DNA of 39,129 nucleotides, taken from a virus. The stretch spans positions 1 through 39,129 of IMG/VR virus record IMGVR_UViG_3300025098_000117. One strand, written 5' to 3'. The notes under the pieces were generated by a model. It was given only the letters and a program-made list of their open reading frames with translations. It made no database searches and was not told the origin of the DNA. Shown piece after piece: positions 1 through 39,129 of this stretch (positions within the stretch are counted from its first letter, which is position 1; each line of letters begins with the position of its first letter). The position numbers were made by a program, and so were the translations under genes.

Positions 1-3000
1 AGTGTAACTAGTGCAAGTGACCCAAGAGGATTTGACCAAGGCGATGCAGGTAAAGGTGCTTGGATTGACGGAGCAGAATTAGACAGTGCAAGTATTGAAG
101 CAAGTATGTTATTCCACGCAGCAACATTTATTACACCAGGTGTTGATGCAATTACAATGACTAATGGTGTAAGAGTTGAATGGTTAAACTCATTTACATA
201 TTTTGCTAATAGAGGATTATATGCTGTTAACGGTTCTACTGGCAGAACTGCATACGGAACTACAAATTATGGTGCAGAAGTTAGATCAATTGGTTCAGCA
301 AGTGTTTATGGTAACTATGGCGCAGTAGTAGACGGTTCGGATACACTAATGTATCTTATTCAACATAACTTTGGATATATTGGTTCTGGAAAATTTGCTG
401 ATAACGATGACAGCAGAGCAATACAAAGTCAAGAAGTAACTGAACTTAACAGTGGTAAAATTAATTTTGTAACTACAGATCACACAGGCGGATTTAGAAT
501 TGGAGACAATTTCTTTGTAGATTTTGAAACTGGAAATACTACAATTAATATTGATACATTAACTGTAAATCAATTTAATGCATTACGTGTTAACACAGGA
601 GCAGACACTACTGTTATTGACGGAGCGTTTATTGATACTGGTAATTTAATTCTTGCTAATAATATTATACAATCTGATAGCGGAGATTTAAGTCTAGCAA
701 GTGCAACTGATAAAATTAATTTACAAGATAATACTAACATAACAGGAAACTTAGGTATCAGCGGTGACTTTAGTTTCGGCGGCGCTCTAAACATAGGCGG
801 AGATCAAACAACTGATAGTCTTACATTTAATACTGCATTAGATCAAGATTTTAATCCGCATCAACATCAAACATTTTCATTAGGTTCGTTTGCCAAACAA
901 TGGTTACAAGCACACTTAGACAAAATAGAAACTCCCGACATTGACATATATGACAATGTAATTGAAACTACACAACCAGACGCAGATTTAGAGCTACGTG
1001 CAGCAGGCACAGGAAATATTCGTATTACTGATAGTGCTAGATTTACTAATAATGTAACTATTAACGGTACAACTAATATACTTGACAATTTAAGTATTAC
1101 TGATAGTGTACTACCAATTGTAGGTGATGTCAATCAAACTGGCAACTTTACTATTAGTGAAGATGCTGACATAGGTCAAAACATCAATGTAGGCGCAAGT
1201 GCGCAATTTGAAGAAATACTAGTTGATGATAATTTTATTACAACAACTACTACACACACTCCTTTAGAGCTACGTGCAGCAGGCACAGGCACAGTTAACT
1301 TACAGGATAGTGTCAATGTAACAAACAACCTAACAGCCAGCGACACGACTGCTACAAACGCTAATATAACGCTTAATGCTACCACAGACAACGCTAACAT
1401 AGGTAGTATTGAAATAAATGATAATAATATTAGTGCAACATCAACAGATTCTAATTTAATACTAAATGCCGACGACGAAGTTAGGGTTAGTGGAACCGAT
1501 GTTGTGTTTGGACAAGACCTTACAGTAGCAGGACTTACTGATTTATTAGGCAGTACTACATCTATAACAGGGTCTCTAAACCACACGGGTGATAGAGGAA
1601 CTAACACAGGCAGTGATTTTACACTAAACGGCGAATTTACAGTTGACAATGTTTATATTGAAGATAACTTTATTACTACTACCTCAGGTAACTTAATATT
1701 ACAAGCAACTGGCGATATAGATATTGACAGCAATAATGTTGAAATTGCAAATGATTTAGATGTAGACGGTGTTACTAATTTAGATGTAACAAACATAGAT
1801 GGAACTATTACACACGTCGGTGATAGAACACAAACAGGCGACTACAATATTGGCGGCGAATTAACTGTTGATAATGTTTATATTGAAGATAACTTTATTA
1901 CTACTACCTCAGGTAATCTAGTACTAACACATCCTAGTCCAGATTTAGAAATTATTTCAGAATCTTTATCGATGATAGTTTCAAAAACTGCTGTTAATAA
2001 CAGCAGGGTGTCATTTAGCTTTGATGGTTACGGACCAAATGTTGAAACTACTATATTTGACGCTAATTTGATTGATGAAATTAGAATTGGCAGCCAATTT
2101 CCTGTAGTTCCCACTATTGGGCATTATATAAAAATAACATTTCCGGACAGTACATATGCTATACTTAGAAAAGGCAGCAGGTCTATTTCGCAACAAGTAA
2201 CCTATAGTGTTCCTGAAGTTATATACCATAATACTATTCCTAGAAACTGGGACGGACAATATGTTACAATAGAAAACGGTCCTATAGCAAACTATACATC
2301 TACTAATAGCACACGAGATATTATTGTTAATAGTAACGATGTTGAAATAGTACAAGACGTAACTATTAGCGGCACTACAAATTTACAAAATACGAATTTT
2401 ACAGGCACAGTTACACACATAGGAAATACTTTACAAACCGGAAACTTGGATATTGGAGGCGAGATATCCAACGGTGATATTTTAATTGAAGATAACTTTA
2501 TTACAACAACTACGTTAAATTCAGACTTAGAATTACGCACTAGTGGTACAGGCGAAGTTATAATTGATCCTAGCGATACTGTAACAATTGATAATAATCT
2601 AACTGTTGGCGGCACACTAACATATCAAGGCGCATTGACTATTAATGGTGATGTTGCATTACTAGGAAATACACAAGACGGTAGTTTAACTGTTACTGAT
2701 AATTTTGATGTTACAGGAACACTAGATATTAGTTCACAAGCACAGTTTGAAGATGTACGTATTGAAGATAATTTTATTACAACTACACAAAGTAGTAGTG
2801 ATTTAGAATTACGTGCTAGTGGCACAGGTGAAGTACTTGTACCAAATAACAATGTACAAGTCAATAATAATTTATTTACAGCAAGTATATCAACAGGCGA
2901 CATAACTGTAAACAATGATTTAGTCCTTAACGAAATTGTAATACCGCCTAGTATTATTGAAATAGACGATAACTTTATTAGCACCAAGGTATCAAATGCT

Positions 3001-4782
3001 GACTTAGAACTACGTGCAACTGGTGATGTTGTTGTTCAAGAAAATACTATTATAGAGCAAAACTTAACCGTAAACGGTGATACTAATCTACAAGACACTA
3101 CAATTAACGGCACACTAACACAGGTTGGAAATACTACACAAACCGGCAATTATGATCTAACAGGTATTCTAACTGTCGGAATGTTAACAATGTCAAGACC
3201 ATTACAGGCCGGCGATATTAATATTAGCGGAAATGTTGTTGAAACTATTGTTACTCATTCAAACTTAGATTTACGTGCAGCAGGAACAGGACAAGTTAGA
3301 CTGCAAGAAAATGTAGATATACAAAATAATCTAACAGTGCGCAATTTTAATGTTGATAGTATAAATGTCGCTAATAGTGTTGATTTAGAAGTAGCACAAC
3401 TTAGCACGAATATACAGTTTGAAGACAATGTTATTACTACTACAGCGCCAACGAGTTATAGTGTTGGTGGAACACTACGCCTTAACGAAGTAGCAAAAAT
3501 TGTAGATGCGCCCCCTCTCGTCAATGCCAATGCTAATAATACTATATGGTTTTATAATGATGAGGGTGCAACATTCACAGAACAATATCAATTAAATCAA
3601 GATGCAGCAACTGACAGGGTAATGTTTTGGACACCGGGAGATAATATAGTTGACTACGGTGTTCAAACTGGCGATTACTTTTCTATTACAAAAGGCAGTA
3701 CTATTTTTGTAGGACAAATAACTAGCACCTTAGGCGTTAACTTAATAGATGCCTGGACATATACTGAAGTATTTAAAACAGGATATATTGATAATAACGT
3801 AGATAATGTAACTGAAGTAACAGTTACAGTGGGTACAAGTCTAGTATCAGTATCAAATTTAGAACTTAGAGCAGCAGGTACTGGAAGTGTATTATTACAA
3901 AATATAGAAATCAACAATGATATTATTGGTACAAATATTGATGAAGGCGACACTTTAACATTAACACTAGCACCTACAGAAGATTTAATAATTGATTCTA
4001 CAGAGTCTCTTCAAATTCCTAAAGGCACTACAGCACAAAGAGTACAAGCACAAGATACTTTCTTAGACGGTGGAGCAGCCTTAAACAGCAGCACTATACT
4101 AGACGGCGGAGATGCTACAACTGTGTTTGGAGCAAGTGATACCATTTATAACTCAGGTTCTGCACTATTGACAACCTCAGGAAATATTGGCGACATAAGA
4201 TTTAATACTGACGATAACGTATTTGAAGGCACTGGATTAACAAGCACAATATCACTGGGTGGTGTATATTCAGAAGACAGACAAACTAGCATTACTGCTG
4301 ACACAGCAACAAATTCAATACAATTTGTAGTTAATTCAACAACAGTAGGCGAAGTTAACTCTAATGGATTGTCAATACACGGTATACAAACCGATGACAT
4401 ACTTTTAGATAACAATATTATTAGCACAACAGTTTCAGATTCGGATTTAGATCTAAGAGCAAACGGAACTGGAGAATTAGTACTAGACGATCTATCTTTT
4501 AAAAATAATGTTATTAAAGATAATGGCAATAACTTAATCATTAAAAATACCGGTTTTGGTCACGCCAAAATATCAGGATCTTATGGTGTTGTAGTTCCAA
4601 GCGGCGCTACTGTAGTACCGTCACCTGCACCGCAAGTTGGAGATACTAGATGGAACACTACTACTAACTTATTAGAAACTTGGAACGGCACTACTTACGT
4701 ATCTTCAGCAGGTGTTGCCGCAGCTATAACAGCCGAAGAGTTTGATGATTTACTATTAGAATTTACTCTAATATTTGGGTAA
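1..4782 (+). CDS. Giant repeat-built virion structural protein, 5' end outside window
   Basis: The frame is open from base 1, so the N-terminus is missing; 1593 codons are visible. The visible start aligns with about residue 459 of the next gene's protein, in the middle of a beta-helix domain (shared SDPRGF, FHAATFITPGVDA and NSFTYFA motifs). A conserved block (DHTGGFRIGDNFFV) follows. The rest is an array of 75-80-residue units of the type DNFITTT...DLELRAAGTG...NLTVNG...THVGNTTQTGN, with about eight clear copies and several decayed ones. Two non-repeat segments interrupt the array near 1930-2330 and 3450-3840. The C-terminus has a PSGATVVP...GDTRWNTTTNLLETWNG module, also found in the glycine-rich adhesins. 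It is probably a tail-fibre or surface-appendage protein. The class is known from marine T4-like phages; exact position in the virion cannot be told. Confidence 0.8.
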   Translation, partial: SVTSASDPRGFDQGDAGKGAWIDGAELDSASIEASMLFHAATFITPGVDAITMTNGVRVEWLNSFTYFANRGLYAVNGSTGRTAYGTTNYGAEVRSIGSASVYGNYGAVVDGSDTLMYLIQHNFGYIGSGKFADNDDSRAIQSQEVTELNSGKINFVTTDHTGGFRIGDNFFVDFETGNTTINIDTLTVNQFNALRVNTGADTTVIDGAFIDTGNLILANNIIQSDSGDLSLASATDKINLQDNTNITGNLGISGDFSFGGALNIGGDQTTDSLTFNTALDQDFNPHQHQTFSLGSFAKQWLQAHLDKIETPDIDIYDNVIETTQPDADLELRAAGTGNIRITDSARFTNNVTINGTTNILDNLSITDSVLPIVGDVNQTGNFTISEDADIGQNINVGASAQFEEILVDDNFITTTTTHTPLELRAAGTGTVNLQDSVNVTNNLTASDTTATNANITLNATTDNANIGSIEINDNNISATSTDSNLILNADDEVRVSGTDVVFGQDLTVAGLTDLLGSTTSITGSLNHTGDRGTNTGSDFTLNGEFTVDNVYIEDNFITTTSGNLILQATGDIDIDSNNVEIANDLDVDGVTNLDVTNIDGTITHVGDRTQTGDYNIGGELTVDNVYIEDNFITTTSGNLVLTHPSPDLEIISESLSMIVSKTAVNNSRVSFSFDGYGPNVETTIFDANLIDEIRIGSQFPVVPTIGHYIKITFPDSTYAILRKGSRSISQQVTYSVPEVIYHNTIPRNWDGQYVTIENGPIANYTSTNSTRDIIVNSNDVEIVQDVTISGTTNLQNTNFTGTVTHIGNTLQTGNLDIGGEISNGDILIEDNFITTTTLNSDLELRTSGTGEVIIDPSDTVTIDNNLTVGGTLTYQGALTINGDVALLGNTQDGSLTVTDNFDVTGTLDISSQAQFEDVRIEDNFITTTQSSSDLELRASGTGEVLVPNNNVQVNNNLFTASISTGDITVNNDLVLNEIVIPPSIIEIDDNFISTKVSNADLELRATGDVVVQENTIIEQNLTVNGDTNLQDTTINGTLTQVGNTTQTGNYDLTGILTVGMLTMSRPLQAGDINISGNVVETIVTHSNLDLRAAGTGQVRLQENVDIQNNLTVRNFNVDSINVANSVDLEVAQLSTNIQFEDNVITTTAPTSYSVGGTLRLNEVAKIVDAPPLVNANANNTIWFYNDEGATFTEQYQLNQDAATDRVMFWTPGDNIVDYGVQTGDYFSITKGSTIFVGQITSTLGVNLIDAWTYTEVFKTGYIDNNVDNVTEVTVTVGTSLVSVSNLELRAAGTGSVLLQNIEINNDIIGTNIDEGDTLTLTLAPTEDLIIDSTESLQIPKGTTAQRVQAQDTFLDGGAALNSSTILDGGDATTVFGASDTIYNSGSALLTTSGNIGDIRFNTDDNVFEGTGLTSTISLGGVYSEDRQTSITADTATNSIQFVVNSTTVGEVNSNGLSIHGIQTDDILLDNNIISTTVSDSDLDLRANGTGELVLDDLSFKNNVIKDNGNNLIIKNTGFGHAKISGSYGVVVPSGATVVPSPAPQVGDTRWNTTTNLLETWNGTTYVSSAGVAAAITAEEFDDLLLEFTLIFG
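988..1289 (+). repeat. Exact 26-base repeat encoding LELRAAGTG, two copies here and one in the next gene
   Basis: Identical 26-base stretches lie at 988-1013, 1264-1289 and 7540-7565. They are the best conserved part of the protein repeat unit and are identical between two paralogous genes, so they could support recombination between them. Confidence 0.85.
1648..1916 (+). repeat. 44-base exact direct repeat
   Basis: Positions 1648-1691 and 1873-1916 are identical, 225 bases (75 codons) apart. This gives the size of one protein repeat unit (VYIEDNFITTTSGN) and suggests a recent unit duplication. Confidence 0.9.
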
Positions 4783-4804
4783 CTCATACCTTTTTTACAT
4801 AATC

Positions 4805-4812
4805 GATAAATA
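4805..4812 (+). promoter_or_regulatory. T4-type late promoter, GATAAATA
   Basis: GATAAATA lies in the gap between two giant genes, in the context CGATAAATACTATTAAT. It differs from the T4 late consensus TATAAATA only in the first base. By T4 spacing, transcription would start near 4818, leaving a leader of about 127 nt before the start codon at 4945. The same octamer recurs at 17045, at 37689 and, on the minus strand, at 37664. Confidence 0.65.
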
Positions 4813-4817
4813 CTATT

Positions 4818-4944
4818 AATGCAAAGCAAGACCAGTATCATTCTATGTTTGATATGCTGAGCAGGACTAACTGTGGTTATCCGGCAAAGAGCGAAAGCTG
4901 AAAATTTGGGTAGAGGGACAGGATCCCCGTATTGAGGAGAAAAG
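4818..4944 (+). promoter_or_regulatory. Long 5' leader of the 1839-aa gene, possibly structured
   Basis: About 127 nt separate the predicted late start site from the ATG; other late leaders here are 15-22 nt. The stretch is visibly richer in G and C than its surroundings. It has short self-complementary pieces: AGC-GAAA-GCT near 4890, with a GNRA-type loop, and GGG...CCC near 4917-4928. A Shine-Dalgarno GAGGAGA (about 4934-4940) precedes the ATG. Two tiny reading frames (13 and 18 codons) are present but lack ribosome binding sites. Function is unknown. Confidence 0.35.
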
Positions 4945-7900
4945 ATGAGCGCCATCGGTCGTATTAGCGGTCCGCTCTTAAAGTCGAACTTGATTCGTAA
5001 TGGAATCGATTTAGCTTTTGAGACGGATTTATTATATCTTGATGTAAACAATCAACGCATCGGTATCAAAAACGTAACACCTCAATACGAATTAGACGTC
5101 ACAGGTACAACACGTACAACAAATTTAACAGTTACTAATAGAGCAGATATTGGAGATGTAAATATCCAAAATAATACCATCTGGAGTGATGGCCAATATC
5201 TTAACTTAGGTACCCTTGATAATATAGTTTATAATAATAAATTACGTGTAGATGACATTGATATTGAAGGTAATGTCATCAGTACAAACACATCAAATTC
5301 AAACTTAGAACTACGTCCAAACGGCACAGGTACTGTAGAAGTACTAGCAGATATGAACGTCGGTGGAAACATTCACGCAACTGGTAATATATCTGCAGAT
5401 GGTAATATTACACTAGGCGATGCTGACACCGATAATATTACGTTTAATGCTGATGTTGCTAGTAATATTATTCCAGATATAGACAGAACTTATACACTAG
5501 GTACAGCAGGAACAGTATATTCAGAAGGCTCTACTTATACAGCAGGCGACATTACAATAACTGTAAACAACGGCACTGGAACACTATCTATACCAGCAGC
5601 CGGCGTTGTTTGGGTAGACGATGTAGCATCAGAAACAACAGGATATTATTATCTAATAACACTAAACACAATATCAGGTACTAGATATTCTGCAACTACT
5701 ACTACTGCCTGGACTGGAACAAATCCGCAAACAGTAAGTGTATCTGTTCCAGATATTCCTAACGGAACATACAACGTTACACAAATACAAAAAGATGCTA
5801 AACGTTGGGACGATGTTTGGGTTAGGTCTATTACTACTGACGGTGTTAATACTGGTAACATTAGTGTTGATGGTATTAATTTAACATTACGTCAAGGAAA
5901 TATTTATTATGTTGCTGAAAACGGTGATGATGCAAACTATGGTGATCATCCGCAAGATCCGTTTGCATCATTGGCTTACGCATTAAGTGTTGCAGCAACA
6001 GATGTTAGTAACGGCGAACTTGCTCCAACTATACATATTCTTCCAGGTGTGTACACAGAAACATTTCCGTTAACAGTTCCAGCAGGCGTTACAGTTAAAG
6101 GCGAAAGTTTAAGAAGTGTAAAAATTGTTCCTACAGTAGCAACACAAGATTTAGATGCATTTTTGCTAAATGGCGAAAGCACTATAGAAGATGTCACAGT
6201 TGCAGATTTTTATTATAACAGTGGCAACGACACAGGATATGCTTTCCGTTTTGCTACAGGGTTTACTGTAACTAGTCGTAGTCCGTATATTAAAAACACT
6301 ACAGTAATTACAAAAGGTAGCGTAACAAGCCCAAGTGATCCAAGAGGTTTTGCACAAGGTGATGCTGGTAAAGGCGCTCTAGTAGACGGCAGTGCCGCCA
6401 CAACAAACAGTCGCGAAGCAGCAATGCTTTTCCACGCAGCAACATTTATTACACCAGGTGTAGATGCACTTACAGCAACCAACGGTGCTAGAATTGAGTG
6501 GTTAAACTCATTTACTTACTTTGCTGATAGAGGATTATATGCATTTGACGGAACAACTGGATTAAAGGGTGACGGTAAAACACGCATTAGACTAAGTGGC
6601 TTATCAGGAACTGCTCCGGCAGCAGCACAAACTGTAACATTTACGTCAACAGACAGTTCAACAGTAGTTGGCCCATTAACAATTGAAAGTGTTGAAAACG
6701 GCGATATACTTATTGTTGATGGTAAGAATACAGACTTAATTGGCTTTGACACAACACCAGCAACTATTGCATTTAGTGGAGGCGGCTCTGCAACTACAAT
6801 TGAAAATGTAGATGTACGAGACTTTGGTGCTGAAATTAGAATGATTGGTAGTGCTAGTGTTTATGGTAACTTTGGATTAGTAGGTGACGGACCGGGTGTA
6901 TTAGTTTACGCTATTGGACATAATCTAGCATATATTGGTAACGGAAAAGAAGTTACTAATGAAACAAGTACAGTTATTCAAGCAAACGAAGTAGTTGAAA
7001 CAAATGATGCACAGATACGTTATAACTCAGTAGACCACAAAGGTGACTTTAGAGTTGGAGATTTATTTTATGTAAATCAAGAAACAGGTAGTGCTGCATT
7101 TAGTGTTAGCGACTTTATTATTAACACAACTAATGGAGTTTCTTTTAATACAGGAAGCGATACTACATTTGTAGACGGAACTAAAATTGAAACTGGTGAC
7201 TGGCGTATTAGTGGCAACACTATTCAAACTCTAACGCAAGACGCAGACTTTGCAGCAGCAAGTGGACAAATTAATTTATTAGATAACGTTGACATTACTG
7301 GTGATTTAGATGTCACAGGTAATGTAACTATTGGCGGCAACATTACAATTGGTGACGAAGCAAGTGATACTATTCAGTTTGTTGCAGGAATTGACAGTGA
7401 TATTATTCCAAGATTAGATAGCACATATAGCTTAGGTACTGCTACAAAAACTTGGAGCAATTTGTATGTAAATCAAATCGATGTAGATAGTTTACAAATA
7501 CGTGACAATTATATTACAACAACAGAAACAGAAGCAGACTTAGAGCTACGTGCAGCAGGCACAGGTCAAGTAGTTGTACCTAGTAACAATGTACAAATAG
7601 ATAATGATCTAACTGTAGATGGAACAGTTACACTTGCTAATACAGCTATTACAGGCACACTAACACTAGTTGGTGATTTAAATCAAACAGGTAATTATAC
7701 ACTTACTGAAGATTTAACTGTTGGACAAAATCTAACTGTTGGTGCCGCAGCACAGTTTGAAGAAATATTAATTAATAATAATTTTATTACAACTACTACA
7801 ACTGATGTAGATTTAGAATTACGTGCTAACGGAACTGGCGAAATACTTGTTCCTAGTAACGATGTAAATATTACCAACAACTTATCAGTTACAGGCGACA

Positions 7901-10464
7901 TTGATGCTAATAACTTAACAGTTACAGCAAACATAACAGCAAATGATGCTAACATTGGCGATATACAAATTAGTGGAACAACTGTAGAAGCAACAGCTTC
8001 AACTGCAGATTTAGAATTACGTGCTAATGGCACAGGGGTTGTGACTGTTCCTACTAGTGATGTTGTATTTGGCCAAGCATTAACAGTTAACGGTACTACT
8101 GATTTACAAAGCGTAAACGTAAGCGGTGGCTTAGTGCATTTTGGTAATACTGTACAAACAGGTACCTTTACTCTTTCTGGGGGAGAGTTTACAAACGGCA
8201 ATATTAGCATTGACGGAAACACAATTGAAACAACTGACACAAGTTCAAACTTAGAACTACGTGCAAATAGTAGTGGTATTATCAGTATACCAACTAATAA
8301 TGTTACAATTACAAACGACCTAGATGTAGACGGTATTACTAATCTAGACGATACAAATATTGACGGCACATTAACACACGTTGGCAGCACTACACAAACT
8401 GGTAACTACACCGTTACTGGCGCATTTACAAACGGCACTATACAAATAGATAGTAATGTAATTGAAACTACAGTTACTACCAGCGACTTAGAACTACGTG
8501 CTAATGGCACAGGTACAATTAATTTCCCACAAAATGATGTTACATTTGGTCAAACACTAACAGTAAGTGGTAATACAGATTTACAAGATACAAATATAAC
8601 AGGGTTAGTTACACACGTAGGCAATACTACACAAACTGGTAACTTTACAATCGCCGGCGAAATTAGCAATGGTACTATTTTAATTGAAGATAATTTTATT
8701 ACAACTATTGATACAAATGTAGATTTAGAATTACGTGCTAACGGAACTGGCGAAGTTCTTATTCCTAATAACGATGTTAGAATTACTAATAACCTATTTG
8801 TTAACGGTGATGCTACATTAGGTGACACAACACTAACAGGTAATGTAAATATTACAGGTGACATAACACAAACTGGCGATTATTCAATTACAAGTGATCT
8901 TTCAGTTGGTGGAGATTTAACAGTTACACGTTCTGCACAGTTTGAAGAAATATTAATAGATGATAATTTTATTACAACTACCACAACCAGTGTAGATTTA
9001 GAATTACGTGCAAACAACACAGGTAAAATATTATTACCAGATAATGATTTACATATTGCAAATGATTTAACAGTAGACGGCACAATTACTGTAGGCGATA
9101 TTAATTCAGCAGGAACTATTACTGCTAACAGATTTAGTACTGGCAACATATTAATTGATGATAACTTTATTACTACAACGCAAAGTAATAGTGATCTAGA
9201 ACTTAGAGCAAATCAAACAGGTAATGTAACAGTACCAAGTAACGATGTTATAATAGAACAAACTTTAACTGTAAACAGCGACGCTGATCTAGACGATACA
9301 ACTATAACAGGTACTCTTACACACGTTGGTGACACTACACAAACTGGCGACTTTGGACTGTCAGGTAACTTAACAGTTTCGGGAGATATTAATTCTAGTG
9401 GAATACAGCTTGACGATATACGACTTGTAGGTAATGTATTAACCACAACATTGTCACAAAGCGATCTAGAACTTAGAGCCAACGGTACTGGTATTATTAC
9501 CATACCAAACAATGATGTTGAAATTACAGGCGACTTAACAGTTAACGGAATCTTAACAGTTACAGATGTTGATAGTATTGGTACTATTAGCGCCAATACT
9601 TTTCATACCGGCGATATACTTGTAGATGATAATTTTATTACAACAACAATCACAAGTAGTAATCTAGAATTACGGGCATCTGACACAGGTAGTATTGTAA
9701 TTGATACATTTAGTATTAATAATAGTACAATTAGTTCAACTGGCGATATAACAATTCAGTCAGGAAGTGAAGCGGTTATTATTGATGCTACGGGCTCACT
9801 TAAATTACCGTCTGGTGACACTAGTCAACGTCCAACTGGAGTTGCAGGACAAATTAGATTTAATTCAGAGCTTGCTAGATTTGAAGGATTTAATGGCACT
9901 AACTGGATTAATTTAAAAGGTGTTGAAGACTTAGATGGCGATACCCGTGTTACAGCCGAACTTACTGAAGGTGCAAATGACGATAAAATTAGATTTTATA
10001 ATGCAAACACGTTAACAGTAGATATTGATCAAAATAGATTAAATGCACTAAAAGTAACCGTAGATGACATCACCATTGATGGTAATTTGATAAGTACAAC
10101 TACAAATAATACTGATTTAGAATTAACGGCAAATGGTGTTGGTTCTGTTAAGTTTGACAACTTTGCGTTTAAAGATAATACCATAACTAATACAGTTGCT
10201 GATAGTGTAACAACTTTTGAAGCAACTAACAATGGTTATGTTAAGTTTGATGGAACATATGGTTTAGTTATACCAGCAGGCGGAAATGCAGCAAGACCGC
10301 CAGTTGCATATACAGAAGTTGGTCAATTACGTTGGAACACAGATGCAGCAAGAACTGAAATATATGACGGCGCAAACTGGGTATCAGTTGCAGGTTCGTC
10401 AGCAGGTATATCAAGAGCAGAAGCTGAAGAAATAGCATTCGAAATTGTATTGAGTTTAGGATAA
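4945..10464 (+). CDS. Giant virion structural protein with beta-helix and LELRANGTG repeats (1839 aa)
   Basis: The start is set by GAGGAGA five bases upstream of the ATG. The N-terminus (RISGPLLKSNLIRNGIDLAF, then LLYLDVNNQRIGI) looks like the conserved head of marine T4-like phage structural proteins. Residues about 320-690 begin YYVAENGDDANYGDHPQDPF and contain IHILPGVY and VKGESLRS, typical of a pectin-lyase-like right-handed beta-helix. It ends with the block DHKGDFRVGDLFYV. From about 700 to 1640 runs the array of DNFITTT/DLELRANGTG/THVGNTTQTGN units; about 12 LELRA-type units occur in the whole protein. Two copies of the RP...GQxRxN...W module close the protein. A segment of about 95 residues (about 190-284) splits one repeat unit between YTLGTA and KRWDDVWV. 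Paralogue of the upstream gene. Likely tail-fibre or appendage protein; no enzymatic site seen. Confidence 0.85.
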   Translation: MSAIGRISGPLLKSNLIRNGIDLAFETDLLYLDVNNQRIGIKNVTPQYELDVTGTTRTTNLTVTNRADIGDVNIQNNTIWSDGQYLNLGTLDNIVYNNKLRVDDIDIEGNVISTNTSNSNLELRPNGTGTVEVLADMNVGGNIHATGNISADGNITLGDADTDNITFNADVASNIIPDIDRTYTLGTAGTVYSEGSTYTAGDITITVNNGTGTLSIPAAGVVWVDDVASETTGYYYLITLNTISGTRYSATTTTAWTGTNPQTVSVSVPDIPNGTYNVTQIQKDAKRWDDVWVRSITTDGVNTGNISVDGINLTLRQGNIYYVAENGDDANYGDHPQDPFASLAYALSVAATDVSNGELAPTIHILPGVYTETFPLTVPAGVTVKGESLRSVKIVPTVATQDLDAFLLNGESTIEDVTVADFYYNSGNDTGYAFRFATGFTVTSRSPYIKNTTVITKGSVTSPSDPRGFAQGDAGKGALVDGSAATTNSREAAMLFHAATFITPGVDALTATNGARIEWLNSFTYFADRGLYAFDGTTGLKGDGKTRIRLSGLSGTAPAAAQTVTFTSTDSSTVVGPLTIESVENGDILIVDGKNTDLIGFDTTPATIAFSGGGSATTIENVDVRDFGAEIRMIGSASVYGNFGLVGDGPGVLVYAIGHNLAYIGNGKEVTNETSTVIQANEVVETNDAQIRYNSVDHKGDFRVGDLFYVNQETGSAAFSVSDFIINTTNGVSFNTGSDTTFVDGTKIETGDWRISGNTIQTLTQDADFAAASGQINLLDNVDITGDLDVTGNVTIGGNITIGDEASDTIQFVAGIDSDIIPRLDSTYSLGTATKTWSNLYVNQIDVDSLQIRDNYITTTETEADLELRAAGTGQVVVPSNNVQIDNDLTVDGTVTLANTAITGTLTLVGDLNQTGNYTLTEDLTVGQNLTVGAAAQFEEILINNNFITTTTTDVDLELRANGTGEILVPSNDVNITNNLSVTGDIDANNLTVTANITANDANIGDIQISGTTVEATASTADLELRANGTGVVTVPTSDVVFGQALTVNGTTDLQSVNVSGGLVHFGNTVQTGTFTLSGGEFTNGNISIDGNTIETTDTSSNLELRANSSGIISIPTNNVTITNDLDVDGITNLDDTNIDGTLTHVGSTTQTGNYTVTGAFTNGTIQIDSNVIETTVTTSDLELRANGTGTINFPQNDVTFGQTLTVSGNTDLQDTNITGLVTHVGNTTQTGNFTIAGEISNGTILIEDNFITTIDTNVDLELRANGTGEVLIPNNDVRITNNLFVNGDATLGDTTLTGNVNITGDITQTGDYSITSDLSVGGDLTVTRSAQFEEILIDDNFITTTTTSVDLELRANNTGKILLPDNDLHIANDLTVDGTITVGDINSAGTITANRFSTGNILIDDNFITTTQSNSDLELRANQTGNVTVPSNDVIIEQTLTVNSDADLDDTTITGTLTHVGDTTQTGDFGLSGNLTVSGDINSSGIQLDDIRLVGNVLTTTLSQSDLELRANGTGIITIPNNDVEITGDLTVNGILTVTDVDSIGTISANTFHTGDILVDDNFITTTITSSNLELRASDTGSIVIDTFSINNSTISSTGDITIQSGSEAVIIDATGSLKLPSGDTSQRPTGVAGQIRFNSELARFEGFNGTNWINLKGVEDLDGDTRVTAELTEGANDDKIRFYNANTLTVDIDQNRLNALKVTVDDITIDGNLISTTTNNTDLELTANGVGSVKFDNFAFKDNTITNTVADSVTTFEATNNGYVKFDGTYGLVIPAGGNAARPPVAYTEVGQLRWNTDAARTEIYDGANWVSVAGSSAGISRAEAEEIAFEIVLSLG

Positions 10465-10468
10465 AAAG

Positions 10469-10798
10469 ATGGCAACAGTATTTAGAAATAAAGTAATTAA
10501 CAATGTAGGCGTAGTGCCTATTGACATTTACGAGACCGATGCAAGTACTCGGGCAACAGTAATTGGGCTAAGTTTAACAAACCTAACACAATCTTTTGTG
10601 TATGTAGATGTATTAGTTCAAGATGATACAAGTATAACAGGTTATTATTTAAAAGAAACACTACTTCCAGCAAACACTAGTTTGCGTGTAGTAGCAACAG
10701 GTGAAAAATTAATTATCGCACCAAGTAATAAATTACAAGTGCGTTCAAGTATAGACGACAGCGTTGACGTTGTTGCAAGTATAGTGGAGATTGTATAA
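10469..10798 (+). CDS. Small virion structural protein (109 aa)
   Basis: This short beta-rich protein starts four bases after the preceding stop, and its own stop overlaps the next start (TAATG), so translation is probably coupled. The end LIIAPSNKLQVRSSIDDSVD resembles the end of the 111-aa protein at 24501 (IDASRQIYARSSQANTAVMV). In both, a beta-sandwich pattern of hydrophobic strands leads to a final RSS turn. Small proteins of this type sit next to giant structural genes in marine T4-like phages, from memory. The role is unknown; an accessory capsid or fibre-attachment protein would fit. Confidence 0.7.
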   Translation: MATVFRNKVINNVGVVPIDIYETDASTRATVIGLSLTNLTQSFVYVDVLVQDDTSITGYYLKETLLPANTSLRVVATGEKLIIAPSNKLQVRSSIDDSVDVVASIVEIV

Positions 10799-11172
10799 TG
10801 AGTCATTACATAGGTAATAATCCAGAATCAATTGTTCAGGGATTTATTAAACAATATTTTTACGGTATGCGTAGAAACGAAGACGGCGAATTGTTTTTGT
10901 TAAGAGTTGATCAACTTAGTGGACAAGGCACAGCAACTATAAACGACATTGGTGTTGGTGAAAACAACTATCCCGACTTTGAAGAAGGGATTGACTTTTT
11001 AGAAGGTATTGATGCAAACCACGACATTGTATACGACAATTTAAGATATCAACAAATTAAGTGGGACGGAAGATTATTAACATATTACATTGATCCTACG
11101 GATGGACAATTTATTGCAAGAATTTCAGAAGATTATGTTTACCCTGATAATATTTCAGGACCAGGGTATTAA
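10798..11172 (+). CDS. Conserved phage structural-cluster protein, function unknown (124 aa)
   Basis: The start overlaps the previous stop in TAATG. The product is acidic, with aromatic-rich strands: FIKQYFYGMRRNEDGELFLL, then DFEEGIDFLEGIDANHD and YQQIKWDGRLLTYYID. The pattern of a short charged beta-protein with an FEEGxDFxEGxD acidic stretch looks like hypothetical proteins found beside tail-fibre genes of marine T4-like phages, but I recognise no named domain. No signal peptide or membrane segment is visible. Being between two giant virion genes suggests a structural or assembly role. Confidence 0.65.
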   Translation: MSHYIGNNPESIVQGFIKQYFYGMRRNEDGELFLLRVDQLSGQGTATINDIGVGENNYPDFEEGIDFLEGIDANHDIVYDNLRYQQIKWDGRLLTYYIDPTDGQFIARISEDYVYPDNISGPGY

Positions 11173-11182
11173 GGAATAGAAA

Positions 11183-14100
11183 ATGGCAGAATTTAAACTA
11201 GAACGATTTAAGTATAACTGGAAAGGCGATTGGACAACAGCCACAGCATACAAACGAGACGATGTTGTACGTGTTAACGGTAAGAGCTATGTTTGTATTA
11301 TTACTCACGCAGCATCATCAACATTTGCTGCTGACTTAGATGCTACACTTCCAGGATCAGTACCACCGCAACCGCAACCTCGATGGACAGTAATGACAAA
11401 TGGTTTAAGTTTCACAGGTGACTGGGAACAAGGTACTGCATATAATTTAGGCGATATTGTAAAATATAACGGATCTCTATGGAGATGTGTAATAAATCAT
11501 AATGCTTCGTCATTTGGCAGTGATATAGGAAATTGGACAGCATTTAGTCAAACTACAAGTTTTGTAGGAGTTTGGACAGCTAGTACTTCTTATGCACCAG
11601 GTGCAGTTGTAAGCTATAACGGCAATGCATACAAGTGTATGATTGGACACATCTCGTCATCAGTATTAGAAGATAATATAAGCAATTGGGAAATATACCG
11701 TGAAGGCATAGAGTGGAGAGGAGAATTTTCTCCAAACACAGAATATCGAATTAATGATTTTGTAAAATACGGCGGCGCAATTTATAGATGTATTGAAACT
11801 CATATAGCGACTATATTTGATGATAGTAAATTTACTATCGAAGTATACGGCTCAGAATACGATGGTATTTGGAACGACACTACAACTTATAATTTAGGTG
11901 ATATTGTAAGACACACTGGTTATATGTACTATGCTATTTCTAATAATGTAAATTCAAAACCTTTTATTAGTTCCGACGGAGGAAGTACTGATTGGATAGT
12001 GTTAGCAAAAAATATAAACTTTAGAGGAAAATGGTTATCAACTAACTTTTATAAAACAGGTGACGTAGTTTTAAGAGGCGGCAACTTATATGTAGCATTA
12101 GTTAATATAGGTGGTGAATTTGATGAACAAGGGAATTTAATTAGCGGCGAATTTTTAGATAATAGTACTCTTGACTACCTTGATGACTCTACCTGGGAAC
12201 TAATAGTGCCAGGCAAGTCATTAAAAGGAAACTGGACTGAAGGCGATATTTATAGTGTAGGCGATGTAATTATCTTCAAAGGAACTTCATATACTTGTAA
12301 TATTGAACACGAAGCAAGTTTTGTAAACTTTCCAGGAGATAACGGCAGTGGACGTTTTTACTGGGATATACTAATCCAAGCAGGTCAACCTGCTGCTTTA
12401 GAAGTAAAGGGCGATTTACTTACTTATGGGGAGAACAGACAACTTGATGATGACGGAAGTACTGTATTTGATGATAGTACTTTTGGAGATACTAGATTAG
12501 GCATTGGAGAATCAGAACAACTGGTGTCAGTATCATCGGATCTAGAAGTATATTGGAGAGATATACAAGAAGACGCAGATTCAATATGGGTTGCCTCTAA
12601 TGGAATTGATGACGAAAACAGAGGAACTTTTCAAAAACCGTTTCGTACAATACGTTACGCAGCTGAATATGTAGAAGATAACTTTGAACCTCTAACACCA
12701 GTAATAATAAGAGTAAGTACAGGAAAGTTTGAAGAAGTATCGCCAATTGTTATTCCAGCAGGATGTGCAGTTAATGGAGACGAATTACGTTCAACAACAG
12801 TATTAGCCAACAGTCCTATTAAGTTATACGAAGACTCGTACCAATATACACAACTGTATCTAACACACTTTATATCTATATTATTAGACATAATTACTGC
12901 TGTAGAAATTACGCCGCAATCTGGTAACGAAGTATCTCAAATTACAGAAGTATTAGAAGAAACAGGAGTAGGACCAGACGGAACTCCAATTTTTCAAGAT
13001 AACTTTCCTGTATCGGATCTAACTGGTGCAAATTACATATTGTCGTTGATAACTGATTATCAAAACTATATTGAATTTTATACTGGTGACGGAGATGTAA
13101 ATCCTGATGTTGTAGGAACAAATACTATTTCAACTGACGCATTTGTTAAAAACGCAGGAGCATCATTAGATATTAATAGAAACTTTATAGCACAAGAATT
13201 AATATCTTATATAAAGAATGAATATCCTGCTGTAACATTTGACGAACTGCAAATAAAAAACGATATAAGGCATTTACTAAGAGCATTTAAGAAAGATGCA
13301 AATTATCCCGGCAATTATCAAACATTATTATCAGCACAACGATACGCAAATTCTGTAAACGGTAGTGCAACTACTAATTTATTTTATATGAGAGATACTA
13401 CAGGTTTAAGAGATATGACAACTGGCGGCTTGCAAGGAGTTCTTAATCCACCAGGCGTATTTGAATTATATCAGAAACCTACAGGAGGAGCATTAGTAAG
13501 TTTAGATCCGGGTTGGGGTCCAGATGACGAACGCACTTGGATTAAAAATAGATCTCCTTATATACAAGGTTTAACTAATACTGGTACTGGATGTATAGGT
13601 ATGAAGGTTGATGGCGCATTACATAATGGCGGCAATAAGTCTATGACAGCAAACGACTTTACGCAAGTACTAAGTGACGGCATTGGAGCTTGGATTACAA
13701 ATAATGCAAGAGCAGAATTAGTTAGTGTGTTTACATATTATTGTCAGGTTGGTTACTTTGCTGAAGACGGCGGAATTATACGTGCAGCTAATGGTAACAA
13801 CTCATACGGACGATACGGATCAATTGCTGACGGCAATGACGATACCGAAGTGCCACAGATTGCAGAAGCGTTTAACAGAAATAATCAAGCAACAGTATCA
13901 GAAGCGTTTGCTGGCGGAAGCAACGACGAAATTAAAATATTTGAATACTCAAATGCAGGCCAAAATTATACCTCTGCTACTGCATCTATTGTAGGCGCAG
14001 GAGCCAATGCTAGTGTAGAATATACTGATTTTAGAGACGGAGGATTATTTGAAGAAAGATTAATTAGTGCAGATGGATCTAGTAAAGCAGGTGGTGCAGG

Positions 14101-17023
14101 ATATCTAAGACGACAAGGTAGCGCACAAGAAACTGCTAATGCAGCAGCAACACTTAAACTTGCTGCTACCGATGTGACTCAGTTTGAATCAGAAATACTA
14201 GGTATGAGAATAACAATAACTGGCGGCACAGGCGTAGGGCAATATGGATATATAACCGGATTTAATTTTGCAACTAAGGAAGTGACAGTTACTAGAGACA
14301 GTGACGACGAATTAGGTTGGGACCATATAATTCCCGGAACACCTTTAGTAGCAGCACTTGATCTTACTACACGTTATAGAATTGAACCAAGAATAGCAGT
14401 TTCTGAACCATCTTTTAATGCTTCGACTAGTGATTTATTTACTAACAGATCATATGTCGATATGGCGTTTGGGAATATTACAGAAACATATGCTGGCGTA
14501 ACAGGCGGCGGCAATGTAATTTGGAAAGATGACAACAATATTAGAGTTACTGTAAAAACAGTTATTTCTGATATAGCACTACAGTTTAATGCAGACTTTT
14601 CTGCAAATCCAAATGTACCATTTACTATAAAAGGTAGAACATCAGGAACAACTGCAACAATTCAATCAATTAGTGCAAATACAGATACAGTAATTGAAGT
14701 CGACGTTGATGCTGGAGGGACTGGGTTTCAAATAGGAGAAGAAATTGATCTAGTGTTAAGTTCTGGTACAGGAGACACATTTGACGGATCACCAATTAAT
14801 GCATCATTCTTTGTCACTAGGCAAGGATCTACATATAATGTAGCTATTACAAATCCTGGAGGCGGCTACGCACCTAATGATAAAATTACTATACTAGGAA
14901 CAGCATTAGGAGGAACAACGCCTGCAAATGATTTAACAATTACAGTTACCGAAGTCACAGACGATAGTACCTCAAGTATTGTTACGTTTAGTCAGTCTGG
15001 TATAGGTAGAGGCGGACGATTTGTATCGTTAACTAACATAGAAAATGCTAGATGGAGTGATGACGGATCTAACTGGACTGAAGTAACCTTACCATTTAAC
15101 GCTACAATGACAAGTTTGTCAGCTGGTAATAATAGATTTATTGCAACTGCATCAGGAGAAGCAAAAGTAGCATCTAGTTTAACAGGTATTACTTGGAGTG
15201 AGGTGGCATTACCAGGAGAAGCAGCTTGGTCAGACAGTGTTTACGGTAATGGTAAATTTGTTTTAATAGCAACAGACACTGATGTCGTAGCAAGTAGTAT
15301 AGACGGAGTAACTTGGACAACAGGTAGTATTCCAGACGATACTGATGGAGGTGTAGACAGTACTACTAGTGTTTGGACTAGTATTACTTATGGTAAAGGT
15401 AAGTTCGTTGCAATATCGTCAAGTGACGGCGCAACAGCAACTAGTACAAACGGCACAACCTGGACCAGACACGATAGTGCAATAAATTTTAACCCAGATT
15501 CTATTGCTTACGGAAATAACAGGTTTGTTGCATTGTCTGTAACTGACGGCGAAACAGCATATAGTTTTGATGGCATAACTTGGTATACTAATGCTCAAAC
15601 ATTTAGTTTTGTCGCAGGGGCAACTATTACATCTCCTGCTATTAAATACGGAAACGGAGTATTTGTTGCGTTAATTAATAGTCAAACAAATACAGCAAGT
15701 TCTTCATTATTTACTAGTGAAGATGGTATATTATGGATACAGCGGTCACTTCCAAGTAGTAGGACTTGGAGAGCACTTACATACGGAAATAAAAAATGGT
15801 TTATAAAGGCAAATGCAGCATCTACAGACGCAGTTGCAATAGTTACTACAGGTGCTCGTGCTAAGTTAAGAATGGACCTTAATGTAGGATCTATAAGCGA
15901 AATTAGAGTACTAGACCCTGGTAGCGGATACGATACTGAGTCATCTCCAACAGTAACTATTACAGATCCTAATGTTACATTTAGTGCAGCTACAGAAAGT
16001 AGAATAGCTGACAAAGTACTTGCGCAGCCAGACTTTATTGATCGAGGCGCAGGATATAGAAATACTACAAGTACAATTACAATTACTGGCGACGGATTTG
16101 CTGACGATATTCCTGTAGGGAATATACTTACAGTGTCAGGCATAACTGCTATCCCAGGTCCTGGCGTACAAATTCAGATTGTAGGAGTTGAAGATCCTAA
16201 CGCATTAGAACCAGGAACGCTTGCTACGTTTAGTGGCGTAACAGTAAAAAACTTAGGTGACGATGGATTAGGAAATGAAACAAACTTAGTAGAATTTCAA
16301 ATATCTCCAAGATTAGATGTAGAGTATGTTGTACCACACGGAACACAAGTAACACTGCGAGAAAGATATGCTCAATGTAGAATTAGTGGTCACGATTTCT
16401 TAGATATAGGAACTGGTAACTTTACTGAAACAAACTATCCAACTGTTTATGCAGGAGGTGCATTCTTTAATGCTGCACCTGAAAATGAAGTTTACGAATC
16501 AAATGGCGGAAGAGTATATTATGTAAGTACAGACCAAGATGGTAACTTTAGAACTGGTGAATTATTTAGTGTACAACAAGCAACAGGTGTTGTTACTATT
16601 AGTGCTGAATTCTTTGACTTAGATGGACTAAGCGAATTAGCATTAGGCGGTGTTAGATTAGGCGGTTCGGGAACTGTTGTTAGTGAGTTTTCAACAGACG
16701 GAACATTTAGTGCAGACTCAAATAATGTTATTCCTACACAAAGAGCTATTGTAACATTCCTTTCAAATAGATTAAGTGTTGGCGGCTCAGAATTAGAAGT
16801 TAATAAATTACAGGCTGGTAGAGTATTATTAGGCGGCATTCCAGAAAACGAAATTAATACTAATACAGGTCAATATGTTATTATACCAGCAGATGTGGTA
16901 TTTGACGGTCAATTTACAAGTGATGACGGTGAAGGTACTATAACAACTAACCAAACAGGAATATCGGGAACTATTGTAAGTCAAATGCTTATGTTGAAAC
17001 CTTTTGATGATACAATGCAATAA
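11183..17023 (+). CDS. Giant virion protein: CBM-like repeats, beta-helix, seven-blade propeller (1946 aa)
   Basis: AAGGAATAG precedes the ATG. Residues 1 to about 410 hold seven repeats of about 50 residues with the pattern W.G.W....Y..GD.V.Y.G..Y.C...H.S, resembling carbohydrate-binding modules of the CBM5/12 chitin-binding type. A beta-helix starts near 466 (WVASNGIDDENRGTFQKPF, VIIRVSTGKFEE, GDELRST). It is interrupted near 660-730 by a helical module (INRNFIAQELISYI...NYPGNYQTL). Residues about 1270-1560 contain seven GN[GN][KR]F[VI] blades and about six S-x-D-G-x-T-W Asp-box-like motifs, indicating a BNR-type beta-propeller. The C-terminus has GHDFLDIGTGNFTETNYP and TDQDGNFRTGELF, shared with the next giant gene. 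No sialidase catalytic set is evident. The role is most likely polysaccharide binding by a fibre or other appendage. Confidence 0.85.
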   Translation: MAEFKLERFKYNWKGDWTTATAYKRDDVVRVNGKSYVCIITHAASSTFAADLDATLPGSVPPQPQPRWTVMTNGLSFTGDWEQGTAYNLGDIVKYNGSLWRCVINHNASSFGSDIGNWTAFSQTTSFVGVWTASTSYAPGAVVSYNGNAYKCMIGHISSSVLEDNISNWEIYREGIEWRGEFSPNTEYRINDFVKYGGAIYRCIETHIATIFDDSKFTIEVYGSEYDGIWNDTTTYNLGDIVRHTGYMYYAISNNVNSKPFISSDGGSTDWIVLAKNINFRGKWLSTNFYKTGDVVLRGGNLYVALVNIGGEFDEQGNLISGEFLDNSTLDYLDDSTWELIVPGKSLKGNWTEGDIYSVGDVIIFKGTSYTCNIEHEASFVNFPGDNGSGRFYWDILIQAGQPAALEVKGDLLTYGENRQLDDDGSTVFDDSTFGDTRLGIGESEQLVSVSSDLEVYWRDIQEDADSIWVASNGIDDENRGTFQKPFRTIRYAAEYVEDNFEPLTPVIIRVSTGKFEEVSPIVIPAGCAVNGDELRSTTVLANSPIKLYEDSYQYTQLYLTHFISILLDIITAVEITPQSGNEVSQITEVLEETGVGPDGTPIFQDNFPVSDLTGANYILSLITDYQNYIEFYTGDGDVNPDVVGTNTISTDAFVKNAGASLDINRNFIAQELISYIKNEYPAVTFDELQIKNDIRHLLRAFKKDANYPGNYQTLLSAQRYANSVNGSATTNLFYMRDTTGLRDMTTGGLQGVLNPPGVFELYQKPTGGALVSLDPGWGPDDERTWIKNRSPYIQGLTNTGTGCIGMKVDGALHNGGNKSMTANDFTQVLSDGIGAWITNNARAELVSVFTYYCQVGYFAEDGGIIRAANGNNSYGRYGSIADGNDDTEVPQIAEAFNRNNQATVSEAFAGGSNDEIKIFEYSNAGQNYTSATASIVGAGANASVEYTDFRDGGLFEERLISADGSSKAGGAGYLRRQGSAQETANAAATLKLAATDVTQFESEILGMRITITGGTGVGQYGYITGFNFATKEVTVTRDSDDELGWDHIIPGTPLVAALDLTTRYRIEPRIAVSEPSFNASTSDLFTNRSYVDMAFGNITETYAGVTGGGNVIWKDDNNIRVTVKTVISDIALQFNADFSANPNVPFTIKGRTSGTTATIQSISANTDTVIEVDVDAGGTGFQIGEEIDLVLSSGTGDTFDGSPINASFFVTRQGSTYNVAITNPGGGYAPNDKITILGTALGGTTPANDLTITVTEVTDDSTSSIVTFSQSGIGRGGRFVSLTNIENARWSDDGSNWTEVTLPFNATMTSLSAGNNRFIATASGEAKVASSLTGITWSEVALPGEAAWSDSVYGNGKFVLIATDTDVVASSIDGVTWTTGSIPDDTDGGVDSTTSVWTSITYGKGKFVAISSSDGATATSTNGTTWTRHDSAINFNPDSIAYGNNRFVALSVTDGETAYSFDGITWYTNAQTFSFVAGATITSPAIKYGNGVFVALINSQTNTASSSLFTSEDGILWIQRSLPSSRTWRALTYGNKKWFIKANAASTDAVAIVTTGARAKLRMDLNVGSISEIRVLDPGSGYDTESSPTVTITDPNVTFSAATESRIADKVLAQPDFIDRGAGYRNTTSTITITGDGFADDIPVGNILTVSGITAIPGPGVQIQIVGVEDPNALEPGTLATFSGVTVKNLGDDGLGNETNLVEFQISPRLDVEYVVPHGTQVTLRERYAQCRISGHDFLDIGTGNFTETNYPTVYAGGAFFNAAPENEVYESNGGRVYYVSTDQDGNFRTGELFSVQQATGVVTISAEFFDLDGLSELALGGVRLGGSGTVVSEFSTDGTFSADSNNVIPTQRAIVTFLSNRLSVGGSELEVNKLQAGRVLLGGIPENEINTNTGQYVIIPADVVFDGQFTSDDGEGTITTNQTGISGTIVSQMLMLKPFDDTMQ

Positions 17024-17044
17024 AAAACAAAGAGACTATATTAT

Positions 17045-17052
17045 GATAAATA
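17045..17052 (+). promoter_or_regulatory. T4-type late promoter, GATAAATA
   Basis: TTATGATAAATATATAC lies in the 56-base gap between the two CBM-repeat giants. T4 spacing puts the start near 17058, giving a leader of about 22 nt that keeps the TAGGAA ribosome binding site ahead of the ATG at 17080. Confidence 0.65.
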
Positions 17053-17079
17053 TATACAACGTGCAAGTAGGAATAAAAA

Positions 17080-20000
17080 ATGGCAGAATTTAAACTAGGT
17101 AGAATTAGATTTGTTTGGAAAGGTGACTGGACAGCATCAAATGTCTACTATCAAGATGATGTAGTTGCCTTTGGCGGCAAAACATACATTTGTGTAACAG
17201 GTCATACAAGTGACACAGACTTCTTTACAGACTTAGATATTGTTCCATCTAAGTGGAATTTAGTTAGTGATGGTCAAACTTGGAAGGGTGAATGGACAGT
17301 AGATACTGCATATGTTTATAATGACATAGTCAGCTACGGCGCAAGATTATATATCGCTAATACTAATCATACTAGTGCTGCTACTGTAGCTGATGCTACT
17401 GATGGTTTAGAAATTGATATTGCTAAATGGGACGCTTATGCTGAAGGGTTAGACTGGAAAGGTGATTGGTCAGTATCGACTAGATATCGAATCAATGATT
17501 TTGTAAAGTACGGAGGGTCTACCTATGTTTGTAATACACTACACGTTTCAACTGCAACTGCCGCAGACGGATTAGAATTTGACATATCAAATTGGGATAC
17601 ATTTAATCAAGGTTTAGAATTTAAAGGCGAATGGACATCTAGTACAAGATACAAATACAATGACTTAGTTCGTTACGGAGCCGGTGTATGGATTTGTACT
17701 ACTGCACACACAAGTACAACTGATTTAGGAACTGACGGAGCAAATTGGAGTCAATTTGTAGAAGGATTCCAATATGAAAATGATTGGAGCCCTTTCAGAG
17801 GCTACCAGCCAGGTGACGTTGTACGTTACGGCGGCAATCAATATATTGCAAAAACTAATCACACAGAAATTACTCCAGGACCACAAAGCGGAACAATTAC
17901 AGGAATAATACAAGACGCTACTGCAAGAGCAACAAGTACAAATCACGGACTACAAGACGGTAGACAGATTATAATCAATGATGTAGAAGGGATGACTGAA
18001 ATTAACGGTCTTATCCTTTATATTAATGTAATTGATGCAAATACTTTTGATTTATACACAGATGTAGACTTAGTAACATCATTAGATTCATCTGGATTTA
18101 CAACATATACATCAGGCGGCACATACACCTCAACATCGCCTACCGAATGGGATTTATTTACTGAAGGTTTTAGATTTATAGGCGACTGGAATGAAGATAG
18201 TGCTAATCAACATTATAAAGTAGGCGAAGTTGTACGCTTAGGCGGGTTTACCTACGTATGTATTTTAGATCACGAAGAAGGACAGCAACCACCAAACGAA
18301 ACTTATTGGAAACTACTAAATGAAGGATTCCGTTGGAGAGGCGAGTGGTTAGACGATCAAGAATATTACGAAGGTGACGTTGTTCGTTACGGAGACAACA
18401 GCTACTACTGTACTTTATATCATATATCAGAAGGTGACGATTATTCAACAGCAACACTAGTACAGCCGGGCGGCGGCAACGAAGGATCTCGTCCTGATCT
18501 AGCAGATAGCGGTCAGTACTGGAGTGTTATTGCAATTGGTTCAGAAGCTAGTGTACTTACTACAGCAGGCGACTTAGTTTATTACAGCGGAAGTGCTCCT
18601 ACAAGATTACCAGTTGGATTAGAAGGACAAGTTTTACAAGTAGGATCAACAGGTATTCCAGAATGGGAGTTTTTACAAACTATCGAAGACATTTATTATG
18701 TGTCAGAACACGGTATTGATAGACCGTTTCCGGAATCAGGTGGTAGTGTTGATAGACCATTTAAATCAATACGTTATGCTTGTGAACGTATTGAAGAAGG
18801 ACCAAAGAATCCTAATGCACAATATCTATTAGAAATGAACAGAGTGTTTATTCAAGAAGAAGTTGGATCTTGGATTAACTATCAAATTGCAAATGCTGGA
18901 GGATCAGGCATTTGGAATAACTTTGTATACGGTGAAGACAATTGTAAACGTGATGTTGGATATATTGTTGATAGATTGATATGGGACATTGGCCACGGCG
19001 GCAACCTAAAATCAAGAGCAGCAGCACTTTCGTTTGTTAATGGATTTAGTGCAAATGGCGAATTTTCAGATGCATCTGAGGATAAAGTTTACGGCGGTGC
19101 GGGCCTAGCAGGAGAAGCAACACAATCAGTTGCAGCATATAATTATATGCTAACTGTTGTTGATGCAATTCTTAAAAATGAAGCACCGAGCGCAATTTAT
19201 CAAAATGTTACAGATGATAGTACAGCAATTGTTGATCAATTTACAAGTACAACGCTTGTATCAGAAACAGGCGTATATACTAAAATACAAAGTTTAGTTA
19301 AAATAATTACCGACACAATCACAGCAGGAGACACTAGCGCAGTACCAGCTCGTGATATTCCTCAAACACTAGTTAAAGTGTCTACAGGAGAACATTATGA
19401 AGTTCTACCAATTAGAGTACCGGCATATTGTGCTATATTAGGTGACGAACTACGTTCAACAAAGATTATTGCTGCTGGGAAAACAACACCGGCAACAGAC
19501 ACACCAAATACAGTAGCAACGTTTGATAGAATTGCTGAGGTTGTAGGAGATATAGTTGTAGGCACATCTATTACTGCATCTAATGGTAATACTGAGCCAC
19601 AAGATCAAAACTGGCCATATGCTGTAACTGCACAAGAAACAGTTGTAGAAAGTCTAGTTGATATGATGAAATATCAAATCGACTATGGACTAAAAACTAT
19701 GAGTGCAGGATACTATACAGATCCTACAGGCTATAGTGCAACTTTAGAAAATGCAAGAGAAAATATTATAGCAAACAAAGACTTTTTAAAAGCAGAAGTA
19801 ATTGCGTTCTTAGATACAGAATATCCAACACTAAAATACGGAAAAACTGATAGTCGACGTGATACTGGATTTATTATTGATTCGTTAATTTATGACTTAA
19901 CATATGGCGGCAACTCAATGGCTGTAATAGCTGGGCTATCGTATTGGGATGGAGACGATCAAACATACGATCAACTTCCAGCTTCGTTAAAGACAGAATG

Positions 20001-23000
20001 TATTGCGTCAATCAATTATTTAAGAACAACAGCAGAAAGTGTTGCTGGAAATACACTAATTGTAAGTCCTAAGCAAGCAGAAGTAGAACAAGTTCTTGCA
20101 GGTATAGCAGGTAGTACCACTGAAATTGCAAATAACATAGAAGACATTATTGATATTATTAACAACGGACCAGATGCAGTTGGTACAACAACTACACTTG
20201 TTAATCCAACACTAGCAGACGGTGTTAACTCAACTACAGCATTGATTAGTGCTTCTAATGCACTTGTAGCCGCAGAAGATACTGTTATTCAAAATGTTAT
20301 AGATGATTTAAATGTTGTTGCTTGGCATACTGACTGGGCAGTTGACAGTACATCGTTGACGACTACCCAATTCCGTATATATGTAGGCAAACATTCTTTA
20401 GTTCATACATATGTTAGCGGAGGAACAGTTACTAAAGCAAATGGAACTGTATTAGCAGTAACTAATTTTGTATACGATAATGTTACTGGTTATGCTATAG
20501 TAACCACAGGCACTCACGGGTTATCAGCAGGCGACATAGTTAATATTGAAAGTATTACAGTAAGTTGCAACAGCGGATCTGGTGCTTCAAATACAGTGTT
20601 CCCGAGTGCAACTTCAACACAATCAGGAATAACAAAAGTTAAATATCTTCAAATTAAATGTATAAGAGATATCCGTAAGATATTAGAAGCAGTCAGATTT
20701 GACTTTGCTTTAAACAGTAATTATAGAACACTAAAAGCAGCACACGCATACTTACGTAAAACTGCTATTGAAGTTTATACCGGAAACCAAAAAACAATCA
20801 CTAGAGATGCTATAACAAATGCATTAACTACTGAAGCAATAGCAAATGTTGCAAGTGATGCAACAGCTATTACAAGAATAACAGCAAGTGCTAGAATTAT
20901 TGATGCAGTTATATTTGGCGCAACTAATGAAGGCAGTGTTTGTGTAACTGCTGATCAAAATAGATACTATGCAAAACTACAGCTAGAGCGCAACAGAGAC
21001 TTTATCAAAGCTGAAATTGCAGCCTGGATTGATGTTCAAATTGCTGGTGCAGCAAGTGGCAGCATTTGGGAAAATTATACATACAACGAGGCTCTTTGTG
21101 CTAGAGATGTTGACTACTATATTGATGCATTAAAATACGATCTAATGTGGCCGGGCAATTATGCTTCTAGATATGTAGCACGTTTCTATAACAATAGTGT
21201 TACAGGATCTCAAGAAGAGGATATGTTCTATCTAAGAGATGCAACCGGTGTTAGAAACAGTACTCTACAAGGCCTAAGCGGTGACTTGTTACCAGAAAAT
21301 ACATATGGATATAGTAAAGTAAGTGCAGGAGCATATTGCTCATTAGATCCGGGTTGGGGACCAGATGATTTCCGTACTTGGATTATTACACGGTCGCCAT
21401 ACATACAAGGTGTTACAACATTTGGTACAGCAGCAACTGGACAAAAAATTGATGGTGCTTTACACAATGGCGGTAATGACTCGATGGTGTCTAATGACTT
21501 TACACAGGTCATTAGTGACGGTATTGGCGCACACATTCTTAACAATGGTAGAGCAGAACTTGTATCAGTATTCACATACTACTCACACATTGGCTATCTT
21601 GCAGAAACAGGTGGTAGAGTACGTGCAACAAATGGTAACAACTCATACGGTGACTTTGGTTCAGTAGCAACAGGTGTTGATCCAGACGAAACAGCAGTTA
21701 CAGCAGTAGTTGACAATCGTACACAATATAACGCAACTATATCACAAATTAATACAGATAATGTTCAACTATTAAATGTTGAATACACACACGCAGGTAA
21801 TGATTATACTGAAGCTACACTTAATATATTTGGCCCAGGGTCTAATGAAGTAGTAGTTGCTGATGAATTCCGTGATGGAGGATTTAACTATGCATATGTT
21901 GATCAAGATGCAGATCCAGATATTGCACTAGGTGGTAGCGGCTATATAATATCAAGTAACGTTGCACAAAGTGGTAGTACAACAGGATTATTCCTAAGTG
22001 CAACAGACGGTTCATTAAGTTCAGCATACCCAGGAATGAAAATTTATATCATAGGTGCTGCTGGTATAGGACAGTATGCAATTATTAACACATATAATGC
22101 AGGTACTAAAGAAGCAACAGTTATAAGAGAATCAGATGGTGTTGCAGGCTGGGATCACGTAGTTCCAGGAACACCTATTGTTGCTCCTAACAGTTCTTCA
22201 ACATATCAAATTGAACCAAGAGTTGCAATTACTGCTCCGACTAATTCAAGCAATAGTATTACAATGCCAACATCAACTACTTGGTATGATGTTGAATGGA
22301 TTAACACAGCAGCACAGTATACAGGTGTAAGTACTACAGGTGGCAACGGATCAGGAGCAACTTTTGATATTACTCGTAACGGAAGTAAATATTATCTAGA
22401 TATTAATGCAGCCGGAACAGGATATTCAAGACTTGACACGTTAACTATTGTAGGCACAAACGTTGGCGGAGCAACTACAGCTAACGATATTACAATAACT
22501 GTAACAACAGTAAACAGTGTGACAGGGGCTATTGTAGATTTTGACTTTGCAGGAACTGCGCAGGCAGGTAAATTCCTTGCAGTAGGTGCAGGAACAAACG
22601 GAGCTGTAAGTATTGATGGTGAAACTTGGACGTCAGAAGTATTACCTACTTTACCAGGCGGAAATTGGGCAAGTATTGCAGATGGATTACAAGACGATGG
22701 TTCAAGTACATTCCTTCCTAGCGCAGTATTAGTAATAGCAGACGGTGACGGCACAGTTGCTTACTCAAATGATAGTGACACGTGGTTAACTAGTTCTTTA
22801 CCAGGATCGTTTAATGCAACAGGAGAAAATACTGTAGCATTTGGTCAAATTGATAATGTTACAGCAAGGTTTGTTGTTATTAGTGACGCTGATCAAGATG
22901 TTGCATATTCAGATAACGGTGGTCAAACTTGGAGCATAACTGGCACAGCACTTCCAGCAAATGGTTTTGGTGAAATGGCGTACGGTGCAGGTAAGTTTGT

Positions 23001-24480
23001 TGCTATCAACAGCGGAACAACAAGTGCAGCATATTCCGAAGACGGTATTAGTTGGACAGGCGTAACTGCTCCAGCAGCATTTGCAGCAGTAACAGATATT
23101 GTATGGGGTAATGGTAAGTTTGTAGCACTCGGTGGTACAAACGGTATTATGTACTCACTAGACGGTGTTACTTGGTACGAAAACACACTTACACTTCCTC
23201 TACCTGCTACAGAACGTAAACTAGCATACGGACAAGGTACATTTGTTATTACAAGTGATGACACTGACCAAGTTCAATACAGTCACGATGGATTATATTG
23301 GCAGTCATATACATTAACTGGAACAGCTACTACAGGTGGATTTAATGCAATAGCATTTGGTAATCCTGCACAAGAAGGTAAATTTGTAATGATACTACCA
23401 GGAGCAGGAACATCAGGAAAATATGCTAAAATTAATACACCTGCAAAAGGTAGAGCAAGTGTAGCAAATGAACAAGTTTTTGCTATTAGAATAACAGAGC
23501 CAGGAAGCGGCTATACAAGTGCTCCGACAATAACTATAACAGATCCTAACAACGTTGATGATGTTGTACTAGTACCGCAAATCGGTAATGGAGTATTAGC
23601 AAATCCAACATTTAATAATAGAGGTACAGGATTTACAAGCGCAACAGCAGAAGTAGATGCACAAAATTCAAATGGTAATGCAAACTTCCCACAAGCAGGT
23701 GCATTTATTGCTGTACGTAGATTAACTAGTCGTCCAGTAAATGGATCAAATGTTGAGTTTGATAGTTTACCAGGGCGATTCTTTAAGTTAGTTAATACTG
23801 TTAGTTTCATAGGATCAAATGACGGAAGTTACACAGGATTCTTACAAGTATCACCTAATGTAGCAGTCGATGAAGATTTACCAAACGGCGATCCGGTAGA
23901 ACTGCGTATTAGGTTCTCACAAGTACGTCTAACTGGACACGACTTCTTAGATATCGGTACAGGTGGCTTTGCAGATACAAATTATCCAGGTGTACCACTC
24001 AATGCACCAAGTCAAGTAAAAGAAACTAGTGACTTTAACGGTGGTAGAGTATTCTATACTGCTACTGACCAAGATGGTAACTTTAGAGTTGGTGATTTGT
24101 TTACTATTGAACAGTCAACTGGTGTTGCAACATTGAATGCTGATGCATTTAACATTGCAGGATTGCAAGAACTTTCATTAGGTGAAGTTACACTAGGTGG
24201 TAACTCAGCAAGTATTACTGAATTTAGTACAGACCCGTTCTTTACTGCAAATAGTGATACAGTTGTACCAACACAAAGAGCAGTAAAAGCATATATTGAG
24301 TCACAAATTGGTGGCGGTGGCGCAACATTGAATGTTAACAGCGTAACAGCAGGTGACATATTTATTGGAGCCGACACTATAACAACACTTAGCGGAAGTC
24401 CGATAAATATAAATGCAAATGTAGTATTTACTGGAACAGTATTAGGATTACCTTTAGCATACAACTACTTCCTGAGATAA
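17080..24480 (+). CDS. Giant virion protein: CBM-like repeats, helical-insert beta-helix, propeller (2466 aa)
   Basis: Paralogue of the preceding giant; both begin MAEFKL and share the ribosome-binding context. Seven W-x-G-x-W...Y..C...H repeats fill residues 1 to about 465. The array is broken near 266-352 by a segment (TSTNHGLQDGRQIIINDVEG) typical of the FCCH-like beta domain common in phage proteins. A beta-helix begins near 537 (YYVSEHGIDRPFPESGG) and is interrupted at two sites by helical modules carrying RDVGYIVDRLIWDI, RDTGFIIDSLIYDL and RDVDYYIDALKYDL, each followed by GGN or GN. Residues about 1827-2121 form seven Asp-box propeller blades (KFVAINSG, YSEDGISWT). The C-terminus has GHDFLDIGTGGFADTNYP and TDQDGNFRVGDLF. 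Being the largest gene here, it probably forms a long appendage. No catalytic motif identified. Confidence 0.85.
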   Translation: MAEFKLGRIRFVWKGDWTASNVYYQDDVVAFGGKTYICVTGHTSDTDFFTDLDIVPSKWNLVSDGQTWKGEWTVDTAYVYNDIVSYGARLYIANTNHTSAATVADATDGLEIDIAKWDAYAEGLDWKGDWSVSTRYRINDFVKYGGSTYVCNTLHVSTATAADGLEFDISNWDTFNQGLEFKGEWTSSTRYKYNDLVRYGAGVWICTTAHTSTTDLGTDGANWSQFVEGFQYENDWSPFRGYQPGDVVRYGGNQYIAKTNHTEITPGPQSGTITGIIQDATARATSTNHGLQDGRQIIINDVEGMTEINGLILYINVIDANTFDLYTDVDLVTSLDSSGFTTYTSGGTYTSTSPTEWDLFTEGFRFIGDWNEDSANQHYKVGEVVRLGGFTYVCILDHEEGQQPPNETYWKLLNEGFRWRGEWLDDQEYYEGDVVRYGDNSYYCTLYHISEGDDYSTATLVQPGGGNEGSRPDLADSGQYWSVIAIGSEASVLTTAGDLVYYSGSAPTRLPVGLEGQVLQVGSTGIPEWEFLQTIEDIYYVSEHGIDRPFPESGGSVDRPFKSIRYACERIEEGPKNPNAQYLLEMNRVFIQEEVGSWINYQIANAGGSGIWNNFVYGEDNCKRDVGYIVDRLIWDIGHGGNLKSRAAALSFVNGFSANGEFSDASEDKVYGGAGLAGEATQSVAAYNYMLTVVDAILKNEAPSAIYQNVTDDSTAIVDQFTSTTLVSETGVYTKIQSLVKIITDTITAGDTSAVPARDIPQTLVKVSTGEHYEVLPIRVPAYCAILGDELRSTKIIAAGKTTPATDTPNTVATFDRIAEVVGDIVVGTSITASNGNTEPQDQNWPYAVTAQETVVESLVDMMKYQIDYGLKTMSAGYYTDPTGYSATLENARENIIANKDFLKAEVIAFLDTEYPTLKYGKTDSRRDTGFIIDSLIYDLTYGGNSMAVIAGLSYWDGDDQTYDQLPASLKTECIASINYLRTTAESVAGNTLIVSPKQAEVEQVLAGIAGSTTEIANNIEDIIDIINNGPDAVGTTTTLVNPTLADGVNSTTALISASNALVAAEDTVIQNVIDDLNVVAWHTDWAVDSTSLTTTQFRIYVGKHSLVHTYVSGGTVTKANGTVLAVTNFVYDNVTGYAIVTTGTHGLSAGDIVNIESITVSCNSGSGASNTVFPSATSTQSGITKVKYLQIKCIRDIRKILEAVRFDFALNSNYRTLKAAHAYLRKTAIEVYTGNQKTITRDAITNALTTEAIANVASDATAITRITASARIIDAVIFGATNEGSVCVTADQNRYYAKLQLERNRDFIKAEIAAWIDVQIAGAASGSIWENYTYNEALCARDVDYYIDALKYDLMWPGNYASRYVARFYNNSVTGSQEEDMFYLRDATGVRNSTLQGLSGDLLPENTYGYSKVSAGAYCSLDPGWGPDDFRTWIITRSPYIQGVTTFGTAATGQKIDGALHNGGNDSMVSNDFTQVISDGIGAHILNNGRAELVSVFTYYSHIGYLAETGGRVRATNGNNSYGDFGSVATGVDPDETAVTAVVDNRTQYNATISQINTDNVQLLNVEYTHAGNDYTEATLNIFGPGSNEVVVADEFRDGGFNYAYVDQDADPDIALGGSGYIISSNVAQSGSTTGLFLSATDGSLSSAYPGMKIYIIGAAGIGQYAIINTYNAGTKEATVIRESDGVAGWDHVVPGTPIVAPNSSSTYQIEPRVAITAPTNSSNSITMPTSTTWYDVEWINTAAQYTGVSTTGGNGSGATFDITRNGSKYYLDINAAGTGYSRLDTLTIVGTNVGGATTANDITITVTTVNSVTGAIVDFDFAGTAQAGKFLAVGAGTNGAVSIDGETWTSEVLPTLPGGNWASIADGLQDDGSSTFLPSAVLVIADGDGTVAYSNDSDTWLTSSLPGSFNATGENTVAFGQIDNVTARFVVISDADQDVAYSDNGGQTWSITGTALPANGFGEMAYGAGKFVAINSGTTSAAYSEDGISWTGVTAPAAFAAVTDIVWGNGKFVALGGTNGIMYSLDGVTWYENTLTLPLPATERKLAYGQGTFVITSDDTDQVQYSHDGLYWQSYTLTGTATTGGFNAIAFGNPAQEGKFVMILPGAGTSGKYAKINTPAKGRASVANEQVFAIRITEPGSGYTSAPTITITDPNNVDDVVLVPQIGNGVLANPTFNNRGTGFTSATAEVDAQNSNGNANFPQAGAFIAVRRLTSRPVNGSNVEFDSLPGRFFKLVNTVSFIGSNDGSYTGFLQVSPNVAVDEDLPNGDPVELRIRFSQVRLTGHDFLDIGTGGFADTNYPGVPLNAPSQVKETSDFNGGRVFYTATDQDGNFRVGDLFTIEQSTGVATLNADAFNIAGLQELSLGEVTLGGNSASITEFSTDPFFTANSDTVVPTQRAVKAYIESQIGGGGATLNVNSVTAGDIFIGADTITTLSGSPININANVVFTGTVLGLPLAYNYFLR

Positions 24481-24500
24481 TTAAAATTGGAGATTAAAAA

Positions 24501-24836
24501 ATGGCAAACGGAATATTAGGATCAGCAGATTTAGCTGCAACAACATATACAGCAATTTACCTTGTACCAGAAAATACTTTTAGTGTGGCTACGGTAAGTA
24601 TCTGTAATAAAAACTCAACTAGCATTACAGTTAGACTAGCTGTAGCTAAAACAGACCCAACAGGGGCAACATTACCAGTAGCAGATGACTACTTGGAATA
24701 CGAAACAGAAATACTACCAAACGGTGTTCTAGAAAGAACTGGTGTAGTAATTGATGCTAGTAGACAGATTTATGCACGTTCATCGCAAGCTAATACAGCA
24801 GTTATGGTTTACGGTATAGAAACAGCGACTACATAA
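24501..24836 (+). CDS. Small virion structural protein (111 aa)
   Basis: TTGGAGA precedes the ATG. The sequence alternates beta strands: TTYTAIYLVPENTFSVATVS, then ITVRLAVAK, then YLEYETEILPNGVLERTGVV and a final YARSSQANTAVMVYGIE. It resembles small beta-sandwich proteins in phage tail or capsid-decoration regions. It matches the 109-aa protein at 10469 in length and in the closing RSS motif, so the two look like divergent paralogues following related giant genes. Specific role unknown. Confidence 0.7.
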   Translation: MANGILGSADLAATTYTAIYLVPENTFSVATVSICNKNSTSITVRLAVAKTDPTGATLPVADDYLEYETEILPNGVLERTGVVIDASRQIYARSSQANTAVMVYGIETATT

Positions 24837-24846
24837 GGAAAAAACA

Positions 24847-25701
24847 ATGCCAAGAAAAATTACATCAGGAGTAGTAGGTGGCCCGGTATTAGGAAGTATT
24901 AGTTCAAAAACTAATACGTTTGAATCTGTTGAAACAAATGCAAATATTGTTTTTACACCAGATGGTACAGGAGTCACAGAGTTTACTAAAGACATATTAA
25001 TTAGTGGAAACAATGGAGTTAGATTACAAGATGGTGATACTGACTATGTTGCACTTAAAGCACCTGCGTCAATCGGTACTAGTTACACCCTAACATTTCC
25101 GGGTGATAACGGAGCATCAAATCAAGCATTAACTACAGATGGTAGTGGTGTTTTAAGTTGGATTTCTCCTGCACTAGCAGTTACAGATAGAAGTGCAGCA
25201 GACGGTTCAACGTACTATGTTGCTATGGCAGATTCTACTAGTGGAACAGAAGATACATTAAGTGTAGCTTCTGGTAGATTAGAATTTGTTCCAAATCCAG
25301 GCAGACTTAGTGCTGCTGAAATAAGATCTACAGCTTCAACAACATCAAGTTCCACATCAACTGGATCCTTAGTAGTAACCGGAGGAGTTGGTATTGGAGG
25401 CCAGCTTACTGCTGTTACTATAGTTGAAACTTCAAGTATTGCTCTTAAAGAAAATATTGAACCTATTACGAACGGATTAGAAAGTATTTTGCAACTGAAA
25501 GGTGTTACATATGATAGACTAGACAATCAAGAACACGAATCAGGACTAATTGCTGAATGGACTGAAAATGTGTTACCTGATTTAGTTACTAGAGATGACG
25601 GAAATAATGTTGTAGGTATTAAATATACTAAATTAACTGCCTATTTAATTGAAGCAGTTAAAACTTTAAAGGCAGAAATTGACGAACTAAAAGGAAGTTA
25701 A
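24847..25701 (+). CDS. Tail-fibre protein with C-terminal S74 self-cleaving chaperone (284 aa)
   Basis: AAGGAAAAAAC overlapping the upstream stop serves the ATG. Residues 1-195 form a fibre-like region with the repeat NANIVFTPDGTGVTEFTK and a PGDNGASNQALTTDGSGVLSW motif typical of phage fibres. The C-terminal 89 residues match the peptidase S74 / intramolecular chaperone family: SSIALKENIEP, then ESGLIAEW, GIKYTKLTAYLIEAV and a closing coiled coil. In the endosialidase paradigm the chaperone trimerises the fibre and cuts itself off before a serine. Here Ser196 and Lys201 have the S-x4-K spacing of the catalytic pair. The upstream part is short for a tail spike. Confidence in the S74 domain is high; that cleavage occurs is inferred. 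Confidence 0.85.
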   Translation: MPRKITSGVVGGPVLGSISSKTNTFESVETNANIVFTPDGTGVTEFTKDILISGNNGVRLQDGDTDYVALKAPASIGTSYTLTFPGDNGASNQALTTDGSGVLSWISPALAVTDRSAADGSTYYVAMADSTSGTEDTLSVASGRLEFVPNPGRLSAAEIRSTASTTSSSTSTGSLVVTGGVGIGGQLTAVTIVETSSIALKENIEPITNGLESILQLKGVTYDRLDNQEHESGLIAEWTENVLPDLVTRDDGNNVVGIKYTKLTAYLIEAVKTLKAEIDELKGS

Positions 25702-25703
25702 TA

Positions 25704-27512
25704 ATGTCAAATATCAAAAATACTACTATTGACGACAGCGTTTTCCTAACATTACCAGCAGGCACAGCAGCTCAGCGTCCTAGTAGTCCAACCGATGGTC
25801 AAATTCGATACAACAGCGATAATAATGCTCTTGAAACTTATTCTGAGAACAATTCGGTTTGGTCATCAGTAGAACCAAAAAATGTTGTTGCTACTGGCGG
25901 AATTATATATGACACAGAATCTGATGGCGGCACTTATAGAGTTCACGTATTTAATAACACTTTAGGTAGTGAGACTTTTGCAGTACAATCCCCGGGAGAA
26001 ATTGAATATCTCATAGTAGGTGGTGGTGGCGGAGGTGGCGACACTTCCGGCGGTGGCGGCGGAGCCGGTGGCTTAGTTACTGGGTTAATTAACGTTACTA
26101 CAGGAAATTATACTATACAAGTCGGTGACGGCAGTGTCGGAACAACAGCATATAGTGGAGGAACTTCGGGCGATGGTGCATTTCCTGGAGACGATAGTAC
26201 TGCATTTGGATTTACTGCTATGGGCGGCGGTGGCGGCGGAACATATCAAAATCCCGGAACACGGATTAACGGAGGCAGCGGCGGCGGCGTTCGTGGAGAT
26301 GCACAGAATAGAGGTTACAGTACTCGACCCGGAATAGCACAACAAACTGCTACATATGGATATGGCAGCGGTAATAACGGTGGAGATACAGTTGGCCTTA
26401 GTAACGGTGACGCATCCGCAGGTGGCGGTGGAGCTGGCGGGGTAGGACAAACTGCTGTCGCTGCACTCGGCGGAGATGGCGGCCCGGGCATTTCAGTTTC
26501 TACTAACGGAATTCATACATTTTATGCAGGCGGAGGAGGCGGCTCAGGCGGGTACTACAGCGGAAATCAACCAAATGATGGTATGGATCAAAACGGCCTA
26601 GGAGGCCACGGTGGCGGAGGCCAAGGCGGCAGAAGATCGAGATTTATTGATGATCCGTTTATTACTGACGGTGGAGACGGCACTGGCAGTGGCGGTGGTG
26701 GCACAGGATATGACGGCGGCGGCTGGAGCGCAGCCGATAAAGGTGGCGGCAAAGGTGGTGATGGTATTGTAATAGTTCGATATCCGCTATTAACAAAACC
26801 AGAAACTACTGCGCCCAAAGTTACAAATAGAAATGTAGTATTTGATTTTGATTTTGGAAATCCAACATCTTATGCAGGTTATAAAGCAAGCACAGTGCTT
26901 GACGTTAAGTGTGGAAATGTTGGTACTGTTGTAAATTCACCTCTTTATGTAAATCCAGGTTCGCATAAAGGACATCTTAGATTTAATGGATCTAATCAAC
27001 ATATTGGTTTAGGAAGAAGTTTTTGTGACAAGCAAGAATTAGGAATAGGTAACGTTAGTTATACTCAAGAAGCTTGGTTTAGATTACGTGCTACTCCTCC
27101 AGGAGATACTACAAGCGGTTATAGTATATTTGGCAATGCAAGTGCAGTAGGTATAGGAATGCAGGCAATTTTAGTTGGCGGCAATATTAGACTAAACTTT
27201 GGTGCAAGAAGTACTAGTAACTTTGAACAGAATACTAATTTAAGTTTAAATACCTGGTATCACGTTGTTTGTGTAAGAGAAGCAGGAGTTCAAAATAGAA
27301 TATACATTAATGGACAGCTAGATGGTACAAACAGCGGTAGCAATCTCACTATCCTTAGCGGTGCAGGTGAAATGCAAATTGGCTGGTCTGACACTCGTGT
27401 TTCTAATAGACTTAATGGCGAAATTGCTACTGCTAAATTATATAACACCTGGTTAACAGCTCAAGAAGTAGAAGATAACTACAACGCAACAAGATGGAGA
27501 TTTGGACTCTAA
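25704..27512 (+). CDS. Glycine-rich adhesin with LamG/concanavalin-like C-terminal lectin domain (602 aa)
   Basis: The first of three related adhesins. Residues 1 to about 65 are a cap with LPAGTAAQRPSSPTDGQIRY, shared with the next gene and, in weaker form, with the giant proteins' C-termini. About 95-365 is a glycine-rich stalk (YLIVGGGGGGG to GIVIVRY), likely packing as polyglycine II helices like the distal adhesins of some T-even phages. About 376-602 looks like a laminin-G/concanavalin jelly roll: LRFNGSNQHIGLG, YTQEAWFRL, NTWYHVVCVREAGVQNRIYI, and NGEIATAKLYNTWLTAQEV. It is directly followed by the second adhesin (TAAATG). Most likely a receptor-binding protein; the sugar ligand cannot be deduced. 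Confidence 0.85.
   Translation: MSNIKNTTIDDSVFLTLPAGTAAQRPSSPTDGQIRYNSDNNALETYSENNSVWSSVEPKNVVATGGIIYDTESDGGTYRVHVFNNTLGSETFAVQSPGEIEYLIVGGGGGGGDTSGGGGGAGGLVTGLINVTTGNYTIQVGDGSVGTTAYSGGTSGDGAFPGDDSTAFGFTAMGGGGGGTYQNPGTRINGGSGGGVRGDAQNRGYSTRPGIAQQTATYGYGSGNNGGDTVGLSNGDASAGGGGAGGVGQTAVAALGGDGGPGISVSTNGIHTFYAGGGGGSGGYYSGNQPNDGMDQNGLGGHGGGGQGGRRSRFIDDPFITDGGDGTGSGGGGTGYDGGGWSAADKGGGKGGDGIVIVRYPLLTKPETTAPKVTNRNVVFDFDFGNPTSYAGYKASTVLDVKCGNVGTVVNSPLYVNPGSHKGHLRFNGSNQHIGLGRSFCDKQELGIGNVSYTQEAWFRLRATPPGDTTSGYSIFGNASAVGIGMQAILVGGNIRLNFGARSTSNFEQNTNLSLNTWYHVVCVREAGVQNRIYINGQLDGTNSGSNLTILSGAGEMQIGWSDTRVSNRLNGEIATAKLYNTWLTAQEVEDNYNATRWRFGL
26763..26784 (+). repeat. Stalk-tip junction repeat, first copy
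   Basis: Twenty-two bases identical to 28923-28944, encoding GIVIVRY at the end of the glycine-rich stalk and just before the LamG-like tip. Confidence 0.85.
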
Positions 27513-29717
27513 ATGGCACAATTTAAAAACACAACAATTGATTCAACCGGAAGATTAACTCTGCCTAGTGGAACAACAGCTCAACGACCAAGTATACCAA
27601 CACAAGGTATGATGCGATATAATACAACGATAAGTGAAGTAGAATACTATGACGGTGGCGCCTGGCGCGAAGTTTCTAGTACTGGTGCAGAAGCCACCGG
27701 CGGCCTTGTTGTTGATTCTAATATCGGCGGAATTTCTTATAGATCTCATATCTTTAGAACAAACGAATTTGCTTATGTGTCAAGAAGCGATGCTACAGTG
27801 TTAGGTGGTACTCGATCTGGTGGCGCAACTGTGCAAGGTGAAGTTGACAGTTTAACAGGATGTTCTCCGCTGTTGACATTTGAACAAGCACTTGAATTTG
27901 TTCACAGTATTGGATGTAGATTACCTACTATAGATGAACTAATAAACGAGGGACCTGCTGTTGGTACAGGTTGTGGATACGATAACGAACTAATTTGGAC
28001 AGCTGATAAAGCTAATCCCGAAGCTACACAACATTATGTAATGTATGGCCGCGTAGAAACAAACGGCACTGCAACAACTGCTAGAGACAACAAATCAACT
28101 GCCCGTGTTAGATATGTAGCTGACGTAAACACCAACAGAACAGACCCTATCACGTTAAACGATCCAATTATTCAAGGATTCCTCGAAGAATATTATTCCG
28201 GTGATATAGACTTAGGAACTAAATCATTTACATTAAATGTAACTAAAGGCGGAGAAGTTGATTATCTCATAGTAGGCGGAGGCGGCGGCGGCGGCGGAAT
28301 TATTGCTGGCGGTGGCGGCGGAGGCGGATTTCTAACAGGAAGCATAGCTGTAACTCCGCAAGCATATACTATTACAGTAGGTGAAGGAGGACTAGGTGGA
28401 TTTGGTTGGAATAGCAACGGCCAAGGCGGATTACCAGGTGCAGACTCTTCAGCATTTGGATTCACCGCTATTGGCGGTGGTGGTGGCGGTTACCACGGAG
28501 GAGGCGGCTCAAATAGCAGCTGGGTTAACGGCGGCTCAGGAGGCGGCCAAGGAAGAAATCCTTCACCAGGTAGCAACATTGTCGGCCAAGGTTTCCCAGG
28601 CGGAACAGGATCCGGAGACTCCGGCGGTGGTGGTGGTGGCGCAGGAGGACCTGGACAAGATTCAGCAGACACATTCGGTGGCAACGGTGGCCCAGGATTA
28701 CTATCAAATCTATCTGGAGTAAACACATTTTATGCTGGAGGCGGCGGTGACGGAAAACGCTCTAATATTACAAGTGCTGGCATTGGTGGCATTGGTGGCG
28801 GCGGCAGCGGAACAAATTACACATTTAGAGCAGAAAACGCAGCCCCTCATACCGGTGGCGGTGGTGGTGGTGCTGGTTATAATGGCTCAAATAGTACTAG
28901 AATGGGCGGCACTGGCGGCTCAGGTATTGTAATAGTTCGATATCGTAAAAATAAAGAAACTACATCGGCACCAACAATAATTGTAAACAGTTCTGCACCA
29001 GGAATTAAAGCGTTTACAGCACAAAATCCTGCACCTAGTGCAGCGTACATCACGCAGCTAGGATTACCTAATGGATGGTACTGGGTTAACTTAACCGGAC
29101 CACAATTAGTCTATGTAAACACACAATATAAAGGTGGCGGCTGGTATCTAGTTATACAAAATAATCGAGACAACGGTAATGGTATAGGGGCTTTGAGTTA
29201 TTATGATGCTACGGGTCAAAAATTAATGGTAGCTGGCTCTCCTGGCAATGCAGCAGGCGACGATCTAGGAGAAATTAATGTTTGGGCAGGAATGGAACTT
29301 TGGAATGCTATGACAAACGGTGCAGGCGGACAAGTTGCCCAAGTAGTTGGTAATATCCCAATAGATCTAGACTCGCCTGCTTATGGAAAAAGAGCAACTT
29401 GGAGTTATACTGGATTTGATCCTGATTACTCATTCCAAGGATCGACTCTAATACAAGCAAACGGCGGCGCTCCTGGAATGCAAAGCTATCACAGCCAAGG
29501 CACCCGGGCCTTAACTACTTTTGATAGAGATCAAGATGATAACGGCGGAAATTGTGCTACTTATTACGGAAATAATCCTTTTTGGTACGGAAGTTGCTGG
29601 AGCGGTAATGCTTGGGGCGGCGGCAACAGCGGCGGATATGCAAATGCTTACTTTTGGGAAGGCAGTGGCGGCGATAATTGGAATTATGGTGCTACATATG
29701 TAAGGGCAAGTTTTTAA
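27513..29717 (+). CDS. Glycine-rich adhesin with fibrinogen-like C-terminal domain (734 aa)
   Basis: The start abuts the previous stop. The cap (LPSGTTAQRPSIPTQGMMRY) is shared with its neighbours. Residues about 90-215 form an insert absent from the other two adhesins: LTFEQALEFVHSIGCRLPTI, ELIWTADKA and ARVRYVADV, reminiscent of DUF1566 / C-type-lectin-like folds. The glycine-rich stalk runs to GGSGIVIVRY (about 480). Residues about 519-734 match a fibrinogen-related domain: GWYWVNL, GGGWYLVIQNNRDNG, TTFDRDQDDNGGNCA (Asp671-Cys681), FWYGSCW (Cys695) and GATYVRASF. The 215-residue length, the acidic calcium-type loop and the closely spaced cysteine pair all fit. Such domains act as lectins in animals. 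Likely a receptor-binding protein. Confidence 0.85.
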   Translation: MAQFKNTTIDSTGRLTLPSGTTAQRPSIPTQGMMRYNTTISEVEYYDGGAWREVSSTGAEATGGLVVDSNIGGISYRSHIFRTNEFAYVSRSDATVLGGTRSGGATVQGEVDSLTGCSPLLTFEQALEFVHSIGCRLPTIDELINEGPAVGTGCGYDNELIWTADKANPEATQHYVMYGRVETNGTATTARDNKSTARVRYVADVNTNRTDPITLNDPIIQGFLEEYYSGDIDLGTKSFTLNVTKGGEVDYLIVGGGGGGGGIIAGGGGGGGFLTGSIAVTPQAYTITVGEGGLGGFGWNSNGQGGLPGADSSAFGFTAIGGGGGGYHGGGGSNSSWVNGGSGGGQGRNPSPGSNIVGQGFPGGTGSGDSGGGGGGAGGPGQDSADTFGGNGGPGLLSNLSGVNTFYAGGGGDGKRSNITSAGIGGIGGGGSGTNYTFRAENAAPHTGGGGGGAGYNGSNSTRMGGTGGSGIVIVRYRKNKETTSAPTIIVNSSAPGIKAFTAQNPAPSAAYITQLGLPNGWYWVNLTGPQLVYVNTQYKGGGWYLVIQNNRDNGNGIGALSYYDATGQKLMVAGSPGNAAGDDLGEINVWAGMELWNAMTNGAGGQVAQVVGNIPIDLDSPAYGKRATWSYTGFDPDYSFQGSTLIQANGGAPGMQSYHSQGTRALTTFDRDQDDNGGNCATYYGNNPFWYGSCWSGNAWGGGNSGGYANAYFWEGSGGDNWNYGATYVRASF
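28923..28944 (+). repeat. Stalk-tip junction repeat, second copy
   Basis: Twenty-two bases identical to 26763-26784, at the end of the stalk and before the fibrinogen-like tip of the second adhesin. Confidence 0.85.
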
Positions 29718-29718
29718 A

Positions 29719-29925
29719 ATGATTTATAATATTAAAAAAATAGACGACCAATTTATTAGTCATCAACTAATAAATAAAAAAACCGGAGAAGTTGCAGTAC
29801 TAGGTACTGAAGATATTTCTACTATAGAAAACTTAAAAGAACATTTACAGGATTGGGTTACTCAACGTAAACAAGTTCTTAACATAAAGTTTGTAAAAAA
29901 CGACTTTGGCTTTAAACTAAAATAG
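29719..29925 (+). CDS. Small hypothetical protein between adhesins (68 aa)
   Basis: The ATG lies one base after the fibrinogen-tip adhesin's stop, and the stop precedes the next adhesin's GTG by nine bases, so it is part of the same transcript. The protein is lysine-rich, with two short beta strands, a helix (STIENLKEHLQDWVTQRKQV) and a final strand pair. No family recognised. T-even phages place adhesin assembly factors beside adhesin genes, so a chaperone role is conceivable but unsupported. Confidence 0.55.
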   Translation: MIYNIKKIDDQFISHQLINKKTGEVAVLGTEDISTIENLKEHLQDWVTQRKQVLNIKFVKNDFGFKLK

Positions 29926-29934
29926 GATTAGATC

Positions 29935-31032
29935 GTGGCACAATTAAAAGATACAACAATTAATGATAGCGGATTTTTAAGGTTACCTCTAGGTACCACA
30001 GCAGAAAGGCCAACGCTAGTTGGATCTAGTCCAGGAATGGTTAGATTTAATACTACTACGCAAACACCAGAATGGTACGATGATGCACTTTCTGGATGGT
30101 TTCCTTTAGGTTTTATTGCACCTTTGGCAACTGGAGGAACTATAACTAATATAACACAGAATGGTATCAATTATAGAGTACACACATTTTTATCGTCAGG
30201 AACATTTACTGCTAGTCGTTCTGGAACTGTAGAATTTTTGATTATTGGTGGCGGTGGCGCAGGAGGTGGCAATCTTTCCGGCGGCGGCGGCGCAGGAGGT
30301 GTGCTAATGGGATCTATAGCAGTAGAAGATGGTACTGCATACCCTATTATTGTAGGCGAAGGCGGCGCAAGGTTTAGTTCAAGTGAAGTTAATAGTCAAG
30401 CTGGAGGCCAAAGTAATAAAGGTAGGCCTAGTAGTGCTTTTAATTTAGTAGCAGCTGGCGGCGGAGCTGGTGGTGGTGGATCAAGTGGAATAGAAGCTAC
30501 TGCTGGTGCCAGTGGTGGCGGCGGTGGCGGATATCAAGTCCGTGCAGCAGTTATGGGTCTTGAAGGTCAAGGACACGCTGGCGGAAAAGGAGCGACTAGT
30601 GTCCAAAACTATCGTGCAGGTGGCGGTGGCGGAGCCGGCGGCCCTGGAGGAGATTGGGAATCTGGTATGGGACGCGGCGGCCAAGGCGGCCCAGGAATTG
30701 CATCTAGTATTGAAGGATCGATTATACTTTATGCAGGCGGTGGCGGTGGTGGTTCGTATACTAGTAATACCGGCGGAGGTCTTGGCGGCATTGGCGGTGG
30801 TGGCGGCGGTGGCACAAATTCAGCTTCCGGCGGCCCAGGAGGGGCAGGCCGTACTAATGGCGGAAATGGTTACGGAAACAACCTCGGTGCTGTTGCAAGT
30901 TCTTTACCTACTGGCGGCGACGGTGGAGCGAACACCGGAAGCGGTGGCGGCGGAGTCGGCCACCAAACAGCATTATCTGGTGCTGGCGGCTCTGGAATTG
31001 TAGTTATACGCTATAAAACTAGTTCTGTTTAG
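29935..31032 (+). CDS. Glycine-rich adhesin lacking a lectin tip (365 aa)
   Basis: GTG start preceded by AGGATTAG. The cap LPLGTTAERPTLVGSSPGMVRF matches the other two adhesins. Almost the whole remainder (about 100-360) is glycine-rich stalk with GGGGAGG blocks separated by variable loops, ending GGSGIVVIRYKTSSV, the point where the other two continue into their tip domains. It therefore looks like the minimal form of the cassette. In T-even gp38-type adhesins receptor specificity lies in loops between glycine blocks, so this protein could still bind a receptor. Its 3' end overlaps the convergent minus-strand gene by 14 bases. Confidence 0.8.
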   Translation: MAQLKDTTINDSGFLRLPLGTTAERPTLVGSSPGMVRFNTTTQTPEWYDDALSGWFPLGFIAPLATGGTITNITQNGINYRVHTFLSSGTFTASRSGTVEFLIIGGGGAGGGNLSGGGGAGGVLMGSIAVEDGTAYPIIVGEGGARFSSSEVNSQAGGQSNKGRPSSAFNLVAAGGGAGGGGSSGIEATAGASGGGGGGYQVRAAVMGLEGQGHAGGKGATSVQNYRAGGGGGAGGPGGDWESGMGRGGQGGPGIASSIEGSIILYAGGGGGGSYTSNTGGGLGGIGGGGGGGTNSASGGPGGAGRTNGGNGYGNNLGAVASSLPTGGDGGANTGSGGGGVGHQTALSGAGGSGIVVIRYKTSSV

Positions 31033-31480
31033 TATCTTCAATTATAACAATTGATTCTAAAGGATAGTAGGGTAATTCTATCTCTTGCTTAGAGTTATAT
31101 ACTGTTTGATATAAGTACATTTTCTTAGACATAGTATCGTTAGCATATCGAAACGATATTGCACGATCATCCCAGTACTTTCCGTCTATAGTACGATACA
31201 CATAAGGATACCTAGAACATCTTGAAACTGCTTGGTTACTTTTGCTCTCAAGGTCAACTTCGGGGAAGTCGTTCTCAGTAATAGCAGCAATAGGAAGATT
31301 ATCAACTAAGCGTGGTAGAAAATTTAATAATTTTTTTATAGTGTCGGTGTCGTTCTTGCATAAGTCTGACAGATCTTCTAACAAAGTTAATGCATTTTTA
31401 CTAAAATTAGTTTCATTAAAACCTAATAGTTCTAATTCTTTTTGTGCATAGTTATGTAAGTGTTTTTTAAAATTAGACAT
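31019..31480 (-). CDS. Hypothetical phage protein (153 aa)
   Basis: The start is placed at the ATG ending at 31480, which has TTGGAGA at good spacing; an upstream TTG (31495) would destroy that ribosome binding site. The N-terminal half is helical (FKKHLHNYAQKELELLGF, then IKKLLNFLPRLVDNL). The C-terminal half has the motif SRYPYVYRTIDGKYWDDRAI and beta strands, which I associate with hypothetical proteins in T4-like phages but cannot name. It is a lone minus-strand gene between plus-strand structural genes, converging on the adhesin gene. No late-promoter octamer was found upstream on its strand. Confidence 0.65.
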   Translation of the reverse strand: MSNFKKHLHNYAQKELELLGFNETNFSKNALTLLEDLSDLCKNDTDTIKKLLNFLPRLVDNLPIAAITENDFPEVDLESKSNQAVSRCSRYPYVYRTIDGKYWDDRAISFRYANDTMSKKMYLYQTVYNSKQEIELPYYPLESIVIIEDTKQN

Positions 31481-31570
31481 TTTATATTTCTCCAATCTAT
31501 TACTAACTTAATTATCAAAAATTTTTGCATATTTTTAAAATCTGAAATCATTTAAACATTAATAATATGC

Positions 31571-31578
31571 TATAAATA
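31571..31578 (+). promoter_or_regulatory. T4-type late promoter, exact TATAAATA
   Basis: The exact T4 late consensus TATAAATA occurs in the 121-base gap between the divergent genes at 31480 and 31602. The predicted start is near 31584, leaving an 18-nt leader with TAGGAAAG ahead of the ATG at 31602. The rest of the gap is AT-rich, with no other recognisable element. Confidence 0.7.
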
Positions 31579-31601
31579 AAATAAGTATAGGAAAGATTTA
31601 T

Positions 31602-31778
31602 ATGACTAATAGACCATCGAACGTATTTGTAAGTACAGAACTTAAAGATAAAAGGTACGAAATTTGTAAAAAATGTGAGCATTTTATAAAGGCTTTTAAA
31701 GGATGCAAGAAATGCGGCTGCTTAATACCGGCTAAAATTCAGTTTACAGTGAATACTTGTCCGATTAATAATTGGTAA
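31602..31778 (+). CDS. Small six-cysteine zinc-ribbon-like protein (58 aa)
   Basis: The reading frame begins MTNRPSNVFVS and ends CPINNW. The cysteines are at 22, 25, 35, 38, 40 and 53 (C-x2-C-x9-C-x2-C-x-C-x12-C), within RYEICKKCEHF and CKKCGCLIPAKIQ. The layout recalls short zinc-binding phage proteins with a CxxC...CxCGC...CPxxxW arrangement. A late promoter and TAGGAAAG lie just upstream, and a second promoter-like site follows before the fibre gene. The function is unknown; metal binding is inferred from cysteine spacing only. Confidence 0.75.
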   Translation: MTNRPSNVFVSTELKDKRYEICKKCEHFIKAFKGCKKCGCLIPAKIQFTVNTCPINNW

Positions 31779-31785
31779 AGATAAC

Positions 31786-31793
31786 GCTAAATA
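31786..31793 (+). promoter_or_regulatory. Probable late promoter variant, GCTAAATA
   Basis: GCTAAATATATAAG differs from the local GATAAATA motif at one base. It sits where a late promoter would give a leader of about 15 nt containing AAGGAGA for the GTG start at 31814. Confidence 0.4.
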
Positions 31794-31813
31794 TATAAGT
31801 TAAGGAGATAAAC

Positions 31814-33745
31814 GTGGCATCATCACCAATTGTAGATAGAATCAGAATAATACCAAGACCCAACGATTTTTTAGATCGTAACGTAGGTTCTAGCGGTGAA
31901 GTATTCTTTAACAAAGTAACTAATAGTTTAAGAGTATACAGCGGCAAAGATATTGCAGGATTTGAAATTGCTAGAGCTGATTTGAACAATGTTACTGGTG
32001 AAAATTTACTTTCTAAATTAACAATTACAAATGACGATATAAGCTGGATAGCATATGCTGACCTTGAGAGTTTACCTAGTGCTACAGACAATCACGGAAT
32101 GTTTGCACACGTACACGGTACAGGTAAAGCATACTATGCACACGCAGGAAATTGGGTACAACTTGCTGATCAATCTGATATTAATACTACAGCAGACATA
32201 TCGGAGTTAACAGATACAACAAATTTAATACCTGCAGACTTATCTAATTTAACAGATACAACAAATTTAATACCTGCTACGCTAACTGACCTAGGAATTA
32301 CCGATGGTGATTCGACACAAATTTTAACTACAGACGGTGCTGGAAACTTTACATTTGAAGATGCGCCTGAAACAGGTTCGACACAGAACTTATTTGCTAC
32401 AATTACAAGTGATGACGGATCAACAACAGCTGATGCTGTAACAGATACATTAAGTATATTAGGCGGTACAAACATAGCAACTGCTATTGCTACAGACTCA
32501 GACGATGTAACAATTAATATGAGTACATTTAGTATTGACTTTTTAAGCGATGTTGACACTACAACAAGTGCGCCAACTTCTGGACAAGTATTAAAGTGGG
32601 ACGGTGCTAAATGGGCACCAGGTTCTGATGCTACGACTGGAGGCGGTGGAACAGATGCTGATACACTTGACGGATTCGACGGAACATATTATTTAGACTG
32701 GGGCAACGTTACTAACAAACCTAGTATACTTACACTGGCAAGTTTAAGTGTTGGTAACGAACTTACAGCCTCGGGCGATGGCGCTATATCATACGATGAT
32801 ACTACAGGAGTGTTCCGTTATACTCCACCTGACTTGAGTTCATATCTAACTAGTATAACATTTGATGATTTAACAACTACTCCGACCACGTTAGCAGGTT
32901 ACGGAATCAATGATGCATTACCGTCTAGCACTTCTATACCAACAGTGTTAACTGATCTAAGTATTAGTGACGGAACAAACGGACAAGTTTTAACAACAGA
33001 CGGTAGTGGCGGATTCACATTCACAACAATAAGTGGCGGAAGCGGTGGTGACTATAGTGACTCAGATGTTAATGCACATCTTAATACAACTAGTGCAGCA
33101 TCAAGTGAAGTATTAAGCTGGACAGGAAGTGATTTTGACTGGGTAGCACAATCAGGCGAAACAAATCAAAACGCATTTAGTAATGTTTCAGTTAGTGGAC
33201 AAACTAATGTTACTGCTGATAATTCTACTGATACGTTAACTTTTGCAGCCAGCACAGGAATTAGTTTATCTACTTCTGGAAATACTGTAACTATTGCAAG
33301 TACAGTTAGTGCAGGTGCTAGTAATTTTGACGACCTAGGAGATGTTACAACAGCCGGTTTAAGAATAGATCAAATTTACGAACCTGCCATAGCAATGCTT
33401 AGAGTAGATAATGTTGGAACAGGGTCTTACACATTTCCTAGTCATTATACAGGAAATAATCCTACTATCTACGCTATAAGCGGAACTACTATAGCATTTG
33501 ATTTAGATAATATTTCAGGACATCCATTTGAAATACAAGATAATACTCTTACAGCATTAACTAGTAATTTGGTACACGTTACATCAACTGGAACTGTAAG
33601 TACAAATAGCGCAGCGCAAGGAAAGTCTAGTGGAACATTATATTGGAGAATACCAGAAGGCTCACCTGGTACATACGTATATCAATGTACTAGTCACGCA
33701 AGTATGTTTGGATCTATTACAGTTAAAGATCTTTCGAATATTTAA
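31814..33745 (+). CDS. Tail-fibre protein with cupredoxin-like C-terminal domain (643 aa)
   Basis: GTG start with AAGGAGA. The N-terminus (SPIVDRIRIIPRPNDFLDRN, then GEVFFNKVTNSLRVYSG) is a fibre-type cap. The middle has tail-fibre motifs such as GQVLKWDGAKW, DTLDGFDGTYYLDWGNVTNK and two GQVLTTDG-type turns. The last 100 or so residues resemble plastocyanin: IAFDLDNISGHPFEI with His570, then PGTYVYQCTSHASMFGSITV with Cys625, His628 and Met631. The H...C-x2-H-x2-M order is that of type-1 copper proteins; plastocyanin itself has C-x2-H-x4-M. Whether copper is bound is unknown. A 29-base direct repeat at 32207 encodes a doubled LTDTTNLIPA segment. The 3' end overlaps a convergent gene by 23 bases. 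Confidence 0.8.
   Translation: MASSPIVDRIRIIPRPNDFLDRNVGSSGEVFFNKVTNSLRVYSGKDIAGFEIARADLNNVTGENLLSKLTITNDDISWIAYADLESLPSATDNHGMFAHVHGTGKAYYAHAGNWVQLADQSDINTTADISELTDTTNLIPADLSNLTDTTNLIPATLTDLGITDGDSTQILTTDGAGNFTFEDAPETGSTQNLFATITSDDGSTTADAVTDTLSILGGTNIATAIATDSDDVTINMSTFSIDFLSDVDTTTSAPTSGQVLKWDGAKWAPGSDATTGGGGTDADTLDGFDGTYYLDWGNVTNKPSILTLASLSVGNELTASGDGAISYDDTTGVFRYTPPDLSSYLTSITFDDLTTTPTTLAGYGINDALPSSTSIPTVLTDLSISDGTNGQVLTTDGSGGFTFTTISGGSGGDYSDSDVNAHLNTTSAASSEVLSWTGSDFDWVAQSGETNQNAFSNVSVSGQTNVTADNSTDTLTFAASTGISLSTSGNTVTIASTVSAGASNFDDLGDVTTAGLRIDQIYEPAIAMLRVDNVGTGSYTFPSHYTGNNPTIYAISGTTIAFDLDNISGHPFEIQDNTLTALTSNLVHVTSTGTVSTNSAAQGKSSGTLYWRIPEGSPGTYVYQCTSHASMFGSITVKDLSNI
32207..32277 (+). repeat. 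29-base direct repeat with 42-base period
   Basis: Positions 32207-32235 and 32249-32277 are identical. They encode a doubled 14-residue unit, LTDTTNLIPA plus a variable linker, in the cupredoxin-tipped fibre protein. Confidence 0.9.
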
Positions 33746-33986
33746 TTATTTTATCTAGCTGTTGTCTTAGCACAATACTACGTTCTACATTTTCTCTAAC
33801 TTTAGTCGGATCAATTGATTTATTAATTGCATCGTGTGTAGCATCAATATAACTATATTCGTTAGATAGTTTATTTAAAATATCTTTGCATTTTTCTTTA
33901 GCACGTTCATTAGTAATTTGATCAATGTCTCTTTTATATTTCTTAAGGTCTTTTTTAAATTCTTTAGATTGGCTTATTTTTAACAT
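33723..33986 (-). CDS. Small charged helical protein (87 aa)
   Basis: Last gene of the minus-strand operon; the ATG overlaps the cupin stop (TAATG). The sequence is very rich in Lys, Asp and Glu, with predicted helices throughout (FKKDLKKYKRDIDQI, then RAKEKCKDILNKL and RSIVLRQQLDKII). It has no signal peptide or membrane segment. The family is not recognised. The base composition matches the surrounding phage genes. Its 3' end overlaps the fibre gene transcribed towards it, leaving no room for a separate terminator. Confidence 0.6.
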   Translation of the reverse strand: MLKISQSKEFKKDLKKYKRDIDQITNERAKEKCKDILNKLSNEYSYIDATHDAINKSIDPTKVRENVERSIVLRQQLDKIIKYSKDL

Positions 33987-34327
33987 TAATTTAACCTATA
34001 ATAATCGTCTGGATCATTGCTATTACTAGTTTCTGCCATAGCACTGTTATCAGCTAAACTTTTTAGTGTAACAGGCAATAGTGCAGGCACTTCAAAAATA
34101 CTACCTTCTGGAAGTTCTTTAGAATATGCTTTACCGTCTTTAGAATCAACCCATTGTACTTCAAACTTCCCAGCATTTACAAACCAACTTTTGTGTCGAC
34201 TTTTGTGGAAATGTAATCGAGTTTGTTTGCCTTCTTCTTCAAAAACTAATATTTTACTACAATAATGTTCGTTGTCAGTCCAAACAACTTCGTAACCGTA
34301 GTCTGTTTGTTTTATATTATCTGTCAT
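33986..34327 (-). CDS. Cupin-fold protein, phosphomannose-isomerase-like (113 aa)
   Basis: One cupin barrel is visible. Motif 1 is TRLHFHKSRHKSWFVNAG, with His39, His41 and possibly His45 as metal ligands. The second motif is present only loosely (ELPEGSIFEVPALLPVTL). The lead-in YGYEVVWTDNEHYCSKILVF resembles the start of the type II mannose-6-phosphate isomerase cupin domain, but the length covers only one barrel. It starts immediately after the Nudix stop (TAGATG), so the two are translated together. Its position after a Nudix gene suggests sugar-nucleotide metabolism or capsule/LPS modification; the substrate is unknown. Confidence 0.7.
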   Translation of the reverse strand: MTDNIKQTDYGYEVVWTDNEHYCSKILVFEEEGKQTRLHFHKSRHKSWFVNAGKFEVQWVDSKDGKAYSKELPEGSIFEVPALLPVTLKSLADNSAMAETSNSNDPDDYYRLN

Positions 34328-34765
34328 CTATTCCTCTAATAAATCTATTACTTGAAACACAGTTTCTAATTTAGCAAGATTAGTTTTATTTTGTAGTGTA
34401 TTACGTAGTCCTTGATGCAACGTCTTTGGCCATTTACCAAAACTAGTCCAAGCATATCCATCGTGTTCGTTATTTAGATTAGGCAAAAATTCTTTTTTTA
34501 TAACAACAAGATATGTATGAAAATTAAATTTTTCATCATTAGATACAAATGTTTCTAAAGGTATAGTTTTTACAAACTTAGGTAAGTCGCCAACTTCTTC
34601 TTGTATCTCACGGGTTAATCCTTCAAATGGCGATTCACCTAATTCGGTACCGCCACCTACAAGTCCCCAAGTACCAGAAGTTTTACCATTAGCACGGTGT
34701 AAAAACAAAAATCTTTTTGTGTCTAGTGCATAGAAAAGCGCACCACTACAAACTATCTTACTCAT
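34328..34765 (-). CDS. Nudix hydrolase (145 aa)
   Basis: A clear Nudix box occupies residues 38-59: G38-x5-E44-x7-R52-E53-x2-E56-E57-x-G59, within GGTELGESPFEGLTREIQEE. The length is that of a single-domain enzyme. Nudix proteins hydrolyse nucleoside diphosphates linked to another moiety using a divalent metal. The N-terminal FLFLHRANGKTSGTWGLVGG resembles housecleaning and GDP-mannose-type members, but the substrate cannot be fixed. It starts eight bases after the gp15-like stop and abuts the cupin gene, so it would be made late with neck proteins. Other T4-like phages encode Nudix enzymes (for example T4 NudE), usually outside this cluster. Confidence 0.88.
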   Translation of the reverse strand: MSKIVCSGALFYALDTKRFLFLHRANGKTSGTWGLVGGGTELGESPFEGLTREIQEEVGDLPKFVKTIPLETFVSNDEKFNFHTYLVVIKKEFLPNLNNEHDGYAWTSFGKWPKTLHQGLRNTLQNKTNLAKLETVFQVIDLLEE

Positions 34766-34773
34766 ACTAGTAA

Positions 34774-36282
34774 TTAGCCAGATAAGTTAATTGACCAGTC
34801 ACCTTTGGCATACTCTCCATCAACACTTAGTAACCACTGATCACCGTCCCAGTAATATTGTACGCCTGTGTTAAGATTTGTAGTATATAGTTTTGTAATA
34901 GTTGTGTCATTATAGGGCAAATAGTCTTTACTTGCATCAAATATAATATTCCATTTAGATCCGTCATATTCAATTATATCATTTGCGCCTGCAACAAAGT
35001 CTGTGTTATCAGCATTCTTCCAAGCATCAGCTCCGTCGGTATTTGTAGTACTACCAATAGCACCGAGTAATAATAAACGCACACCTGCTTTTGAAGTATC
35101 TGATTGAGGATCATAACGTAACGGATCAATTATATAATCAATGCTAGAATATTGATTTGTGTCTCTAGCAGGACCTTGTATAGTATTATTGCTAGGTAAT
35201 GTATCTCTATCAAAATCAATAACTAGTTGTGTTTCGTCCAATGGATTAAGAGTAATTCTTCCGGCAATTAATCCATTTACATCTGGTTTTCTTAAATAGA
35301 TAATACTTAAACCAGGTTGATATTTTCCTGGAAGTGCATCAATATAAGTTGACCATTTTGCATCACCTGGTAATCCATTTGTAAGTATCGAAGCATTACC
35401 GTTCATTAGTAGTATACGTTCTTGCAACGGATTATCAACTATAGCTTTTGAATGACGTGTAACTTGACTAGATATTTCAAGTTCACCGTTGCCGTCATTT
35501 GGAAATACTCCGGAATCTACTACATTATCATTACCTTCTACTCTAGACGAAGTGTGTCCTCCGATACTGAATAGATTAGTACCTTCTAACATTGATTCAA
35601 AGTCAACGTATCCGTCGCCGTCAAATATGCTAGTAACAATATCAGTAATAACGCCAAGACGTTTTATTTTAGCTGGTGCGCTAATATATATAGGAGTTGA
35701 AAATGTTAAACTAGCAACATCAATTTCGCTTTCGGTTCCTATAGGAATAGATCTACTACTAAAATTAATACTGTCTAACATTACAGTTGTTAAGCTAGTC
35801 CAATCAAGATAGTTATCTGTAGTTTGTATTTCTAAACTAGGATTAAACAGCATTAATATTTGCTCCATAATCTGTAGTTTCATTGTTGTGTTAGTAGTCC
35901 ATATGTCAACATTAACTGTTAGTTTATAAGGACTTGGCATTAAACGTTCGACTGTATAATTACGTCCTTGAAAATCTTCGTATTCTTTTCCTGCTTCGTC
36001 GTAAGCACGTTCTCTAACGTGTCTTTTACCTACAAAACTAGAATCACTAGTTCGGTCACGATCTATTTCTAGTGCAGTAATATATACTGCCATACGCGGC
36101 GCACTTGGTATTTTGTTTTCAGAATTGTCTCTTAATATCGATCCTACTTGTCTAGTAATATCGCCGTACATAACCGGAACTTTAACCTCAGTACCGTCAC
36201 CTGTTTTATACCCAAAATTACTCATTAAGCGCATAATTTGCACAAGGTATTTTCTTATTTGTCCGTCATAAAAATGTTGCAT
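34774..36282 (-). CDS. 15: Tail-completion / sheath-stabilising protein, T4 gp15-like (502 aa)
   Basis: The N-terminal 210 residues follow the T4 gp15 pattern. They open MQHFYDGQIRKYLVQIMRLM, against FYNSSFRRYATLMGDLF in T4, then VKVPVMYGD, then PSPYKLTVNVDIWTTNTTMK and QIMEQILMLFNPSL, against the QIVEQILPYFQPHF stretch in T4. The region after DVASLTFSTPIYISAPAKIK is an extension; T4 gp15 is about 272 residues. The extension contains modules such as EYDGSKWNI and YYWDGDQWLLSVDGEYAKGD, similar to the C-terminus of the preceding gene. The start overlaps the gp14-like stop (TAATG). In T4, gp15 caps the tail sheath and joins the head-neck complex. Assignment is by remembered similarity. Confidence 0.75.
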   Translation of the reverse strand: MQHFYDGQIRKYLVQIMRLMSNFGYKTGDGTEVKVPVMYGDITRQVGSILRDNSENKIPSAPRMAVYITALEIDRDRTSDSSFVGKRHVRERAYDEAGKEYEDFQGRNYTVERLMPSPYKLTVNVDIWTTNTTMKLQIMEQILMLFNPSLEIQTTDNYLDWTSLTTVMLDSINFSSRSIPIGTESEIDVASLTFSTPIYISAPAKIKRLGVITDIVTSIFDGDGYVDFESMLEGTNLFSIGGHTSSRVEGNDNVVDSGVFPNDGNGELEISSQVTRHSKAIVDNPLQERILLMNGNASILTNGLPGDAKWSTYIDALPGKYQPGLSIIYLRKPDVNGLIAGRITLNPLDETQLVIDFDRDTLPSNNTIQGPARDTNQYSSIDYIIDPLRYDPQSDTSKAGVRLLLLGAIGSTTNTDGADAWKNADNTDFVAGANDIIEYDGSKWNIIFDASKDYLPYNDTTITKLYTTNLNTGVQYYWDGDQWLLSVDGEYAKGDWSINLSG

Positions 36283-37658
36283 TAATTATCCGCCTGTGGT
36301 CGTAGCGCCTGTGATATCGATTGTCGCTGCTGTGTTCGTGTATTATGTAAGGTTAATGTATATAGTCCTTCGTATTTAACAGCATTTGCAGGCAACGTAA
36401 TTTTTACAAATTGCGTACTGCCGTCTGATCCTGTATACGATGATAGCATATTAGTATTTGATGCAGTGTCATAGTTTAATACAAACCTTCCATCCTGTGC
36501 AAGGCTATCAGTAAATTCTAATTGAATATATTTTGCAGTCATATATGCAATTTCGGTTTCAAGTTCTGTTGCACCAACATTTAATCTTATAAAGTCAGTT
36601 GCTATTGGAGTATTATACAAGTAGGTGTTTACGTCATTAACGAATGATCCACGTAATGTATTTGGAGTGTCATTATTCAATGGAGCTCTCTTAACATCGT
36701 GTACCTTAAGCCAACGCTTACCGTCCCATCGAAACATACGCTGCGGTAAAAAGTCTGTACGTAAAAAGTAATCACCTTCTGTACTACCTAATGGAAAACT
36801 AATACCACTTGAAAAATTACTACCATTAGGGGCAAATTCGTCACCAATTAATAAACCATTATAACCGTGCGATGTAGGAGTTGCTTTATCAGTAATAGTA
36901 CTACCGTCGGCATCAACTTGCTGTAATTTTGCTCTACCTGTAGTTTCGTCTGCGGCTAATGTATAAAAATTACTATCGACATCATACCCACTTTTAGGAG
37001 TATTTGCTTCTGCTTCGGACACTACTGCATTATTAACTTGCATCTCTGCTTCAAAAGTACTTAATATATCACGTAATGTTCCATCTTCAGGATAGTCTTC
37101 ACTTGCTGGTAAGTCGAGTATATCTTTGTATTCTTGACTATCTACTATTTGTTTTAATTTAAGTCTATATAAGTGTGGATACCAAGTTGGTGAAAAGCCT
37201 TCAGCGGCTCTATTAATATCTTCAATAACATAAAAACGTTTTAGTGCTACACTAAAATCATTCATTGCATATTCATCTTTTAAATGAGGAAGTTCTATAA
37301 CATCACCAGGCATAAGTTTACGCCCAATTGATTCTACACTGCTTTGAATATGCACAGTCATAAACAAAGTATCATTGCTTAAGAACAAACCAAATTGGCT
37401 TAGGTCAAAATCAATGTCTTGTACATTGTATATTCCGCGAATAGTGTAAATGTCTTTATCGTATTTTCGATCTCGATTTTCCATAAAGACCATATCCTGT
37501 ATTTGCGTATGATCTTTTTCTGTTGTCCCATCATTTGTTCCAGTATATTTGTGGACAAACAGGTCTGTTCCACCTATAGTGAACATTTCATTAATTTGGC
37601 GGTCTAAGAATTCAAAGTCTTTTCCGCGTTCTGGTTTATATAAACTTAATCTTGGCAT
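36282..37658 (-). CDS. 14: Neck protein, T4 gp14-like (458 aa)
   Basis: The start is placed at the second ATG (37658), giving MPRLSLYKPERGKDF. The ATG at 37664 lies inside the late promoter and, by T4 spacing, upstream of the start of transcription. Gp14-like features are the N-terminal DRQINEMFTIGGTDLFVHKY, then MTVHIQSSVESIGRKLMPGD, IELPHLKDEYAMNDF and KRFYVIEDINRAAEGFSPTW. T4 gp14 is 256 residues; the extra 200 contain DYFLRTDFLPQRMFRWDGKR and a C-terminal beta region. Gp14 and gp13 together close the packaged head in T4. No Shine-Dalgarno is visible upstream. It heads the minus-strand operon, divergent from the gp13-like gene. Confidence 0.7.
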   Translation of the reverse strand: MPRLSLYKPERGKDFEFLDRQINEMFTIGGTDLFVHKYTGTNDGTTEKDHTQIQDMVFMENRDRKYDKDIYTIRGIYNVQDIDFDLSQFGLFLSNDTLFMTVHIQSSVESIGRKLMPGDVIELPHLKDEYAMNDFSVALKRFYVIEDINRAAEGFSPTWYPHLYRLKLKQIVDSQEYKDILDLPASEDYPEDGTLRDILSTFEAEMQVNNAVVSEAEANTPKSGYDVDSNFYTLAADETTGRAKLQQVDADGSTITDKATPTSHGYNGLLIGDEFAPNGSNFSSGISFPLGSTEGDYFLRTDFLPQRMFRWDGKRWLKVHDVKRAPLNNDTPNTLRGSFVNDVNTYLYNTPIATDFIRLNVGATELETEIAYMTAKYIQLEFTDSLAQDGRFVLNYDTASNTNMLSSYTGSDGSTQFVKITLPANAVKYEGLYTLTLHNTRTQQRQSISQALRPQADN

Positions 37659-37663
37659 ATACA

Positions 37664-37671
37664 TATTTATC
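37664..37671 (-). promoter_or_regulatory. Late promoter for the gp14-gp15 operon, GATAAATA on minus strand
   Basis: Read on the minus strand the octamer is GATAAATA in the context TTACGATAAATATGTATATG. T4 spacing predicts transcription from 37658, which is the A of the proposed gp14 start codon. Confidence 0.6.
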
Positions 37672-37688
37672 GTAACGATAGCAACTAC

Positions 37689-37696
37689 GATAAATA
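37689..37696 (+). promoter_or_regulatory. Late promoter for the gp13-like gene, GATAAATA
   Basis: The context CGATAAATACTATGACGG predicts a start near 37702. That leaves about 15 nt of leader containing GGAGA (37704-37708) before the ATG at 37717. Confidence 0.7.
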
Positions 37697-37716
37697 CTAT
37701 GACGGAGAAAACTTAA

Positions 37717-38700
37717 ATGGCAGTTGAACAAACACAAAAACAAGCAATATTTGACTATGTAAATGCTTTCTTAGGCGGAGGTATGGTTGATGTTGAACTA
37801 GACCCTATACATTACGAAACTGCTTTAACTAAGTCGCTTAGTAAATTTAGACAACGTAGTGATAACTCAGTAGAAGAAAGCTATTTGTTTATGGATACTG
37901 TACCTGATCAAAACGAGTATACATTACCAAATGAAGTAGTAGAAGTTCGTAAGTCATTTCGTAGAAGTATAGGATCACGTCCAAGTACCTCAGCATCAGG
38001 AGGCCCAATTTATTCAACTACGCTAATTTCAACAGACTCTCAGCAAGTATTCAACGTAAATTATAATTTAGCAATAGTACAATCTATTGTAGTAACAATT
38101 AATGGAACAGTTACTACAGATTATTCTACTGATAATGATGCAAGATCTATTACGTTTAACACAGGATTAACTACTGGAGATGTTGTAAATATAAAACTTT
38201 ATGACAGCGGCGAAAATGGTGGAGGAAGTTTATTTGATCCTTTCAGTTTAGCATACACAAACGCATACTTACTATCAAGTTCTAACTTAGGAGGACTAGC
38301 AACATACGATATGTTTAGTCAGTACCAAGAACTAGTAGGTAGAATGTTTGGATCATTCATTGAATTTAAATGGAATACTACAACTAAAAAATTAACACTA
38401 TTACAACGTCCTAGAGCAAACGAAACTATTTTATTATATGTTTATAATCATCGTCCTGATAGCGAATTACTTAAAGACTATCTAGCAAGTCAATGGATTA
38501 AAGATTATACACTTGCTGGTTGTAAATATATGCTAGGCGAAGCACGTAGTAAATTTGCTACAATCGCAGGACCACAAGGCGGATCAGCACTTAACGGCGA
38601 TGCTCTTAAACAAGAAGCTGCTGCCGAAATGGAAAAACTTGAATTAGAACTTACAATGCAAGTTGCCGGTGGCGTAGGCTACGGATTCACAATAGGCTAA
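37717..38700 (+). CDS. 13: Neck protein, T4 gp13-like (327 aa)
   Basis: GGAGA precedes the ATG. The N-terminus KQAIFDYVNAFLGGGMVDVE, then IHYETALTKSLSKFRQRSDN and YTLPNEVVEVRKSF, has the pattern of gp13 neck proteins of marine T4-like phages. The C-terminal half (DPFSLAYTNAYL, FIEFKWNTTTKKLTLLQRPR, YNHRPDSELLKDYLASQWIK, GEARSKFATIAGPQG) continues it. A beta-rich segment at about residues 95-165 (STTLISTDSQQVFNVNY, VTINGTVTTDYS, GLTTGDVVNIKLYDSG) looks inserted. Gp13 joins gp14 at the portal to close the head. It is separated from gp14 by the palindromic promoter. Identification rests on remembered similarity. Confidence 0.72.
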   Translation: MAVEQTQKQAIFDYVNAFLGGGMVDVELDPIHYETALTKSLSKFRQRSDNSVEESYLFMDTVPDQNEYTLPNEVVEVRKSFRRSIGSRPSTSASGGPIYSTTLISTDSQQVFNVNYNLAIVQSIVVTINGTVTTDYSTDNDARSITFNTGLTTGDVVNIKLYDSGENGGGSLFDPFSLAYTNAYLLSSSNLGGLATYDMFSQYQELVGRMFGSFIEFKWNTTTKKLTLLQRPRANETILLYVYNHRPDSELLKDYLASQWIKDYTLAGCKYMLGEARSKFATIAGPQGGSALNGDALKQEAAAEMEKLELELTMQVAGGVGYGFTIG

Positions 38701-38717
38701 AATCACCTAAGTTAGCG

Positions 38718-38747
38718 TTAACGATTCTACTTCTTTGTAAATATAAT
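38718..38747 (+). promoter_or_regulatory. Possible sigma70-type promoter upstream of the 83-aa gene
   Basis: TTAACG (38718) and TATAAT (38742-38747) are 18 bases apart. The -35 match is poor, the -10 match exact. It lies in the 66-base gap after the gp13-like gene, ahead of the strong AAGGAGGT ribosome binding site. Confidence 0.35.
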
Positions 38748-38766
38748 ATAACAAGGAGGTCCCATA

Positions 38767-39018
38767 ATGTGCAGTCCATTTGTACGTAAAGAAGCCAACC
38801 GACTTAACTGGTTAATCAAAGGTAAACTTATTGATAGATCCTGGAGCGATGAAGCAGTTGAAAAAACTTACGATTCATATTTTAAAAGACTTTGGGGTAA
38901 TAACGAAAGAGCAGAATACGGTTCTACAGGCTTTGAAGCAGCATATAAAGAACGAGAAGCAGAAATCTTTAACGAAGAAATCCAAAAAGTTGCGATATTG
39001 GGCGGACACTACGATTAG
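38767..39018 (+). CDS. Small hypothetical protein (83 aa)
   Basis: A strong Shine-Dalgarno, AAGGAGGT, precedes the ATG. The protein starts MCSPFVRKEANRLNWLIKGK and is mostly helical, with many charged residues (KTYDSYFKRLWGN, YKEREAEIFNEEIQKV) and a GGHYD end. No domain recognised. It lies between the gp13-like gene and an early-type promoter, so it may mark the edge of the late cluster. Confidence 0.65.
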   Translation: MCSPFVRKEANRLNWLIKGKLIDRSWSDEAVEKTYDSYFKRLWGNNERAEYGSTGFEAAYKEREAEIFNEEIQKVAILGGHYD

Positions 39019-39021
39019 CGG

Positions 39022-39050
39022 TTGACACAATAGCTTATGTAGTATATACT
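39022..39050 (+). promoter_or_regulatory. Sigma70-type (early) promoter
   Basis: TTGACA (39022-39027), a 17-base spacer and TATACT (39045-39050) form a near-perfect host-type promoter just after the stop at 39018. An AAGGAG site and a GTG start follow at 39067-39079. Confidence 0.8.
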
Positions 39051-39078
39051 TTAAAGTATATTCAATAAGGAGTTATTT

Positions 39079-39129
39079 GTGCTACCTAAACTATTAGTTG
39101 TTGGACACGGCCGTCACGGCAAAGATACT
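39079..39129 (+). CDS. P-loop kinase, probably deoxynucleoside monophosphate kinase-like, 3' end outside window
   Basis: Only the first 17 codons are visible: GTG start, then LPKLLVVGHGRHGKDT. GHGRHGKDT is a Walker A phosphate-binding loop directly after a hydrophobic first strand. The GKDT ending recalls T4 gene 1 dNMP kinase (SGVKRSGKDT) and related proteins in cyanophages. It follows a sigma70-type promoter and AAGGAG, consistent with early expression for nucleotide metabolism. Other small P-loop kinases are possible. Confidence 0.6.
   Translation, partial: MLPKLLVVGHGRHGKDT

Follow-up and report, generated by a model that had tools for sequence, protein, structure and literature searches.

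The blue-copper cupredoxins (plastocyanin, amicyanin and rusticyanin; PF00127) are small periplasmic or lumenal electron carriers, electron transfer being the customary role of type-1 copper sites. One example of a cupredoxin encoded by phages is petE of cyanophages, a host-derived metabolic protein (PMC5083919; PMC2984593) that occurs as a stand-alone plastocyanin auxiliary gene and not as a domain of a virion fibre. Metal-binding domains have also been proposed on the fibre of a marine phage, where possible iron-binding tail-fibre domains were reported in connection with the Ferrojan horse idea (PMC11705849); these concern iron, as opposed to the folded domain of predicted type-1 copper character described below. 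No account of a cupredoxin, plastocyanin-like or blue-copper phage fibre was found in the open-licence PMC papers searched, and the same literature offers no description of virus attachment proteins with copper sites, while phage petE and proposed iron-binding fibres are already known. Also close to the fibre studied here is the cyanophage protein gp9 (PHROG 677), whose C-terminal domain and ligand set, found in many cultured Synechococcus and Prochlorococcus myoviruses, are the same as those of the fibre studied here, and in the annotations examined of gp9 relatives the copper domain is not mentioned.

The stretch of viral DNA analysed here, referred to as the window, is 39,129 nucleotides long (IMG/VR record IMGVR_UViG_3300025098_000117). 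An initial annotation made from its letters alone had described a 643-aa fibre protein bearing His570, Cys625, His628 and Met631 near its C-terminus, and the open reading frame and residue counts agree with this in full (Table 1). The protein matches PHROG 677, 'baseplate wedge tail fiber protein connector', over residues 313-639 (E 1.7e-57, profile positions 79-410 of 412), a match that meets membership and takes in the C-terminal domain, and it also matches the tail fiber family PHROG 9729 (8.9e-21). The gene is part of a tail-fibre/baseplate cluster, and no partner gene or redox context was noticed around it. The backbone of the phage is of another kind, with two neck/tail proteins closest to those of PA5oct, Phosso and Atu_ph07-type jumbo phages, and the neck protein is present in 13 of 14 contigs with window-like fibres. 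Judged by these backbone similarities, the window phage is not a cyanophage, and its fibre differs from gp9 in the N-terminal part. The pairing of a jumbo-like backbone with a fibre common to cyanophages indicates that fibre and backbone have had different histories.

Table 1. Positions of the fibre gene, its copper-protein-like domain and neighbouring features in the window
Feature	Position	Strand	Remarks
Tail-fibre/baseplate fibre protein with copper-protein-like domain	31814-33745	+	ORF, GTG start, 643 aa
C-terminal cupredoxin domain (predicted)	33377..33742	+	About residues 522-643; AF2, Foldseek, family profile vs PDB
His570, putative first ligand, in GHPFEI	33521-33523	+	Aligned to first His ligand of plastocyanin 1b3i; conserved
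Cys625	33686-33688	+	Ligand loop
His628	33695-33697	+	Ligand loop
Met631	33704-33706	+	Ligand loop, axial
Ligand loop C625-x2-H628-x2-M631	33686..33706	+	Amicyanin-length
Fibre-gene cluster members			Two baseplate-wedge-like proteins; gp15-like sheath stabiliser; head-tail adaptor
Fibre-gene cluster members			Several fibres with glycine-rich, LamG-like, fibrinogen-like parts
734-aa protein	27513-29717	+	Glycine-rich domain; weak fibrinogen C-terminal match, 20.8 bits (cut-off 22)
ORF overlapping 3' end of fibre gene	33723-33986	-	
Cysteine-dioxygenase-like (PHROG 7851) and Nudix hydrolase genes	33986-34327 and 34328-34765	-	Adjoin the fibre gene
Neck and sheath-stabiliser proteins	34774-37664	-	Nearest PA5oct/Rak2-like jumbo phages

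The fibre C-terminus contains both SGHPFEI and PGTYVYQCTSHASMFGSITV, and it shares with the blue-copper cupredoxins the order and identity of the four ligands, including the C-x2-H-x2-M loop that is common to amicyanin and the phage domain. It differs from them in being fused to a fibre, in having HPF at the first ligand and in falling under the Pfam and NCBIfam cut-offs, and there are no copper-binding data for it. Taken alone, the window domain scores 13.5-16.2 bits against PF00127 (Copper-bind), so that membership at the curated cut-off of 21.2 is not met, and 14.6 bits against the amicyanin model TIGR02657, far from the equivalog cut-off of 110.2, with only the loop length agreeing; its matches to single models (PF00127, halocyanin, plastocyanin, rusticyanin and amicyanin) are all weak. 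A bacterial relative (L254) does exceed the PF00127 cut-off, at 22.0 bits. Because the single sequence stays under the Pfam cut-off, the case for a cupredoxin rests on the family and on the fold.

At the family level, a profile built from 26 diverse relatives matched cupredoxin domains of Cu nitrite reductases in the PDB (3e-6, with 6hbe giving the best E, 3e-6), plastocyanin 1b3i (2.6e-5), rusticyanin (8.9e-5) and amicyanin (about 1e-3). In the alignment with plastocyanin 1b3i, the His, Cys, His and Met of the family are superposed on the type-1 ligands, and the Cu nitrite reductase domains can likewise be aligned with the family ligands. At the level of structure, an AlphaFold2 model of the window domain, made with 79 relatives, has a mean pLDDT of 92, with core blocks at 95-98. 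Among the best 50 PDB matches in Foldseek, all are copper proteins of cupredoxin fold (best E 2.7e-5), including rusticyanin, AcoP, amicyanin, plastocyanin, laccases, nitrite reductases and purple cupredoxin; the TM-scores by query are moderate (0.31-0.52), which fits a divergent family member. The VIA structure comparison gave Z up to 11.9 to Cu nitrite reductase (rmsd 3.5, 120 aligned), and the matches in its list are taken as evidence of fold only, with no enzyme function (nitrite reductase, laccase) claimed from them. Among viral structure models, the named entries that match best are cyanophage gp9 and fibre proteins; a model of full-length gp9 was of low confidence (pLDDT 59), being poor outside the C-terminal domain, and was left out of the fold search.

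The resemblance of the family to cupredoxins is therefore clear and is not due to chance. On the predicted fold and the homology, the C-terminal end of the fibre protein is best read as a genuine cupredoxin domain holding a full type-1 ligand set with the short loop known from amicyanin. Structure prediction and fold search, which the initial annotation had named as checks, agree with the plastocyanin-like frame that it described. That the four ligands cluster in the fold is inferred from the plastocyanin alignment, as ligand distances were not measured. Five of the 26 family members also match the At5g54830-like family PF25489 (best 3.6e-4), which may be a real distant relation, while Pfam Bys1 was put down to chance along with the other low and scattered matches. 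In BFVD the model also matched a Fadolivirus 'blue type 1 copper protein' and proteins predicted for giant viruses of pithovirus- and marseillevirus-like type ('beta-sandwich protein').

The starting loci were gathered through peptide patterns, and because ligands figure in some of these the sample is biased to that extent; of the six patterns in the first scan, four held no ligand, and a scan with the fibre N-terminus was independent of the ligands. Since a motif-based choice of phage copies favours intact ligands, retention was scored with a profile masked at the four ligand columns and run over all collected loci. By this measure, 205 of the 221 unique full-length domains have an intact H-C-H-M, including copies whose identity to the window domain is down at 18-36%. 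Five further domains were parsed as E/F/Y-CHM, which appear to be alignment shifts, with His-Pro-Leu lying slightly later in four of them. In three domains Gln stands in place of the axial Met; Gln is the axial ligand of stellacyanin-type proteins and a known functional alternative to Met. All four ligands are absent from five domains (L212, L095, L232, L238 and L083), and partial losses are confined to one domain each: both His in L057, the Cys and second His in L076, and the first His in the bacterial L260.

When 52 representatives below 60% identity are considered, at least 43 have all four ligands by a strict parser and four have none. Independent loss predicts that a mean of 0.2 of the 52 would have one or no ligand, with a maximum of 3 in 20,000 permutations, although these permutations do not account for the tree (kinship). 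As far as sequence comparison goes, in most homologues the four ligands are retained together or lost together, which is the co-variation that the initial annotation had proposed to look for. The ligand columns fall within the domain's top ten for conservation, and the ligand His and Cys codons vary synonymously among relatives. The loop Cx2Hx2[MQ] occurs in all 214 unique domains that could be parsed, with no other C-to-H spacing among them; the distance from the first His to the Cys varies from 43 to 80, as opposed to the invariant length of the ligand loop.

Hundreds of marine phages, some cultured and others not, carry the module. A tblastn search with the domain gave matches in 290 phage records (E <= 0.01), almost all of them from Synechococcus and Prochlorococcus phages (a weak match in Burkholderia phage BcepNY3 was dropped, having no motif). 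The domain forms the C-terminus of gp9 in S-SSM5, syn9, S-RIM8, P-RSM4 and other cultured cyanomyoviruses, and it is also part of a P-SSM2 protein that has collagen-like repeats, is encoded at two sites in P-HM1, and occurs in S-BM3 and S-RIM32. It is carried by a fibre of pelagiphage HTVC028P, lies near the N-terminus of a protein of podovirus P-GSP1, and is found inside giant fibres, with one 147-kb contig holding four copies, one of them in a 5058-aa frame; all 26 diverse copies match PHROG 677. In the scan with the fibre N-terminus, nearly all complete, strongly matching fibres terminate in the domain, the exceptions being L284 and L289, which have other ends, and L285, where the domain is internal, and these exceptions indicate that the fibre end is exchangeable. 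The comparison of sequences thus presents the cupredoxin domain as a mobile module reused in many marine phage tail proteins. The placement at a fibre tip that had been suggested for it holds for the window protein and does not extend to others, in which the domain sits inside the protein or close to its N-terminus.

Copper binding on virus attachment machinery is likely, given ligands that are intact and kept as a set, with no copper shown to be bound; for the type-1 site of the fibre domain itself it can be called probable, again by inference and with no metal observed. The explanation favoured here over electron transfer, and given about an even chance of being right, is that of a copper-stabilised attachment or fibre-capping domain, copper binding being inferred. 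Because the cytoplasm offers little free copper, the metal would probably be acquired outside the cell, after lysis. It may then link the loop of the first ligand with the ligand loop at the C-terminus, and this link, if it forms, could rigidify a domain at the fibre end that serves for attachment, either to the host surface or to an adjoining part of the fibre, both of which steps are less certain. Electron transfer would not be necessary for such a copper-stiffened end. Support comes from the fold, the homology with superposed ligands, the set-wise retention, the replacement of Met by Gln, the fixed loop, the synonymous codons and the modular placement, while a structural or adhesive role as such has only weak evidence, drawn from the fibre location and the exchange of fibre C-termini.

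Present evidence separates only one of the alternatives from the rest, namely that no metal is bound. An arrangement with a limited chance of being correct is that the copper site of gp9-like proteins stabilises the joint between baseplate and fibre and not a free tip, as PHROG 677 and GenBank name many relatives 'baseplate wedge tail fiber connector'; this label, however, is annotation only, the domain is also found in giant fibres and podovirus fibres, and the gp9 model gives little help outside the C-terminal domain. It is quite improbable that the site exchanges electrons with partners on the host surface, or that its redox state alters shape or affinity and so gates attachment. The ligand set is complete, with an axial Met or Gln, and sites of this type ordinarily serve electron transfer, yet a nearby partner was not noticed and the domain is borne by phages of very different backbones and hosts. 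Distinctly doubtful, too, is the broader claim that marine phages as a group bear functional, copper-loaded type-1 fibre sites whose metal or redox state controls attachment, making adsorption in the ocean copper-dependent.

That the cupredoxin frame is merely a rigid, metal-free adhesion or assembly domain, with ligands that are relics or otherwise used, is very improbable. The few copies that persist after ligand loss (L057, L212, L095 and L232/L238) speak for it; against it stand the retention of all four ligands down to the lowest identities, losses that are mostly of the whole set, and ligand codons that change synonymously. A beta-sandwich lectin with a relic ligand set, which had also been raised at the outset, is unlikely given this retention and the Met-to-Gln swaps. 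The metal-free alternative is disfavoured but still possible, given that L057 persists with neither His. In that close relative (L057:5007-5369; 62% identity) a window-like domain with SLPF and CQLYPAM keeps the Cys, the Met and the rest of the domain, which suggests that the domain can serve without the normal site, and its loss of both His, together with the partial losses in L260 and L076, implies that the metal is not essential in every copy. The least credible alternative, that a metal-uptake receptor of the host recognises the loaded tip or is supplied with metal by it, would draw on the possible iron-binding fibre domains of a marine phage (PMC11705849) and on the several domain copies per phage contig, but it is a mere analogy without a known receptor, and the internal placement in some fibres is ill-suited to a bait that works only at a tip.

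Should the copper-stabilised domain prove real, it could reveal that metals act in phage infection in a way not seen before, accessible in existing isolates, and the copper site would give a function to the widely annotated, unexplained C-terminus of cyanophage gp9.

Relatives of the domain were also found at eleven bacterial loci, mostly of Bacteroidetes; these (L254-L264) include Marivirga, Flavobacteriaceae, Lysobacterales and others, with CHRD, DUF7282 or collagen repeats present in some of the proteins. There is also a second cupredoxin-like domain, divergent in sequence (HPLNF ... YYWCxxHxxMGN) and not found in the window, at L067:1069-1473, L027:1766-2170, L023:1105-1503 and others; it mostly belongs to a different frame, which lies about 3.5 kb upstream of the fibre. 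At L074:3351-3719, L072:213-587 and L157:4079-4453, this second domain has Gln for the axial Met.
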